Under the pieces are notes generated by a model that had not been told where the DNA came from, searched no databases, and saw only the letters and a program-made list of their open reading frames with translations. Shown piece after piece: positions 1-64,000 of a stretch of 64,000 nucleotides of DNA. The position numbers and the translations under genes were made by a program. Source of the DNA: Desulfatitalea tepidiphila (GTDB lineage Bacteria; Desulfobacterota; Desulfobacteria; Desulfobacterales; Desulfosarcinaceae); contig NZ_BCAG01000003.1 of NCBI RefSeq assembly GCF_001293685.1, forward strand, positions 1,984,001 to 2,048,000, given 5' to 3'. Position 1 is the first letter of the stretch, and each line of letters opens with the position of its first letter.

Positions 1-1
1 C

Positions 2-892
2 AATGGCATCATAAAGGGTTTTAAAAAACTGATACGGAGGGTGATCGGCGAGGATCTCGAACTTCAATTATCTCTGACACCCCAGAAGCTTCTAGTCGAA
101 GTGGACGTTACCCAAATTGAACAGGTGTTGATGAATCTGGCGGTCAATGCCAGGGATGCCATGCCGAACGGTGGCGTCTTGAAATTCGAAACGGCCGTCG
201 TTGAACTGGATTCCAGTTATGCTAAAGGACGTCCGGGTGTGACCCCTGGCACATATGCCATGTTTGCTATCACCGATACAGGCATGGGCATGGACAAAGA
301 GACCTTGGCCCAAATATTCGATCCATTTTTCACGACAAAGGGAAAGGACAAAGGGACAGGCCTGGGCCTGGCGACGTGCTACGGTATCGTCAAGCAACAC
401 GGCGGCAATATCTGGGTGTACAGTGAGCCCGGGCATGGCACCACTTTCAAAATCTATCTTCCGATCGCCACCGGATCGCCGAAACCATCAAGACGAAAGT
501 CTTCGTTGGAAGAATCGCCCGGAGGGGGCGAAACAGTGATGGTGATAGAGGATGATGAGTCTGTTCGCACATTGACTTGCGCAATACTGACGCGGTGCGG
601 ATATCGCGTGATTGAATCGAAAAGCGCCATGGAAGCTATCGCACAATCCAATCAGACGGAAGGGCTCATAGATCTGGTCCTCACGGATGTGATCATGCCC
701 GACATGAAGGGGCCGGAAGCTTTTCATCGTATCCGGGAGCGCCACCCCAAAGCCAAAGTCTTATACATGTCCGGATACACGGACGAGGTGATCGTGCACA
801 AAGGGATTTTAAATCAAGAGGTGCAATTCATACAAAAACCGTTCAGCCTCCAATCGCTCTCAAACAAGGTAAAAGAGGCGCTGCGGAACTAA
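2..892 (+). CDS. Hybrid sensor histidine kinase, C-terminal part (partial at left edge)
   Basis: The frame is open to the left edge, so only the last 296 residues are present; a GTG at 41 is an internal valine. The HATPase_c domain comes first, with N-box NLAVNARDAM, G1 DTGMGMD, F-box FDPFFTTK and G2 GTGLGLA. A response-regulator receiver follows, with the acidic pair EDD, phospho-acceptor Asp near residue 229 (LTDVIMPD) and the conserved Lys in IQKPF. The dimerisation/His domain and the sensor region lie outside the window, so the signal cannot be told. The family autophosphorylates and passes phosphate to its fused receiver. Nearest neighbours do not suggest a target. Confidence 0.93.
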   Translation, partial: NGIIKGFKKLIRRVIGEDLELQLSLTPQKLLVEVDVTQIEQVLMNLAVNARDAMPNGGVLKFETAVVELDSSYAKGRPGVTPGTYAMFAITDTGMGMDKETLAQIFDPFFTTKGKDKGTGLGLATCYGIVKQHGGNIWVYSEPGHGTTFKIYLPIATGSPKPSRRKSSLEESPGGGETVMVIEDDESVRTLTCAILTRCGYRVIESKSAMEAIAQSNQTEGLIDLVLTDVIMPDMKGPEAFHRIRERHPKAKVLYMSGYTDEVIVHKGILNQEVQFIQKPFSLQSLSNKVKEALRN

Positions 893-1010
893 AAAAGCCG
901 GGTGGTGGATCCCGACGAAGAGATCCTGGAGGATCGATGATGTATTGCCAGCGCTACCGCTGAAAAATATCCGCGACCGCCTGCGCCATTCGCCAATCCA
1001 ACGCACAGAT

Positions 1011-1036
1011 CAGCTGCGGCCGAAGGCCGTCGGCTG
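1011..1036 (+). terminator. Possible hairpin terminator after the kinase gene
   Basis: CAGC and GGCC arms pair with GGCC and GCTG around a GAA loop, with a small internal loop, followed by a T-rich stretch. It lies about 120 bases after the kinase stop, between two convergent genes. The rest of 893-1055 shows nothing recognisable. Confidence 0.4.
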
Positions 1037-1055
1037 GATTTTCTTGTTCGGGTTT

Positions 1056-1604
1056 TTACTCTTTTAATAAACCAGCTTCTATCATAGCTTTCTTAGCGCA
1101 CTCTGGACAATAGCTGTGAGAAAATTGCGTGTTTGAATGTTCACTAATGTATTTTTCCAATTGTTGCCAGTTCCCTCTTTCATCTCGGATCTTTTTGCAT
1201 TGGCTGCATATGGGAATAAATGCCTCAAGAATCTTAACCTCAGAAAGGGATACTTGTAATTGTTCAGACAACTTTCGTTGATGATCAAGCAACTGCTGTA
1301 TATGGGATAACACCCACCCGATAAAAATGAAAGAAGAAAGGCGGATCAGAGTGTTCCAGACTGCATAGAAGTGCAAAGAATGAGTGTGTCCTGAAAATAC
1401 ATCTGCCACTAACCATACGATGGCAGAAAGAACAGACAATCCAATAGAGGCTCCAAGTCCAATAAACCAAGCTGCAAGTGATACTGGTAAAAAGTAGAAC
1501 AAGAAGAAATTCAACTCGTACCCTGTTATCAGGTCGATAAATCCAATAATTATTATGTTTGATACAGTGATTAGTCCCCATAACCATTTTGGGATCTTCT
1601 TCAT
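1056..1604 (-). CDS. Small membrane sensor-like protein with C-terminal CxxC...CxxC module
   Basis: This 182-residue protein has four to five hydrophobic segments in residues 8-105 (for example FFLFYFLPVSLAAWFIGLG), then a short helical linker and a C-terminal module with PICSQCKKIRDERG and HSYCPECAKK. That two-CxxC module is a familiar C-terminal tail of PAS/GAF sensor proteins in Desulfobacterota, and the four cysteines could hold a metal. No kinase, cyclase or receiver domain is attached, so the protein appears to be a free-standing sensor-plus-module. The ATG at 1604 gives a sensible N-terminus (MKKIPKWLWGL). Function unknown. It converges with the kinase gene. Confidence 0.75.
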   Translation of the reverse strand: MKKIPKWLWGLITVSNIIIIGFIDLITGYELNFFLFYFLPVSLAAWFIGLGASIGLSVLSAIVWLVADVFSGHTHSLHFYAVWNTLIRLSSFIFIGWVLSHIQQLLDHQRKLSEQLQVSLSEVKILEAFIPICSQCKKIRDERGNWQQLEKYISEHSNTQFSHSYCPECAKKAMIEAGLLKE

Positions 1605-1692
1605 GATATGTTCTCTCTACCAAAATCGAACATATTGCTCACCGGAGAAGGCCTCTTTTTGACCCGAATCCGGTGTAGCAAATGGTTGGCAA

Positions 1693-1998
1693 TCAAGAGT
1701 TAGCTTGGACTGCTTCAGCGCGCAATCTTAGACCCAGGGCACCGATTACTTTGAGTATTGTATCAAAACCAGGCGTTCGTTCTCCCGAAAGAGCCTTATA
1801 GAGACTTTCGCGGGATAAGCCAGCCTCACGTGCGACTTGTGTCATGCCTTTTGCCCGAGCAATATCCCCAAGAGCTTTTGCTATAAATGCTGCATCACCA
1901 TTCGCCTCCTCAAGGCAGGCCTCGAGATAAGCAGCCATTTCCTCGGGGGTGCGAAGGTGTTCTGCGACATCGAATTTTGAAGTGCTGGTCTTTTCCAT
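1693..1998 (-). CDS. Antitoxin of the HI1420/HigA-like addiction module family
   Basis: This 101-residue protein has a C-terminal helix-turn-helix (GMTQVAREAGLSRESLYKALSGER) typical of the 'probable addiction module antidote' family (HI1420 type). Such antitoxins bind and neutralise a RelE/HigB-like toxin encoded just upstream and repress their own operon. Here the upstream toxin reading frame is present at the expected 9-base distance but carries two nonsense codons, so this antitoxin appears to be orphaned. The frame and HTH are intact. Residues 1-45 are acidic and helical, the usual toxin-binding part. Confidence 0.88.
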   Translation of the reverse strand: MEKTSTSKFDVAEHLRTPEEMAAYLEACLEEANGDAAFIAKALGDIARAKGMTQVAREAGLSRESLYKALSGERTPGFDTILKVIGALGLRLRAEAVQANS

Positions 1999-2007
1999 GA
2001 TTGGCTC

Positions 2008-2298
2008 CTACAAACTACGAGATGATCGCAAGGCGGCTTTGATGTTTTTGGACTGGGTATTTTTATCGCCGCCAGCCAATAAGACGACCACCTTTTGCCC
2101 TATCTTTTTAAAATAAGCCCGTTACCCAGGGCCATAATCAATCCGCATTTCCGACACCCCTTCACCAACTGGTTTAACATCTCCCGGGTTGCCTGCCGCT
2201 AATCGTTCGATTCTGACAAGGATGCGAGCACGAGCGCGGATGTCTTGCAATCCCTCGATCTATTTGGCAAAAGTATTGGTTTTGCACATTTCAATCAT
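2008..2298 (-). pseudogene. HigB/HI1419-like toxin pseudogene with two nonsense codons
   Basis: Reading the minus strand from the ATG at 2298 gives 96 codons ending in TAG just 9 bases before the antitoxin start. The product matches the phage-derived HI1419/RelE-like toxin pattern: FAK[17 protein letters not shown], then [26 protein letters not shown]-stop-RAYFKKIGQ, KVVVLLAGGDKNTQSK and KAALR. In-frame stops are TAG at codon 13 (2262-2260), where the family usually has Trp, and TAA at codon 59 (2124-2122), where it has Tyr. Both are single-base changes and the frame is otherwise unbroken. This is a recently inactivated toxin gene, or one needing stop-codon readthrough. Confidence 0.85.
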
Positions 2299-2337
2299 GA
2301 CAATATTGTAGCCATTGGGCTACATAAGTCAAGGGAT

Positions 2338-2695
2338 TTAGATTTTCGGGGGATGCCCAACCTGCCCGCACCCTCGCCCTGCCGGCGGCTGGTGGAGATA
2401 CCATATTATTCCCTGGTGCGCCTCAGCGGCGAGAGCACCACGTTCTGGGACGGGTTCGAGGAGACGTCCGACATTCGGGATTATCCTAAGGCCATCGCGG
2501 GCGCCCTGTCCCTCACCTGAGCCCACCGTGACCGCATCCAGCAGACCGCCTGCATCGTGGAGCAGGACGAGGGCAACATCGGCCCCGAGCCGGGCACCGC
2601 CTAACCCTGCGAAAAGCAGGCAGAACATGAGGCTAACATCTGGCTGGAGCTGACGGCTGCTGCGCAGCCGCGGCTCAGCCAGGGCGTTGGCCCCT
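2338..2695 (+). pseudogene. GC-rich degenerate coding remnant, unidentified
   Basis: This stretch is much richer in GC than the genes on both sides. On the plus strand, one frame reads sensibly but with stops at 2518 and near 2602: RLVEIPYYSLVRLSGESTTF, then WDGFEETSDIRDYPKAIAG, then, after the first stop, AHRDRIQQTACIVEQDEG. I do not recognise the family. The opposite-strand frame (2338-2763) is low-complexity Leu/Gly/Ala and looks like a shadow. Best read as a decayed gene fragment left between two toxin-antitoxin loci. The call rests only on reading-frame character. Confidence 0.35.
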
Positions 2696-2699
2696 AAAA

Positions 2700-2751
2700 T
2701 TGACAAATTACCATCGATGATGATACTGTAATACGAAAATGATATCGATGG
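2700..2751 (+). promoter_or_regulatory. vapBC promoter with overlapping inverted-repeat operator
   Basis: TTGACA at 2700-2705 and GATACT at 2722-2727, 16 bases apart, form a good sigma-70 promoter. A perfect 8-bp inverted repeat CCATCGAT (2711-2718) / ATCGATGG (2744-2751) brackets the -10 box. VapB proteins of the AbrB/MazE fold commonly bind such repeats to autoregulate. GGAGG at 2750-2754 sits 7 bases before the vapB ATG, so the right arm also abuts the ribosome site. Confidence 0.6.
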
Positions 2752-2761
2752 AGGTTGCGAC

Positions 2762-2968
2762 ATGCAAACAGTAACGGTTTCTCCAAAATATCAGGTTGTT
2801 ATACCTAAACCTATTAGAGAAGCGATGAGACTCCGCCCTGGGCAAAAATTAAAGGTCATTGAGTATGAAGGGCGAATCGAATTGATTCCTGATCGAGATA
2901 TTTCAGAACTCAAAGGATTTCTAAAAGGAATAAATACAAACTTTACCCGCGAGGATGACAGGGTATGA
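2762..2968 (+). CDS. vapB: VapB-type antitoxin, AbrB/MazE (SpoVT) fold
   Basis: This 68-residue protein has a swapped-hairpin AbrB domain in residues 1-48 (TVSPKYQVVIPKPIREAM, then LRPGQKLKVIEYEGRIELI) and a C-terminal tail (residues 49-68) that would wrap the toxin. Its last four bases overlap the vapC start (ATGA), so the two are translationally coupled. VapB neutralises VapC and represses the operon through its AbrB domain. Ribosome site GGAGG lies 7 bases upstream. The AT-rich composition contrasts with the GC-rich remnant before it and suggests separate arrival of this module. Confidence 0.92.
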   Translation: MQTVTVSPKYQVVIPKPIREAMRLRPGQKLKVIEYEGRIELIPDRDISELKGFLKGINTNFTREDDRV

Positions 2969-3360
2969 ATATTGTTGATTCCTCTGGATGGCTTGAATAT
3001 TTTTCTGGAGGGCCAAATGCAGATCACTTCTTGCCACCGCTTCAAGAGCCTTCCTCCTTAATCGTTCCTACCATAATTATTTATGAGGTTTTCAAAGTCG
3101 TATTACGAGAAACTGACGAAAACCAAGCGTTTCAATCAATAGCAGCCATGCAAAAAGGATCTGTTATTGATCTAACTGCGGGTATTGCAATAAATGCGTC
3201 AAAGCTAAGCCTGCAATACAATTTGCCAATGGCTGATAGCATTATTTTAGCAACAGCCAAATCATATGAATGCGTGATATGGACACAAGATTCTGATTTT
3301 GCAAATTTTGAGCAAGTTAAATTCTTTCCAAAGAAAAACATTGGCCAACAAAAGTATTGA
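2965..3360 (+). CDS. vapC: VapC-type PIN-domain ribonuclease toxin
   Basis: This 131-residue PIN domain starts with MNIVDSSGWLEYF, whose Asp is the first metal ligand. A central Glu lies in IIYEVFK, and the later acidic residues are in LPMADSIILATAK and WTQDSDF. These four acidic positions are the PIN active site, which holds Mg/Mn and cleaves RNA (tRNA or rRNA in known VapCs). Length is typical. It overlaps vapB by four bases and both appear intact. Unlike the decayed toxin just upstream, this pair should be functional. Confidence 0.93.
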   Translation: MNIVDSSGWLEYFSGGPNADHFLPPLQEPSSLIVPTIIIYEVFKVVLRETDENQAFQSIAAMQKGSVIDLTAGIAINASKLSLQYNLPMADSIILATAKSYECVIWTQDSDFANFEQVKFFPKKNIGQQKY

Positions 3361-3432
3361 GCAGGACGCTCCTATCGTCGCGCCTCTCATGCTTGGCGTA
3401 ATCTTTCAGCCCTTGAACCAAATATGTGAATA

Positions 3433-4710
3433 ATGGAATTTTTACCACAGCAGCATTTGATAATCTGCCCTGAAAAAAAAGGGCCTAACAAACTGCTAAA
3501 ACAAAGTTTTCCACTTAGATTTGGCAGATATTCAGAAATCAGGACACCGGACTTTGAGTTCTGCTTTAATCTGAATGGAGAAATCAAATCCATTCGGGGG
3601 CTTCGGCCGGACTGGCCTCACCCGGCAGAACAGTTTAAGCGGACAGCCGGTAATGATTGGATATATTATACAGTAGGCGATAAAAGCGGCAGTGACGGGA
3701 TCATATCCTGGATGGCAGAATATTATCTGCCCTGCCTGCCATATAGCAGTAATCCTGTTTGGGAGATAAATTATTTATCTAATCCTGCGGTTATGAATGC
3801 CATGGGACAATGGTCCCGGCTGTTTGGCACTCTGTACATGGCAAATAAAAAAGGTCTGAATTCCAAGGCAAGGGATCTTATTGAGCGGATATTGGCTAAT
3901 GATGATCAGACGCTTTATCAGCGATCCAAACAGCTGAATGAAATCATTGGAGGACGGGTTTCTGTTCTCCCGCCGGATACACGGCATGTCGATTATGATA
4001 TCATTCCCCTGACCATAGCCGACGGATGTCTGTATCATTGTAAATTTTGTTGTGTAAAATCAAATCAGATATTTCGAAAAAGGTCTCAAAAGAGTATCCG
4101 GGAGCAGATTGCCGCTCTGAAAAATCATTTCAGTTCAGATATTGTCAATTACCATGCGCTTTTTCTCGGAAATCATGATGCACTGGCTGCGGGACCGGAG
4201 TTAATCTGTTATGCAGCACAGGAAGCTTACGATGCATTCGGGTTCAGGCCACGGGTGGATCAAAAACCGTTTCTATTTCTTTTTGGCAGCGTGGACTCTT
4301 TGTTAAAATCCGGTCAAAATGTATTTGAGGAATTGAACGGGCTTCCTTTCTACACATATATCAATATCGGGTTTGAATCTGTTGATGCAAATACCCTGGC
4401 CGATATCGGCAAACCGGTTACGGTTGAAAAGGTAAAACAAGCATTTTTGAAAATGCTTAAAATAAATGCTGCATATTCCCGGATTGAAGTCACAGGCAAT
4501 TTTATTGCGGGAGATAACTTATCACCGGATCATGAAGAATCCCTTGGCGACCTGTTAAAAAACGCTGATACGGCAGGGAAGAAAAAAGGTCCGATATACC
4601 TGTCCCCGATTAAAGACAGCCCTAAAAAAAGAGAGCTTTTGGCCCGGTTTTATAGGATAAAGGAGGAGAGCAGGTTACCGGTTTTGGTCTACCTAATACA
4701 GAGATTGTAA
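3433..4710 (+). CDS. Radical SAM protein of unknown substrate
   Basis: This 425-residue protein carries CLYHCKFC near residue 201-208, the CxxxCxxC motif that binds the radical-SAM [4Fe-4S] cluster. The barrel that follows includes FLFLFGSVDSLL and YINIGFESVD, typical of B12-less radical SAM enzymes. About 190 residues precede the cluster motif (for example WMAEYYLPCLPYSSNPVWE) and have no recognisable domain. There is no SPASM-type Cys cluster at the C-terminus. It has no partner peptide, maturase or transporter nearby, so its substrate cannot be guessed. ATG at 3433 lies 72 bases after vapC, and no strong ribosome site is seen. Confidence 0.8.
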   Translation: MEFLPQQHLIICPEKKGPNKLLKQSFPLRFGRYSEIRTPDFEFCFNLNGEIKSIRGLRPDWPHPAEQFKRTAGNDWIYYTVGDKSGSDGIISWMAEYYLPCLPYSSNPVWEINYLSNPAVMNAMGQWSRLFGTLYMANKKGLNSKARDLIERILANDDQTLYQRSKQLNEIIGGRVSVLPPDTRHVDYDIIPLTIADGCLYHCKFCCVKSNQIFRKRSQKSIREQIAALKNHFSSDIVNYHALFLGNHDALAAGPELICYAAQEAYDAFGFRPRVDQKPFLFLFGSVDSLLKSGQNVFEELNGLPFYTYINIGFESVDANTLADIGKPVTVEKVKQAFLKMLKINAAYSRIEVTGNFIAGDNLSPDHEESLGDLLKNADTAGKKKGPIYLSPIKDSPKKRELLARFYRIKEESRLPVLVYLIQRL

Positions 4711-4927
4711 GACCAAAATATAGTTGAGGAGAGTAGGACTCATAAATTTTTTAAGGCCTACCTCTTTGGCGGTTATGTGGCAATAAAAGATAATAAAACA
4801 AATGCAGCTGACGCCAAAAGCGCTGCGGCTCTGCAGTCGCAGTGTTATCCATTCAGAACGATTCCTATGCGGATGGTTGAGAATGATTTGAATGAATCGC
4901 GTTCTGTGCGAGATGAACGAGGAAGGG

Positions 4928-4962
4928 AAAATGAGGGGACGGAAAATGAGGGGACGTCCATT
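4928..4962. repeat. Left flank of RAYT element: short direct repeats and 13-bp inverted repeat
   Basis: GAAAATGAGGGGACG-type units occur twice in a row, the second running into GGGGACGTCCATT at 4950-4962. The exact reverse complement AATGGACGTCCCC occurs at 6028-6040 after the transposase. The remainder of 4711-4927 shows no gene I can support. Confidence 0.6.
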
Positions 4963-5007
4963 CATTTATTATTTTACCTTTTATTCATTTTCCACTATAC
5001 GGGAAAA

Positions 5008-6024
5008 ATGCCGAGAAAAGCCCGCATAGACGCTCCCGGCGCCCTGCATCATATCATCCTTAGAGGCATTGAGCGCCGCAAGATATTTTATGATGATCAA
5101 GACCGGGACAACTTTCTCGACCGGTTGGAAACGGTCCTGACCGATACCGAAACGCCTTGTTTCGCCTGGGCATTGATGCCGAATCACGTTCACCTGTTGC
5201 TGAAAACCAGTGCCACGCCAATCCCTACAGTGATGCGACGACTGTTGACCGGATATGCGGTGAGCTTCAACCGCCGCCACCATCGGCACGGCCAGCTTTT
5301 CCAAAACCGCTATAAATCCATTTTGTGTCAAGAGGATCTGTATTTTTTGCAACTGGTGCGCTACATTCATCTGAATCCATTTCGGGCCAGGCTCGTGCCG
5401 GATATGAAGGGTTTGGATTACTACGCGTATGCCGGACACAGCACCGTGATGGGCAATCACGATCGACCTTGGCAGAAAACGGATTTCGTTCTCAGGTATT
5501 ACGATGAAAAACGATCACTTGCCCGCAGGGCTTATCGTGAATACGTGAAAAATGGCATCGAAGATGGTCGCAGACCGGAATTGGTAGGCGGCGGGCTTGT
5601 CCGCAGCGCCGGTGGGTGGACGGCGGTTAAAGCACTGCGCAAAGGAACTGACCGTGTTAAAGGAGATGAGCGCATCCTGGGAGATGGGAAGTTTGTCGAA
5701 GCGGCCTTGACAGAGGCCCAGGAAAATTTGGAACGACGATACCGCCTCCGGGCCAATGGCTGCGATTTCGAGTGGTTGGTTGGCCGTGTCGCGGAGCAGT
5801 TGGTGATAGCGCCTGAAGACGTGTTGGCTCCGGGTAAGTACCCCCAAAACGTAAAAGCCCGCAGTCTGTTGTGTTTTTGGGCGACGCGCGAACTTGGCAT
5901 GAAGACCGTTGAACTGGCCGAAAAACTGAACCTCTCGCAACCAACCGTGAGTCAATCGGTCCAAAGAGGGCAAAAGATAGCCCGGCAGCAAGGATTTTGT
6001 CTCATTGAGACTCAAAAACAATAA
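5008..6024 (+). CDS. REP-associated (IS200-like) tyrosine transposase, RAYT
   Basis: The gene really starts at ATG 5008 (MPRKARIDAPGALHHIILRG), giving 338 residues; upstream in-frame sequence is non-coding. The Y1 HUH domain has HVHLLL (metal-binding His pair) in ALMPNHVHLLLK. RYIHLNPFRARLV follows, whose Tyr is the likely nucleophile. Residues about 230-338 form an extension with a helix-turn-helix (LAEKLNLSQPTVSQSVQRG), seen in one RAYT subfamily. RAYTs cut and join single-stranded DNA at palindromic repeats. Flanking 13-bp inverted repeats fit this. Confidence 0.9.
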   Translation: MPRKARIDAPGALHHIILRGIERRKIFYDDQDRDNFLDRLETVLTDTETPCFAWALMPNHVHLLLKTSATPIPTVMRRLLTGYAVSFNRRHHRHGQLFQNRYKSILCQEDLYFLQLVRYIHLNPFRARLVPDMKGLDYYAYAGHSTVMGNHDRPWQKTDFVLRYYDEKRSLARRAYREYVKNGIEDGRRPELVGGGLVRSAGGWTAVKALRKGTDRVKGDERILGDGKFVEAALTEAQENLERRYRLRANGCDFEWLVGRVAEQLVIAPEDVLAPGKYPQNVKARSLLCFWATRELGMKTVELAEKLNLSQPTVSQSVQRGQKIARQQGFCLIETQKQ

Positions 6025-6027
6025 ACC

Positions 6028-6068
6028 AATGGACGTCCCCCATAACGTATGGACGTCCCCCATAACGT
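6028..6068. repeat. Right flank of RAYT element: tandem 20-bp repeat
   Basis: A 20-bp unit starting ATGGACGTCCCC and ending CATAACGT occurs twice head to tail (6029-6048 and 6049-6068), followed by a third partial CATAACG. AATGGACGTCCCC at 6028-6040 is the exact inverted copy of 4950-4962. The repeats sit within 45 bases of the transposase stop. Confidence 0.75.
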
Positions 6069-6161
6069 ACCATAACGCCCTGCGGTTAAATTTTTCGCGG
6101 GCCTTGATCTCGACCCAATTTACCCATTTGTGGACGGACACCAAATAGTAAAGGAAGACTG

Positions 6162-8903
<2,742 letters not shown>

Positions 8904-8911
8904 ACAAAAAA

Positions 8912-8943
8912 AAGCTGCGGCCATATTGCCAAGGCCGCAGCTT
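8912..8943. terminator. Rho-independent terminator between acnA and rlmD
   Basis: An 11-bp perfect stem, AAGCTGCGGCC (8912-8922) with GGCCGCAGCTT (8933-8943), encloses a 10-base loop. On the minus strand it is followed by a run of seven or more Ts, making a strong terminator for rlmD. On the plus strand it starts 8 bases after the acnA stop and lacks a T run, so it is a weaker end for acnA. Confidence 0.85.
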
Positions 8944-8982
8944 AATCTATGTTCACCCGGAATTTTTAATTCTGAAAGCGGT

Positions 8983-10371
8983 TCAAATCTTCTCCAACAG
9001 TGCGACTGCTTCGATGTGGTAAGTATGGGGAAACATGTCTACGGGTTGAACTTCAACCAAGCGATAACTGTTTTTCAACAAAAGCAAGTCTCGAGCCAAA
9101 GTGGCCGGATTACATGAGACATAAACGATTCTTGGGGGACCCAACTTAATGACCTGATGAACGACATCCTCGTGCATGCCGACTCTAGGAGGATCGATAA
9201 TCATGACATCGGGTATGATGTCCAATTGTGACAGCGTAAAACGGACGTCTCCTGAAATAAAACGGCAGTTATCAATACCATTTTTAATGCAATTTCGATT
9301 GGCGTCCGCCACTGCACCCGGGTTTGATTCCAAGCCGATGATTTGTTGTGCGTCCATTGCAAGAAAAATACTGATCGTGCCGGCTCCACAATACAAATCC
9401 ACAACGATCTCCCGCCCTGTCAATCCCGCATACCCCTTTACCGTTTCGTAAAGCAATTCAGCGCCCTTGCTGTTGGTCTGGAAAAATGAATTGGCGGAAA
9501 TATCGAACTCGAAAGGGCCAATGCCTTCTGTGATATTTTCTCTGCCCGCCAATAAAACTTCATGATCCCCAATTGCAACAGCTGCCTTTTTAGCACTGAT
9601 GTTGTTAATGACAGACACTATGTTGGGATATTTTTTTACTAAAAAATCCGCCAATGGCTGAATCTGTTCATGAACCAAAGTGGATGTGACCATGTTGACC
9701 ATCCACTGATCATACCTTTCGGAGTGTCTCAAAACCAAAAAACGCCAATACCCTTCGTGGCTGCGCAATTCGTAGACTGGCATCGAAGAAGATTTAATGT
9801 AACGACGCACGTCTGAAAGAATCTCGTTTCCGTCTGGGGCCTGGAGCAGGCACATATCTATATCAATAATTTTGTTGAAGGTTCCTGGAACGTGCAAGCC
9901 CAAGGCAATATCCGGAACGATATCTTCACGACCAAGTTCGTCTGGTGTGAGCCATCTTCGTGTGGCACAGGAAAATTCCATCTTATTGCGATAACCGAAT
10001 ATTTTTTGTGTGGTCAAGGTCTGCAGCACCGAAATTCCTTTTATGAGAGCGATGTGCTCAAGGGACTCTCTCACATGCTGCTGCTTATAAAACAACTGCT
10101 GCTCATAATTAAGAAATTGCCATGAACAACCGCCGCAGATCCCGCTGTATTTGCATGGCGGGGATATTCTATACTCAGACGCTTTAATAACCTCAATGGA
10201 TCTTGCTTCTGCATAGTTTTTCTTTTTCTTGGTGATTTTCGCAAGTATCCGATCACCGGGCAGGGCCTGTTCAATAAAAACGGCAAGCCCATCGACACGC
10301 GCCAATCCTTTGCCCCCAAATGCAAGTCCTTCTACATCCAATTCTATCAGTTGTCCCTTTTTAATTACCAT
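8983..10371 (-). CDS. rlmD: 23S rRNA (uracil-5-)-methyltransferase RumA/RlmD family
   Basis: A 462-residue protein. An N-terminal TRAM domain (MVIKKGQLIELDVEGLAFGG) is followed by the iron-sulfur cysteines CKYSGICGGC near residue 73-82. The SAM-binding motif is VVDLYCGAGTISIFLA. DPPRVGM precedes the catalytic Cys in YVSCNPATLARD near residue 419. The family makes m5U in 23S rRNA from SAM; which uridine is modified here cannot be told from sequence, so RlmD versus RlmC/TrmA-like activity is open. It is transcribed divergently from the hydrolase, with 43 bases between the start codons, and ends in a good terminator. Confidence 0.93.
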   Translation of the reverse strand: MVIKKGQLIELDVEGLAFGGKGLARVDGLAVFIEQALPGDRILAKITKKKKNYAEARSIEVIKASEYRISPPCKYSGICGGCSWQFLNYEQQLFYKQQHVRESLEHIALIKGISVLQTLTTQKIFGYRNKMEFSCATRRWLTPDELGREDIVPDIALGLHVPGTFNKIIDIDMCLLQAPDGNEILSDVRRYIKSSSMPVYELRSHEGYWRFLVLRHSERYDQWMVNMVTSTLVHEQIQPLADFLVKKYPNIVSVINNISAKKAAVAIGDHEVLLAGRENITEGIGPFEFDISANSFFQTNSKGAELLYETVKGYAGLTGREIVVDLYCGAGTISIFLAMDAQQIIGLESNPGAVADANRNCIKNGIDNCRFISGDVRFTLSQLDIIPDVMIIDPPRVGMHEDVVHQVIKLGPPRIVYVSCNPATLARDLLLLKNSYRLVEVQPVDMFPHTYHIEAVALLEKI

Positions 10372-10414
10372 GTTAACCTGTCATTTATACAAAATGGAGC
10401 TGGAGAACCAACTC

Positions 10415-11158
10415 ATGTTTACATCCCAAAATATTTTCTTTTCCGTAGACGGTGCTCTCCTGATTGGCACACTGCACCTGCCCGGCGTCCATCAACCACC
10501 TTTTGTCATCGGCTGTCATGGGCTTTTATCAGATCGACAATCGCCCAAGCAGATTGCCTTAGCCGAGGCCTTAAACCGAATCGGCATAGCCTATTTCCGA
10601 TTCGATCATCGCGGTTGCGGTGAGAGTGGAGGAAAATTTGATATCAGCCACCTTTTATCGTCCCGGTGCAAAGACCTTTTAGGGGCGATTCGATACATCC
10701 AGTCACACTCCCAGGTGGGTCAAATTGCAGGGCTTTTCGGAAGCAGCTTCGGCGGCACAGTGTGTTTATGCGTCGCTTCCGGCATCAGTGTTCCTGCAGT
10801 GGTCACTTATGCCGCACCCATCGATAGTCTAATTATCAAAAAACCAACACTTGGTGAAATTAATTCCGTCTATAGAGACCAACTGTCTGCTCAACCTGAC
10901 TTTGACTTTGATATTCGTGAAATTCTATCGAAATTAAACCACATATTGATCATGCACGGCGAGAAAGATGAGGTTGTGCCGCTTGAACATGCACACAAGA
11001 TTTACGAGAAAGCGAAGGACCCTAAAAAACTGATCATCCATAAAGGAGGAGATCACAGAATGAGCAATCCAGACCACCAAGACGCTTTTATTGTGGAGTG
11101 CGTTTCGTGGTTTAAAAAATTCTATAATCGAACAGGCTCCAATCGTTCAGACACTTAG
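10415..11158 (+). CDS. Alpha/beta hydrolase (serine hydrolase)
   Basis: Start chosen at ATG 10415 (MFTSQNIFFSVDG), which has GGAG 9 bases upstream, giving 247 residues; an in-frame ATG at 10394 is the alternative. The nucleophile elbow is GLFGSSFGG (GxSxG). The acid is in HGEKDEVVP and the catalytic His in GGDHRMS near the end. The early GCHGLLSDR is the oxyanion-loop region. This fits the small cytoplasmic serine aminopeptidase/esterase-like group; the substrate is unknown. The IS481 element sits exactly at the end: its left target duplication includes the TAG stop, so the protein's end is unaltered. Confidence 0.88.
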   Translation: MFTSQNIFFSVDGALLIGTLHLPGVHQPPFVIGCHGLLSDRQSPKQIALAEALNRIGIAYFRFDHRGCGESGGKFDISHLLSSRCKDLLGAIRYIQSHSQVGQIAGLFGSSFGGTVCLCVASGISVPAVVTYAAPIDSLIIKKPTLGEINSVYRDQLSAQPDFDFDIREILSKLNHILIMHGEKDEVVPLEHAHKIYEKAKDPKKLIIHKGGDHRMSNPDHQDAFIVECVSWFKKFYNRTGSNRSDT

Positions 11159-11159
11159 G

Positions 11160-12361
11160 TGTAGAAGTTCAGATTTGATCTGACAAATACCGATTTTGAG
11201 AAGGTATCTGTCAGTTCAAATTCAAGCTACTTTTTTTTCTGCCCAGAGTCGTTTTCCATCTTCAAGCGTTTCCATCGGGGTTCTGCCGCAACACATTTTC
11301 CCCTGATGGGTTCGCTCATGATTGTACTCTTCAAGCCACAGGTCAAGATCAAACTGAAGCGTTTCGATATCCCGGTAGATCTTCTTTCTGAAGGTAACCT
11401 GATAAAATTCCTGCAGCATGGTTTTATGGAACCGTTCGCAGATGCCGTTGGTTTGCGGTGATTTGGCCCTGGTCTTGGTGTGCTCAATGTCATTAATGGC
11501 CATGTAAAGCTGATAATCATGGGTTTCGGCTTTACCGCAGTACTCGGTGCCCCTGTCGGTCAAAATGCGCAGTAACGGCAGTTCGTGTTTTTCATAAAAC
11601 GGCAGCACCTTGTCATTGAGAAGGTCGGCAGCGGTGATCGGAGTTTTGGTGGTATAGAGTTTGGCAAAGCCAACCTTGGCATACGTATCTATAAAGGTCT
11701 GCTGATAGATCCGACCGACGCCCTTGAGCGTGCCGACATAAAAGGTATCTTGTGACCCCAGATAGCCGGGATGCGCGGTCTCGATCTCTCCTGGAGCGAT
11801 GTCGTCGTGCTTTTTGCGCTCCAAGGCCTGGACTTGGCTTTCGGTAAGAATCAGATTCTCCTTGGCCATTTCATCCTCAAGGGCTTTCAGGCGGTCCTTA
11901 AAGCGCGCCAATTGGTGGCGCAGCCACACACACCTTACACCGCTGGGAGAAATGAAAACCCCTCGCTTACGCAGCTCGTTGCTGGCACGGACCTGCCCAT
12001 GCGCTGGCTGCTCAACGGCATAGGCCACGACAGCAGCCTCGATCGTTTCCTCTGTGCGGTTCTTGATATTAGGTTTGCGGCGGCTTTGATCGACGAGGGC
12101 ATCAATACCGCCTTGTTCAACAGCATTCTGGTAGCGGTAAAAGGTGTCACGAGAAAGGCCCATGATCCGGCAGGCTTTGGATACGTTGCCAAGCTCCTCG
12201 GCCAGGTTCAACAATCCAATCTTGTGTTTGATGACGGTTTTGGTACCATTCAGCATGAGGGTTACCTCCTATGGTTTTGATGGTTTTGGTTGCCACCTTC
12301 ATCAAAACCGGTAACCCTCACTTTTTCAAGTGCGGTGTCAGATCAAATCAAAACTAATCCA
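11160..12361. mobile_element. IS481-family insertion sequence, complete
   Basis: The element is 1,202 bp with 26-bp terminal inverted repeats starting TG. They differ at five positions and share GATTTGATCTGACA exactly. The 7-bp direct repeat ACTTAGG lies immediately outside both ends (11153-11159 and 12362-12368), a clear target duplication. One intact transposase gene on the minus strand fills most of it. Conserved ends and clean duplication point to recent insertion. Confidence 0.9.
11222..12256 (-). CDS. IS481-family transposase (DDE integrase core)
   Basis: A 344-residue protein. Residues 1-60 form an HTH domain (NVSKACRIMGLSRDTFYRYQ) and about 75-130 a second HTH-like region. The rve integrase core carries the DDE residues, Asp in QTFIDTYAKVGFA, Asp in ILTDRGTEYCG and Glu in GICERFHKTMLQEFY. 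The C-terminal LEEYNHERTHQGK and GRTPMETL are typical of IS481/IS3-type enzymes. It is intact and lies within well-conserved inverted repeats, so the element may be active. Confidence 0.95.
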   Translation of the reverse strand: MLNGTKTVIKHKIGLLNLAEELGNVSKACRIMGLSRDTFYRYQNAVEQGGIDALVDQSRRKPNIKNRTEETIEAAVVAYAVEQPAHGQVRASNELRKRGVFISPSGVRCVWLRHQLARFKDRLKALEDEMAKENLILTESQVQALERKKHDDIAPGEIETAHPGYLGSQDTFYVGTLKGVGRIYQQTFIDTYAKVGFAKLYTTKTPITAADLLNDKVLPFYEKHELPLLRILTDRGTEYCGKAETHDYQLYMAINDIEHTKTRAKSPQTNGICERFHKTMLQEFYQVTFRKKIYRDIETLQFDLDLWLEEYNHERTHQGKMCCGRTPMETLEDGKRLWAEKKVA

Positions 12362-12398
12362 ACTTAGGGGAAAAATTATCTGCTTTAGAAGGTGATCA

Positions 12399-12836
12399 TT
12401 ATGAAAAACCCCCTTTCGGGTCTATGTCTTTTCGTATGATTTCTTCCTGGTATTTGCTCAACTTATTGGAAAATCGAATGCCGATCCCCTTTGCGCTGGT
12501 ACGAACGATTTCACCAGTGGTTTTGAAATGAGTCTGGGAGGAAGGCAGAGTAAAGGTAAGAGAAATCTTCTGCCCCTGCTCGAAAGATTCTTTGGTTTCT
12601 ATGAACACGCCGCCTCTGCTTAAATCTTGAATAAAATCTCGGTAAATCTTGCGTTGATCGTAGTAATCTACTGCAACCAGGCACGGAATTCTCCTATCAT
12701 TCCTTTGCTCCTTTTGCTGCCACTCCAGGAGCAAATCCAATAATAAGGACTTTTTTTCCTCTGTTAAATTGTCAATTAACGATTTGAGTCTTTCAGTCAA
12801 ACTTAAAGAGTTTCCATTTTTCAGCCCATTTTCCAT
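12399..12836 (-). CDS. PilZ-domain c-di-GMP-binding protein
   Basis: Start set at ATG 12836 (MENGLKNGNSL) because AGGAGG lies about 5 bases before it; the upstream ATG at 12851 overlaps that site. The 145-residue product has a helical N-terminus (to about residue 55), then a PilZ domain with both ligand motifs: RNDRR (RxxxR) and DLSRGG (DxSxxG). PilZ proteins bind cyclic di-GMP and relay it to motility or polysaccharide systems. Its position near sulfur-activation genes and upstream of an export locus, plus the c-di-GMP-I riboswitch at 62 kb, fits a c-di-GMP theme, by inference only. Confidence 0.88.
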   Translation of the reverse strand: MENGLKNGNSLSLTERLKSLIDNLTEEKKSLLLDLLLEWQQKEQRNDRRIPCLVAVDYYDQRKIYRDFIQDLSRGGVFIETKESFEQGQKISLTFTLPSSQTHFKTTGEIVRTSAKGIGIRFSNKLSKYQEEIIRKDIDPKGGFS

Positions 12837-12885
12837 AACCCCTCCTCTCATTCAACTGCAAGAATTTTCGTGAATCGACGACAAA

Positions 12886-13767
12886 TCAAGTCCTCTCTAC
12901 AATAAACCACGGGTTCAAAAGGTTGGGTTTGTTGTAACCCAGCTCTTCGTTGGTATTATAATCAAATATTTTAGCCCCGGCATACTGTGCTACTGCGTGC
13001 CCTGCAGCAGTATCCCACTCCATCGTTGGACCTAAGCGAGGATAGATATCTGCACCGCCTTCTGCAACAAGACAAATCTTTAAAGAACTTCCGGCCTGGA
13101 TAAAATCCACCTGCCCCTTTTCCTGCTTCATCCTTTCTACAAACTCTACCAATTCAGAGCTGGCATGGGAACGGCTGCCTACAATAGTGTACCTTGATGG
13201 ATTATTTTTGTTAAAAGGCAACCTTCTTGCGGAAGATAGCAGTATATCCAGAACCTTCTCGGGGGCTCTTTTTGTGAAAATGTCGAGCCATGTTTCGGAA
13301 GGGCAATCAATCTTATACGACCCTAAATTGCGGCTGGCAAAGTACAGTAACCGGGGAATCGGTGCAAATACAACTCCCAGAACGGGTTTCCCATTTTCGA
13401 TCAATGCAATATTAACGGTGAATTCACCATTTCTTTTGACAAATTCCTTTGTTCCATCCAAAGGATCCACAATCCAGAGCCTCTCCCAGGATTGTCGCTG
13501 CTGAAAGGGGATATCTCTACCCTCTTCGCTGATCATGGGAAGACGATAATCCATCAGCATTGACTTTATAATCTCATGGGATTGCCGGTCCGCTAAGGTT
13601 AAAGGGGACTCATCAGATTTGGTTTCAACTTCGAAATCTGTATTGTAAATCTCGATAATAGCCTGCCCGGCTTTTAGGGCCGCAATGACGGCGGTAATCA
13701 TCGGTCCGACTAAATCAAATTGCTTTTCCATAAGCCATAATCCAATCATGACAGGCATGCCATTCAC
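12886..13767 (-). CDS. cysQ: 3'(2'),5'-bisphosphate nucleotidase CysQ family
   Basis: A 293-residue protein (CysQ about 250-270) of the inositol-monophosphatase fold. Metal-site motifs are visible: Asp in PLTLADRQSH, Glu in MISEEGRD, the signature WIVDPLDGTKEF, and WDTAAGHA near the C-terminus. CysQ removes the 3' phosphate of PAP, the by-product of PAPS-using reactions. A start at 13731 (MEKQFDLVG) would fit family length better, but the ATG at 13767 has GGAAAG upstream. It lies 19 bases downstream of the Sat-CysC gene on the same strand, so it is probably co-transcribed in a PAPS make-and-recycle unit. Confidence 0.92.
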   Translation of the reverse strand: MNGMPVMIGLWLMEKQFDLVGPMITAVIAALKAGQAIIEIYNTDFEVETKSDESPLTLADRQSHEIIKSMLMDYRLPMISEEGRDIPFQQRQSWERLWIVDPLDGTKEFVKRNGEFTVNIALIENGKPVLGVVFAPIPRLLYFASRNLGSYKIDCPSETWLDIFTKRAPEKVLDILLSSARRLPFNKNNPSRYTIVGSRSHASSELVEFVERMKQEKGQVDFIQAGSSLKICLVAEGGADIYPRLGPTMEWDTAAGHAVAQYAGAKIFDYNTNEELGYNKPNLLNPWFIVERT

Positions 13768-13786
13768 GAATTCTTTCCAAATAAGC

Positions 13787-15502
13787 CTATATATAACCCC
13801 GTTGCCCTAAGAGAAGTAAAATTTCATGGGCAGCTTCGTCAGGCGTTATGTTGGATGTGTCGATACTCAATTCAGGCGCCTTAGGCGCTTCATAAGGGTC
13901 GTCAATTCCAGTGTAACCTTTTATCAATCCGGCTCGGGCTTTCGCATACATGCCTTTACGATCACGTTTTTCACATTCATTCAGTGGTGTCGAGACATGA
14001 ACCTCGAAAAATCCTCCATACGCTTCTATAGATCGTCTGATTTCCATACGTGTGTTTTCATAAGGTGCAATTGGCGCACAAATTGCGATGCCCCTGTTCT
14101 TCGTTATCTCGCTGGCCACAAAGCCGATTCGGCGCACATTGAGATCACGATGCTCTTTTGAAAAGCTCAGTTCACTCGATAAATTTTGCCTCACGATATC
14201 ACCATCGAGCAAGGTTACCGGACGTTCACCGATCTCCAACATTTTTGAAAAAAGAACCTTGGCAATAGTTGATTTGCCAGCACCCGACAGACCGGTCAAA
14301 AAAATGGTGAACCCTTGCCTTCCAGGTGGAGGATAGGCTTTGCGCAGTTCATCTAGAACCTCAGGAAACGAAACCCACCCTGGCACCTGTCGACCACTGG
14401 TAATCCTGTATCGGATGTCGACACCACTCATTTTCATTGTTTTGGTATCTTTATTCAAATCGGTAGCAAATCGATGCTCATCCTCAAATGGCAGATAAAC
14501 CATTTCATCGAAGAGTAATAATGAGATACCAAGTCCAGCACCGTATTTTTCCAACCATGATTTCGATGCGTTCCAGTCATAAAAGTTATCATATCCCTTA
14601 TTGCGCCCTGGATCGGCATGGTTATGACTTACCGCGAAATGAGTGCATCCGTAATTTTTGGCCACGATGGCACCCATTAGAGCTTCTCTGGGGCCTGCAA
14701 AACGCATGAAGTAAGGCAAAAGGGATAATATATTGGAATCGGGTGGGTAGTGTTTGATGACCTCTTTGTAGCAGCGCACCCGTGTGTAGTAGTCGAAATC
14801 CTCAGTTCTCATGACGCCGACGATCGGGAGCAACAACAGATTCGCTTTGGCCCGCCGCATCGCCTCGAGGGTCAACTCGAATTGAGGTCGGTGCATCACA
14901 CTGTTGGTTTGGTACCCAACGACTCGCTGCCAACCCAATTTATAGATTTCCCCGCGAACCTCATGCGGCGTAGAGCGCAGCAGCTTGAAATCATAGTGCA
15001 GCGGGAGACTGATCACCTCCAGCTTCCCACCGACATAATAGTCCCCCGTGTTAGTTAAAATGTGTTGAATACCCGGATGGTTATCATCTTTTTGGCCATA
15101 GAGGATTTTCATCTCTTTTTCATGATCAATCGGCCATATATCCTCGACGTGCATAACACCCAGCAAAAAACCCTCTGGATCGCGCAGCGCAATGGACTGA
15201 CCGGCTTCAAGGTTGCGTGCTCGAGTTTCGGTAATATCCAGGCATATCGGAAGTGGCCAGGTTGTACCGTCTCTTAATTGCAATCGATCTAATACGGGTT
15301 CATAATCCGCCCTGATCATAAAGCCCTCTAAGGGTGAAAATGCACCAGTGGCAAGTAATTCAAAATCGCATAGATGATGGTCTTTCAGTATGACATCGGG
15401 CAGGTTTAACGAAAGTTCCTTTAAAATAACTGCACGATCCGCTTCAACCAGAAGATTTTTTAGTTCATTACCGTGTGGCTTAGTCGAAAAGCTGGGCTGC
15501 AT
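13787..15502 (-). CDS. Sulfate adenylyltransferase/adenylylsulfate kinase fusion with altered sulfurylase site
   Basis: Start ATG 15502 has TAAGGAG 7 bases upstream; product 571 residues. Residues about 1-385 are ATP sulfurylase-like and about 395-571 APS kinase. The kinase is intact, with P-loop GLSGAGKST, DGDIVRQNLSSELSFS and RRIGFVA. The sulfurylase domain keeps the fold (DYYTRVRCYK, FAGPREALMGAI) but its active-site motifs differ. QTRNPxHRAH reads QTNSVMHRPQ, losing the Arg, Asn and second His, and GRDHAGPG reads SHNHADPG. It may therefore be inactive in making APS, or use another substrate, with APS supplied by a dissimilatory Sat elsewhere. Confidence 0.88.
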   Translation of the reverse strand: MQPSFSTKPHGNELKNLLVEADRAVILKELSLNLPDVILKDHHLCDFELLATGAFSPLEGFMIRADYEPVLDRLQLRDGTTWPLPICLDITETRARNLEAGQSIALRDPEGFLLGVMHVEDIWPIDHEKEMKILYGQKDDNHPGIQHILTNTGDYYVGGKLEVISLPLHYDFKLLRSTPHEVRGEIYKLGWQRVVGYQTNSVMHRPQFELTLEAMRRAKANLLLLPIVGVMRTEDFDYYTRVRCYKEVIKHYPPDSNILSLLPYFMRFAGPREALMGAIVAKNYGCTHFAVSHNHADPGRNKGYDNFYDWNASKSWLEKYGAGLGISLLLFDEMVYLPFEDEHRFATDLNKDTKTMKMSGVDIRYRITSGRQVPGWVSFPEVLDELRKAYPPPGRQGFTIFLTGLSGAGKSTIAKVLFSKMLEIGERPVTLLDGDIVRQNLSSELSFSKEHRDLNVRRIGFVASEITKNRGIAICAPIAPYENTRMEIRRSIEAYGGFFEVHVSTPLNECEKRDRKGMYAKARAGLIKGYTGIDDPYEAPKAPELSIDTSNITPDEAAHEILLLLGQRGYI

Positions 15503-15635
15503 ACGACCACTCCTTAACAAATGCGCTTTTTATGAAAAGATATATAATACTTGACCCGGCTATTGCATTGACATTATCGTATGATGCATATCAAAACCAG
15601 TATTTTGTTAAATATTTCAAACAAGATGCACTATT

Positions 15636-16091
15636 ATGATTAACACATCAAAAAATTACTCGTTTTCAGAAATGGCGAGCCTGATTGGCCTGGACGAAAA
15701 AAAAATCCATGTTTATTTCCATAAGGGCCTGATTGGTCTGAACGATTACAAAAACAGATTGGGTTTCAGCGATATTGATTATGCGCGATTGAGAATCATC
15801 AAACACGCTGATGATCTGGGCTATCAACACGAAGAGATCAAAAGTTTAATAGGATCTGCCGATGACCTTTCTTCTGCCAACGATCCACTTATGTTTTGTA
15901 AAAACTTCGCAATTCAAAGGTACAAACAGATTATTAAAGAATTGGACCATTGCGAGCCCTTAGAGCAGGTCAAAAAGCAATGTGATTTAAAATTGATCAG
16001 CACCTATATCAAAGAGCTTAAAAACTCAACTTTCGGGAATGGATTAGGGGATGAAAATATGGTCTATCCTGTTGAATTCATGAAGAAATAA
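15636..16091 (+). pseudogene. N-terminal fragment of IS-split gene: MerR-like HTH region
   Basis: Residues 1-70 form a MerR-like winged HTH (SFSEMASLIGLDEKKIHVYF, HKGLIG, LGFSDIDYARLRIIKHADDL). A helical region follows to about residue 130. The reading frame crosses into an IS4-type element at 16025, so its last 22 codons belong to the element. Joining 15636-16024 to 17562-19413, with one copy of the 7-bp duplication removed, restores a single 746-codon frame. This fragment may still be translated as a short HTH protein. Confidence 0.85.
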
Positions 16092-17554
16092 CTTGAAGAG
16101 CCCTGTCTTTTGATTTATAGTGGATTTGCGAGAATTCACAATAAATACAAACAGAAAGGGCTCAAATGGACCATATCAGCATCGCCTCCCAATCGCAAGA
16201 CCCTGTTCACGTTCAAGGCAAAATTGATGACTTCTTTGGCCGTTTTAAAATCGCAACGCTCATGCATCGATGTGGCGTGCGCAAACATCACGGCCATAGT
16301 GTTCGCTCTTTGACAAAAGCCATATTCACACTGCCCTTTGTCGGTAAGAACTTCTTCCGCGGCATCGTACTCAACAGCGAATTGCCTTTCGGCAAAGACG
16401 CCGCCTACGAGTTGCTCAAGGGCGGGACCTACAACTGGAGGCGTCTGCTTCTCGCCTTAGGCCTGCGGCTGTTTGGTGTTTTTAACCGCCTGACCAGCGA
16501 GGATCGCGATTCAGTGCTCATCATCGATGACAGTCCCTATGACCGCTCCCGCTCCAAGTGGGTCGAACTGCTCGCAAGGGTCTGGGATCACAGCACCGGC
16601 CGCTTTTTGAAAGGCTTTCGGATGCTCACCATCTGCTGGTCGGATGGAGCCAGTTGTCTGCCGATGGATTTTGCCCTGTTGTCTTCCGCGGATGCCAAAA
16701 AGCGCTTGTGCGAGAGCCAAAAGGCCCTGGATAAACGCTGCTGCGCATACCAGCGTCGCAAAGAAGCCACCGAAAAGGCCACCGCGCATCTTGAGACCAT
16801 GGTAAAGCGTATTCTTTCAACGGGTGTCACGGCCAAATACCTGCTGATGGACAGCTGGTTTACCATGCCGGCAACCGTGATATCCCTGGCCCAGCACATC
16901 AAGATCATCGGTATGGTGAAAAGGTCGCCTAAGATTCACTACCTTTTCAACGGCCAATCTTTGGATCTGATGGCCATCTACCGCAGACTTGTAAAACGCC
17001 GTGGCCGCGCCAAGATCCTGGCCAGCACCCAAGTGATGCTCAATGATTCGGTTGCAGCCAAGCTGGTGTTTGTGCGCGATAGACGAAAGAAGCAGTGGCT
17101 TACGCTGCTGTCGACCGACACTGGGCTGGCCGATGAGGATATCGTGCGCATCTACGGGAAACGTTGGGATATCGAGGTGTTTTTCAAGATGGCCAAACAG
17201 CACTTGAAACTGGCCAAGGAAATTCAGTGTCGGGACTTCGATGCCTTGATCGCTCACACCACCATCGTCTTTATGCGCTATATGTTCCTGGCCTACCATT
17301 GCCGCATGGAGACAGATCATCGCACCTTTGGAGACCTGTTCTACGCCTGCTGCGATGAGGTGGCCGATATCTCATTTATCGAGGCGCTATGTCGCATTTT
17401 GACGCTGGCCGCCGATAGGCTCAGGCAGATGGGCACTTTCTGCGAAAAGACGGCGGCTGCCTTCTTCGATGCGATCATGGACGCAGCGTTGCAGTGTGTT
17501 GGCTTGTCAAAGAACAAATTGGCGATCGCTTAAAAACCGATCCCGAAAGTTGAA
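16025..17554. mobile_element. IS4-family insertion sequence splitting an HTH-TM-TPR gene
   Basis: The element is about 1,530 bp with 13-bp perfect inverted ends: TCAACTTTCGGGA at 16026-16038 and TCCCGAAAGTTGA at 17541-17553. The direct repeat TTAAAAA lies at 16018-16024 and 17555-17561, taken as the target duplication. Its single transposase gene is intact. Exact boundaries could shift by a base because the terminal nucleotides differ. Confidence 0.88.
16166..17533 (+). CDS. IS4-family transposase (DDE)
   Basis: A 455-residue intact transposase. DDE residues: Asp in VLIIDDSPYDRSR, Asp in KYLLMDSWFTMP, and Glu in the Y1 motif IYGKRWDIEVFFKMAKQHLK, which is the IS4 hallmark Y-(2)-R-(3)-E-(6)-K. 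The central part carries the beta-strand insertion usual in this family. ATG 16166 follows AAAGGG. Both inverted repeats are preserved, so the copy may be mobile. It is transcribed in the same direction as the split host gene. Confidence 0.93.
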   Translation: MDHISIASQSQDPVHVQGKIDDFFGRFKIATLMHRCGVRKHHGHSVRSLTKAIFTLPFVGKNFFRGIVLNSELPFGKDAAYELLKGGTYNWRRLLLALGLRLFGVFNRLTSEDRDSVLIIDDSPYDRSRSKWVELLARVWDHSTGRFLKGFRMLTICWSDGASCLPMDFALLSSADAKKRLCESQKALDKRCCAYQRRKEATEKATAHLETMVKRILSTGVTAKYLLMDSWFTMPATVISLAQHIKIIGMVKRSPKIHYLFNGQSLDLMAIYRRLVKRRGRAKILASTQVMLNDSVAAKLVFVRDRRKKQWLTLLSTDTGLADEDIVRIYGKRWDIEVFFKMAKQHLKLAKEIQCRDFDALIAHTTIVFMRYMFLAYHCRMETDHRTFGDLFYACCDEVADISFIEALCRILTLAADRLRQMGTFCEKTAAAFFDAIMDAALQCVGLSKNKLAIA

Positions 17555-17561
17555 TTAAAAA

Positions 17562-19413
17562 GATTGAACCAGAGCGGATAGCTAAAAAAGAGGTTAAAAA
17601 AAAGATTGTAGCAGGTAAAATTCAGCCTGTTGAAAACATCGTCCAGAAGGTGTCGACAGTCGTCGAGCATACCTCAACATCAGAAAAGGACACGCTGCCG
17701 CAGCATCATTCTGCTGCAAAAGATTCACACTCACTGTTTTACACCATCCCTTTCAAGCTGAAATGGATTCTTATCGCTGCCGCGAGTATTGCAATCGTTA
17801 TAGCCCTATCAACCCTTTTTGTTTCTACACCCGATGTCGACGAAATTCAAACTGCCGCCGAACCCTCTCCTCCACCGCAACTTCAAAAAATACACAAAGG
17901 CAGGAAGGAAGAAGCCATCAAGCCGGTTAAAACCAGTTCATCCGATGTCTCTCCTCTTAAGTTGAACACCCCTGCGGGGGAGGACGATCCTGAAAATAAA
18001 AATACTTCACCGGTACCGGCCAGTCCGCCGAGTAAAAATATGGCCGAGAATAATCCTTCACGAAGCACTTTTTCATCCATGGAATCTTCGGAAAATTCTT
18101 TTCCCATTTCAGAAGTCCAACGACCAGAACAACCCCTCGCCCCAATAGTCATGATTGAAGATTTCAACCTATGGCATGACAGTGTTAAACAAACATATCA
18201 GGCTGAATTTAAAATCGTTAAAAATCAGACCGCCAATGCCCCTGAAACGGTTTCAGGATGGGTATTTGTAGCCTTGGAAGTAGATAAAGAAGATGGCGAT
18301 AACACCGATGGTTTTATCATTCCGTCCGTTGAATTCTCGTCAGGCAAACCCGCTTGGTTACCAAGATCTGGCCAGTTCATCATTAAGAACTATAAGCCAA
18401 TGTTTTTAAACGCATTTTCATCAGTTACCCCTGACCAGGTCAGCTCCATCCAAGTTCTGGTCTACTCTTCTGACAAACAGCTCCTGCTCCAAAAATTTAT
18501 CAACTCTCCAATCCAACGGTCCATTTCTTTGTCCGAAAAGACTAAAACCGCATCTGAAGATAATAACGACCAATCAATACAAAGCACGCCGATTTTACCT
18601 TTACCTCCGAAATCTGAATCGCATTCTTCGATACCTGTCCCCTTTAAGGAAGAATCTCTCTCCAAACCCTCCAAGATGTCAAAAACATCGGCCGTCAAGC
18701 CCCAAAAGACTGATAATCCAGAGGCTGTTACCTGGGAACAGAGAAGCTATGATGCAGCCGTTAATGGATATTTCGATCAAGCCATCGCCCATGCCACCAA
18801 AGCCATCGAGCTTGACCCAGGAAGGGTCAACCCATATATCAATCGCTCATGGGCATATATAGAAAAAGGCCTGCTGGACCAGGCTATTGAGGACGGGAAA
18901 ACAGCTCTTTTGATCGATCCAAAAAATGCATACGCATTGAACAACCTTGGACTCGCCCATCATCGCCACTCACAAATTTCCGAAGCCAAAGACTACTATC
19001 AGAGATCATGCGAATTGGGACTCAAGCTTGGCTGTGATAACTTCAAAACATTAACCAATCGATCACGCCTTGAACAGTTGATTGATCAGAGTCAAGCTGC
19101 ATTTGAAAATGGGGATTGGGCATTGGTTATTCGCACCGCCACTGAGGCCATCGAATTGGACCCCCAAAATGCCGTCCCATATACAAACAGATCTGCAGCA
19201 TACGCAAAGCTGAATTACCTTAACAAGGCATTAAAAGACAGTAATGATGCAATCAAGTACAATCCCAATTTTTCACTATCCTACAACAATAGAGGATACG
19301 TATATGAGTTACTAGGCGAAAACAAAAAGGCTGCAGCGGATTACCGTAAAAGCTGCAGCCTCGGGCTTGAGTTGGGATGCCAGAACTTCGAACGCCTTTC
19401 AAAAGCGCCATGA
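17562..19413 (+). pseudogene. C-terminal fragment of IS-split gene: transmembrane and TPR region
   Basis: The frame is open from the IS end; a GTG at 17650 could start a 587-residue product. It has a Lys-rich linker, a single membrane helix (WILIAAASIAIVIALSTLF), a Pro/Ser-rich stretch, a central beta-rich region (about 190-300) and two TPR blocks. The blocks include AIAHATKAIELDPGRVNPYI and VIRTATEAIELDPQNAVPYT, and each ends in a Sel1-like CELGLKLGC or CSLGLELGC. In the unbroken protein the HTH would be cytoplasmic and the TPRs periplasmic, i.e. a membrane-tethered regulator or assembly protein. It lies 560 bases before the initiating transferase of the polysaccharide locus. Confidence 0.85.
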
Positions 19414-19496
19414 GGATGATAAAATTTTGTGCACAACGCAGGTATGGGGCCGGTGGGTCACTTTTGGAAGGCACTAACTATTTGATGTGATATGTT

Positions 19497-19943
19497 TTAA
19501 TTCTTTGCTTTAATGCGAGCGACATTCAATAAGGTATCATAGCGGCTTTCCATGCTGCTTTTGAGCAGTTTGAATAGCTCTAAAACCACGGCATCTTTTT
19601 CATCTCGAACATTCATTAATGAATTTAAACGCTTATCTACACTTTTGAGCATTGTCTCCAGATTTTGTATTCGAGCCTCTAGTAGGTCAATGCGTTCTGC
19701 AGCCGTCCCTCCTTGAGTAATAACTGCGCCTTCGGATGGCGGCGGGCTAATTTCACCTATTCCTGGATGGGATTTTGCCAACTTGAACGATCTGGTGGAC
19801 CAACTGCTGCTGGAGGGCGACAAACGCTCCCATGCCGATCGGCGCCAAGCTTTTAACGCTTCTTTAAAATCCTGTTTCAGTATCGATCCTTTGGTCAAAG
19901 AGCTTGTCGGATGATTTAAGATAGAGACAACTTTCGAGTTCAT
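19497..19943 (-). CDS. Hypothetical protein with C-terminal coiled coil
   Basis: Start set at ATG 19943; the preceding TTG is an alternative. Of 148 residues, about 75-148 are strongly helical with coiled-coil character (AERIDLLEARIQNLETMLKS, VDKRLNSLMNVRDEKDAVVL). The middle (SPSSSSWSTRSFKLAKSHPG) is low complexity, and the opposite strand there also reads as helical protein, so the N-terminal half is less certain. No family recognised. It is divergent from the WbaP-type gene with a 29-base gap, so the two share a control region. Confidence 0.55.
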   Translation of the reverse strand: MNSKVVSILNHPTSSLTKGSILKQDFKEALKAWRRSAWERLSPSSSSWSTRSFKLAKSHPGIGEISPPPSEGAVITQGGTAAERIDLLEARIQNLETMLKSVDKRLNSLMNVRDEKDAVVLELFKLLKSSMESRYDTLLNVARIKAKN

Positions 19944-19972
19944 CAATTTCTACTGGGGAGGCAACACCTCTT

Positions 19973-21397
19973 ATGACTCAAGGTTCCAATAAGGTCTTTA
20001 ATTATTTGCAACGCTGCTTAGATCTGTTCATCATCTTTTTCATAACAGTTTTAGCAGGTGACCGCCTGATACCCGGTGAGTTGGTCAAAGTACTTTTGAT
20101 TTATTGCAGTCTGTTGATGATGGTGGTTTTTTCCCTTTTCCCAGTGTACTCCCCTTGGGCTAAATCCGGCACGATACAACAGGTTTCCGCCTTAGCCGCT
20201 GCATGGCTGGTCGTGCTCATTGGCTTGAATATCATAATTCTTCTGCTGAGCGACAAAGAACAATTGACAGTTCTTTCACCGTTCGGGCTGTTTTCTCTAT
20301 CCGGATTCAACTTTTGGGCGTTTTTCATCTTCTGCGGGCTCGCGGCCATCCGGCTGGCCTTGCATGGATTCCTTTTGATCATGCGAAGCACAGGATATAT
20401 TCAACAGACTGCGATTGTTATTGGCGCCACCGAAACCGGACAAAAACTGGCCCAGTATTTAATGGCCAATCCATTCCTCGGTATCGAGGTCGCTGGGTTT
20501 TTCGATGACACCCAGCCGGTCGGCGTGGATGTAAAAGTAGGCCGTGGGCATCGGGTGAAGGTATTGGGTCGGATAAATGATTGTCAGGAATACATGCGAA
20601 ACGAAGAAATCGATCTGGCCTTTTTGGCATTGCCCATGCGTGAAGAAAAAACGATCACCGAAATCCTTTGCAAGTTGGGAAACTCCTGGCATGGCATGCT
20701 CATGGTCCAGGACATATTCAGCAACGTGATTCAGAAGGCTAGGCTCCAACCTCTGGGCGAGTTGCAGGTAATGAATTTCTGCCTCTTCCCCAGGTGGAAA
20801 AGGGTATTCGACATCGTTTTTTCACTCATTGTTCTTCTGATCACTCTGCCTCTGTGGCTGATCATCCTGCTGGCTATCAAGGCCGAAGATGGCGGACCGA
20901 TATTTTTTCACCAGACGAGGGTGGCCGAAGGCGGTAAATGTTTCAACAGTCTGAAATTCAGATCCATGCATCCCGATGCACAAGAGCGCCTCGAATATTT
21001 ATTACACAAAGATCCGCTGCTTCAGGAGGAGTGGCTGGCGCGATCCAAACTCAAAAACGATCCCAGGGAGACCCGAGTTGGAAAAATCATGAGGCGTTTC
21101 AGCGTTGACGAGCTGCCTCAGTTGCTCAATGTCCTCTCCGGTGAAATGAGCATCGTCGGGGCCAGACCGGTCATATATGAAGAGTTGGAGAAGTACTATC
21201 GAGAAGCCACATTGACCTATTGTGCCATGAAACCCGGCATAACGGGTCCGTGGCAGGTGGTTTCCCATAATGAGGGATTGAATTATGCCGACCGGGTCGA
21301 GATGGACCGTAGGTATATCCTGCAATGTTCAATATGGAACGATTTGGGTATCATTCTAAAAACGATCTGGCGCATCATTTTTGCGAAAGGCACCTGA
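19973..21397 (+). CDS. Undecaprenyl-phosphate sugar-1-phosphate transferase (WbaP/WcaJ type)
   Basis: A 474-residue polyisoprenyl-phosphate hexose-1-phosphate transferase that starts exopolysaccharide repeat units on undecaprenyl phosphate at the inner membrane. It has four to five N-terminal membrane helices (to about residue 145), then a Rossmann-like CoA-binding domain (AIVIGATETGQKLAQYL). A further membrane helix (IVFSLIVLLITLPLWLIILL) leads into the catalytic bacterial sugar transferase domain with KAEDGGPIFFHQTRV, FNSLKFRSM, RRFSVDELPQLLNVLSGEMS, IVGARP and KPGITGPWQV. WbaP adds Gal-1-P and WcaJ Glc-1-P; which sugar is used is not readable. GGGGAGG lies about 14 bases before ATG. Confidence 0.93.
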   Translation: MTQGSNKVFNYLQRCLDLFIIFFITVLAGDRLIPGELVKVLLIYCSLLMMVVFSLFPVYSPWAKSGTIQQVSALAAAWLVVLIGLNIIILLLSDKEQLTVLSPFGLFSLSGFNFWAFFIFCGLAAIRLALHGFLLIMRSTGYIQQTAIVIGATETGQKLAQYLMANPFLGIEVAGFFDDTQPVGVDVKVGRGHRVKVLGRINDCQEYMRNEEIDLAFLALPMREEKTITEILCKLGNSWHGMLMVQDIFSNVIQKARLQPLGELQVMNFCLFPRWKRVFDIVFSLIVLLITLPLWLIILLAIKAEDGGPIFFHQTRVAEGGKCFNSLKFRSMHPDAQERLEYLLHKDPLLQEEWLARSKLKNDPRETRVGKIMRRFSVDELPQLLNVLSGEMSIVGARPVIYEELEKYYREATLTYCAMKPGITGPWQVVSHNEGLNYADRVEMDRRYILQCSIWNDLGIILKTIWRIIFAKGT

Positions 21398-21448
21398 CGC
21401 CTTGACGCTGCACTTTCCAACCCGGTGAGTACCGGGGCCTAAAGCCTG

Positions 21449-21465
21449 ACAGGTGTTGTCAGTAT
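21449..21465. terminator. Short hairpin between convergent genes
   Basis: CTGACA and TGTCAG arms pair around a short loop between the WbaP-type gene and the DUF218 gene, overlapping the DUF218 C-terminal codons. No T run follows on either strand, so function as a terminator is doubtful. Confidence 0.3.
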
Positions 21466-22091
21466 GTGGGCGAATAGAAAGGACTGTAAAGCCGCAGCCA
21501 ACTGATCTTTCCCAACTCGGAGAATACCCATTTCACATCGACCCGGCTGGTAAACCATGGTTTATTTGGCGGAGCATAGGCTGTGGGTACGAAGGCGACA
21601 GTATAAATATGCGGGTCTAATACCAAGTCGGCGATGACCTGGATACGCCGCATGTGATAGGGTGAGCTAACGATGATAGCCCGCGATGCTTGGATGTATG
21701 CCAATAGCTTCAACGTCTGCAGCATCTCGATGTGGGTCTCCTCCACATAGAACCGGAGGTTCTTCGAACGGATTTCTCTGACAATAGCGGTGGTCTGAGT
21801 CGGAGCTATAAGTGTATTGGCCTTTCGAGTGGCGTAGATCCTCCCTTGAAACGGCACAATCATAAAACTTACTCGCCCTTTGTCGATCAACTCCTGAGCT
21901 TGTCTCTTGCGTGCTTCGAAATCGTTACCCCCAAACACCACAACCACATCAGCGTCTATCGGTGGCGTCTCATAGAGCAGGTAACTGGGTAGAAATAATG
22001 TGGCCCATACAGATACCAATACGGCTATGAAAACAATTACGGCTAATATGAATGAGCGTTTTTGATAAAAGATTTGGGCAGATGGCACCAT
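21459..22091 (-). CDS. DUF218 (YdcF/ElyC/SanA-like) membrane-anchored protein
   Basis: ATG 22091 gives 210 residues; an upstream TTG at 22097 is less likely. One N-terminal membrane helix (FILAVIVFIAVLVSVWATLFL) is followed by a DUF218 domain: DADVVVVFGG, then a basic stretch, the conserved IVSSPYHMRR and a C-terminal strand-rich part. DUF218 proteins such as ElyC and SanA act in envelope polysaccharide and undecaprenyl-lipid metabolism, and members occur in many exopolysaccharide loci. Here it is convergent with the initiating transferase. The enzymatic role is unproven for the family. Confidence 0.85.
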   Translation of the reverse strand: MVPSAQIFYQKRSFILAVIVFIAVLVSVWATLFLPSYLLYETPPIDADVVVVFGGNDFEARKRQAQELIDKGRVSFMIVPFQGRIYATRKANTLIAPTQTTAIVREIRSKNLRFYVEETHIEMLQTLKLLAYIQASRAIIVSSPYHMRRIQVIADLVLDPHIYTVAFVPTAYAPPNKPWFTSRVDVKWVFSELGKISWLRLYSPFYSPTY

Positions 22092-22146
22092 GATCAACTT
22101 TTACTATGCGATAAGATGATAAAAAGAACGACGGTGTGTCAAGGAC

Positions 22147-22179
22147 GGCAGCAGCCCTAAGGGGCTGGCTGCCTTTTTT
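22147..22179 (+). terminator. Strong rho-independent terminator on the plus strand
   Basis: GGCAGC-AGCCC (22147-22157) pairs with GGGCT and GCTGCC (22162-22173) around TAAG, with one bulged G, followed by TTTTTT. Orientation is plus, yet both flanking genes are on the minus strand, so it must end readthrough from the WbaP-type gene or an unannotated short plus-strand RNA. Confidence 0.75.
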
Positions 22180-22227
22180 GTTTTTGAGCGGAATCGTGTC
22201 CGCTTAACTATAGAGGAATAGTTTGGA

Positions 22228-22695
22228 TTAATGGCTTGGTGTGGAACCACCGCCGCCACCGCCACCGCCGCCGCCACCGCCGGCTAAAAGTCCCACCAGA
22301 AGTCCAACGCCCAATACTCCCCCTGCGATCTTCCAGCCCAAAGCAATACCACCGCCGGATTCGGCAGTGGCAACGCCGGCGGTTCCTGCCGATGCGCCGA
22401 TGCCTTTGGGAACCTCGACCACCTCTGTCGTCTGCTCAGTATCAGGCTCGCTTGGGACCGCTGTTTGGGGCGGGGGGGCCAAGGCACCTTTCCCCGTGGA
22501 CGGGGGGGCCGGGGTCGGCCCCGAGACACCGACGCCGGCGGCAGCTCCGGCCGGTGGTTCAACAGATCCCGAACCGGCGGCGCCAGCGGCCTCCTGGGCC
22601 TGCACGTGGGGCGACAGAACCGGCGCCAGAATCAACATCAGGACCAGGAGTGCTATCGTGGAATAGGATGTAAGGGGTCGACGCTTGAGTTTCAT
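22228..22695 (-). CDS. Secreted Pro/Ala/Gly-rich protein with hydrophobic segment and Gly tail (YjbE/GfcA-like layout)
   Basis: ATG 22695 (MKLKRRPLTSYS) is chosen for its GGAGGTGG site; product 155 residues. A signal peptide with cleavage near HVQA/QEAAG is followed by a Pro/Ala/Gly-rich low-complexity stretch, a hydrophobic helix (IALGWKIAGGVLGVGLLVGLL), twelve consecutive glycines and STPSH. Small exported proteins with a hydrophobic stretch and a polar/Gly tail (YjbE, GfcA) accompany YjbH/GfcD genes in E. coli polysaccharide operons. The neighbour here is a YjbH homologue, so the role may match, though no sequence identity is claimed. Confidence 0.7.
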   Translation of the reverse strand: MKLKRRPLTSYSTIALLVLMLILAPVLSPHVQAQEAAGAAGSGSVEPPAGAAAGVGVSGPTPAPPSTGKGALAPPPQTAVPSEPDTEQTTEVVEVPKGIGASAGTAGVATAESGGGIALGWKIAGGVLGVGLLVGLLAGGGGGGGGGGGGSTPSH

Positions 22696-22783
22696 ATCCA
22701 CCTCCATTTGAAAATTTAGCGACTCTTGGCACATTATTCAAGAGCTGTTTTCAATGACTGATGATGGGCGGCCGGAGGGCGTG

Positions 22784-24877
22784 CTATTTTTCGATCTCAT
22801 CCAGATTGCGTCTGAAATAGGCCGGGCTCAAATCGGCGGCGATGTCGTAAACACTCCTCCAGTGGTCGATGGTCACACCAACGTCCCGGGTCCATGGCGA
22901 TATCTGGTAGTGTATTGTCCTGCGTGTCGGCCGGTCGGTGAACATGGTGAAGGGCAGTTTGAGAAAAATGCCCTGATCGTTGTATCCCTTGTTAAATCCT
23001 GTCAAATCATCTGTATCTGTGATGCTGTACCAGAAGCCGATTTGCGCGCCCGTGTCGAAGCGTCGCCGATATTCGAACCGCACGCCCTGGTCTCCGGCCA
23101 GGAAACGGCCGACCTGCATCTTCAAGGTGATGTCCAAGGGTAGATAGCGATAGTAAACATTACCCAGCAAGGTGTATTCCACCTGATCTGTAAGCGTCCA
23201 GCTGTCATCCGGATCGCGTTTGCGAACCCAGTCGCCTTCCAAGCCGAGTGCCCAACGCCCCTGGTCGAGGAAAGCCAACACCTCCCCGCCCACCCCGGCA
23301 TACATGCGCTCGAGGTATCCGGCGCTGATACGCGCAAAAACGGGCGGTCCAAGCTTGATGAGTTGATCAAAAACAAGCCGGTTTACCGCTGTCTCGCTGC
23401 CGAGGTATTTCCAAAAATCGCTGCGGACGGCCTCGGGCGGGGGGACGTTCGACGACTCGATATCCGAAAACAGGGGGATGTCAAAACTGCCATGGATCGC
23501 GGCCCCCGGCCAGACGTGAGCAGTACCGTAGGGCCTGAGCGTGAGGCGGGCTTGGTAAACGCCGGAGGGATCGTTGAAAAAGGATTCCAGAACAGGATCT
23601 ACTCCGTAGTCCAACGCTTGGCGCTTCTCGCGATGATTGATCGCCGTGTCCATGGCCTGGGCCGTAGCAGAGGGATCAGCATTGACTATCGAAAGCGACT
23701 GCGCAAACTGATCGGGCGCCAATTGGCCCACCAGATAACGCCGAAGATCCTCGGAGTCTACCGATATCCTCAATATTTTCAGTCCACTACGCTTCATCAC
23801 AATGGTGAGTTGAATATCATGGTGTTGTGAGTGCGCCAACATCAACCGCATCACACGACCCGCAGCCTGACTGTCGGAGGGATAACGGTTGTTTTCGAAT
23901 TCGACGATCAGCTCACGGTCTGACAGCGTTACCGACACATTATCGAGCCCGGCCTTTTTCACATCCGATGTCAATCGTTGAACTGTTTCGATGCGGGCTT
24001 CGGTCGCAGGCGCCAGGCAACCGGCGAAGCGCCATGACGGTGGATCGGGCTTGGGCGGCAGGATGGGACGGCCCAGACCGAATTGAAGGTGAACTGAAAA
24101 ACCGAGGGTGTCGCCACGCTGATAGGAAAGCCCGAGATCGCATCCGAACCATGTCCGGTATCGCAGCCCCGCATTCAGTGGAAAATCACTGCCCTCGGGA
24201 ACGCCTTTAATCGGTAATGGATCTTTTTCGTAGTCGATGGGATTGTACTCCAGCAACAAGTGCAGGCGATCTGTGATGGCCCATTCGACGCCGCCCCAAA
24301 ATCCAATCTCATCGCCGATGGACAGTTGTCCCTTCAAGCGTTTGCGGCCCACGCCCAAGGTGATGTCCAAAGGATAGAGCTGCCGGCTGATGACCAGATA
24401 CTGGGATTCGAAAAGCCGGGTGCCCTGAAAGTCGTTTAGACCGATAGCGATCGCAGGGACGAGTTTGGATTCGGGCAGCAGCTGGTATTTCAGATCGAAC
24501 GCTTTGTCTTTGTACGATCCGAAATCCGATCCCAGGCCCGATGGGAGATTGGTCACATCCGTATATCGGGCCGTAAACTCCAGGCCGGGGAAGGCCCCAA
24601 ACCCGAAGCTGTACCATCTATAGGGATCTGCATTGGCGAAGCCCAGGCGCATGGCGCCGTCGGGTAAAATCCTGGCCGTGGGGATCTCCATCAGACCGGT
24701 CCCACCCCAATTGGCACTCATATCATACGGTTTGTCAGCAGCCGCCACTTCGGCGCAAAGAAGACAAATGAGCAAAAGCGATAGGATCAGAATGGACGTT
24801 CCGGTAAGGACACGGCAGGATGGGGTGCTGCTGTGCAATAGCATCAGCGGAACCGTTCCATTCGGTCGCACGGCCAT
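22784..24877 (-). CDS. YjbH-family outer-membrane exopolysaccharide protein
   Basis: ATG 24877 (MAVRPNG) gives 697 residues; a TTG at 24922 would add 15. A signal sequence (ILILSLLLICLLCAEVAAAD) precedes the family start, SANWGGTGLMEIPTARILPDGAMR. There are beta-barrel strands throughout (GFGAFPGLEFTARYTDV, GFSVHLQFGLG), an internal domain about 300-420, and a C-terminal YjbH domain (RVSAGYLERMYAGVGGEVL-like, GFWYSITDTDD, GIFLKLPFTMF). YjbH/GfcD proteins help secrete exopolysaccharide at the outer membrane. Length and domain order match the family. Confidence 0.88.
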   Translation of the reverse strand: MAVRPNGTVPLMLLHSSTPSCRVLTGTSILILSLLLICLLCAEVAAADKPYDMSANWGGTGLMEIPTARILPDGAMRLGFANADPYRWYSFGFGAFPGLEFTARYTDVTNLPSGLGSDFGSYKDKAFDLKYQLLPESKLVPAIAIGLNDFQGTRLFESQYLVISRQLYPLDITLGVGRKRLKGQLSIGDEIGFWGGVEWAITDRLHLLLEYNPIDYEKDPLPIKGVPEGSDFPLNAGLRYRTWFGCDLGLSYQRGDTLGFSVHLQFGLGRPILPPKPDPPSWRFAGCLAPATEARIETVQRLTSDVKKAGLDNVSVTLSDRELIVEFENNRYPSDSQAAGRVMRLMLAHSQHHDIQLTIVMKRSGLKILRISVDSEDLRRYLVGQLAPDQFAQSLSIVNADPSATAQAMDTAINHREKRQALDYGVDPVLESFFNDPSGVYQARLTLRPYGTAHVWPGAAIHGSFDIPLFSDIESSNVPPPEAVRSDFWKYLGSETAVNRLVFDQLIKLGPPVFARISAGYLERMYAGVGGEVLAFLDQGRWALGLEGDWVRKRDPDDSWTLTDQVEYTLLGNVYYRYLPLDITLKMQVGRFLAGDQGVRFEYRRRFDTGAQIGFWYSITDTDDLTGFNKGYNDQGIFLKLPFTMFTDRPTRRTIHYQISPWTRDVGVTIDHWRSVYDIAADLSPAYFRRNLDEIEK

Positions 24878-25108
24878 GGTTATTTCGCCGAAGTTTTGGA
24901 TAGCGGTCTGATGCGTGAACAAAAGGGATGGCTCCAGATCTTGATTCGTGTCGCTCAGGGTTATCCCACGAGGCTCGATCCCATTGCCAAAAGTAGGGGG
25001 AACGTGTTAATTTTCGGCACAAGCTTGTGATATGAAATTAAAGAGCTCTTAAACCAACGGAGCAGGAATATCAAATCGAAACATATCGCTACACCCCTGC
25101 TGGCGGTA

Positions 25109-25588
25109 TTGTGCTGGTGGATGCTCGAGGGATGCGCGCTCAGCCCATTGCCGCGTGATCTCGCGATTTATCTGAATCGGGACATTTACGCGATTTCAGA
25201 ACTGGAAACGATTGCGCTGAGTTGCTATGCCGGGCAAACCGGGGCAAACTATGTTTCCGATCAATCCTTGAGCTCGGCGTTGTCATCCAATATTATTCCG
25301 GTCTATGAGCGGTTCTTCCAATTAGCCGGCCGTATCGAACCGCAGACCCGACCTGTGCAAGCGTTGCATTCATTGTATCTCGAAGCGGCGTCACTTCGTA
25401 TGCGGGGCTTTCGCACGATCTTGCTCGCCCTCGAGACACAGGATTCACTCCTTGTTCAGGAAGCAAACCGCATGCTGGCGCAAGGTGAGCATCATGTGGT
25501 CCTCTGGCGGTCTGAAATGGCCGATTTAGCAAAAGGGTACGGGCTGAACTTGGAGGGCATGACAGCAGGCCCATCCAATCAAAATTGA
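25109..25588 (+). CDS. Possible lipoprotein of the polysaccharide locus, start uncertain
   Basis: From a TTG at 25109 the product is 159 residues, but the same frame is open back to 25031 and reads NIKSKHIATPLLAVLCWWML-EGC. That looks like a basic n-region, a hydrophobic core and a lipoprotein-type Cys. GGAGCAGGA at 25059-25067 is a good ribosome site, but no ATG/GTG follows in frame, so the true start is probably a rare codon near 25070, or a base is missing. The mature part is helical with no family I recognise. It sits between YjbH and the SLBB export gene on the plus strand, so a part in export is likely by position only. Confidence 0.55.
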   Translation: MCWWMLEGCALSPLPRDLAIYLNRDIYAISELETIALSCYAGQTGANYVSDQSLSSALSSNIIPVYERFFQLAGRIEPQTRPVQALHSLYLEAASLRMRGFRTILLALETQDSLLVQEANRMLAQGEHHVVLWRSEMADLAKGYGLNLEGMTAGPSNQN

Positions 25589-25684
25589 TAAAACCGTAAA
25601 AAGCGGCTTACCCCGTTTCGCGGCGAAACATTTGAACATAGGAAGCGGCCCAAAAGCATAACGCTTCCTTAGAAGTTGCAGTAG

Positions 25685-25798
25685 CGTCATACCGGCGAAC
25701 GCCGGTATCCAGAACATATTGAGAATACTGGATCCCGGCTTCCGCCGGGATGACGATAAAAGCGCGAGGATGACGATAAATCCGCCGGGATGCCGGTA
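25685..25798. repeat. Dispersed palindromic repeat, family C, copy 1
   Basis: CGTCATACCGGCGAACGCC at the left and CCGCCGGGATGACG at the right form an imperfect long palindrome (25685-25755), followed by two partial extra right arms to 25798. Related copies lie at 32371 and 43327. It occupies most of the 350-base gap 25589-25939; the rest shows only an AT-rich promoter-like stretch before 25940. Confidence 0.85.
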
Positions 25799-25939
25799 AA
25801 ACCTGATTCCGGACGTATTGCGAAGCCATCAAAATTCATGGTTGCAAAATTGATCCATCGAAACCGAATATTCCGGCTCATCGCAACCGACCCTCTTTAA
25901 ACTGTATATTTATACAATTGTCGTAACCAGGCGGATCCG

Positions 25940-28726
25940 ATGCATTCAAACAACACTGTTTCAAAGAGGCTTTACGGCGCATTTTTTCTCATCGCGCTGC
26001 TGTTCATGACCGCCATGTCGCATGCGGCCGATCTTTCTGTCCAAGAAAAAATGGCGACCGACAAACTCAGTGACACGGATGTTGAACGACTGCTCAAGGG
26101 GGGGTCGAACGAAGATAGGCGTCGATTGTTCAGGCAACTGACACCTGAGCAGAAGATAGCGGCCTTTCGGCATCTGGATCTGGAAGAAAAAGTTCTGGCC
26201 TTCAAATTGCTCAACAGTAAGGAGAAAAAGACGGTATTTATGGCATTGGAAGATCCAGTGAAACCAGAACTGTTTTCACGTCTGGACGAGGCGGATCAGG
26301 AACTCATATTCATCGGCCTGGAAGACCGCGTCAAATCTGAAATCCTGGCCGGAATGAGAGATGAACAGCGTCAAAAATGGATGTCGCGCTATCCGGGATT
26401 GCGGCTGATGATGCCGACAGAGACCGAGGTCGAACGCAAAACCGAAACAACGATAGCGCCGAGCTTGGAAGAAAAACCCTCACGCATCGAGGAAATCTTG
26501 TCAGGGGCATTTCCCCAAACCATTGATCGTGAATTGCGGCAATTCGGTTACGATTTCTTCGGCGCATCCCCGGCGGCGTTCACGCCCTTTACCGATGTTC
26601 CCGTGGGCGAGGATTACATATTGGGGCCGGGAGATATATTTATCATCTATTTATGGGGAAATGTAGAAGATCAATATACGGTCAAGGTCACGCCCGAGGG
26701 GGCCATCGTCATCCCACGCGTAGGCAGTCTCACCGTTGCTGGACTCACCTTCAGGGAAACCAGACGACTGCTTGAAAGTAAATTCAAAGAGTACTATGCG
26801 GATTTCTCCATGAGTATCACCATGGATCAGTTAAGATCGATCCAGGTTTTTGTCATCGGGGAAGTCCAGCGCCCCGGCGCTTATCTTGTGAGCGGCTTAT
26901 CGACGATCGTCGATGCCCTTTACGCCGCCGGCGGACCGCGCAAGACAGGCAGCCTGCGCGCCGTCAAGGTGGCCCGTGGTGCAACAGAGCTCGCCACGAT
27001 GGACTTATACACGTTTTTAATCGACGGCCGAAAGATCGAAGACATCCGGTTGCGCTCAGGAGACACTGTGCTGGTGCCCGTCATTGGCGGGGTGGCCGGT
27101 GTTGCAGGCAATGTGCGAAGGCCGGGCATATATGAAATGAAGGGGGCAACCACCTTAAGACAGCTTTTCGAGATGGCCGGTGGGATTATGCCCACCGGCC
27201 ATTTGCAGAATGTGGTGGTCGAACGCATGTCCGCCAACAGTCGCCGGATTGTCAAAAGCTTTAACATGCAGGACAAACCTGGTACCGGACAAGATCAGAT
27301 GGACACCCTTCTGGTCGACGGTGATGTGGTCAAGGTATTTCCCATTCATCGCCAAATGCGTCAGGTGGTGTTTCTGGAGGGTCATGTGAAGTACCCCAGG
27401 GAATACGAGTTCAAGGAGGGTATGCGCATCGGAGATTTGATCCCGTCATATGACGCCCTTTTGCCCGAACCCTTTTTACACCGGGCTGAAATCGTGCGCC
27501 TGACGCCTCCGGACCTGCACCCGGAAATCATCGAGTTCGATCTTGGCGCACTCCTAGACGGCGATGCCGACCAGAACATCGCTCTTCGTGATATGGACCG
27601 CATCATGGTTTACGATCTTGCCGAAAAATCCAGTCTTCCTCAGGTGACGATCAACGGCGCCGTGAGAGTACCGGGTACCTATCGCCTGTACCAGGGCATG
27701 CGGGTGAAGGATTTGATTTTCAGGGCCGGCAGCTTTTTGCCCTCTGCCTACATGGAAAACGCGTCGTTATCCCGGATCTCTGTAGGCAGGGAAACCACGG
27801 ATATGACGGCAATCGATTTTTCACCCTCGAAAGCCATTGCCGGCAACCCCCAGGATGACATCGCCCTAAGGCCTTACGACGCTATCTATATTCGGGAAAT
27901 CCCACGCTTCAAAGAAGTTTTAGAGCGAAAATTGACCGTGGAAGGCGAATTCGCCTTTCCCGGTGAATATACGTTCACCGAAGGAGAACGACTCAGCTCG
28001 GTCATAGAGCGCGCCGGGGGGTTGACCAAAGACGCTTATCTGTTCGGTGCCGTTTACATCCGTGAAGATGTCAAAACGCTGCAAAAAGAACGCCTGAAAG
28101 AGTATGTCAACCAGCTTGAGGAAGACATCCTGACGTTGACCAGCCAGTCGGCCGAGACTTCTTTAGAGCAGGAGGAAACCGCGATTATATTGAAAACACT
28201 GGCGGCTAAAAAACAGCTGCTGGAAAAGATAAGGAACAGTGAACCCACAGGAAGAATGGTGGTGGATCTTGAAAAAATAATCCATTCGCCTCAATCCGAA
28301 CAGGATTTGAAAGTGCAGCCCGGCGACCGGCTGATCGTCAAGAAAAGACCCGATTATGTCAATGTGCTGGGGGAGGTTTACAATCCCACTGCCTTGCTCT
28401 GGACGGACAACAGGACAACTGGAAATTATCTTGATCAGGTCGGCGGCCCCAACGATAATGCCGACGAAAAGCAGATATACCTGGTCAAGGCCAACGGGAC
28501 GGTCATCAGCAAAAAGCAGGAGGGTTTCTGGGGTATTGCGACCTGGGATACGGACAATCATCGATGGGCATTGGGCAGTTTCGAAAGCATCGAGGTCGAG
28601 GCCGGAGATACTATTATTGTGCCAAAACGGGTGGAGAAATATCCGTGGCTGAGGGTGGTCAAAAGCATCACCGAAATCACCTTCCAGATCGCCGTTTCAG
28701 CCGGTGTGTTGATCGCCGCATTTTAA
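25940..28726 (+). CDS. Large SLBB-domain polysaccharide export protein (Wza-like)
   Basis: A 928-residue protein, much longer than Wza (about 380). A signal peptide (cleavage near SHA/ADLS) precedes a helical, charged region (about 35-165). The Poly_export domain (EDYILGPGDIFIIYLWG, IVIPRVGSLTVAGLTFRE) is followed by about six SLBB units (for example IQVFVIGEVQRPGAYLVSGL, VTINGAVRVPGTYRLYQGMR, LTVEGEFAFPGEYTFTEGER). A coiled coil (EDILTLTSQSAETSLEQEET) and a C-terminal hydrophobic helix (ITFQIAVSAGVLIAAF) end the protein. Such proteins form the periplasm-spanning, outer-membrane channel. A -10-like TATATT precedes it. Confidence 0.92.
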   Translation: MHSNNTVSKRLYGAFFLIALLFMTAMSHAADLSVQEKMATDKLSDTDVERLLKGGSNEDRRRLFRQLTPEQKIAAFRHLDLEEKVLAFKLLNSKEKKTVFMALEDPVKPELFSRLDEADQELIFIGLEDRVKSEILAGMRDEQRQKWMSRYPGLRLMMPTETEVERKTETTIAPSLEEKPSRIEEILSGAFPQTIDRELRQFGYDFFGASPAAFTPFTDVPVGEDYILGPGDIFIIYLWGNVEDQYTVKVTPEGAIVIPRVGSLTVAGLTFRETRRLLESKFKEYYADFSMSITMDQLRSIQVFVIGEVQRPGAYLVSGLSTIVDALYAAGGPRKTGSLRAVKVARGATELATMDLYTFLIDGRKIEDIRLRSGDTVLVPVIGGVAGVAGNVRRPGIYEMKGATTLRQLFEMAGGIMPTGHLQNVVVERMSANSRRIVKSFNMQDKPGTGQDQMDTLLVDGDVVKVFPIHRQMRQVVFLEGHVKYPREYEFKEGMRIGDLIPSYDALLPEPFLHRAEIVRLTPPDLHPEIIEFDLGALLDGDADQNIALRDMDRIMVYDLAEKSSLPQVTINGAVRVPGTYRLYQGMRVKDLIFRAGSFLPSAYMENASLSRISVGRETTDMTAIDFSPSKAIAGNPQDDIALRPYDAIYIREIPRFKEVLERKLTVEGEFAFPGEYTFTEGERLSSVIERAGGLTKDAYLFGAVYIREDVKTLQKERLKEYVNQLEEDILTLTSQSAETSLEQEETAIILKTLAAKKQLLEKIRNSEPTGRMVVDLEKIIHSPQSEQDLKVQPGDRLIVKKRPDYVNVLGEVYNPTALLWTDNRTTGNYLDQVGGPNDNADEKQIYLVKANGTVISKKQEGFWGIATWDTDNHRWALGSFESIEVEAGDTIIVPKRVEKYPWLRVVKSITEITFQIAVSAGVLIAAF

Positions 28727-28762
28727 GAAGAGTGCTGGCAGGCTCGCAAAAAATGGTTGCGG

Positions 28763-28887
28763 GACGGCGTCGTAAGAAGCTCAAGATCAAGGCGCTCGAA
28801 ATTCCGTGTCCTGAGGCGTACTTATTGTACGCTGCAAGGACGACGGGATGAGCGCAACACAGATATTGGGCTTCTTACGACGCCGTC
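28763..28887. repeat. MITE-like inverted-repeat element, copy A
   Basis: A 125-bp element with 17-bp perfect terminal inverted repeats, GACGGCGTCGTAAGAAG at 28763-28779 and its complement at 28871-28887. An inner palindrome has GTCCT...GGCGTAC with GTACGC...AGGAC around TTATT. Its right end overlaps the galE stop codon (28886-28888). It lies between convergent genes and could serve as a two-way terminator. A second copy in the other orientation is at 62363. Confidence 0.85.
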
Positions 28888-29869
28888 AATGTTGGCTCCG
28901 ATGCCATCGCCAGGCACTCTCGATGATAGCTTCCAGATTTTCATAGACCGGTGACCATCCCAAAATACGCCGGGCCTTGCTTGAATCGGCGACCAGTACA
29001 GCCGGATCCCCAGGGCGCCGATCGTGCTCGACGGCTTCAATCGCCCTGCCCGTCACCTGACGTGCCAACTCGATGACCTGCCGTACGGAAAAACCAACGC
29101 TGTTGCCGAGATTGAAGACTTGACTCCCGCCCCCTTCCAACAGGGTCTGAAGGGCGAGCAAGTGGGCTTGAGCGAGGTCACAGACATGGACGTAATCTCT
29201 GATGCACGTGCCGTCCGGTGTGGGATAGTCGCTTCCGAAAATCTTTATCGGGACGTGCGATAAGACGGCCCTAAGGACCAGCGGAATGAGATGCGACTCA
29301 GGTTCGTGCATTTCGCCGATCATTCCTGACGGGTGTGCGCCTGCCGCATTGAAATAGCGCAGGCTGATGGATTTCAAGCCGTGGGCCGTGTCGCAATCCG
29401 CCAGCATGCGCTCAACGGTGAGCTTCGTGCTGCCGTATGGATTGGTAGGATTGAGAGGGTGGTTTTCGGCGATGGGAATTTTCTCCGGTTCTCCATACAC
29501 AGCGGCAGTGGAAGAAAAAATAAAACGTTTGATCCCGTGACCGATCATCGTTTCAATCAGGTTGATCGTTTCTGCCACATTGTTACGGTAGTATTTGAGA
29601 GGCGCCTGGACAGATTCCCCTACGAGTGAGAAGGCCGCAAAGTGCATCACGGCATCGATAGGATACTTGGAAAAAATATCTCGCAAAAGATCGACGTTTC
29701 CCAACCCACCCTCGATGAGTTGACCACCTGTGACGAGTTGCCGATGGCCTGTAGAAAAGTTATCTAGAACGACAACCGAATAATTCTTCTCGATCAGTTC
29801 CCTGACCATGTGACTGCCGATGTAACCTGCTCCACCTATCACCAGAACGGTTGGATTGGACGCACTCAT
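28886..29869 (-). CDS. galE: UDP-glucose 4-epimerase
   Basis: A 327-residue short-chain dehydrogenase of the extended type. The NAD site is GGAGYIGSHMV at residues 12-22. FSSTAAVYGEPEKIP and the YxxxK motif in NPYGSTKLTVERML give the catalytic Ser/Tyr/Lys; substrate loops include LRYFNAAGAHP and GTCIRDYVHVCDLA. It converts UDP-glucose to UDP-galactose, so it can feed a galactose-type initiating transferase. It ends inside the inverted-repeat element and is followed upstream, with a 63-base gap, by ugd on the same strand. Confidence 0.96.
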   Translation of the reverse strand: MSASNPTVLVIGGAGYIGSHMVRELIEKNYSVVVLDNFSTGHRQLVTGGQLIEGGLGNVDLLRDIFSKYPIDAVMHFAAFSLVGESVQAPLKYYRNNVAETINLIETMIGHGIKRFIFSSTAAVYGEPEKIPIAENHPLNPTNPYGSTKLTVERMLADCDTAHGLKSISLRYFNAAGAHPSGMIGEMHEPESHLIPLVLRAVLSHVPIKIFGSDYPTPDGTCIRDYVHVCDLAQAHLLALQTLLEGGGSQVFNLGNSVGFSVRQVIELARQVTGRAIEAVEHDRRPGDPAVLVADSSKARRILGWSPVYENLEAIIESAWRWHRSQH

Positions 29870-29932
29870 ATCAACGACGATGCTCCCTGATGATCCTTCC
29901 GGTTTCGGCTCCCCATCGGCGTAAACGGATGG

Positions 29933-31279
29933 TCATGACTTCGATGCAATTACCGGACGCCCAATACCGAAATAGGCAAACCCTAAGCCGGCCAGGTGGG
30001 ATGACGAGAACAAATTACGACCATCGAAAATGATCGGCACCTTCAGCTTTTCCCTGATTTTATTAAAATCTGGATTTCTGAACTGGTTCCAGTCGGTAAT
30101 CACGGCCAAGGCATCGGCATCGTCCAGCACCTGGTACTGGTCGTCCATTATGGTCACTAGATCATTGTCCTTTAATGCCTGTCGGGCATTCGGTCCTGCC
30201 TCCGGGTCGAAAGCCTTGACGATCATACCGTCGGCGGTGAGATGCGAGATGATTTCAATGGCTGCCGAGTCTCGAATGTCATCCGTGCTGGCCTTAAAAG
30301 CCAGTCCCCACATGGCAAGTGTCTTGCCGCGAACACCACCAAGATTTTCGAAATAGGATCTGATTTTTTCCACGATCACGACTTTCTGTCTGTTATTGAC
30401 GCTGTCCACGGCGCTGACCAGTTCGGCAGCGTAACCATGTTCTTTGGCCGTATGAATCAACGCCTTCACGTCCTTAGGGAAACAAGATCCCCCGTAACCG
30501 ACGCCCGGATAAATGAAGCTGTAACCGATTCTTCGATCAGATCCCAATCCGATTCGGACATCTTTGACATCGGCACCGACCCGCTCGCAAATATTGGCGA
30601 TCTCATTGATAAAGGAAATCTTGGTGGCCAGCATGCAGTTGGCAGCATACTTGGTCATTTCAGCGGAACGCACACCCATGACGATCATTTTTTCGCGGCT
30701 GCGCGCAAAAGGCGCATAGAGCGTTTCCAACAACTTTGCGGTTCGCACATCATCGGTTCCGACAATGACGCGGTCGGGCTTCATGAAATCACCGACCGCA
30801 TCGCCTTCTTTCAAAAACTCCGGGTTCGACACCACATCGAATTCAAGGTTGAGCCCGCGGTTCTCAAGCTCTTCCTTGATGATCTTTTTGACCGTATCGG
30901 CGGTACCGACCGGAACGGTCGATTTATTGATGATAATTTTGTACTCTTCCATGCATCTGCCGATATCGCGGGCGACTTGTTTCACATGCGTCAGGTCACA
31001 GGATCCATCCGCATTGGGCGGCGTGCCGACGCAGTTAAACACGAACAAGGCATCCTTCATGCCCTCTTCAAGCAAGGAACTGAACTTGAGCCGGCCCTCT
31101 TCATGATTTCTTTTGACCAAAGGTTCCAGCCCCGGCTCATAGATGTGAATCTTCCCGTTGTTGAGGGATTCCACGATGCGGGAATTCTTATCGATGCAGG
31201 TCACGTTGTTTCCCATTTCCGAAAAACAGGCGGCTGCCACAAGGCCGACATAACCGGTGCCGATGATACAAACGTTCAT
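29933..31279 (-). CDS. ugd: UDP-glucose 6-dehydrogenase
   Basis: A 448-residue enzyme making UDP-glucuronate from UDP-glucose with two NAD+. The N-terminal NAD fold is MNVCIIGTGYVGLVAAACF. The catalytic Cys lies in YPGVGYGGSCFPKD near residue 260-270, and substrate-binding residues are in NPEFLKEGDAVGDF and the C-terminal Rossmann part (WGLAFKASTDDIRDSAAIEI). It lies between galE and a UDP-glucuronate 4-epimerase on the same strand, forming a nucleotide-sugar supply unit (UDP-Gal, UDP-GlcA, UDP-GalA) for acidic exopolysaccharide. Confidence 0.96.
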   Translation of the reverse strand: MNVCIIGTGYVGLVAAACFSEMGNNVTCIDKNSRIVESLNNGKIHIYEPGLEPLVKRNHEEGRLKFSSLLEEGMKDALFVFNCVGTPPNADGSCDLTHVKQVARDIGRCMEEYKIIINKSTVPVGTADTVKKIIKEELENRGLNLEFDVVSNPEFLKEGDAVGDFMKPDRVIVGTDDVRTAKLLETLYAPFARSREKMIVMGVRSAEMTKYAANCMLATKISFINEIANICERVGADVKDVRIGLGSDRRIGYSFIYPGVGYGGSCFPKDVKALIHTAKEHGYAAELVSAVDSVNNRQKVVIVEKIRSYFENLGGVRGKTLAMWGLAFKASTDDIRDSAAIEIISHLTADGMIVKAFDPEAGPNARQALKDNDLVTIMDDQYQVLDDADALAVITDWNQFRNPDFNKIREKLKVPIIFDGRNLFSSSHLAGLGFAYFGIGRPVIASKS

Positions 31280-31299
31280 TTAGGTAATCCCCCTGTTGC

Positions 31300-32325
31300 T
31301 TATTGCTGATGATAGTACGAACGATACCATTCGATAAATTTGCGGATACCCTCCCTGAGGGGTGTGTCCGGTCTGAAACCGACATCTTGCGTGAGGGCAT
31401 CCACATCAGCATAAGTGGCCGGAACATCGCCGGGTTGTAAATCCATGTAGTCTTTTTGAGCCTTTTTTCCCAACGCGGATTCAATCTCTTCGATGAAGGT
31501 TGAAAGCTCTACAGGATTATTGTTCCCGATATTGTACAGGCGGTATGGTGTATAAGATGTTCCTGGATCCGGGGCGTCGCCGGACCATTTCGGGTTGGGT
31601 TCGGGTTGATGCGCCATGACACGAACGACGCCTTCAACAATATCGTCTATGTAAGTAAAATCCCTTTTCATCTTCCCGTGATTGAAAACTTTGATGGGAC
31701 GGTCTTCCAGGATGGCTTTGGTAAAAAGAAACAGCGCCATGTCGGGTCGGCCCCATGGACCGTAAACCGTAAAGAAGCGCAATCCGGTGCATGGCAGGCC
31801 GAACAGATGGCTGTATGTATGCGCCATGAGTTCATTGGCTTTCTTGCTGGCGGCGTATAGGGATACCGGATGATCGACGTTGTCATGGATCGAAAAAGGC
31901 ATCTTGGTGTTTGCGCCATAAACTGAACTCGAAGAGGCGAAGACGAGGTGCTTGACCTTGCTGTGCCGGCATGCTTCGAGAATGTTTACAAATCCGACGA
32001 GGTTGGCATTCACATAGGCCCCCGGGTTCTCGAGGGAGTAACGAACGCCGGCCTGGGCGGCCAGGTTGACGACGACATCGAATCGGTGTTTCGAGAATAC
32101 CGTCTGCACACTGGCGCTGTCTGACAGGTCTGCCTTGTGGAATTGGAAAGAAGAATGAAGGCGCAACTTCTCCAGTCGCGCCTCTTTAAGCAAGGGGTCA
32201 TAATAAGAATTCATATTGTCCAGCCCAACGACTCGTTTCCCCTCCGCCAAGAGCCGTTCAGACAGATGATAACCGATGAAACCAGCAGCCCCGGTCACCA
32301 GTACCTGATCATAGTCCATTCGCAT
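31300..32325 (-). CDS. UDP-glucuronate 4-epimerase (NAD-dependent)
   Basis: ATG 32325 ([12 protein letters not shown]) with AAGGAT 6 bases upstream gives 341 residues; the frame runs on to 32403 only because it reads through a dispersed repeat. The extended SDR motifs are [31 protein letters not shown] and [19 protein letters not shown] (catalytic Tyr/Lys), followed by [17 protein letters not shown]. This pattern is that of UDP-glucuronate epimerases giving UDP-galacturonate, and the gene follows ugd, which makes the substrate. 20 bases separate it from ugd. Confidence 0.9.
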
Positions 32326-32354
32326 TTTTCTATCCTTAAAAAATGATAAAACTA

Positions 32355-32466
32355 AAAAAAGTCGCAGATGCGTCATGCCGGCGAACGCCGGCATCCAGAA
32401 CATGTTGAAAATACTGGATCCCGGCTTCCCCCGGGATGACGGGAAAAGCGAGTTCCGAACTTTTTA
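32355..32466. repeat. Dispersed palindromic repeat, family C, copy 2
   Basis: The core 32371-32441 has CGTCATGCCGGCGAACGCC opposite CCCCCGGGATGACG. Outer arms AAAAAGT and ACTTTTT extend the palindrome to 32355-32466. It lies between the epimerase start and the upstream regulator gene, and so in the epimerase leader. Confidence 0.85.
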
Positions 32467-32516
32467 CGGTGCCGTCAAAAATATAAATAAAAATCTACCC
32501 ATGCAGCTAAACGCGG

Positions 32517-33938
32517 TTACACAATTTCATACATTTTCAACTTATTCAACATGGATTTGTAACTGATATTGAGCAACGCCGCTGCTTTCTTTCGATTCCA
32601 GTTGGTTTTTTCCATTGCCTTTTCTATCAGGTTCTTTTCAATACGGGCCGCAAACACATGGCAAACATTTTTCAACGAAATTTCTTTTGCGGTAGTCAAA
32701 AAATCCTCAATTTCCGGCGTTTCAGGCATAGGCGCGGAACTCAGCGGAAAATCGTACAATTCGGCTTCAGGTTCTGCTGAAACTGGGAAAATATCCTCTT
32801 GCAGGACAACGGACTCATCTCGATCATGCACAATGCGATACACGATGGATTGCAGTTCCTTCAAGTTGCGGGGCCATTCATAGCGTAAGAACCGTTTTTG
32901 CACCTCAGTGGAGAGAGGCATCAAGTTCGAACTTAAATCCGCACACGTATGAATGACATAATAGTCCACGAGAACCGGTATGTCCTCTCGGCGTTCCCTG
33001 ATCGGAGGAATGCACAAGGGAATGACATTCAGTCTATGGTATACATCAGACCTCACAGGATAGGCCTGTGTAAATGAAGTCGGCGTATGGTTCGTTGTGG
33101 CCACTATCCTGAGTTGTTTATTCGAATGTTTGAAAAGGTCAAAAAAGTCTTGTGAGTAATCATCAAGCACCAGGAGCAGTTTGGATTGAATCTTTCTATC
33201 GAGCCTTTCGATCCGATCCAGGTAAAGCACCAGGGGATTAGGTCCGCTTCTGTTTCGGTCAAAAAAACCGGCATATTTTTCCTGGATCCGCTGAATAAAA
33301 GCCCCTTTCGCATCTATTGTCTCTAAACTTACTCCCGAACAATCCACTTTTACGATGACAGCGTCTGGTCCAAGATCTTTAAATATTCGCCGAACCAGTA
33401 ATTCCTTACCGACACCAGGTTCCCCGTAAATCAAAATGGGGCTGTTGTTTTCAACAATCGTAGGTAAAATTGATCTGATGTGCTTGATATTCGGGTGATT
33501 ACCCACCAATACCGGATCTTGTCTGCCGATAGGCAAGTTCGGAACATGACCTGTATCATTGTAATTGTCCAATATTTTATGCATTTCTCCGATAGAACGG
33601 AATGTGGAGATGGGCAGTGGGGTTATACCTGTTTGATCGCTCAACTGCTGTTCACACTTTTTGATCGATGAGGGGGCCAAAACCAGGCAAGACAGTTTGT
33701 AGGCTTGTATCGCAAAAAGAAACCGCCAAATTATTTTTTTTGTTTGGGTTTTGATTACAATCACATCCGGATCGATAGCCTCGAGATTATCAATGCATGT
33801 CAACTCGTTTTCAAAACAGAAAACCTTCTGGCTGCGCCGAACGACACTGTTTTTAAGCAGTTCTCTATCCAAAACAGTTTCCGCAAAAATAACGGTGCTT
33901 TTGTTACGGATGTCTTGGGTTTTTGGATCGTCAGGCAT
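32517..33938 (-). CDS. NtrC-like AAA+ regulator lacking GAFTGA and the Walker B Glu
   Basis: ATG 33938 gives 473 residues; a GTG at 33941 is adjacent. Residues 1-125 are receiver-like without a clear phospho-Asp pocket. The AAA+ domain has Walker A GEPGVGKELL and the arginine finger region VRSDVYHRLN, but the GAFTGA loop reads GAFIQR (near residue 212) and Walker B reads YLDRIERL, with Arg where Glu is needed (near 238). A Fis-type HTH ends it (MEKTNWNRKKAAALLNISYK). The family normally remodels sigma-54 polymerase by ATP hydrolysis; these changes argue against that. It may act as a DNA-binding modulator of the neighbouring intact activator. Confidence 0.87.
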   Translation of the reverse strand: MPDDPKTQDIRNKSTVIFAETVLDRELLKNSVVRRSQKVFCFENELTCIDNLEAIDPDVIVIKTQTKKIIWRFLFAIQAYKLSCLVLAPSSIKKCEQQLSDQTGITPLPISTFRSIGEMHKILDNYNDTGHVPNLPIGRQDPVLVGNHPNIKHIRSILPTIVENNSPILIYGEPGVGKELLVRRIFKDLGPDAVIVKVDCSGVSLETIDAKGAFIQRIQEKYAGFFDRNRSGPNPLVLYLDRIERLDRKIQSKLLLVLDDYSQDFFDLFKHSNKQLRIVATTNHTPTSFTQAYPVRSDVYHRLNVIPLCIPPIRERREDIPVLVDYYVIHTCADLSSNLMPLSTEVQKRFLRYEWPRNLKELQSIVYRIVHDRDESVVLQEDIFPVSAEPEAELYDFPLSSAPMPETPEIEDFLTTAKEISLKNVCHVFAARIEKNLIEKAMEKTNWNRKKAAALLNISYKSMLNKLKMYEIV

Positions 33939-33941
33939 CAC

Positions 33942-34402
33942 ACAATCTCATATGATTTTTTAACTCTCTGGTCTCTTTTCAAATATCGGAAAATCAGCAA
34001 TAGTCGTGCCCAGCATATGAAAAACGCTTATCAAAAACAAAATTGTTATTAACCCGTTAATTTTTTACTATTTTCTGACCTTTTAGGAAGGATATCCTCC
34101 AAGTTGCCAATCTTAGATGTGAATCATAATGCTGCTTTTTCCTCTTATTATGTGAACCATGGTTCCACTTTTTAGGAATTATTTGCTATATTTTATAAAT
34201 TTGGAATCGAACCCGGATACCACCCTCAAAGACGCCAAATTACAGTCTAAGGTCTCATTATTCTTGCAAATGAATAGCATGTAGGCTATGTGTAATTTAT
34301 TTCACCCTGATATTGCAAAATTCGATTCAATTGTTCGCACTCATTGATGAGGAACGACAGAGCGTCTTTTGTCGATTCAAATGGAATCTGAAGGAGCGCA
34401 TG
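33942..34402. other. AT-rich intergenic region between divergent regulators
   Basis: No gene is supported here. It holds two palindromes, AGGATATCCT at 34089-34098 and GAACCATGGTTC at 34154-34165, either of which could be an operator for the divergent regulator genes. No convincing sigma-54 (-24/-12) box was found. A short minus-strand stretch near 34205 resembles a tRNA T-loop but has no tRNA around it. Confidence 0.5.
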
Positions 34403-34774
34403 ATGGGTTCTATGCCAAAAATCTTGATCATTGAAGACACTGATGAAGTGCTCTCCGCATTATATAAATATTTCAGGCAAAAGAACTATGAAGTCATTTC
34501 AGCTTCCAATGGACTGGACGGATTAAAAGCGATTGAAACAGAGCAGGAATCGCTGAATCTTATCATCACAGATTTAGTTCTTCCCAATATCAGCGGTGTT
34601 GCCGTAATTTCCATCGTGAAAAAAAAATTTCCAAATATTCCAGTCATCGCAATTACCGGTTGGGGCGAGCATCCTGAAGCCTTGGCCAAAGAGGCCAAGG
34701 CAAATCTCGTAATGGAAAAACCATTCAAATTAAATGAATTGGAAAAAGCAGTCAGAGAGCTGCTTAATATGTAA
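34403..34774 (+). CDS. Free-standing response-regulator receiver (CheY-like)
   Basis: AAGGAG 6 bases upstream favours the ATG at 34403 over that at 34400; product 123 residues. It is a receiver domain only: acidic pair in ILIIEDTDEVL, phospho-Asp in LIITDLVLPN, Thr in AITGWGE and Lys in MEKPFK. It would be phosphorylated by a histidine kinase, probably not encoded here. The next gene, 13 bases downstream, is an enhancer-binding AAA+ protein without its own receiver. The two look like an NtrC-type regulator split into separate proteins. Confidence 0.9.
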   Translation: MGSMPKILIIEDTDEVLSALYKYFRQKNYEVISASNGLDGLKAIETEQESLNLIITDLVLPNISGVAVISIVKKKFPNIPVIAITGWGEHPEALAKEAKANLVMEKPFKLNELEKAVRELLNM

Positions 34775-34787
34775 AGATTGGCGAAAA

Positions 34788-35843
34788 ATGGGACCTCCAA
34801 TTATTGGCGTGAGCGAAAATATCAGGCGCGTTAGAGAACTCATCGAACACGTCGCGCATACAGGATTAAATACAGTTATTCTTGGCGAAAGCGGCGTTGG
34901 CAAAGAGGTGGTGGCTCAAAACCTTTATCAATTGTCGCCACGATTGGGAAAGCCGTTTATCAAAATCAATTGCGCTGCTTTGCCGGAAGGTCTCCTGGAA
35001 AGCGAGCTTTTTGGTTATGAGAGGGGCGCATTCACCGGGGCGGAACAAAAAAGAAAGGGAAAATTTCAGTTGGCCCATGGAGGTGTCCTGCTCCTCGATG
35101 AAATAGGTGACATGTCACTGGCCCTCCAAGCCAAATTGTTGCATGTGCTTCAAAGCGGCGAGTTTGCCCCCCTTGGATCAGAAAAAGATTTTAAAACAGA
35201 TACCTGGGTAATTGCTGCAACCAACCACGATCTAAAACAGGACATCGGCGAAGGCAAATTCAGGGAAGATCTCTATTACCGCCTCAATATTATCACCATT
35301 TTCATTGCACCACTGCGTGAAAGGTTGGAAGATATACCGCCGCTCATCGACTATTATTTGAATGAATATGCCCCCCAGCTAAAAGGAGAGCACCTTGTGA
35401 GACCGGCCCGTGAATTGATCGAACAACTCAAAAGTTACCATTGGCCGGGCAATGTCAGGGAGCTGCAAAATGTACTGAAAAGAATGCTGGTATTAGGTGA
35501 TCCGGAAAAGATTGTTTATGAACTTCTTAGCGGATCTCTGACGAACAGCCGGGCAACCAGTGCACAGGGAACGATACATACAGAGTCCGGTGGTCACTTA
35601 TTTCCATCTGTTATGGAATTCGACAAGGAAAACCTGATTGGAAACAGCTCTTTTTCTTTGAAATCCATAAAGAAGAAAGCCGTAGACAAAGTTGAGAGAG
35701 AGGTTATCCTGTACATTTTAGAGAAAACCGACTGGAACAGGAGTAAGGCATCGAAAATCCTGAAAGTCAGCTACAAAACACTGCTCAATAAAATTACAGA
35801 ATTGGCCATTACGCCACCATCTGGAAGAAACTTAAATGACTAG
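34788..35843 (+). CDS. Sigma-54 enhancer-binding protein (AAA+ and Fis HTH, no receiver)
   Basis: Start taken at ATG 34788 (MGPPIIGVSENIRRV), 351 residues; an ATG at 34734 lies inside the receiver gene. The AAA+ domain is complete: Walker A GESGVGKE, GAFTGA in ERGAFTGAEQKR, Walker B LLLDEIGDM, arginine fingers FREDLYYRLN. The C-terminal Fis-type HTH is EKTDWNRSKASKILKVSYKT. It should activate sigma-54 promoters, with activity possibly set by the receiver encoded just upstream. Its HTH resembles that of the degenerate regulator on the other side, so both may recognise related sites. Confidence 0.92.
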   Translation: MGPPIIGVSENIRRVRELIEHVAHTGLNTVILGESGVGKEVVAQNLYQLSPRLGKPFIKINCAALPEGLLESELFGYERGAFTGAEQKRKGKFQLAHGGVLLLDEIGDMSLALQAKLLHVLQSGEFAPLGSEKDFKTDTWVIAATNHDLKQDIGEGKFREDLYYRLNIITIFIAPLRERLEDIPPLIDYYLNEYAPQLKGEHLVRPARELIEQLKSYHWPGNVRELQNVLKRMLVLGDPEKIVYELLSGSLTNSRATSAQGTIHTESGGHLFPSVMEFDKENLIGNSSFSLKSIKKKAVDKVEREVILYILEKTDWNRSKASKILKVSYKTLLNKITELAITPPSGRNLND

Positions 35844-36055
35844 AACATAATATTCTTAAATTTTATAACATAACATTCATATCTTTTTGCCTTTTCATGA
35901 TGATTCCATTGCTCAAAAATAATATATTCAAAAATATCTATTTGTTTTCAAATGAATTCTAGAAAATCAAATCCCTCAACACAGACAACGCAATTGAAAA
36001 TTAGACAAGGCACTATTGTTGCATCGATTACTGATTATTTATATTGAAAGAGGAC

Positions 36056-36295
36056 ATGGATTCGGGTCAAATGCAAACATATATAATGGCCTCTGGAATG
36101 GAGCACCTTGTCTCAATGCTAACTAAAGTTATTAATAGTAAAGATAATTGCGGCAGACGGAAGAAACCTGATCGCAGGCAATTCACCTATACATTTCACA
36201 TTCCTGAAAGACGTAAAGGCGACGATAGGAGAACGGGTGATGATCGTCGCCAGATAGATAGAAACCATGATGAAGCGATATCATCACCTATGTGA
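36056..36295 (+). CDS. Small Arg/Asp-rich hypothetical protein
   Basis: A 79-residue protein from ATG 36056 (MDSGQMQTYIMAS); the frame also allows a TTG at 36044. The C-terminal half is highly charged with repeated RR motifs (GRRKKPDRRQ, PERRKGDDRRTGDDRRQ). Such ERR/DRR repeats are seen in short linkers of PilZ-type and other Desulfobacterota proteins, but no family can be named. AT-rich codon use matches the regulator genes before it. 35844-36055 contains nothing recognisable. Confidence 0.5.
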   Translation: MDSGQMQTYIMASGMEHLVSMLTKVINSKDNCGRRKKPDRRQFTYTFHIPERRKGDDRRTGDDRRQIDRNHDEAISSPM

Positions 36296-36354
36296 AACCA
36301 TAATGCTTGCTTGTGACGTCAATAGAATCTTATTTATCTGAAAATATTCCGCTT

Positions 36355-37065
36355 TTATCCAGACTTGGCCATTTCAATTGCGCCTGTATCAGTCCAACTG
36401 CCCGAGTGTGTTGGAAATTTGATAAGTTTCTGCAGTTGTTCAAGAAACTCGCCACGGCCGATGAAAACCCCGCCTAAAGTCCGTAAGTGCTCAGAAGGCA
36501 CCTGACAGTCGATTAGAGAAAACTTTTTTATTAATAGAAAGGCGTTGAGGTGATACAGGCACACCTTCGAGGCGTCATTCATGGTGGAGAACATGGATTC
36601 GCCGAAGAAGATGTGGCCTATAGCGATACCGTAAAGGCCACCAACCAGCTGCCCATCGTGCCAGGCCTCCACGCTGTGAGCATACCCCAGCATATGAAGC
36701 TTTTTATAAGCGGCCTCCATTTCCGGCGTGATCCAGGTGCCTTCTCCATTTTTGGTTCGAAGACGGCCGCAGTTGTGGATCACCTGGTCGAAGGCGGTAT
36801 CGAAGCTGACCTGATAGATAGTCCTGCGGATCGTCCTTTTTAATGATTTGGATGGCCTGAATTCATGCGGGTAGAGCACCATGCGCGGATCAGGAGACCA
36901 CCACAAGATGGGATCGCCTTGAGAATACCAGGGGAAGATGCCCTGGCGATAGGCGGCCAAGATCCTGCCGGGGTTCAGGTCGCCACCCACGGCCAGCAGG
37001 CCTTCCCGGGTGGCCAGATGGGGTGGCGGAAAGACGTATTCTTCGGGTAGCGTGAATACGGGCAT
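36355..37065 (-). CDS. aat: Leucyl/phenylalanyl-tRNA--protein transferase
   Basis: ATG 37065 (MPVFTLPEEYVFPPPHLA) matches the family start, giving 236 residues; upstream in-frame codons run into a repeat. Key motifs: GLLAVGGDLNP, GIFPWYSQGDPILWWSPDPR, YKKLHMLGYAHSVEAW, GGLYGIAIGHIFFGESMFS. The enzyme adds Leu or Phe from charged tRNA to proteins with N-terminal Arg/Lys, marking them for ClpS and ClpAP. clpA and clpS lie just upstream on the same strand, so the whole N-end-rule branch is encoded together, with a hairpin repeat between aat and clpA. Confidence 0.96.
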   Translation of the reverse strand: MPVFTLPEEYVFPPPHLATREGLLAVGGDLNPGRILAAYRQGIFPWYSQGDPILWWSPDPRMVLYPHEFRPSKSLKRTIRRTIYQVSFDTAFDQVIHNCGRLRTKNGEGTWITPEMEAAYKKLHMLGYAHSVEAWHDGQLVGGLYGIAIGHIFFGESMFSTMNDASKVCLYHLNAFLLIKKFSLIDCQVPSEHLRTLGGVFIGRGEFLEQLQKLIKFPTHSGSWTDTGAIEMAKSG

Positions 37066-37128
37066 GAGCGATACTTGCGGTGCGAAATGGTAAAAGGAGT
37101 GGTCGGTCGGTAAAACCGTCTTGTACCA

Positions 37129-37207
37129 GGCGGGTATAAACCCGCCCCTGCACATTCTGGAATATGATGTGGGCTGTCAACCGTAGGGGCGGGCTTTATA
37201 CCCGCTC
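37129..37207. repeat. Paired GC-rich hairpin repeat, family D, copy 1
   Basis: Two hairpins in inverted orientation: GGCGGGTATAAACCCGCC at 37129-37146, and a second with GTAGGGGCGGGCTTTATACC from 37183 to 37207, about 36 bases apart. It separates clpA and aat. Related pairs occur at 40054, 50910 and 58835. Confidence 0.85.
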
Positions 37208-37238
37208 GAAAGCCACCCCGTTTGTCAATTGGATCGAC

Positions 37239-39488
<2,250 letters not shown>

Positions 39489-39492
39489 GGTC

Positions 39493-39807
39493 TTATGCTT
39501 TCTCCATGGTGCATTTTAAAGGATGCCCGTTGTCACGGGCCATGCGAACGACCGTATCGACTTTGGTTTCGGCGATCTCGTAAGTAAACAGGCCGCATAC
39601 GCCAATGCCCTGCTTGTGGACATTGAGCATGATGCGGGTCGCGTCCTCGATGGACTTGTGAAACACCACCATGAGCACCTGCACGACGAATTCCATGGTT
39701 GTATAATCGTCGTTGTGAAGCAAGACCTTGTACATGGCCGGTTCGCGGAGGTCATGTTCGGTCTTTGCATTAACATCCCCTATGGTTTCGGGTAGATACT
39801 CACTCAT
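39493..39807 (-). CDS. clpS: Clp protease adaptor ClpS
   Basis: A 104-residue adaptor (family about 100). The conserved core is [20 protein letters not shown] with the N-degron pocket residues (Asn-Asp-Asp). [19 protein letters not shown] and the C-terminal helix follow. ClpS binds proteins with N-terminal Phe, Leu, Trp or Tyr and delivers them to ClpAP. It is first in clpS-clpA with only 4 bases between them, so they are co-transcribed. Confidence 0.97.
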
Positions 39808-40053
39808 GAGATCAAAATTTTATCGATACATGCTTTCATCTCATCTCGCTTTTTTGAAAATCATTATAAGCATCAGGGTCGGAGTTTGTAAAGAGCCTGG
39901 ATAGGGCGGACGCTCTGCAAAAACACCGGGCCGGATGCAGGCGCGCGGGGTCTGTATGGATTATCGCTCCGAAGGGTCAGATTCTTGAGAGTAGTGTCTT
40001 TTTGGTGTTGCGTTGGCAGGGGATAGAGGCCGACAGATGTTGGGATTGGAAAC

Positions 40054-40146
40054 GGGCGGGGATAAACCCCGGACCTACTGCGCCCGTAAATGGCCACGAT
40101 CTGGATCTAATCCAAACCTTGTAGGGGCGGGCTTTACGCCCGCCCG
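40054..40146. repeat. Paired GC-rich hairpin repeat, family D, copy 2
   Basis: GGGCGGGGATAAACCCCGG at the left and GTAGGGGCGGGCTTTACGCC at the right, about 50 bases apart, each a hairpin. It lies in the 350-base gap 39808-40156 between the phosphodiesterase and clpS; the remainder of that gap shows no gene. Confidence 0.85.
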
Positions 40147-40156
40147 ATCAAATTTT

Positions 40157-40615
40157 TCATCCCTTCAGGTCCACGATCTCCGGCTTCAGGCCGTCTTGGG
40201 AGATGTCGATGCGGGCAAGGCTCAGCCCGTTGCCGTTTCTGGACTGGCTGGCCGATCCGGGGTTGAGGTACAGAACGGCGCCGGTGGATCTGATTTCGGC
40301 GCGGTGGGTGTGGCCGCTGACGACCACCTGGACGCCGGCGGCGACCGGGTCGAGATCGAGGACCAAGATGTCGTGAAGCACGTAGAAGGTGATGCCGGCC
40401 AAGGTCACCATGTTCACGGCCGGCAGTTTCTTGGCCAGGTAGCCGCCGTCGGTGTTGCCGCGCACGGCGGTGACGGGTGCGATCTGTTCGAGGGCGGTGA
40501 TGACATCGGGGGCCCCCACGTCTCCGGCGTGGATGATGTGATCGACCCCGGCTAGCGCCTCCGCGGCCGGTCGGTTCAAGGATCCGTGCGTATCTGAAAT
40601 AATCCCGATGATCAT
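40157..40615 (-). CDS. YfcE/MJ0936-type metallophosphodiesterase
   Basis: A 152-residue calcineurin-like phosphoesterase with the full metal-site set: SDTHG, HAGDVG, RGNTDGG, LHD and GHTHRAE. Small members of this family (YfcE, MJ0936) hydrolyse phosphodiesters in vitro; the natural substrate is unknown. It lies 9 bases after the secA stop on the same strand and is probably transcribed with secA. Confidence 0.92.
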   Translation of the reverse strand: MIIGIISDTHGSLNRPAAEALAGVDHIIHAGDVGAPDVITALEQIAPVTAVRGNTDGGYLAKKLPAVNMVTLAGITFYVLHDILVLDLDPVAAGVQVVVSGHTHRAEIRSTGAVLYLNPGSASQSRNGNGLSLARIDISQDGLKPEIVDLKG

Positions 40616-40624
40616 GCTACCGTC

Positions 40625-43156
<2,532 letters not shown>

Positions 43157-43326
43157 GGGATTGTAGGTCCTTCCTCTGTTTTGGAACCAGGCTTAAACAA
43201 AACAACGCCAACCTAAAATATTTTCCAGGCATACTCAAGGCAATTTTAGGAGATGAAAAACGGCGCTTGCGGACCTGTTTCGTTGCGATGGGGTTAGGTT
43301 GATAAACCCGTGAAAAGTCGCAGAGG

Positions 43327-43397
43327 CGTCATGCCGGCGAACGCCGGCATCCAGAGCATAATGAAAATACGGGATCCCGGCTTTCGCAAGGATGAAG
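43327..43397. repeat. Dispersed palindromic repeat, family C, copy 3
   Basis: The left arm CGTCATGCCGGCGAACGCC is intact, while the right arm is decayed (GGATGAAG instead of GGATGACG). Outer AAAAGTCGCAG and ACTTTTTAC arms are also recognisable. It lies in the 400-base gap 43157-43555 between the M23 peptidase and secA, where no gene is evident. Confidence 0.8.
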
Positions 43398-43555
43398 GGA
43401 AACGCGAATTTCGGACTTTTTACCAGACTGTCAAGGTTGCGTTGTTTGGAAAGGGGTTGATGAGATCGGCCCGCGGTTCTGCCAGGTGAGTGCAGGGACG
43501 CGATTTTTGCCTCCATTGAGGCTGCCACCAGGTTCATGGCATTGGATTTTGACGG

Positions 43556-44482
43556 TTAATTGAGGATATATTTTTCTGGATTGACTGGAACACCGTTCAA
43601 CCGCACCTCGTAATGCAGGTGGGGGCCGGTGCTGCGGCCGGTATTACCCATGAGTGCGATCTTGTCTCCCCGGCGGACCCGTTCGCCGCGCTTCTTCAAG
43701 GTTTTTTGGACATGAGCGTAGCGGGTGACCACGCCGTAGCCATGGTCGATGACCACCACCTGGCCCAGTGCGCCGTTTTCCCCTGAAAACGAGACCACAC
43801 CATCGCCGGTGGCGACAATCGGGGTACCGTGCCGGTTGGCGATATCGATGCCCTTGTGAAATTCCCGCCGGCCGGTAAACGGGGATTGGCGGTAATCGAA
43901 GCGCGAGGTGATAAATCCCTGTGCGGGACGGATGGCAGGGGTATGCGCCATCATATTCTTTTGCTCTTCCAGATGATCGATCAGGCGCGTGAGTGTATTT
44001 TCCTTCTTTTCGGAGGCGCTGGCCAACTGTTTGACCTGGCGATGCATGTCCGTCACGAGGTGTTTTGGTGTCTCGTGCAATTCCATGCCTGGATTCAGAT
44101 CTTCGGGAGCCGACCCCCCGACACCGAACAAACCATCCGTATCTCCCGGTTGTTTGATATCGGCCAGCAACCGTATCTGCTGCTCGAACTGATCGAGCAC
44201 GACCATGCGCTCTTTTAAGGCGTTAATCTCCTCTGCGAACTTCACTATCTGGCGCCGCTGGTTGACCACTTCCTCGCTTTGATGGGCCAGCTGGCGTTCG
44301 AGCATTCCCTTTTCATGGATCTCGGACCGCATGGAAATATAAGCGATAGCACCATAAACCAGACTTGCCGCTGCCAGACAAACGATAAACATCAATGCAT
44401 AAGCCTGCCTGTCCGAAAAGTGAACTTGTCTGATTTTGGAACCTGAACCCCCCAAGACAATGAAAGAGAGCTTATGTTTCAT
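43556..44482 (-). CDS. M23-family (LytM) peptidase with coiled coil, cell-wall remodelling
   Basis: ATG 44482 (MKHKLSFIVLGG) gives 308 residues. One N-terminal membrane helix (AYALMFIVCLAAASLVYGAI) is followed by a coiled coil (about 75-135), a linker, and a C-terminal LytM domain. Zinc-site motifs: HKGIDIANRHG (first His and Asp) and GPHLHYEV (HxH). Intact ligands suggest an active DD-endopeptidase of the MepM type, or an amidase activator. It is anchored in the inner membrane and acts on periplasmic peptidoglycan. It is on the same strand as secA and folD but well separated from both. Confidence 0.92.
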   Translation of the reverse strand: MKHKLSFIVLGGSGSKIRQVHFSDRQAYALMFIVCLAAASLVYGAIAYISMRSEIHEKGMLERQLAHQSEEVVNQRRQIVKFAEEINALKERMVVLDQFEQQIRLLADIKQPGDTDGLFGVGGSAPEDLNPGMELHETPKHLVTDMHRQVKQLASASEKKENTLTRLIDHLEEQKNMMAHTPAIRPAQGFITSRFDYRQSPFTGRREFHKGIDIANRHGTPIVATGDGVVSFSGENGALGQVVVIDHGYGVVTRYAHVQKTLKKRGERVRRGDKIALMGNTGRSTGPHLHYEVRLNGVPVNPEKYILN

Positions 44483-44661
44483 GATCAACCCTGTAATGAT
44501 GGTGTCTGCTCTGTTTTTATTGGCGCTTGGAAAATCGGAATGCAATCTAACTATATGACATCAATGGAAAATATGACAATTAAGGCTTGAAAAATACCAT
44601 GCGTCTGAGAATCTGTCAACCTTGGTCATGCTTGCGATCTGATTTTGTTAGGTTTTCTAAT

Positions 44662-44687
44662 CGCGGGCGGGGTGTTGCCCGCCCGCG
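44662..44687. repeat. Single GC-rich hairpin related to family D
   Basis: CGCGGGCGGG pairs perfectly with CCCGCCCGCG around GTGTTG, between the M23 peptidase and folD. It looks like half of a family D pair, and could end the folD transcript. The rest of 44483-44775 shows no gene. Confidence 0.7.
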
Positions 44688-44775
44688 ACAGGATTCGATA
44701 AACGGCTTGTGGTACAGGCCCGCGTGAACAGGCAGGATGGCGTGTCGGCGCCCGGTTCCACACGGATGTTGCAAT

Positions 44776-45684
44776 CTACATCAAGCCCAGTTTGAACTTG
44801 AGCGACTTGAGGGTGTTGAGCATCAGCATGGTGATGGTCATGGGCCCTACCCCACCGGGCACGGGCGTGATGTAGCCGGCGATCTCCTTGGCGGCGTCGA
44901 AATCAACGTCACCACGCAGAATGGCCACCTTCTTGCCGGTCTTTTCGCTGATCTTTTCACCGACGCGGTTCACCCCGACGTCGATGACGCAGGCGCCCGG
45001 TTTGATCCACTCGGGTTTGACCAGGCCCGGAACGCCGGCCGCGACGATCAGGATGTCGGCGCGTTTGCAGTGTGCGGCCAGATCCTTGGTGCGGGTGTGC
45101 ACGATGGTGACGGTGGCGTTGGCACCCGGTCCTTTTTGGACCATCATGTTGGCGATAGGTTTGCCCACGATGTTGGAACGTCCCACGACCACGACTTCGG
45201 CGCCGCTGGTCTCAACGCCGGCGCGTACGATCATCTCCTGGATGCCGAAGGGCGTGCAGGGCGGGAACTTGACTTCCTTGCCGCCGATCATCAGCCGGCC
45301 CACGTTGACCGGGTGGAAGCCGTCCACGTCCTTGTCCGGATCGATGGCGTTGAGCACCTTTTTCTCGTCGATGTGCTTGGGCAGGGGCAGCTGAACCAGG
45401 ATGCCGTTGATTTTGTCATCCTTGTTGTACTTGTCGATCAGGGCGAGCAGCGCTTCCTCGGAGATGTCTGCGGGCTGGCTGTCCTGGATCTCCGTGAAAC
45501 CGACCCGGTGAGCGGTTTGAATCTTCAGGGTGACATAGGAGATAGACGCCGGGTTTTCGCCCACGAGGATGGTGACCAGCCCGGGGACCACGCCGTGCTT
45601 TTCCTTGATCTGCTTCACTTCGGCCGTAATCTCTTCAAGGATTTGCTCCCTAATCTCTGTGCCCATGATAAGCTTTGCAGTCAT
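44776..45684 (-). CDS. folD: Bifunctional methylenetetrahydrofolate dehydrogenase/cyclohydrolase
   Basis: A 302-residue enzyme (family about 285-300) interconverting methylene-, methenyl- and formyl-tetrahydrofolate with NADP. Catalytic Lys lies in SYVTLKIQTA. Signature regions are GILVQLPLPKHID, PDKDVDGFHPVNVGRL, the cofactor site VVVGRSNIVGKPIANMM, and the C-terminal GYITPVPGGVGPMTITMLM. AAAGGAG precedes ATG 45684. In anaerobes of this type FolD also serves the methyl branch of the reductive acetyl-CoA pathway. Confidence 0.97.
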   Translation of the reverse strand: MTAKLIMGTEIREQILEEITAEVKQIKEKHGVVPGLVTILVGENPASISYVTLKIQTAHRVGFTEIQDSQPADISEEALLALIDKYNKDDKINGILVQLPLPKHIDEKKVLNAIDPDKDVDGFHPVNVGRLMIGGKEVKFPPCTPFGIQEMIVRAGVETSGAEVVVVGRSNIVGKPIANMMVQKGPGANATVTIVHTRTKDLAAHCKRADILIVAAGVPGLVKPEWIKPGACVIDVGVNRVGEKISEKTGKKVAILRGDVDFDAAKEIAGYITPVPGGVGPMTITMLMLNTLKSLKFKLGLM

Positions 45685-45900
45685 TTGCTTCTCTCTCCTT
45701 TCAAAGTCGTAAATAGGGTTGTGTTATCGGATCTCCCCGATCTGTATGGATGAAAGTTGTTGCATCGGTGGCGGCTGGTTTTCGGTGAACGAGAGACGCC
45801 CCAAAAAGGCGGATGTCACCCCATATTGCATATCCGGTGTGATGTCAAGGAATCAGCGATGGGGCAAAAATTCGAAATAGAGACTATTCATTGAACCCGG

Positions 45901-45971
45901 CGTGGGTGGAGCAGGCGACCGATGCCACACGCCAAGCGGTCAAGTGGCCCTGGCCACCTGCCCCTCCCACG
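45901..45971. other. Long imperfect stem-loop in folD-argC gap
   Basis: CGTGGGTGGAGCAGG (45901-45915) pairs with CCTGCCCCTCCCACG (45957-45971) with two mismatches. Inside, GTGGCC and GGCCAC (45944-45957) make a competing small hairpin. No T run follows. The surrounding 45685-46072 holds no supported gene, so this may be a structured leader of folD or a repeat remnant. Confidence 0.5.
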
Positions 45972-46072
45972 CCTACCATGCCCGTTCCCATGCGCTTTTT
46001 TTATCAAATGCCTTCTGTAATGCTTGCCGCTCAGGGTGAATCACATTCAGTTGGGTTTACTGCGGCCAGGCA

Positions 46073-47107
46073 TCACAGCGGATAGGGGCACGGTCCGAGG
46101 CCTTCGGTTTCCGGCAGGCCCAGCATGATATTCATGTTCTGAACGGCCTGTCCCGCGGCGCCTTTGACCAGGTTGTCGATGGCGGACATGAGGATCAGCC
46201 GGCCGTTGCACCGGTCGATCTTGTAGCCGATATCGCAGAAATTGGTGCCTTTGACGTGCAGGGTATCGGCCGGGGTTTCGCCGCGCAGCCGAACAAACGG
46301 CCGCCCGGCATAAAAGGTGTGCAGGCACTCGGCGATCTGCTCGATGGTGACGCCACTACGCGGTTGGGTGTAGATCGTGGTCTCCATGCCGCGCGTCATG
46401 GGCACCAGGTGGGGCACGAAGTTGAGGTGCAACGGCCGGCCTGCGGCATCGCTCAAGATCGCTTCCATCTCGGGGGTGTGGCGGTGGCCGCCGACCTTGT
46501 ACGCCTTGAAGGATTCGTTCACGTGGCAGAAGTGGGTGGTTGCGTTGGCGCCGCGGCCGGCGCCGCTGACGCCCGATTTGGCATCGGCGATGAGCAGGTC
46601 GGTATCGATCAGATCGGCCTTGACTATCGGCACGAGGGGGAGCAGCACGCTGGTGGGATAGCACCCCGGATTGCCGACCAGGTCGGCGCCGCGGATCTGA
46701 TCGCCATAGACCTCGCAAAGACCGTAGACCGCCCGGTCGAGCAGTTCCCTGGCCGTGTGCGGCTGATAGTGGGCCTCGTATGCCTCGGCGCTTTTGAAGC
46801 GGAAATCGGCCGACAGATCCACCACCCGCAGCCCCTTGGCCAGGAGCTCGGGAACGATGGCCATGGGCAGTTTGTGCGGGAGGGCCGTGAAGACCACATC
46901 CACGGATTTGGCCAGCCGTTCGGCATCGTAGGCCTCGCACACCAGTTCAACCCACCCGGTCATGCTCGGGTAAATCTGATCGAAACGCTGGCCGGCATCG
47001 GTCCGGCAGGTCAAGGCGGTCAATGTAACTTTAGGGTGGCTCGCAAGAATGCGCACCAGCTCGGCCCCGGCATATCCCGAGGCACCGATGACACCGACTC
47101 TGATCAT
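46073..47107 (-). CDS. argC: N-acetyl-gamma-glutamyl-phosphate reductase
   Basis: A 344-residue enzyme of arginine synthesis reducing N-acetylglutamyl phosphate with NADPH. The cofactor site is VGVIGASGYAGAELVR. The catalytic Cys lies in VGNPGCYPTSVLL, near residue 148. HFCHVNESFKAYKVGGHRHTPE and VPHLVPMTRGMETTIY are family motifs. It starts 6 bases after livF, so it is read from the liv operon, an unusual pairing of arginine synthesis with amino-acid uptake. Confidence 0.97.
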   Translation of the reverse strand: MIRVGVIGASGYAGAELVRILASHPKVTLTALTCRTDAGQRFDQIYPSMTGWVELVCEAYDAERLAKSVDVVFTALPHKLPMAIVPELLAKGLRVVDLSADFRFKSAEAYEAHYQPHTARELLDRAVYGLCEVYGDQIRGADLVGNPGCYPTSVLLPLVPIVKADLIDTDLLIADAKSGVSGAGRGANATTHFCHVNESFKAYKVGGHRHTPEMEAILSDAAGRPLHLNFVPHLVPMTRGMETTIYTQPRSGVTIEQIAECLHTFYAGRPFVRLRGETPADTLHVKGTNFCDIGYKIDRCNGRLILMSAIDNLVKGAAGQAVQNMNIMLGLPETEGLGPCPYPL

Positions 47108-47113
47108 GATTAA

Positions 47114-47827
47114 TTATCCTCCCAGATAGGCCTTCTTGACTTCCGGGTTCTCAAGCAAGGCCCGGGATTCGCCTTCCAAAACAATCCGTCCGTTTTCGAT
47201 CACATAGCCGCGCTGGGCGAATTTGAGGGCCAGGCGCGCGTTCTGTTCGACCAGCAGGATGGTGGTGCCGGCGCGGTTGATCTCCTTGAGGGCATCGAAC
47301 ATGGAGAGCATCATCAGCGGCGCCAGCCCCATGGAGGGTTCGTCGAGCAGCATCATCTTCCGGCCGGTCATATAGGCCCTTCCCACGGCCAGCATCTGTT
47401 GTTCACCGCCGCTGAGGGTGGCGGAGAGTTGCGATTCGCGTTCGAGCAGCCTGGGAAAAATCTCGAATACGGTCTCCAGGTTCTCCTTGATCGATCCCCG
47501 GTCCCGGCGGGCGAAGGTGGCCAGTTGCAGGTTTTCCATGACGGTCAGGTTGCCGAACAGGCGGCGGCCTTCGGGCACATGGGAAATGCCCAGCTCACTG
47601 ACCACCTTGTCCGGTTGATATTTGAGCAGGTCTTTGCCCTCAAAGACCATGTGCGACCCTTTTTCCGCATCCACCAGCCGGGATATGGCCCGCAAGGTCG
47701 TGCTTTTGCCCGCCCCGTTGGCGCCGATAATACAGACGATCTCACCCTGGGCGATGGAAAAGCCGAGCCCGTGCAGCGCCTTGATCTGGCCGTAGGATAC
47801 ATGCAAATTTTCCACTGTCAACTGCAT
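47114..47827 (-). CDS. livF: Branched-chain amino acid ABC transporter ATPase LivF
   Basis: ATG 47827 (MQLTVENLHVSYGQI) gives 237 residues, the LivF norm. Walker A GANGAGKST, signature LSGGEQQML, Walker B MMLLDEPSMGLAP and the switch His region VEQN are present. The start overlaps the livG stop by one base (TGATG). A longer reading frame reaching 48658 is an artefact over livG. LivF and LivG power the transporter formed by LivH and LivM. Confidence 0.95.
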   Translation of the reverse strand: MQLTVENLHVSYGQIKALHGLGFSIAQGEIVCIIGANGAGKSTTLRAISRLVDAEKGSHMVFEGKDLLKYQPDKVVSELGISHVPEGRRLFGNLTVMENLQLATFARRDRGSIKENLETVFEIFPRLLERESQLSATLSGGEQQMLAVGRAYMTGRKMMLLDEPSMGLAPLMMLSMFDALKEINRAGTTILLVEQNARLALKFAQRGYVIENGRIVLEGESRALLENPEVKKAYLGG

Positions 47828-48621
47828 CAGGCGACCTCTTCCTTGCCCAGATAGGCCTCGATGACATCCGGGTTGTTCTTGATCTCTTCGGGCGTCCCCT
47901 CGGCGATCACTTCGCCAAACACGAGGGTCTGGATGCGTTCGCAAAGCTCCATGACGAACTTGAGCCGGTGCTCGATGAGCAGAATGGCCACCTTGAACTC
48001 CTGGTGGATCTTGCGGATGATGCCGATCATCTGCACCAGTTCCTCGGGCGTCATGCCGGCCGTGGGTTCGTCCAGGAAAAGCACCTTGGGCTCGGTAGCC
48101 ATGGCCCGGGCCATCTCCACCCGGCGCTGCACGCCGTAAGGCAGATTGGTGACGATCTGATCGGCAAACCGGGCCACATCGAAGGTTTCCAGCAGACGCA
48201 TGGAATTGTCCTCCACGCGCTGCTCTTCGGCATACCTCAGCCGCGATCCGAAAAAGGCGCCGGCCAGGCCGTACTTGAGTTGGGCGTAGTGGGCCAGCCT
48301 GACATGCTCGAGCACGGTCATATGGCGCCACAGCAGCATGTTCTGAAAAGTGCGTCCCAGGCCACTGGCCGCGATCTGGTGCGGCCGCAGTCCCACGAGG
48401 CTGCGGCCTTCCAACTCGACCCGTCCCCCCGTGGGGGTATGAATGCCGGTGATCAGGTTGAAAATCGTGGTCTTGCCCGCGCCGTTGGGGCCGATCAAGC
48501 CCCGGATCTGGCCGGGCAAGAGGGTCAGGTTGTAGTCGTGAACCGCCCGCAGTCCTCCGAAGAAATGGGTCATCTCGATGACCTCGAGCAGCGGCGGATG
48601 GTTGTGTGCGGCGGCGTTCAT
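47827..48621 (-). CDS. livG: Branched-chain amino acid ABC transporter ATPase LivG
   Basis: A 264-residue ATPase. Walker A GPNGAGKTT, signature LPYGVQRRVEMARA, Walker B VLFLDEPTAGMTP and His in IEHRLKF are present. LPYGVQ replaces the usual LSGGQ, as is typical of LivG. The C-terminal tail (GTPEEIKNNPDVIEAYLG) is also family-typical. It overlaps the upstream livM end by four bases and livF by one. Confidence 0.95.
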   Translation of the reverse strand: MNAAAHNHPPLLEVIEMTHFFGGLRAVHDYNLTLLPGQIRGLIGPNGAGKTTIFNLITGIHTPTGGRVELEGRSLVGLRPHQIAASGLGRTFQNMLLWRHMTVLEHVRLAHYAQLKYGLAGAFFGSRLRYAEEQRVEDNSMRLLETFDVARFADQIVTNLPYGVQRRVEMARAMATEPKVLFLDEPTAGMTPEELVQMIGIIRKIHQEFKVAILLIEHRLKFVMELCERIQTLVFGEVIAEGTPEEIKNNPDVIEAYLGKEEVA

Positions 48622-49916
48622 CGTCTGGCCCCCAGGATGCGTTTGATGTCGAAATCACGGAAGGCCACCAGTCCCGTGGGCCTGAAAATCATCACCAGGA
48701 TCAAGATCAGCGGAATGATGATCCATTTGTAAAGCTGCAGTGGTTTGAGGATCTCGCTGATCATGCTGATACTCACCGCACCGACGATGGAACCGACCAC
48801 GGAATTGAGCCCGCCGAAGTAGACCATGGCCAGGATTTCGGCCAGCATCTGGATGCCGAAGCTTCCCGGCGTGACATGTCGCACCTCGTGGGCGTAGAAA
48901 CCGCCGGCCACTCCGGCCCAGAAGGCGCCGAACATGAAGGCCACCATCTTGGTACGCCGGGTGTTGACTGTCATGGCGTCGGCCGCGATTTCATTGTCGC
49001 GCACGGCGTTGAGGGCCTTGCCCATGGTCGAGCGCACGAAATTATTGATGATCCATATGCATATGGCCATGCCGGCGAAAACGGCCGGCAGGGTCGACCA
49101 GTGGGGCTGACCGCCCATGCCGCGCGGACCGCCGATGGGCTCGATGTTCTCGATGGCGCTTTTCACGATGAACATGAAGGCCAGGGAGATGATCGCCAGG
49201 TAGTCGCCCCGGGTGCGAAACGATGGGATGGCCACCACCAGCGCACCCAGTGCTGCCGCCGCGCCGCCAATGACCAGGGCGATAGGAAAGAAGTACGGCC
49301 CCAGGCTCTCGGGCAGCAGGGCCGCACCGAACAGGCGGTCCTGCTTGAACAGCAAAAGAGTAAACACCGAACTGGCATAGGCGCCCAGCGCCATGAAGCC
49401 GGGGTGGGAGCAGGAAAACTCCCCCATATAGCCGTTGATCACGTTGATGCTCAGGGTGAGCATGACGGCGATCATGATCAGCTTGGCCACCTGCAGCCGA
49501 TAGTCGCTGGCCTCGGTCCAGACGTGCAGCACTGCGTAAAGCAGGCCCAGGTGCACCAGGACCGACAACCAGATGGGGACACGCTCCAGAGCAACGGCCG
49601 CACGGTTGGTCCATCCGGCCGACAGCCGCGCCACCGCACCGATGGGCAGCACGTAGACCAGGAGAACGAACAGCAGCGCGGATGGGAAAAGCAGCGGTTG
49701 TTTCAGCACCAGGGTGGTGCCGAAGAGGGCCGGCACCTTGGGCAGATAGAGCATGACGGCCAGCGTGTCGCCGATGACGTATTCGATGATCACCGCGCAC
49801 AAGACGCCGACCAGCCATCCGAGCGCAGGCACCGTGGCCAGCGAACGGCCGATGCGCGGCAATAATCCGGCGGTAGCATGTTCAGATGTTGCGGTTTGGG
49901 GTATTTGTGTTGCCAT
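48618..49916 (-). CDS. livM: Branched-chain amino acid ABC transporter permease LivM
   Basis: A 432-residue inner-membrane permease with about ten hydrophobic segments; an N-terminal extension of roughly 100 residues carries two to three extra helices, as in E. coli LivM. The family region includes LSINVINGYMGEFSCSHPGF and the EAA-like loop TMGKALNAVRDNEIAADAMT that contacts the ATPases. It lies 22 bases after livH. Confidence 0.94.
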   Translation of the reverse strand: MATQIPQTATSEHATAGLLPRIGRSLATVPALGWLVGVLCAVIIEYVIGDTLAVMLYLPKVPALFGTTLVLKQPLLFPSALLFVLLVYVLPIGAVARLSAGWTNRAAVALERVPIWLSVLVHLGLLYAVLHVWTEASDYRLQVAKLIMIAVMLTLSINVINGYMGEFSCSHPGFMALGAYASSVFTLLLFKQDRLFGAALLPESLGPYFFPIALVIGGAAAALGALVVAIPSFRTRGDYLAIISLAFMFIVKSAIENIEPIGGPRGMGGQPHWSTLPAVFAGMAICIWIINNFVRSTMGKALNAVRDNEIAADAMTVNTRRTKMVAFMFGAFWAGVAGGFYAHEVRHVTPGSFGIQMLAEILAMVYFGGLNSVVGSIVGAVSISMISEILKPLQLYKWIIIPLILILVMIFRPTGLVAFRDFDIKRILGARR

Positions 49917-49938
49917 GAGATGCCTTGTCTTCCCCTGA

Positions 49939-50862
49939 TCAGAGCCTCAATTGAGCGCTGTGGGCCTGTCCAAAAAACCCGTAGGGCCGGAAAGTTAAAA
50001 TCAACAGGATGATGCTGTAGGCGATGAGGTCCCTGAAGGTCGAGGGAAAAACCATGGCGGTGAAGATCTCGATGAAACCCAGTAGAAACCCGGCCAGAGC
50101 CGCACCCAGAATCGACCCCCGGCCACCGAGGATCGCGGCCACGAAAGACTTCCAGCCGAGGAGAATGCCCATGAAGGGGTCGAGCACCGGGTAGGCCATG
50201 CCGTACAAGATTCCGCCGGCGGCGGCCAGGGCCGAGCCGATGGCAAAGGTCATGGGTGCGATGACATTGAGCGAGACCCCCATCAGCGGCACCACTTGAA
50301 AGTCATAGGACATGGCGCGCATGGCCATGCCCCAGCGGGTCTTGTGGATGAACTGGTGCAGGGCGATCATCAACAGCAGGGCCACGCCCACGATCAGGAT
50401 CTTCTTGTTGGTCAAGAACACCCCGCCGACATCATAGGTGGCCGTCTCGATGATCGAGGGGAAGTTATACCGCTGGGTGCCGAGAATGGCCAGATTGCCA
50501 TATTCGAGCATGATGCCGATCATCAGGCCCGTGATGGCCGCCGAGGCCCGCGGCGCCTCGCGCAGGGGACGATAACCCACGCGCTCGACCACCACGCCCA
50601 AAATCGATGTGAGAAACATGGCGATAATGATGGTGAGCACCAGCAGCAGCCACCCGGGCATGGACCAGCTCAGGGCGGTGGCCAGGGCCACAAGGGCCGT
50701 GGCCACGCCGAAACCGATATAGGTCCCGGTCATGAAGATATCGCCATGGGTGAAGTTGAACAGCATCAGGATGCTGTACACCATGGAGTAGCCCAGAGCG
50801 ATCAGGGCATAGAAGCTGCCCCACTGCAGCGCATTGATCACATTTTGAAGAAAGAAAGCCAT
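49939..50862 (-). CDS. livH: Branched-chain amino acid ABC transporter permease LivH
   Basis: ATG 50862 (MAFFLQNVINALQWG), preceded by GGGAG, gives 307 residues. Eight or so membrane helices; FYALIALGYSMVYSILMLFN and THGDIFM mark the family start, and TRWGMAMRAMSYDFQVVPLM is the coupling loop. It pairs with LivM to form the channel. Between livH and the substrate-binding gene lies a hairpin-repeat region. Confidence 0.95.
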   Translation of the reverse strand: MAFFLQNVINALQWGSFYALIALGYSMVYSILMLFNFTHGDIFMTGTYIGFGVATALVALATALSWSMPGWLLLVLTIIIAMFLTSILGVVVERVGYRPLREAPRASAAITGLMIGIMLEYGNLAILGTQRYNFPSIIETATYDVGGVFLTNKKILIVGVALLLMIALHQFIHKTRWGMAMRAMSYDFQVVPLMGVSLNVIAPMTFAIGSALAAAGGILYGMAYPVLDPFMGILLGWKSFVAAILGGRGSILGAALAGFLLGFIEIFTAMVFPSTFRDLIAYSIILLILTFRPYGFFGQAHSAQLRL

Positions 50863-50909
50863 TGGCGCTCCCGGTTCCACCTCCCTGTAACAGTCCTGGA
50901 CGTGATTTC

Positions 50910-51004
50910 GGGCGGGGGCAAACCCCGCCCCTACACATCCGCAGGAAAATACACAGGCCTTTTTTGACTTCCGGCCTTGAAGGGGCGGGGTTTATCCCCG
51001 CCCC
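50910..51004. repeat. Paired GC-rich hairpin repeat, family D, copy 3
   Basis: GGGCGGGGGCAAACCCCGCC at the left and AAGGGGCGGGGTTTATCCCC at the right, each a hairpin, in the 299-base gap between livJ and livH. Set within the liv operon, it could lower readthrough and so raise the ratio of binding protein to permease. The remaining part of 50863-51161 is AT-rich with no gene. Confidence 0.85.
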
Positions 51005-51144
51005 AATGTTCCCAACAAACAATCGGGCTGAAACCCGTCAGCCTGTTCTACCCCCGAAGGCCGCCGCCGATCCGCCAAATCGAATAGACAGCATACCTTC
51101 AATTTAAACTTCAAACTTTACACTTTAAACTTCTATCTTTAACT

Positions 51145-51161
51145 TTCGGGCGCAGCCCGAA
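51145..51161 (-). terminator. Short hairpin at the end of the livJ gene
   Basis: TTCGGGC and GCCCGAA pair around three bases immediately after the stop codon on the minus strand. The tail is not T-rich, so it may slow decay or attenuate transcription rather than fully terminate. Confidence 0.4.
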
Positions 51162-52340
51162 CTACGGACACACCTGCTTGTAGAACTCGTATTCGCCCTG
51201 ATCGCTGATGCGCACGATCACCGCGCATTTGATCGGGTCGCCCTCTTCGGTGAAGGTCATGTTGCCGGTGATGCCCGCAAAGTCCTTGATCTTGGCGAGT
51301 TGGTCGCGCACGGCGATGCGATCCTTCTTGACGTCGCCGGTCAATCCGCCGGTGTTCTCGATGGCCTGCTGGGCCAGTCGGATGGCATCCCATGTCAGGG
51401 CCGCTACATCGTCGGGCACGTAGCCATGCTTCTGCTGATACCGGTCGATGAATTCCTTGGTCGCGCCCTGGGCGCCTGCAGCCGCGTAATGGGTGCTGAA
51501 GAAGAGGCCGTAGCAATCTTCTCCGCACAGGCTGACGGTCTCGGCCGAGCCCCAGCTGTCGGAGCCGATGATCGGGTTGTTGAAACCGAGTTCATGAGCC
51601 TGCTTCACGATCAAGGCCACTTCGTTGTAGTACTGCGGGGTGAAGAGAAACTCGGCGCCGCTGTCCTTGATCTTGGTCAGCTGGGAGCTGAAGTCGGTGT
51701 CCTTGGTGGTAAAACTCTCGTAGGCCACCACTGAATCGGGGCCATTGATCTCTTCCCACGCCTTTTTGAAGAACTCGGCCAGCCCCTTGGGATAATCACT
51801 GGCCACGTCGTACAATACCGCCGCCCTGGTGAACCCGAACTCTTCCTTGACGAACTTGGCCGCAACCGGCCCCTGGAACGGATCGAGGAAACAGGCGCGG
51901 AACACGAAGGGACGATCCTTGGTGGTATCGGGGTTGGTGGACCAGGGGCTGATCATAGGCGTCTGGTAGTCGTTGGCCACGCCGCCGGCCGGGACCGCCT
52001 GCTTGGAGGATTGCGGGCCGATGATCACCATCACGCCGTCTTCGGTGATCATTTTGGTGTTGGCCTTGACCGCGGATTCGGCCTTGGACTCGTTGTCCTC
52101 GATGACCAGGGCCACCGGGTACTTCTTATCGCCCACCTGAAGGCCTCCGGCCTTTTCGATGTCTTCGAGCCACATCTGGGCCGCGAACTTACTGCCCTCG
52201 CCCACCTTGGGAATGTCGCCGGTGATGGGGGCGTTGATGCCGATTTTGATGATGGTTTCGCGCTTCTTGCCGCAGGAGATGAAAACCATCACGAGCATGA
52301 CCGAAAAAACCAGAACCAGGACCGTCGATAATTTACGCAT
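51162..52340 (-). CDS. Branched-chain amino acid ABC transporter substrate-binding lipoprotein
   Basis: ATG 52340 (MRKLSTVLVLVFSV) with a GGAGGAGG-type site gives 392 residues. A lipoprotein signal ends in VFISC, so the mature protein is lipid-anchored in the envelope. The periplasmic-binding-protein fold type I begins IKIGINAPITGDIPKVGEG and includes VMVIIGPQSSKQAVPAG and GSDSWGSAETV. It binds Leu/Ile/Val or related amino acids for LivHMGF. The order livJ-livHMGF is standard, here with a hairpin-repeat spacer. Confidence 0.93.
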   Translation of the reverse strand: MRKLSTVLVLVFSVMLVMVFISCGKKRETIIKIGINAPITGDIPKVGEGSKFAAQMWLEDIEKAGGLQVGDKKYPVALVIEDNESKAESAVKANTKMITEDGVMVIIGPQSSKQAVPAGGVANDYQTPMISPWSTNPDTTKDRPFVFRACFLDPFQGPVAAKFVKEEFGFTRAAVLYDVASDYPKGLAEFFKKAWEEINGPDSVVAYESFTTKDTDFSSQLTKIKDSGAEFLFTPQYYNEVALIVKQAHELGFNNPIIGSDSWGSAETVSLCGEDCYGLFFSTHYAAAGAQGATKEFIDRYQQKHGYVPDDVAALTWDAIRLAQQAIENTGGLTGDVKKDRIAVRDQLAKIKDFAGITGNMTFTEEGDPIKCAVIVRISDQGEYEFYKQVCP

Positions 52341-52463
52341 AACCTCCTCCTTCTCTTTGCATCTACGGTGAGATGAACGACATTTCCCGGATGGGTGGCT
52401 GATGGCAGGGAAATGATTCGGGGACTGATAGCATAGGGCGGACGGTGGTTTCAATGTTTAAAG

Positions 52464-53876
52464 TCACAGTACCTTGACCCACAGCATATTGGTCGTTCCC
52501 GTCTCCCAGATCGGACGGCCGGCCGTGATCACCAGCTTGTCGCCCTTATGCAGGTAACCCTTTTCCAGGGCGGCCGTGGCGGCCTGCTCGACCATGGCGT
52601 CGGTATCCTCGATGTTATCGAGAAATGCGGGAATACAGCCCCAGAAGAGGGCCAGTCGACGCACGGCGTTCGCGTCCGGAGAGAGGGCCACGATGGGTTG
52701 CGCGGGCCGATAGCGGGCGATCTGGGCTGCCGTTGAACCGCTGCGGGTGGTGGCGGCGATGGCGGCCGCATTGAGATTTTTAGCCAGGGTGCAGGCGGCC
52801 AGGGCCACCGATCCGGCGATGTCGATCTTGGAGGGCGTCGTTCGCAGGTAATAGGAGTGCGGGTAGTTCTGTTCGGCGCTGTGTGCGATCAATGCCATGT
52901 AACGCACGGCCTCGACCGGGTGCTGTCCGCTGGCCGTCTCCTCGGAGAGCATCACGGCATCGGCGCCGTCCAGGACGCCGTTCGCCACGTCGGCCGCTTC
53001 GGCCCGGGTGGGACGCGGGGCGTCGACCATCGAGCGCAGCATCTGGGTGGCGATGATCACCGGCTTTCCCAGATTGTTGGCCTTGCGCACCAGCTGCTTC
53101 TGGATCGTGGGGACGTTTTCCAGAGGAATTTCGACGCCAAGGTCGCCGCGGGCCACCATGATGCCGTCGGCAGCGGCCAGTATGGCGTCGGCATTGGTGA
53201 CGGCTTCGTGCTTTTCGATCTTGGCGATCACCGGGGTCTGTTTGTTGTGCTGGTGGATGATCCTTTTGATGGCATGCACGTCCCCGGCAGTACGCACGAA
53301 TGAAAGGGCCACGAAATCCACGTCGTTCTCAAGCCCGAAGATAAGGTCCCTGCGGTCCTTTTCCGTCATGGCGGGGATGGAAAGCGTGCTGGTGGGCAGG
53401 TTGATCCCTTTGTGGGATGTCAGCAGCCCGCCGGTGATCACCCGGCACAGGATCTCCGAGGTCGATGTGCGTTCCACGCTCAGTTCCATGAGGCCGTCGG
53501 CCAACAAAATCCTGTCGCCGACCTTCACCTGCGACGGCAGATCCCCATAGCTCACGGGCACATGCAGCGGCTGCTGCGGCGCCTTGTCGTTGGTCAGGGT
53601 GATGATTTGGCCGGGGGCGAGCGGGATGCCGGCCTCGGGCAGTTCGCCCACACGGATTTTGGGCCCGCACAAATCCTGCAGGATCGCGATGGGACGTCCG
53701 GCCTTGACCGATGCCGCACGCAGATCACGGATGATCCGCCCGTGATCCTCATGGGTGCCATGGGAGAAATTGAGGCGCGCCACGCTCATGCCTCTTTCCA
53801 TGAGCGCCTCCAGAATCTGCGGCGAACGGCTCGCCGGCCCGATGGTACAAACGATTTTGGTCTTAGGTAGGGTCAT
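52464..53876 (-). CDS. pyk: Pyruvate kinase
   Basis: A 470-residue enzyme making pyruvate and ATP from phosphoenolpyruvate and ADP. TKIVCTIGPASRSPQILEAL opens the barrel; the active-site Lys lies in PVIAKIEKHEAV and the metal-binding motif in MVARGDLGVEIPLENVP. VMLSEETASGQHPVEAV follows, and the C-terminal allosteric domain includes ATTRSGSTAAQIARYRP. It starts 4 bases after the holA stop, so they are co-transcribed. Confidence 0.97.
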   Translation of the reverse strand: MTLPKTKIVCTIGPASRSPQILEALMERGMSVARLNFSHGTHEDHGRIIRDLRAASVKAGRPIAILQDLCGPKIRVGELPEAGIPLAPGQIITLTNDKAPQQPLHVPVSYGDLPSQVKVGDRILLADGLMELSVERTSTSEILCRVITGGLLTSHKGINLPTSTLSIPAMTEKDRRDLIFGLENDVDFVALSFVRTAGDVHAIKRIIHQHNKQTPVIAKIEKHEAVTNADAILAAADGIMVARGDLGVEIPLENVPTIQKQLVRKANNLGKPVIIATQMLRSMVDAPRPTRAEAADVANGVLDGADAVMLSEETASGQHPVEAVRYMALIAHSAEQNYPHSYYLRTTPSKIDIAGSVALAACTLAKNLNAAAIAATTRSGSTAAQIARYRPAQPIVALSPDANAVRRLALFWGCIPAFLDNIEDTDAMVEQAATAALEKGYLHKGDKLVITAGRPIWETGTTNMLWVKVL

Positions 53877-53880
53877 GCGG

Positions 53881-55344
53881 TCAGGTTCCTCCTGTTCGGT
53901 GGCAAACCGCCATCACCAGGTGCTTGACGACCAGGACCGGGTCCTGGCTCGAGGATTTGAGACGGATGTCGGCCTCGCCCAGTTGTGCCAAAACGGCGAT
54001 CAATTCTTCCTGGGTGAAATTTTCGGATTTGAGCAGCGTTTGGAAGACAGGATACGCGCTACCGATGCCGGATGCAAGGGCCAGTTCGGCCGAGGGCTTT
54101 TTGGCCCCCTTGCCGCCGCCCTGCCGCAGGTCTTTGGATTCAGCCGGTTCCCACTGGGACCTTTCCGATGCGATGTGGGCATCGTACTGCTGGATGGCCG
54201 GAAAGACGCTGTTTTGGAATTGCGGGAAAGACATACTTTTTTGCCAGTCGCGGCCGTAGGTACTTCGAACAAAATCCTTGGCGATCAAGAGCCGGCGCAT
54301 CTGGTTGGCCAGGGCCGACACTACCTGAAGCGGGTGGAATTCGTTGGCCAGCAGGGTATTGAGATAAAAAAGGGCGGATTGGAGATTGCGTTCGGCCACA
54401 GCATTGGTCAATTCAAAGATCGGATCGCTTTTAGAGCGATTCAGGATACTGTCGATATCCTCCCGCGTGATTTCCGGTCGCGGGCCGCTGTAATCGATCA
54501 GTTTTTCGATATTGTTCCGAAAGGTGGCCGGATCGAATCCTGTTAGTCGGACCACCTGGGCCAACAGGCCGGGATTCATTTCTTTGCCGGCGCCGCGAAG
54601 AGCGCGATCCGCAATCTCCCTGAGCACGGTCTCCTGGGCCGCCTTATCGGCTTTGCGCTCACCCAGCGGGACGTGGCAGTCGACGACGAGACCCCGGCCC
54701 TCGACACATTTGTAGAATTTACGGTTTTTGGGTACCTTCGTGCCGGCGGTGATCATCAAGTAATGGTTGGGTGGAAATCCTTTCTCGATGGCGTCGACAA
54801 GGTTTTGAACATCGTCGGATGCTTTTGAAAGGGACCATCCCTGCGCCTGCATGTGATCGATCAACCGGCGCAGGCCTCCCTCGCCCAAGGCTTCCTGAAA
54901 GGGCTCCAGCTCCGCCGGCAGTTGACGATAGCCGGCGCCGGCCGGATCGAACCCCACTTCCACACAGAGGCTGAATAACAGTTTCGCCGCCTGTGGGATG
55001 TTGTCGCCCTCGTAAGCCTGCTGCGTCTGATCGAATATGCGTTGATGGCGGCCGGCGGTGTCGAAAAGCCTGGCCTCCTTGAACCAGTACACCTTCGGAC
55101 CCGCCACCAGGGCATAGGTGTTGAGGCGTTCGATCAAATCGGGGATATTTTCGGAGAGGCCATCGATGACATCGCAGCACAGATCCCGGGCGCCGGGATC
55201 TGTGCCCAGCAGATGGTCGAGCAGTGCGGCCGCGGACTGGGCAACCAGTTCAGGTTCGCCATGAATCAGGCAAACCCGCGGCGTTTTGGACACGGCCGTC
55301 TTTTGCAGATAGGCGCCGATCTGGTTGTAGGCGATTTCGGTCAT
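53881..55344 (-). CDS. holA: DNA polymerase III delta subunit, longer than usual
   Basis: A 487-residue clamp-loader delta subunit (E. coli 343). Recognisable parts are LIHGEPELVAQSAAALLDHL at the start, the ATPase-like fold with YWFKEARLF, LTGFDPATFRNNIEKLIDYS, ILNRSKSDPIFELTNAVAER and the C-terminal helical domain (NEFHPLQVVSALANQMRRLL). Extra length lies about residues 100-190 and 400-440 (Gly/Lys-rich GGGKGAKKPSAE). Delta opens the beta clamp. The gene lies 19 bases after lspA in an ileS-lspA-holA-pyk run. Confidence 0.88.
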   Translation of the reverse strand: MTEIAYNQIGAYLQKTAVSKTPRVCLIHGEPELVAQSAAALLDHLLGTDPGARDLCCDVIDGLSENIPDLIERLNTYALVAGPKVYWFKEARLFDTAGRHQRIFDQTQQAYEGDNIPQAAKLLFSLCVEVGFDPAGAGYRQLPAELEPFQEALGEGGLRRLIDHMQAQGWSLSKASDDVQNLVDAIEKGFPPNHYLMITAGTKVPKNRKFYKCVEGRGLVVDCHVPLGERKADKAAQETVLREIADRALRGAGKEMNPGLLAQVVRLTGFDPATFRNNIEKLIDYSGPRPEITREDIDSILNRSKSDPIFELTNAVAERNLQSALFYLNTLLANEFHPLQVVSALANQMRRLLIAKDFVRSTYGRDWQKSMSFPQFQNSVFPAIQQYDAHIASERSQWEPAESKDLRQGGGKGAKKPSAELALASGIGSAYPVFQTLLKSENFTQEELIAVLAQLGEADIRLKSSSQDPVLVVKHLVMAVCHRTGGT

Positions 55345-55363
55345 GGCGTAGTGCGAACGCCGT

Positions 55364-55885
55364 TCATAGCGGCACTTTTTTGGTAACCAGATGGAGCAGG
55401 AAAATGATCACGCCAACGGTCACGGCACTGTCGGCCATGTTGAATGTGGGCCAGTGCAGATAGCCCACATACACGTCGAGGAAGTCGACCACTTCACCGA
55501 ACCGCAGGCGGTCGATGAGATTTCCGATGGCGCCGCCGAAGATCAGGGCCAGCGCAAATCCGAAAAAGGGCCGCGAGCGGGGAGTCTGATGGTACAAATA
55601 GAGAATCATGCCCAGGGCGAACACCGCGGCCAGCAGGAACAGCCAATGCCGCAGGGGTGAGTCGTTCTGGGCCAGGAAACCGAATGCGCCGCCGGGGTTT
55701 CGCACGTGGGTGAGGCTGAAAAAACCGGGGATGACGGCGACCGAATTGTGCAACGGCAGGTAGCGCAGCACCAGCATCTTGGTGAGTTGATCCAGGATGA
55801 CCACGCCCGATGCGAAAAGGGTGAACCACAGGTATTTCGAGAACACCTGTCTGCCAACGCCTGCCGGTACGGAGTCGGCCATCAT
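55364..55885 (-). CDS. lspA: Lipoprotein signal peptidase (prolipoprotein peptidase II)
   Basis: A 173-residue inner-membrane aspartic peptidase with four membrane helices. Catalytic residues lie in [18 protein letters not shown] and [22 protein letters not shown] is the conserved NxGxAF motif. It cleaves diacylglyceryl prolipoproteins such as the livJ product. Its ATG overlaps the ileS TGA (ATGA), giving translational coupling. Confidence 0.96.
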
Positions 55886-58686
55886 GAGGCCTTTCCCATG
55901 GCCTTCAGGTGGCCGTAACAGCGTTCACAGATGCCCGGGTGATCGGCGCTGCCCCCCACGGACGGATCGTGTACCCAGCAGCGTTCGCACTTCTGGGCGG
56001 CCGCCGCGGTCACCCTTACGGTGACGCCCGGTGTCTCAGGATTGCGATAGCCGTCCTCGAACTCGCCGAGCTGCATGTCGGCCTTGGAGACGATCAGGAT
56101 TGAACGCAGCTCTTCCTGGTAGGGAAGCAGCTGTTCGTAGAGCCCTTGGCTCAGTCCCAGCGTCACTTCCGCAGCCAGGGAGTGACCGATGCGTTTGTCG
56201 GCGCGCGCCTCTTCCAGGGCCTTGGTCACCTCGGCGCGCACCGATTTGATGGCCTGCCACTGTTCGGCCAGCCGTTCGTCGCGCAGCCCGTCGTCGGCCT
56301 GGGGCATATCGGTCAGATGGATGCTTGCGGCGCGCCGGGCCGCGCCGGGCAGGTATCGCCAGATCTCCTCGGCCGTGAAGACCATGATCGGGGCCATGAG
56401 CCGCGCCAGGTTGTCGGCGATCCGGTACAGCGCCGTCTGGGCGCTGCGGCGTTCGGGCGATTCGGGCGGCGAGGTGTAGAGCCGGTCCTTGAGAATATCG
56501 AGGTAGAAGGCCGACAGGTCCAGCGTGCAGTAGTTGTAGAGGCTGTGGTAGATCACGTGGAATTCAAAGGCATCGTAGGCCTTGCGGCAACGGCCGATGA
56601 GGGTCTGCAGGCTGTGCAGCGCATAGCGGTCGATGGGCAGCATCTGTTCGGTCGGCACGCCGTGCGCGGCCGGATCGAAATCGTTCAGGTTGCCCAGCAG
56701 GAATCGGCTCGTATTGCGGATGCGGCGATAAGCGTCGGTCAATTGCTTGAGGATCTTGTCGGAGATACGGATGTCGTCCCGGTAATCCGAAGCCGATACC
56801 CACAGGCGCAGGATTTCGGCGCCGTATTTGTCGATCACCTCCTTGGGCGCCACCACGTTGCCCAGGGATTTGGACTGCTTCTTGCCCTCGGCGTCGACCA
56901 CGAAACCGTGGGTGAGCACGGCCTTGTAAGGGGCCTGGTTCCGCGTGCCGATGGCGGTGAGCAGCGAGCTGTGAAACCAGCCGCGGTGCTGGTCCGAGCC
57001 TTCCAGGTAGAGATCGGCCGGCCAGCGAAGGTTCTCGCGCGCCTCGAGCACGGCCACATGGCTCACGCCGGAATCGAACCACACGTCCAGGATATCGGTC
57101 TCCCGCTCGAAGCTGTCGCCGCCGCACTGGCTGCAGGTGGTGCCGGGGGGCAGCAATCCATCGGCTTCGGGCCCGAACCAGGCATCGGCGCCGTGGACCG
57201 CGAAGAGGTCGTGGATCTTCTCCATCAGGTCCGTTGTCATATGGGTGGCGCCGCAACGCGTGCAGTAGTATACCGTGATGGGCACACCCCAGGCACGCTG
57301 GCGCGACACGCACCAGTCCGGCCGGTTCTCGATCATGCCGTAGATGCGCTCCCGGCCCCAGTGGGGAATCCATTTGACCTGATCGATGGCCTTCAGGGCC
57401 GCCTTGCGCAGTCCGGTCTTGTCCATGGAGATGAACCATTGAGGGGTGGCCCGGAAGATCACCGGCCGCTTGCAGCGCCAGCAGTGGGGATAGGAGTGGG
57501 TGATGTGCTCCTTGGCCAGCAATGTCCCGTTTTCCTGGAGCGCGGCGGTGATCGTCTCGTTGGCTTTGAAAACGAATTGACCGGCAAAGAGGCCGACCTC
57601 GTCGGTGAAAAGCCCCCGGTCGTCGACCGGCGAGTAGGCATCCAGGTCGTACTTCAATCCCACTTCGTAGTCTTCGCGGCCGTGACCCGGTGCGGTGTGC
57701 ACGCAGCCGGTGCCGGTATCCAGGGTGACATGGTCGCCGAGGACGATGATCGATTCGCGGTCGTAGAGGGGATGCCGGCAGCGCTTTTTCTCCAGGAAGG
57801 CCGGCGCCAAATCGCCGAGGACCCGGTAATCGGAAATGCCGAAGGCGGCCATGCAGGCCGCGATGCGCTCCCGTGCGAGGATCAGGACCTCGCCGCCATC
57901 GATCTCCACTGCGGCGTAATCGAACTCGGGATGCAGGGCGATGGCCAGGTTGGCCGGCAGGGTCCAGGGCGTGGTGGTCCAGATCACCACCGAAACCTTC
58001 CGTCCGGCCAGGCCCGGCAGCTGCGCCGACAGGTCGTCGAGCAGTTCGAATTTCACGTAGATCGATGGCGAGGTCTCGTCCTTGTACTCGATTTCGGCTT
58101 CGGCCAGGGCGGTCTGGCAGCTGCAGCACCAGTAGATCGGCTTCTTGCTGCGGAACAGGCCGCCGTTCAATGCGAATTTGCAGCACTCCTTCGCAATGAC
58201 CGCCTCATAGGGGTAGTTCATGGTCAGATAAGGGTCTTCCCAATCGCCCTGTACGCCGAGGCGCTTGAACTCGCTGCGCTGGATGTCGATAAATTTTTCC
58301 GCATAGGCGCGGCAGTGGCGCCGAATCTCGGCCTGGCTCATCTCCTGTTTACGTGGCCCCAGCTCTTTTTCCACGTTGTGCTCGATGGGCAGGCCGTGGC
58401 AATCCCAGCCGGGTACGTATACGGCGTCAAAGCCGAACATCTGGCGGGATCGGACGATGAAATCCTTAAGGATCTTGTTCAGGGCGGTGCCGATGTGAAT
58501 GTGGCCGTTGGCGTATGGCGGGCCATCGTGGAGGATAAACGGCGGCCGGCCGGTCGAAGCGCTACGTGTCACGGTGTAGAGCTTTTGGGTTTCCCATTGC
58601 TTGAGTTGCTCCGGTTCGCGCTGCGAAAGATTCGCCTTCATGGGAAACGCGGTGTCCGGTAAATTGAGGGTCTGCTTGTAGTCCAT
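55882..58686 (-). CDS. ileS: Isoleucyl-tRNA synthetase
   Basis: ATG 58686 ([17 protein letters not shown]) with GGAGG 6 bases upstream gives 934 residues, the bacterial IleS norm. HIGH motif in [25 protein letters not shown] motif reads KQSKS in [11 protein letters not shown]. The CP1 editing domain lies about 190-390. The C-terminal zinc site is [11 protein letters not shown] and [11 protein letters not shown]. The enzyme charges tRNA-Ile. ileS-lspA-holA-pyk are all close or overlapping. Confidence 0.97.
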
Positions 58687-58834
58687 TGCATCCTCCAAGG
58701 TGCGTACGTGATAATAAACTGGCATTTTTAATGTCAATCAATGCCCATGTCAAGGAATGAGATTGTCGGGAAAGGCTGGCGCGCCGGCCGGTGCGGACGG
58801 ACATTTAGTGAGGGATGGGACTGGAGGATACAAT

Positions 58835-58931
58835 GGGCGGGGATAAACCCCGCCCCTACGAGGCCGCGTCAATTGGCAACCGCATCGCAAAATGGCCCCC
58901 AATTGTGCAGGGGCGGGCTTTACGCCCGCCC
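58835..58931. repeat. Paired GC-rich hairpin repeat, family D, copy 4
   Basis: GGGCGGGGATAAACCCCGCC at the left and CAGGGGCGGGCTTTACGCCC at the right, about 50 bases apart, between ileS and the secreted repeat protein gene. No gene is supported in 58687-59036. Confidence 0.87.
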
Positions 58932-58980
58932 GGGAGTTGGGTTTCGACAAAAGCGGTGACATCCGAGGCTTTTGAAACCA

Positions 58981-59010
58981 GGGTGGCGGATGGTCGACCA
59001 TCCGCCACCC
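58981..59010 (-). terminator. Perfect 30-base palindrome after the secreted repeat protein gene
   Basis: GGGTGGCGGATGG and CCATCCGCCACCC form a perfect 13-bp stem around TCGA, 27 bases beyond the stop codon of the gene at 59037. On the minus strand it is followed by TGGTTTCAAAA, so it is a stable 3' hairpin, probably a terminator. Confidence 0.65.
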
Positions 59011-59036
59011 AGGATTTCCAGTTAGAGCCCTCCTCG

Positions 59037-62000
59037 CTACCGCCAAATGCCCGCGAATACCAGGAGCCGGGCCGATTGCTGGTTTCCGGCGGCGTCGTAG
59101 GCCGTCACGGTGATGGTGTTGAACCAGCGGCTCAGCTTGATCTCGGGGATTTCCCAGGCCGTTGTCCCAATGGCCTGGCCGCTGCCGCCGCGGTCATTTT
59201 GCCACACCACGCGCACGACCTGTTGGTTGTCGGACGCCAGACCTTTCAAGGCGATCTTGGAGGTCCTTATCATATAAAAAGACGCATCGGGAGATGTGAT
59301 GTCGACTTCCGGAGCGGTCGTATCGATGACCGGCGCCGCCGCGTGAACCAGGACGCGGGAGCGATCCACGCTTTGCAGACCGCCGCTGTCCTTCACCGTC
59401 AACTCGAACTCAAGGGAGGTGTCCATGGTAACCAACGGGGCCATGAAGCGGGTAACGGCCGAAGTCGTGTTGTCCAGGGTCACCGAGGTGCCGGAGACTT
59501 GGCGCCACCGATAGGTGCCGATGCCATCGTCGCCGTCCCAGGAGGCCGATCCGTCGATGGTCACCACATTTCCGGCTGCCGCTTCCTGGTCTTCACCGGC
59601 ATCGGCCACCGGCGGCACGTTTTGCCAGGTCACGTTGACGATGCAATCGTCCTCACGCTGCAATCCACTGTAATCGACGACGGTCAGTTGGAAAGTCAAC
59701 GACGCACCCTCCGGACCGACATCCGGCGCCTGGAAGGTGGGCCGGGCGGCCTGGGCGTCGGAAAAGGCGACGGCCGGTCCGCTGATCTGATGCCAACGAT
59801 AGGCGCTGATACCGTCATCCGGATCGCTCGAAGCAGTGCCGTCCAAATGTACCGTCACGCCTTCGCTCACCGTCTGGTCTGGTCCGGCATCGGCCGTGGG
59901 GGCGATGTTTTCCCAGGAGATGTTGACCATACAAGTGTCGTCATGCTGCAGCCCCCCCTGATCGGTCACGGTCAATTGAAAGGTCAGCGTTGCCCCTTCG
60001 GGCCCGACATTAGGAGCGACGAACATGGGTTGAACTGCCGTTGCATCGGACAGGACCACCGGCAGACCCTTGGTCTGGCGCCATTGGTAGGCGGCGATGC
60101 CGTCATCCGGATCGCTGGAGTTGGAACCGTCCAGGTAGACCTCCTGCCCTTCAACCACTTGCTGATCCGGGCCGGCGTCGGCCGCCGGTTGGGTGTTGTT
60201 CCACCCCACGGTGACGATGCAGCGGTCGGTATCCTGCAGCCCGCCGCCGTCGGTCACGGTCAGTTCGAACAGGAGCGAAATGCCTTGCAGATCCACATCC
60301 GGGGCCGTGAAGGCGGGCCGCACCGCCGTGCTATCGGATAATGCCACCACCGGTCCTTGGATCTGGCGCCATTGGTAAAGGGAGATGCCGTTATCCGGGT
60401 CGACCGAGTTGCTGCCGTCGAGCACCACCACCTGGCCTTCGGTGACGGTTTGATCGGCACCGGCCTGCGCTGTCGGCGCTTCGTTGACCCAGGAGACGTT
60501 GACGATGCAACTGTCAGCGGCCACGGCGCCGCTGTGATCGGTAACGGTGAGTTCGAAAACCAGGGCCTGGCCTTCGACGTCGACATCGGGTGCGATGAAG
60601 GATGTCTCGGCTGCCGTGGGATCGCTCAATGCCACCGGGGTGCCCTGGGTCTGTTGCCAGGCAAAGGTGGCGATGCCATCGTCCAGGTCTACGCAGTTGC
60701 GCCCGCTCAAGGTCACTTCCATGGCCTCCTCCACGGTCTGATCCGGTCCGGCATCGGCCGTGGGCGGTTGATTGGATTGCACGAACGTCACGCCGATCGC
60801 ATGGTTGCCCGACACCGTGCTGAAGGTATAACTCTCCACGGCTCCCACGTCCCGGCCGTCGACCATGACCGCCTCGACGTCATATCCGTTGTCGGCACGG
60901 ATGGTGAACGCCTGACTGGCACCGCTGTTGACGGTCACCTGCCCGGTCGGTTCGATCGATCCCCCCTGGCCGGCCGAGGCCGAAATCGTATAGGTGTTGA
61001 CTGCGAAAGTCGCTGCGATGGTGTGGTTGCTGCTGACCGTACGGAAAGTATAGCTGGTCACCGCGCCCACCGACACCCCGTCCACCGTCACGTTGCTCAC
61101 GCGATAGCCGCTGGCCGGCGAAATCGAGTAGGTCTGATTGCCGCCATAAACCACGCTCGTAGTGCCGGACGGGCTGATCGTGCCGTTGGATCCGCACGAA
61201 GATGCGACCGTATAAGTATTGGCCGCAAACGTCGCGCTGATGGTGTGACCGGCGCTGACCGAACTGAACGTGTAGCTGGTCACCGCGCCCACCGACACCC
61301 CGTCCACCGTCACGTTGCTCACGCGATAGCCGCTGGCCGGCGAAATCGAGTAGGTCTGATTGCCGCCATAAACCACGCTCGTATTGCCGGACGGGCTGAT
61401 CGTGCCGTTGGATCCGCACGAGGATGCGATCGTGTAAGTATTGGCCGCAAAGGTCGCGCTGATGGTGTGACCGGCGCTGACCGAACTGAACGTGTAGCTG
61501 GTCACCGCACCCACCGACACTCCGTCAATGAGGACATCGGCAACGTGGAAACCCGCCAAGGCGGTGATTGCGTAGACCTGGCTTTCGCCGGCGTTCACCG
61601 TCGTTACACCGGCCGGCGAAATCTGGCCGTAAGCGCCGGCGGACGCCGTTATGGTGTAAGTCGGTGGCGCAGGCGGCTCGGACCGGAAGGAGGCTTCATT
61701 GGAGTCGCCGCTTTCATTCGTCCCGACGTAAGCCCGCACCACGTAATAGTAAGTGGTGTCGTCAACAAGATTGTCCAGGCTGGCACTTGTCGTAGCGCCG
61801 CTCCAGGCCGGCGTCGCGTAGTCATATGTACCGCCTTCGGTGCGCTGGTAAAGTCTGTATCCGTCCGGGGCGGGGTCGTTGGCGTCCCAGGCCAGGGTGA
61901 CCTGGGCGGCCTGAGCCGTTGCAAACAAGGTAAAGACAATTCCGATGGCCAAGACCCAGGCGAACGATCTCCTGGCGGCCATCCCCAATGGTGCTGACAT
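59037..62000 (-). CDS. Large secreted FN3/bacterial-repeat/PKD-type surface protein
   Basis: ATG 62000 (MSAPLGMAARR) with GGAGGT six bases upstream gives 987 residues. A signal peptide ends near ATAQA/AQVTL. Domains in order: one FN3-like (to about 115); four ~74-residue InlB-type B repeats (ASCGSNGTISPSG units); five ~90-residue PKD-like repeats beginning PTADAGPDQTV; and a final Ig-like domain. No sortase, PEP-CTERM or barrel anchor is seen, so it is probably secreted or held by other means. The 5' leader carries a c-di-GMP-I riboswitch, which suggests a matrix or adhesion role. Confidence 0.85.
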   Translation of the reverse strand: MSAPLGMAARRSFAWVLAIGIVFTLFATAQAAQVTLAWDANDPAPDGYRLYQRTEGGTYDYATPAWSGATTSASLDNLVDDTTYYYVVRAYVGTNESGDSNEASFRSEPPAPPTYTITASAGAYGQISPAGVTTVNAGESQVYAITALAGFHVADVLIDGVSVGAVTSYTFSSVSAGHTISATFAANTYTIASSCGSNGTISPSGNTSVVYGGNQTYSISPASGYRVSNVTVDGVSVGAVTSYTFSSVSAGHTISATFAANTYTVASSCGSNGTISPSGTTSVVYGGNQTYSISPASGYRVSNVTVDGVSVGAVTSYTFRTVSSNHTIAATFAVNTYTISASAGQGGSIEPTGQVTVNSGASQAFTIRADNGYDVEAVMVDGRDVGAVESYTFSTVSGNHAIGVTFVQSNQPPTADAGPDQTVEEAMEVTLSGRNCVDLDDGIATFAWQQTQGTPVALSDPTAAETSFIAPDVDVEGQALVFELTVTDHSGAVAADSCIVNVSWVNEAPTAQAGADQTVTEGQVVVLDGSNSVDPDNGISLYQWRQIQGPVVALSDSTAVRPAFTAPDVDLQGISLLFELTVTDGGGLQDTDRCIVTVGWNNTQPAADAGPDQQVVEGQEVYLDGSNSSDPDDGIAAYQWRQTKGLPVVLSDATAVQPMFVAPNVGPEGATLTFQLTVTDQGGLQHDDTCMVNISWENIAPTADAGPDQTVSEGVTVHLDGTASSDPDDGISAYRWHQISGPAVAFSDAQAARPTFQAPDVGPEGASLTFQLTVVDYSGLQREDDCIVNVTWQNVPPVADAGEDQEAAAGNVVTIDGSASWDGDDGIGTYRWRQVSGTSVTLDNTTSAVTRFMAPLVTMDTSLEFELTVKDSGGLQSVDRSRVLVHAAAPVIDTTAPEVDITSPDASFYMIRTSKIALKGLASDNQQVVRVVWQNDRGGSGQAIGTTAWEIPEIKLSRWFNTITVTAYDAAGNQQSARLLVFAGIWR
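61051..61494. repeat. Tandem 222-bp repeats inside the secreted protein gene
   Basis: Two adjacent near-identical 222-bp copies (61051-61272 and 61273-61494) encode 74-residue units; the phrase CCGCGCCCACCG recurs at 61061 and 61283, and as CCGCACCC at 61505. Flanking units are more diverged. The near identity points to recent duplication or gene conversion. Confidence 0.85.
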
Positions 62001-62003
62001 AGT

Positions 62004-62047
62004 GCTACCTCCGAGGTGCATTTATTTAGACAACCGATGCAACCTCT
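62004..62047 (-). promoter_or_regulatory. Ribosome binding site region able to be sequestered
   Basis: The RNA has GGAGGTAGC at 62012-62004, six or so bases before the ATG at 62000. GAGGTAGC is exactly complementary to GCTACCTC at 62055-62048, which lies just after the riboswitch aptamer. Pairing would hide the ribosome site. Confidence 0.7.
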
Positions 62048-62151
62048 GAGGTAGCCATCGTTTGCCTTCGGCAACCCTGCTACCTTGTCCTCGGATGCCG
62101 AGGATTTAGGCCAGTGGCTTTGCGTCCCACCCTTTCGGATGGTTTGCCGTT
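62048..62151 (-). ncRNA. Cyclic di-GMP-I (GEMM-I) riboswitch
   Basis: The minus strand reads in order: CGGCAAACC (5' arm of P1, ends 62149), CATCCGAAAGGGTG (P2 with a GAAA tetraloop), GGGACGCAAAGCC, ACTGGCCTAAA, CCTCGGCATCCGAGG (P3), AAGGTAGC and GGGTTGCCG (3' arm of P1). This order and the GACGCAAAGC and GGTAGC...GGGTT motifs match the GEMM-I architecture of the Vibrio Vc2 aptamer. The core is 62069-62149. The following GCTACCTC can pair either with the aptamer's GGTAGC or with the ribosome site of the secreted protein gene. Confidence 0.93.
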
Positions 62152-62221
62152 TCGGGCAGTTCGATCTGAACTGACGCCGGACAAATTTTTAGCAAATATG
62201 GTGCCATCAAATCTGAGCGAT

Positions 62222-62235
62222 ACCCTATATAGGGG
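62222..62235. promoter_or_regulatory. Palindrome upstream of the riboswitch, possible promoter/operator
   Basis: CCCTATATAGGG at 62223-62234 is a perfect 12-bp palindrome about 75 bases before the aptamer. On the minus strand TTGCAA lies 17 bases before TATCGC, a weak sigma-70 pair that spans it. A transcript starting there would include the whole aptamer. Confidence 0.35.
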
Positions 62236-62361
62236 TAACTTGCAAAGATCACACATTTTTCGAATTCAACTGGGAGCGCCGTGCAGCCTCAAATTTGCGT
62301 TAAACCGGCAGGGGCGTATTGTAAAGGAGACAGGGTTTTCCGGGATGTGAACAGCGCGCTT

Positions 62362-62488
62362 GGACGGCACCGTAAGAAGCCCAATATCTGCGTTGCGCTC
62401 ATGCCGTGGTCCTTGCGGCGTACGACAAGTACGCCTCAGGACACGGAACTTCGCGCGCCTTGATCTTGAACTTCTTACGGTGCCGTCC
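62362..62488. repeat. MITE-like inverted-repeat element, copy B
   Basis: GGACGGCACCGTAAGAAG at 62362-62379 and its exact complement at 62471-62488 enclose about 90 bases related to copy A (28763-28887) in reverse orientation. The termini differ from copy A at two positions, in both arms alike, so pairing is preserved. It lies just after rsmG on the minus strand. Other sequence in 62236-62518 shows no gene. Confidence 0.85.
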
Positions 62489-62518
62489 GACAAGGGCTTT
62501 TTAATGAATTGGTCAACA

Positions 62519-63190
62519 TTAAACCCGCTGCAGCAGCGAGACTTTTCTTCTATCGTCGAGAAACGGCAGTTGGTAGTAAACTGTTTCTATGGGAATCATT
62601 CGAAGGTCTGTGGCATCTCTTGCCAGGCCCTCGGCTGAGCTGTCGTTGGGCCCTTGGTAGGCGATGAGCCGGCCCTGGGGCGCGAGCAGGGGCAATGCCA
62701 GGCTGACGGCGGTCGTCAGGTCGGTGAGGGCCCGGCAAACCACCACCTGATAGCGTGCTTTGCGATCCGTCTGTTCCGCAAGGGTTTGAGCCCTCGCATG
62801 GAGCGCCTCGATGCGCGTCAGGCGCAACTGGCGGATCACATGATTCACGAAACTGATTTTTTTGCGCACGCTGTCGATGAGCGTCATGTCCAGATCGGGC
62901 CGCATGATCTTGAGGGGAATCCCCGGAAAACCGCCGCCCGTGCCGATATCGAGCAACGCCCCCTCTTCCGGGAGCAAATGAAGGGGGGCGATGGCATCCA
63001 GGCAATGTTTGACGGCAACGTGCACGGGATCGGTGATGGCGGTCAGGTTGGTGCGCTGGTTCCACTCGAGGAGCAATTGCACATGCAGGGCCATTTGGCG
63101 CGCCTGGTCCGGGGAGAGGGAATGTCCCAGCCGGTCAGCGCCCTGAACCAACAGGTCGATCCATGCGTCGGAGCCGATGCGGGTCGTCAT
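62519..63190 (-). CDS. rsmG: 16S rRNA (guanine-527-N7)-methyltransferase
   Basis: A 223-residue SAM methyltransferase (RsmG/GidB about 207-240). Motifs: LLLEWNQRTNLTAI, the SAM site LLDIGTGGGFPGIPLKIM, DMTLIDSVRKKISFV, and VVCRALTDL with the conserved Arg. It modifies 16S rRNA near the decoding site. Its ATG overlaps the stop of the upstream CoA-transferase/GNAT gene (ATGA), so the two are coupled, a different setting from the common gidA-gidB-parA cluster. Confidence 0.96.
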   Translation of the reverse strand: MTTRIGSDAWIDLLVQGADRLGHSLSPDQARQMALHVQLLLEWNQRTNLTAITDPVHVAVKHCLDAIAPLHLLPEEGALLDIGTGGGFPGIPLKIMRPDLDMTLIDSVRKKISFVNHVIRQLRLTRIEALHARAQTLAEQTDRKARYQVVVCRALTDLTTAVSLALPLLAPQGRLIAYQGPNDSSAEGLARDATDLRMIPIETVYYQLPFLDDRRKVSLLQRV

Positions 63191-64000
63191 TTCGTTTCAG
63201 AGGGTGCCTCGGCGGCATCATCGAAATCCATGATGACGGTGGTATCGATCCCCCCGCTGAGGTCGACTTTGGCATTGGGATAGCGCTTTTTGAATACCCG
63301 CAGCATGGCCTTATTTTCCTTGAGGACCGTGGCGGTGAAACCTTTGAAGCCGTTTTCCATGGCGATCTTCTCCAATTGGGGCAGCATGTGAGAGGTCACG
63401 CCCATGCCCTGGAAATCTTCCCGGACCACGAAGGCCACTTCGGCACGACCGGTGCCTTCATCGGCATACGAGCCGATGGCCACGATCTCCTGGTGGCCGC
63501 CTTTCTGGGTGAGTCCGATCAGTGACATGTTTTTACGGTAATCCACGCTGGCCCACTGCTGTTGGGCGTGCTCGTGCGAAAACAGGCGCATCTTGTAGAA
63601 AAACCGAAGATAGATGGTCTCTTCCTTCAGTGAATAGAAGAAGTTGCGGTATTCGAACTCGTCGGAGGGCAGCAGGGGCCGGAATTCGATGGTCTTTCCG
63701 TTGCGCAGGGTCACCCGTGATTTGTAGCTTTCCAGGAAGATCAGGTCGTCCTGGGCCGGTGGGAGCTGGTCGCCGAAGATGTAATGGCGTTTCTTGGCGA
63801 CATCGATCAGCTCTTCGCGGAATTTGGGATGGGCGATCTGGGCCAGTTCCATGACCCGCTGGTAGATGCTCTTGCCTTTCAATTCGGCAATGCCATATTC
63901 GGTCACCACGAAATTGACGTCGCCGCGGGTGGTCGCCACGCCGGCCCCCTCGCTCAGATGGGGGACGATACGCGACACCTTACCGCCCTGGGCCGTGGAA
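63187..64000 (-). CDS. Acetyl-CoA hydrolase/transferase fused to GNAT acetyltransferase (partial at right edge)
   Basis: The frame runs off the right edge, so the first part of the protein is missing; 271 residues are visible. Residues from the edge (TAQGGKVSRIVPHLSEGAGV, TRGDVNFVVTEYGIAELKGK) are the C-terminal end of the acetyl-CoA hydrolase/CoA-transferase family. A GNAT domain follows, with RPLLPSDEFEYRNFFYSLKE and the acetyl-CoA site VREDFQGMGVTSHMLPQLEK. Such fusions occur in Desulfobacterota. It could move CoA between acetate and other acids, with the GNAT part modifying protein or CoA-transferase itself; that is inference. It overlaps rsmG by four bases. Confidence 0.9.
   Translation of the reverse strand, partial: STAQGGKVSRIVPHLSEGAGVATTRGDVNFVVTEYGIAELKGKSIYQRVMELAQIAHPKFREELIDVAKKRHYIFGDQLPPAQDDLIFLESYKSRVTLRNGKTIEFRPLLPSDEFEYRNFFYSLKEETIYLRFFYKMRLFSHEHAQQQWASVDYRKNMSLIGLTQKGGHQEIVAIGSYADEGTGRAEVAFVVREDFQGMGVTSHMLPQLEKIAMENGFKGFTATVLKENKAMLRVFKKRYPNAKVDLSGGIDTTVIMDFDDAAEAPSETK

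Follow-up and report, generated by a model that had tools for sequence, protein, structure and literature searches.

A 64,000-nt stretch of the Desulfatitalea tepidiphila genome (the window) carries on its minus strand a c-di-GMP-I aptamer ahead of a gene that encodes a large secreted protein, which raises the question of how ligand binding could be relayed to the ribosome binding site, by which RNA strand and with which sign. A preliminary description had proposed three mutually exclusive partners, all of which are present on the minus strand: GGTAGC within the aptamer (62084-62079), GCTACCTC behind it (62055-62048) and GGAGGTAGC at the ribosome site (62012-62004). From the analysis reported here we regard it as likely that the leader functions as a canonical c-di-GMP-I riboswitch whose translational OFF platform is switched through helix P1, i.e. 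through a strand other than the one originally named.

The controlled gene (59037-62000, minus strand) encodes a 987-aa product with an fn3 domain and PKD repeats (Pfam PF22352, PF18911 and PF00041, with PF22352 in five stretches). Its hydrophobic N-terminus resembles, by eye, a signal peptide, and the earlier label of a large secreted repeat protein is a fair one. The most likely translation start is ATG 62000 rather than the start of the longest open reading frame at 62021, because it sits behind a Shine-Dalgarno (SD) sequence and agrees with the relatives. An identity as an M36 peptidase was discarded, as the NCBIfam matches fall far under their cut-offs and overlie the repeats by position. 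The fn3-domain relatives that carry names belong to Desulfatitalea and Desulfosarcina, the best (93%) being from Desulfatitalea sp. UBA4791. The leader is preceded by rsmG and by the final part of an acetyl-CoA hydrolase/GNAT protein. In the interval that separates rsmG from the riboswitch we noticed a near-palindromic interspersed element of about 130 bp (62362-62488, minus strand) with a second copy elsewhere in the window (28762-28887, plus strand). Across the genome, 40 forward matches to this element were scored (138 candidates), the other 39 being 88-95% identical to the copy at 62362-62488; genome G007 has 38 matches, mostly at least 87% identical, and the other genomes with matches hold few or diverged copies (any match in 12 of 26 genomes). 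The genome itself (5.6 Mb, seven contigs) contains four RF01051 matches, one sigma-54 match and 13 matches to GGDEF, of which one is weak. Its fourth c-di-GMP-I aptamer (L004, G000:C7:55456-55534, minus strand) stands before what appears, by coordinates, to be a 728-aa GGDEF frame, which suggests feedback on c-di-GMP synthesis.

A search against Rfam RF01051, proposed earlier as a check, confirmed that the aptamer (62067-62158, minus strand) is complete. The match spans model positions 1-87 of 87 and scores 82.5 bits (E 1e-14) against a curated cut-off of 35; it is the sole Rfam match listed for the window, where a lower-scoring, overlapping hit from the same clan was set aside. The Rfam alignment places a GAAA tetraloop on P2 (CCGAAAGG), and the whole leader folds better than 200 of 200 dinucleotide shuffles (z −4.26).

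RF01051 is present in 49 of the 60 genomes searched and in 28 of the family's 30, the window's own genome being included in both counts. The comparison set comprises 117 RF01051 places (the four of the window's genome included), with weaker, unlisted and many order-level matches left out. At 48 of these places, distributed over 27 genomes (26 among the family's 30), a secreted fn3-headed protein is encoded next, at an aptamer-to-start-codon distance of 52-85 nt. By eye, the 48 leaders were sorted into two types: group A, with 20 window-like leaders, and group B, with the other 28, including L001 from the same genome as the window. The group B alignment holds 23 of the 28, since L080 and L089 were dropped as identical copies and L026, L058 and L059 were hard to align; the start codons of L020, L067, L070 and L091 were set by hand. 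Sequences within the family are related, so the pairing and shuffle counts given below are not to be read as probabilities. The aptamer is not a universal companion of such genes: in a non-random choice of 20 fn3-gene loci, drawn from a listing of 78 (14 outside the comparison set or the family), RF01051 was found at one.

In Vc2 numbering, the ligand contacts are G20, A47 and C92 (PMC4744006, PMC11218506), and the position equivalent to G20 guides ligand selectivity (PMC9262584). According to our mapping, the window has G62148, A62121 and C62071 at these places; among the group A leaders G is found in 19 of 20 (one has C) and A and C in all 20, and in group B each of the three residues is found in 23 of the 23 rows used. 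On sequence grounds, this canonical pattern points to c-di-GMP as the ligand. Switches for 3′,3′-cGAMP (GEMM-Ib, e.g. pilM) have a common fold with it and are marked by A at the selectivity position, whereas the window and nearly all of the group A and B leaders compared have G, which makes cGAMP the less likely ligand. The same holds for the c-di-GMP-I-GGC variant (RF03167), named for a G at the A47 place. The window does exceed the RF03167 cut-off (67.8 versus 59 bits), but its best clan model is RF01051 and its contact residues are G, A and C. RF03167 is the best model for four of the 12 fn3-type group A relatives compared (L016, L021, L025 and L028). Three side observations concern the aptamers at large. 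Four leaders of the set (L027, L036, L045 and L094) have A for G before the GC of P2 and may be cGAMP-type switches within the order; tandem c-di-GMP-I aptamers occur at one place in G046 (L107 and L108) and also in G038:C109; and a short hairpin of the AGTTC..GAACT type is found directly 5′ of the aptamer in the window (62172-62158) and in L012, L023, L043, L051, L028 and L071, contacting the 5′ strand of P1 in some group A leaders.

Transcription of the leader would start near 62180, as judged from a sigma-54-type promoter 48 nt 5′ of the aptamer. This −24/−12 site (TGGCACcatatTTGCT, 62206-62191, minus strand; TGGCAC-N5-TTGCT) agrees with the sigma-54 consensus used for scoring at 11 of 11 positions. 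With a site defined as having GG and GC and matching at 9 or more of 11 positions within 150 nt 5′ of the aptamer, all 20 leaders of group A possess one (at 42-52 nt), as do 23 of the 28 in group B (at 26-78 nt). Altogether 43 of 48 fn3 leaders have it, versus 14 of 68 other leaders and 1.5% of shuffled 150-nt stretches. A scan of 24 leaders revealed no conserved palindromic activator site above the promoter; one candidate, CCCTATATAGGG, occurs in the window only and was rejected.

The strands on which the proposed switch depends are shared among three helices. The 5′ strand of P1 (UGCCCG, 62158-62153) pairs with 62070-62069 and 62066-62063, giving UGCC/GGCA plus CG/CG. The GGCA strand (62066-62063) is also the base of a post-aptamer hairpin, hereafter hairpin (i) (62066-62029; −13.9 kcal/mol), which is composed of GGCAA/UUGUC, CGAUG/CAUCG and ACCU/AGGU and holds the anti-SD GCUACCUC (62055-62048) in its inner arm. 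The SD GGAGGUAGC (62012-62004) lies just 5′ of ATG 62000, and its core GGAGG (62012-62008) is invariant across the 20 group A leaders. The helix between anti-SD and SD (62055-62048 with 62011-62004), already recognized in the preliminary description, is present in the minimum free energy structure and forms hairpin (ii) (62055-62004; −26.7 kcal/mol), which adjoins P1 and is compatible with it. L012, the closest relative, keeps all switch strands with one change in the anti-SD. From this anatomy the following sequence of events may be proposed. Binding of c-di-GMP would close P1 and thereby consume the GGCA strand; hairpin (i), deprived of its base, would be weak, and the anti-SD would be free to capture the SD as hairpin (ii), so that translation is off. 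Without ligand, hairpin (i) would form co-transcriptionally ahead of SD synthesis and hold the anti-SD, leaving the SD available. The OFF sign and the kinetic nature of the ON state are predictions of the folding model.

Folding of both states, suggested earlier as a check, recovered the sequestering helix, but not an open form: at equilibrium every state compared, whether or not P1 is formed, has the SD of the full-length leader closed (ensemble energies −74.1 for hairpin (ii) and −64.6 for hairpin (i)). In a scan of the growing transcript without ligand, P1 appears first, followed by the pairing of GGUAGC with GCUACC (62055-62050), then hairpin (i), whose outer helix reaches 0.85-0.87 at 3′ ends 62026-62014, and finally hairpin (ii) from 62008 on. 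When the aptamer and P1 are imposed on the fold, the inner portion of hairpin (i) persists (0.8-0.9 at ends 62032-62017) before hairpin (ii) takes over. Path barriers to the closed form, which are heuristic upper bounds, amount to 20.5 kcal/mol from hairpin (i) and 13.8 kcal/mol with P1. In the ON form, the SD of the window may itself reside in a weak local hairpin (−5.5 kcal/mol).

The same scan bears on the platform as first conceived, in which GGUAGC (62084-62079) would pair with GCUACC without ligand, unmaking the aptamer and opening the SD, whereas in the presence of ligand the anti-SD would cover it. This pairing is perfect in the window, is a predicted transcription intermediate (0.73-0.92 at 3′ ends 62047-62032) and has an ensemble energy (−66.0) resembling that of hairpin (i). 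It also surpasses its own slid versions (72.7% of cells paired versus 40-52%), which is no surprise, since the structure was derived from one of these sequences and includes four nearly invariant pairs. Beyond the window, however, it dissolves: in the 17 group A leaders (of 20) that carry letters on either side, the central pair 62082-62052 can form in one, the window itself, and 62081-62053 in seven, the other four pairs fall on nearly invariant columns, and no measure rises above column shuffles. Moreover, hairpin (i) displaces the pairing once 62029 is transcribed, ahead of the SD, and refolding to the closed form is easy (barrier 7.9 versus about 20 kcal/mol). GGUAGC is thus retained as a part of the aptamer only; its alternative pairing is best seen as a property of one sequence, and we consider it unlikely as the switching step.

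The P1-based platform is the one that the relatives preserve. After the aptamer, group A leaders show the pattern GGCAA..CGG..UCC..GGA..CCG.UUGUC, which corresponds to hairpin (i) with the anti-SD as inner arm, and the outer GGC(A) doubles as the 3′ strand of P1. Hairpin (i) is paired in 79.0% of cells and has 10 double-change cells versus 4.2 in shuffles, a number that none of 500 shuffles reaches; its covariation score is reached by 4 of 500. P1 is paired in 95.8% of group A cells with one double change (G-C to A-U, in two leaders), its covariation score being no higher than in shuffles (337 of 500) and equal to that of a +1 slide. Hairpin (ii) is paired in 71.6% of cells; its covariation score is reached by 11 of 500 shuffles, while its double-changed pairs are no better than in shuffles (371 of 500) and a one-column slide has more of them. 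Group B follows the same plan with other letters: P1, hairpin (i) and hairpin (ii) are paired in 98.3%, 85.9% and 93.5% of cells (23 of the 28 leaders), and the covariation scores are reached by 1, 1 and 0 of 500 shuffles, respectively. The strand sharing is reflected in the triple 62157.62064.62031, i.e. a P1 position, the base of hairpin (i) and its hairpin partner, which vary together: in the 20 group A leaders it reads G.C.G in 16, A.U.A in two (L021 and L086) and G.C.U in two. At a second triple, 62042.62052.62007, 10 leaders have A.U.A and the window has U.A.U; the remaining nine show neither combination. The excess over shuffles of hairpin (i) in group A and of all three helices in group B, together with the coupled triple in L021 and L086, argues for the canonical OFF switch; aptamer, P1, both hairpins and their strand sharing are supported by comparative sequence evidence.

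The sign of the switch was approached through the SD opening cost with P1 enforced relative to the cost with the 5′ strand of P1 kept free, a rise being counted above 0.3 kcal/mol. P1 raises the cost in 39 of 43 leaders (22 of 23 in group B, 17 of 20 in group A), with median effects of +6.5 kcal/mol in group B and 2.2-2.4 kcal/mol in group A. Platforms shuffled 12 times per leader gave medians of +0.5 and +0.3 kcal/mol, respectively; 17 of 23 leaders in group B and 9 of 20 in group A surpass every one of their own 12 shuffles, and 6 of 23 and 11 of 20 do not. By prediction, the earlier call of an OFF sign at high c-di-GMP therefore stands. The opposite sign, with the SD being opened by the ligand, could be expected from the known adhesin targets, which are ON (Vc1, Bc2; PMC4744006, PMC4933901), and two leaders, L070 and L024, show a lower opening cost with P1 (−0.8 and −0.7 kcal/mol), though not in the other comparison. 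Yet P1 and the SD-closing hairpin are adjacent and compatible, such that the computed closure coexists with the bound form of the aptamer, the opening cost goes up with P1 in the large majority of leaders, and a non-systematic look brought up no conserved pairing by which the ligand-bound form would block hairpin (ii). We therefore hold an ON switch to be improbable.

In the window itself, P1 changes the opening cost by +0.4 kcal/mol, or +0.1 in another comparison. As the SD is closed with or without P1 and this effect is small, switching in the window copy would need to be under kinetic control, supported by the heuristic path barriers only. The OFF sign at high ligand is accordingly a family-level prediction of the model; the window appears to share the anatomy but hardly the equilibrium energy. 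One may then ask whether in this strain a working aptamer is attached to a platform that is locked off, with control exerted mainly by the sigma-54-type promoter. The closure of the SD at equilibrium in both states and the conservation of the promoter site are in favor of this idea, but no switch strand is disrupted in the window or, apart from the one anti-SD change, in L012, and we give such a locked state little credence.

The platform was also used on its own as a search model. Model R1, built from 19 of the 20 group A leaders without L024, yielded 16 matches in 11 of 291 genomes drawn from the order, five of them outside the training set (L024, L217, L218, L220 and L221). L217, L218 and L220 precede an fn3-headed protein and retain, by eye, GGCAA/UUGUC and the CGG/CCG arm. 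The aptamers of L217 and L218 exceed the cut-offs of RF01051 (51.5 bits) and RF03167 (72.4 bits), respectively, that of L221 remains under the RF03167 cut-off (33.6 bits), and L220 (G019:C16) has no Rfam match at E 0.01. In L221 (G024:C463), neither an SD nor an ATG is seen where one would be expected. L220 and L221 represent decayed aptamers, of which L220 retains platform and gene. The recovery by R1 of four leaders new to the comparison set, three of which precede an fn3-headed gene, is a further argument for the canonical OFF switch. Another alternative is transcriptional control by a ligand-dependent intrinsic terminator. Although such terminators are known from other c-di-GMP-I/GEMM-I switches (Cd1, pilM, Bc2), no terminator-like site was found on the minus strand in the stretch from the aptamer to the start codon, hairpin (ii) has the SD as its 3′ end and lacks a U-run, and the distance from aptamer to ATG in the relatives is short (52-85 nt); this mode of control is very improbable.

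Taken together with the promoter data, the P1-switched OFF platform leads to a wider proposal, to which we give slightly less than an even chance. Secreted fn3-headed proteins of the Desulfatitalea/Desulfosarcina family would form a regulon under a two-input gate made up of a sigma-54 promoter and a translational c-di-GMP-I OFF switch, in which a sigma-54 activator permits transcription and high c-di-GMP forbids translation, the ON form being purely kinetic and co-transcriptional. These exoproteins would then belong to a low-c-di-GMP phase, the opposite of the usual adhesin rule, and a large set of secreted proteins would be shut off, not turned on, by the "settle down" signal. For one sulphate-reducer family, this gives a c-di-GMP switch mechanism that can be tested strand by strand, and the corrected competitor strand decides which sequence changes are informative. 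No study on riboswitches of this family emerged from the titles and abstract beginnings screened or from passages of PMC11224092 and PMC4858559; for another sulphate reducer, Oleidesulfovibrio alaskensis, one c-di-GMP-I riboswitch has been reported (PMC11124144).

Among the known systems, those with attachment proteins as targets differ in sign. Expression from Vc1/gbpA and Bc2/cap goes up with c-di-GMP (PMC4744006, PMC4933901), so that the sign predicted here was fairly called unusual for an adhesin-like target, while OFF control as such is known from Vc2. In Cd1 of Clostridioides difficile, a transcriptional OFF switch, the bound aptamer and the terminator can exist side by side, in competition with a third form (PMC9262584). 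The window resembles it in that the ligand-bound aptamer and the OFF hairpin are, by computation, compatible and face a competing third form; however, the OFF hairpin of Cd1 is a terminator, whereas that of the window covers the SD. The closest relative is Vc2 (Vibrio cholerae tfoY), a translational OFF switch in which bound ligand restricts translation and P1 is the key element (PMC9262584, PMC7371385), and this precedent also speaks for the canonical OFF reading; a study on Vc2 by Inuzuka from 2018 reportedly refers in its title to masking of the ribosome site. The window shares the aptamer class and, by prediction, P1 as switching helix and the translational OFF mode, and most likely works like Vc2. 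Its predicted competitor hairpin shares the 3′ strand of P1, which may set it apart; further differences are the sigma-54-type promoter 5′ of the switch and the target, a secreted fn3/PKD protein in place of a regulator. The switch is of an already known kind; its competitor strand has been resolved by comparison, and its target class is unusual for the predicted sign.
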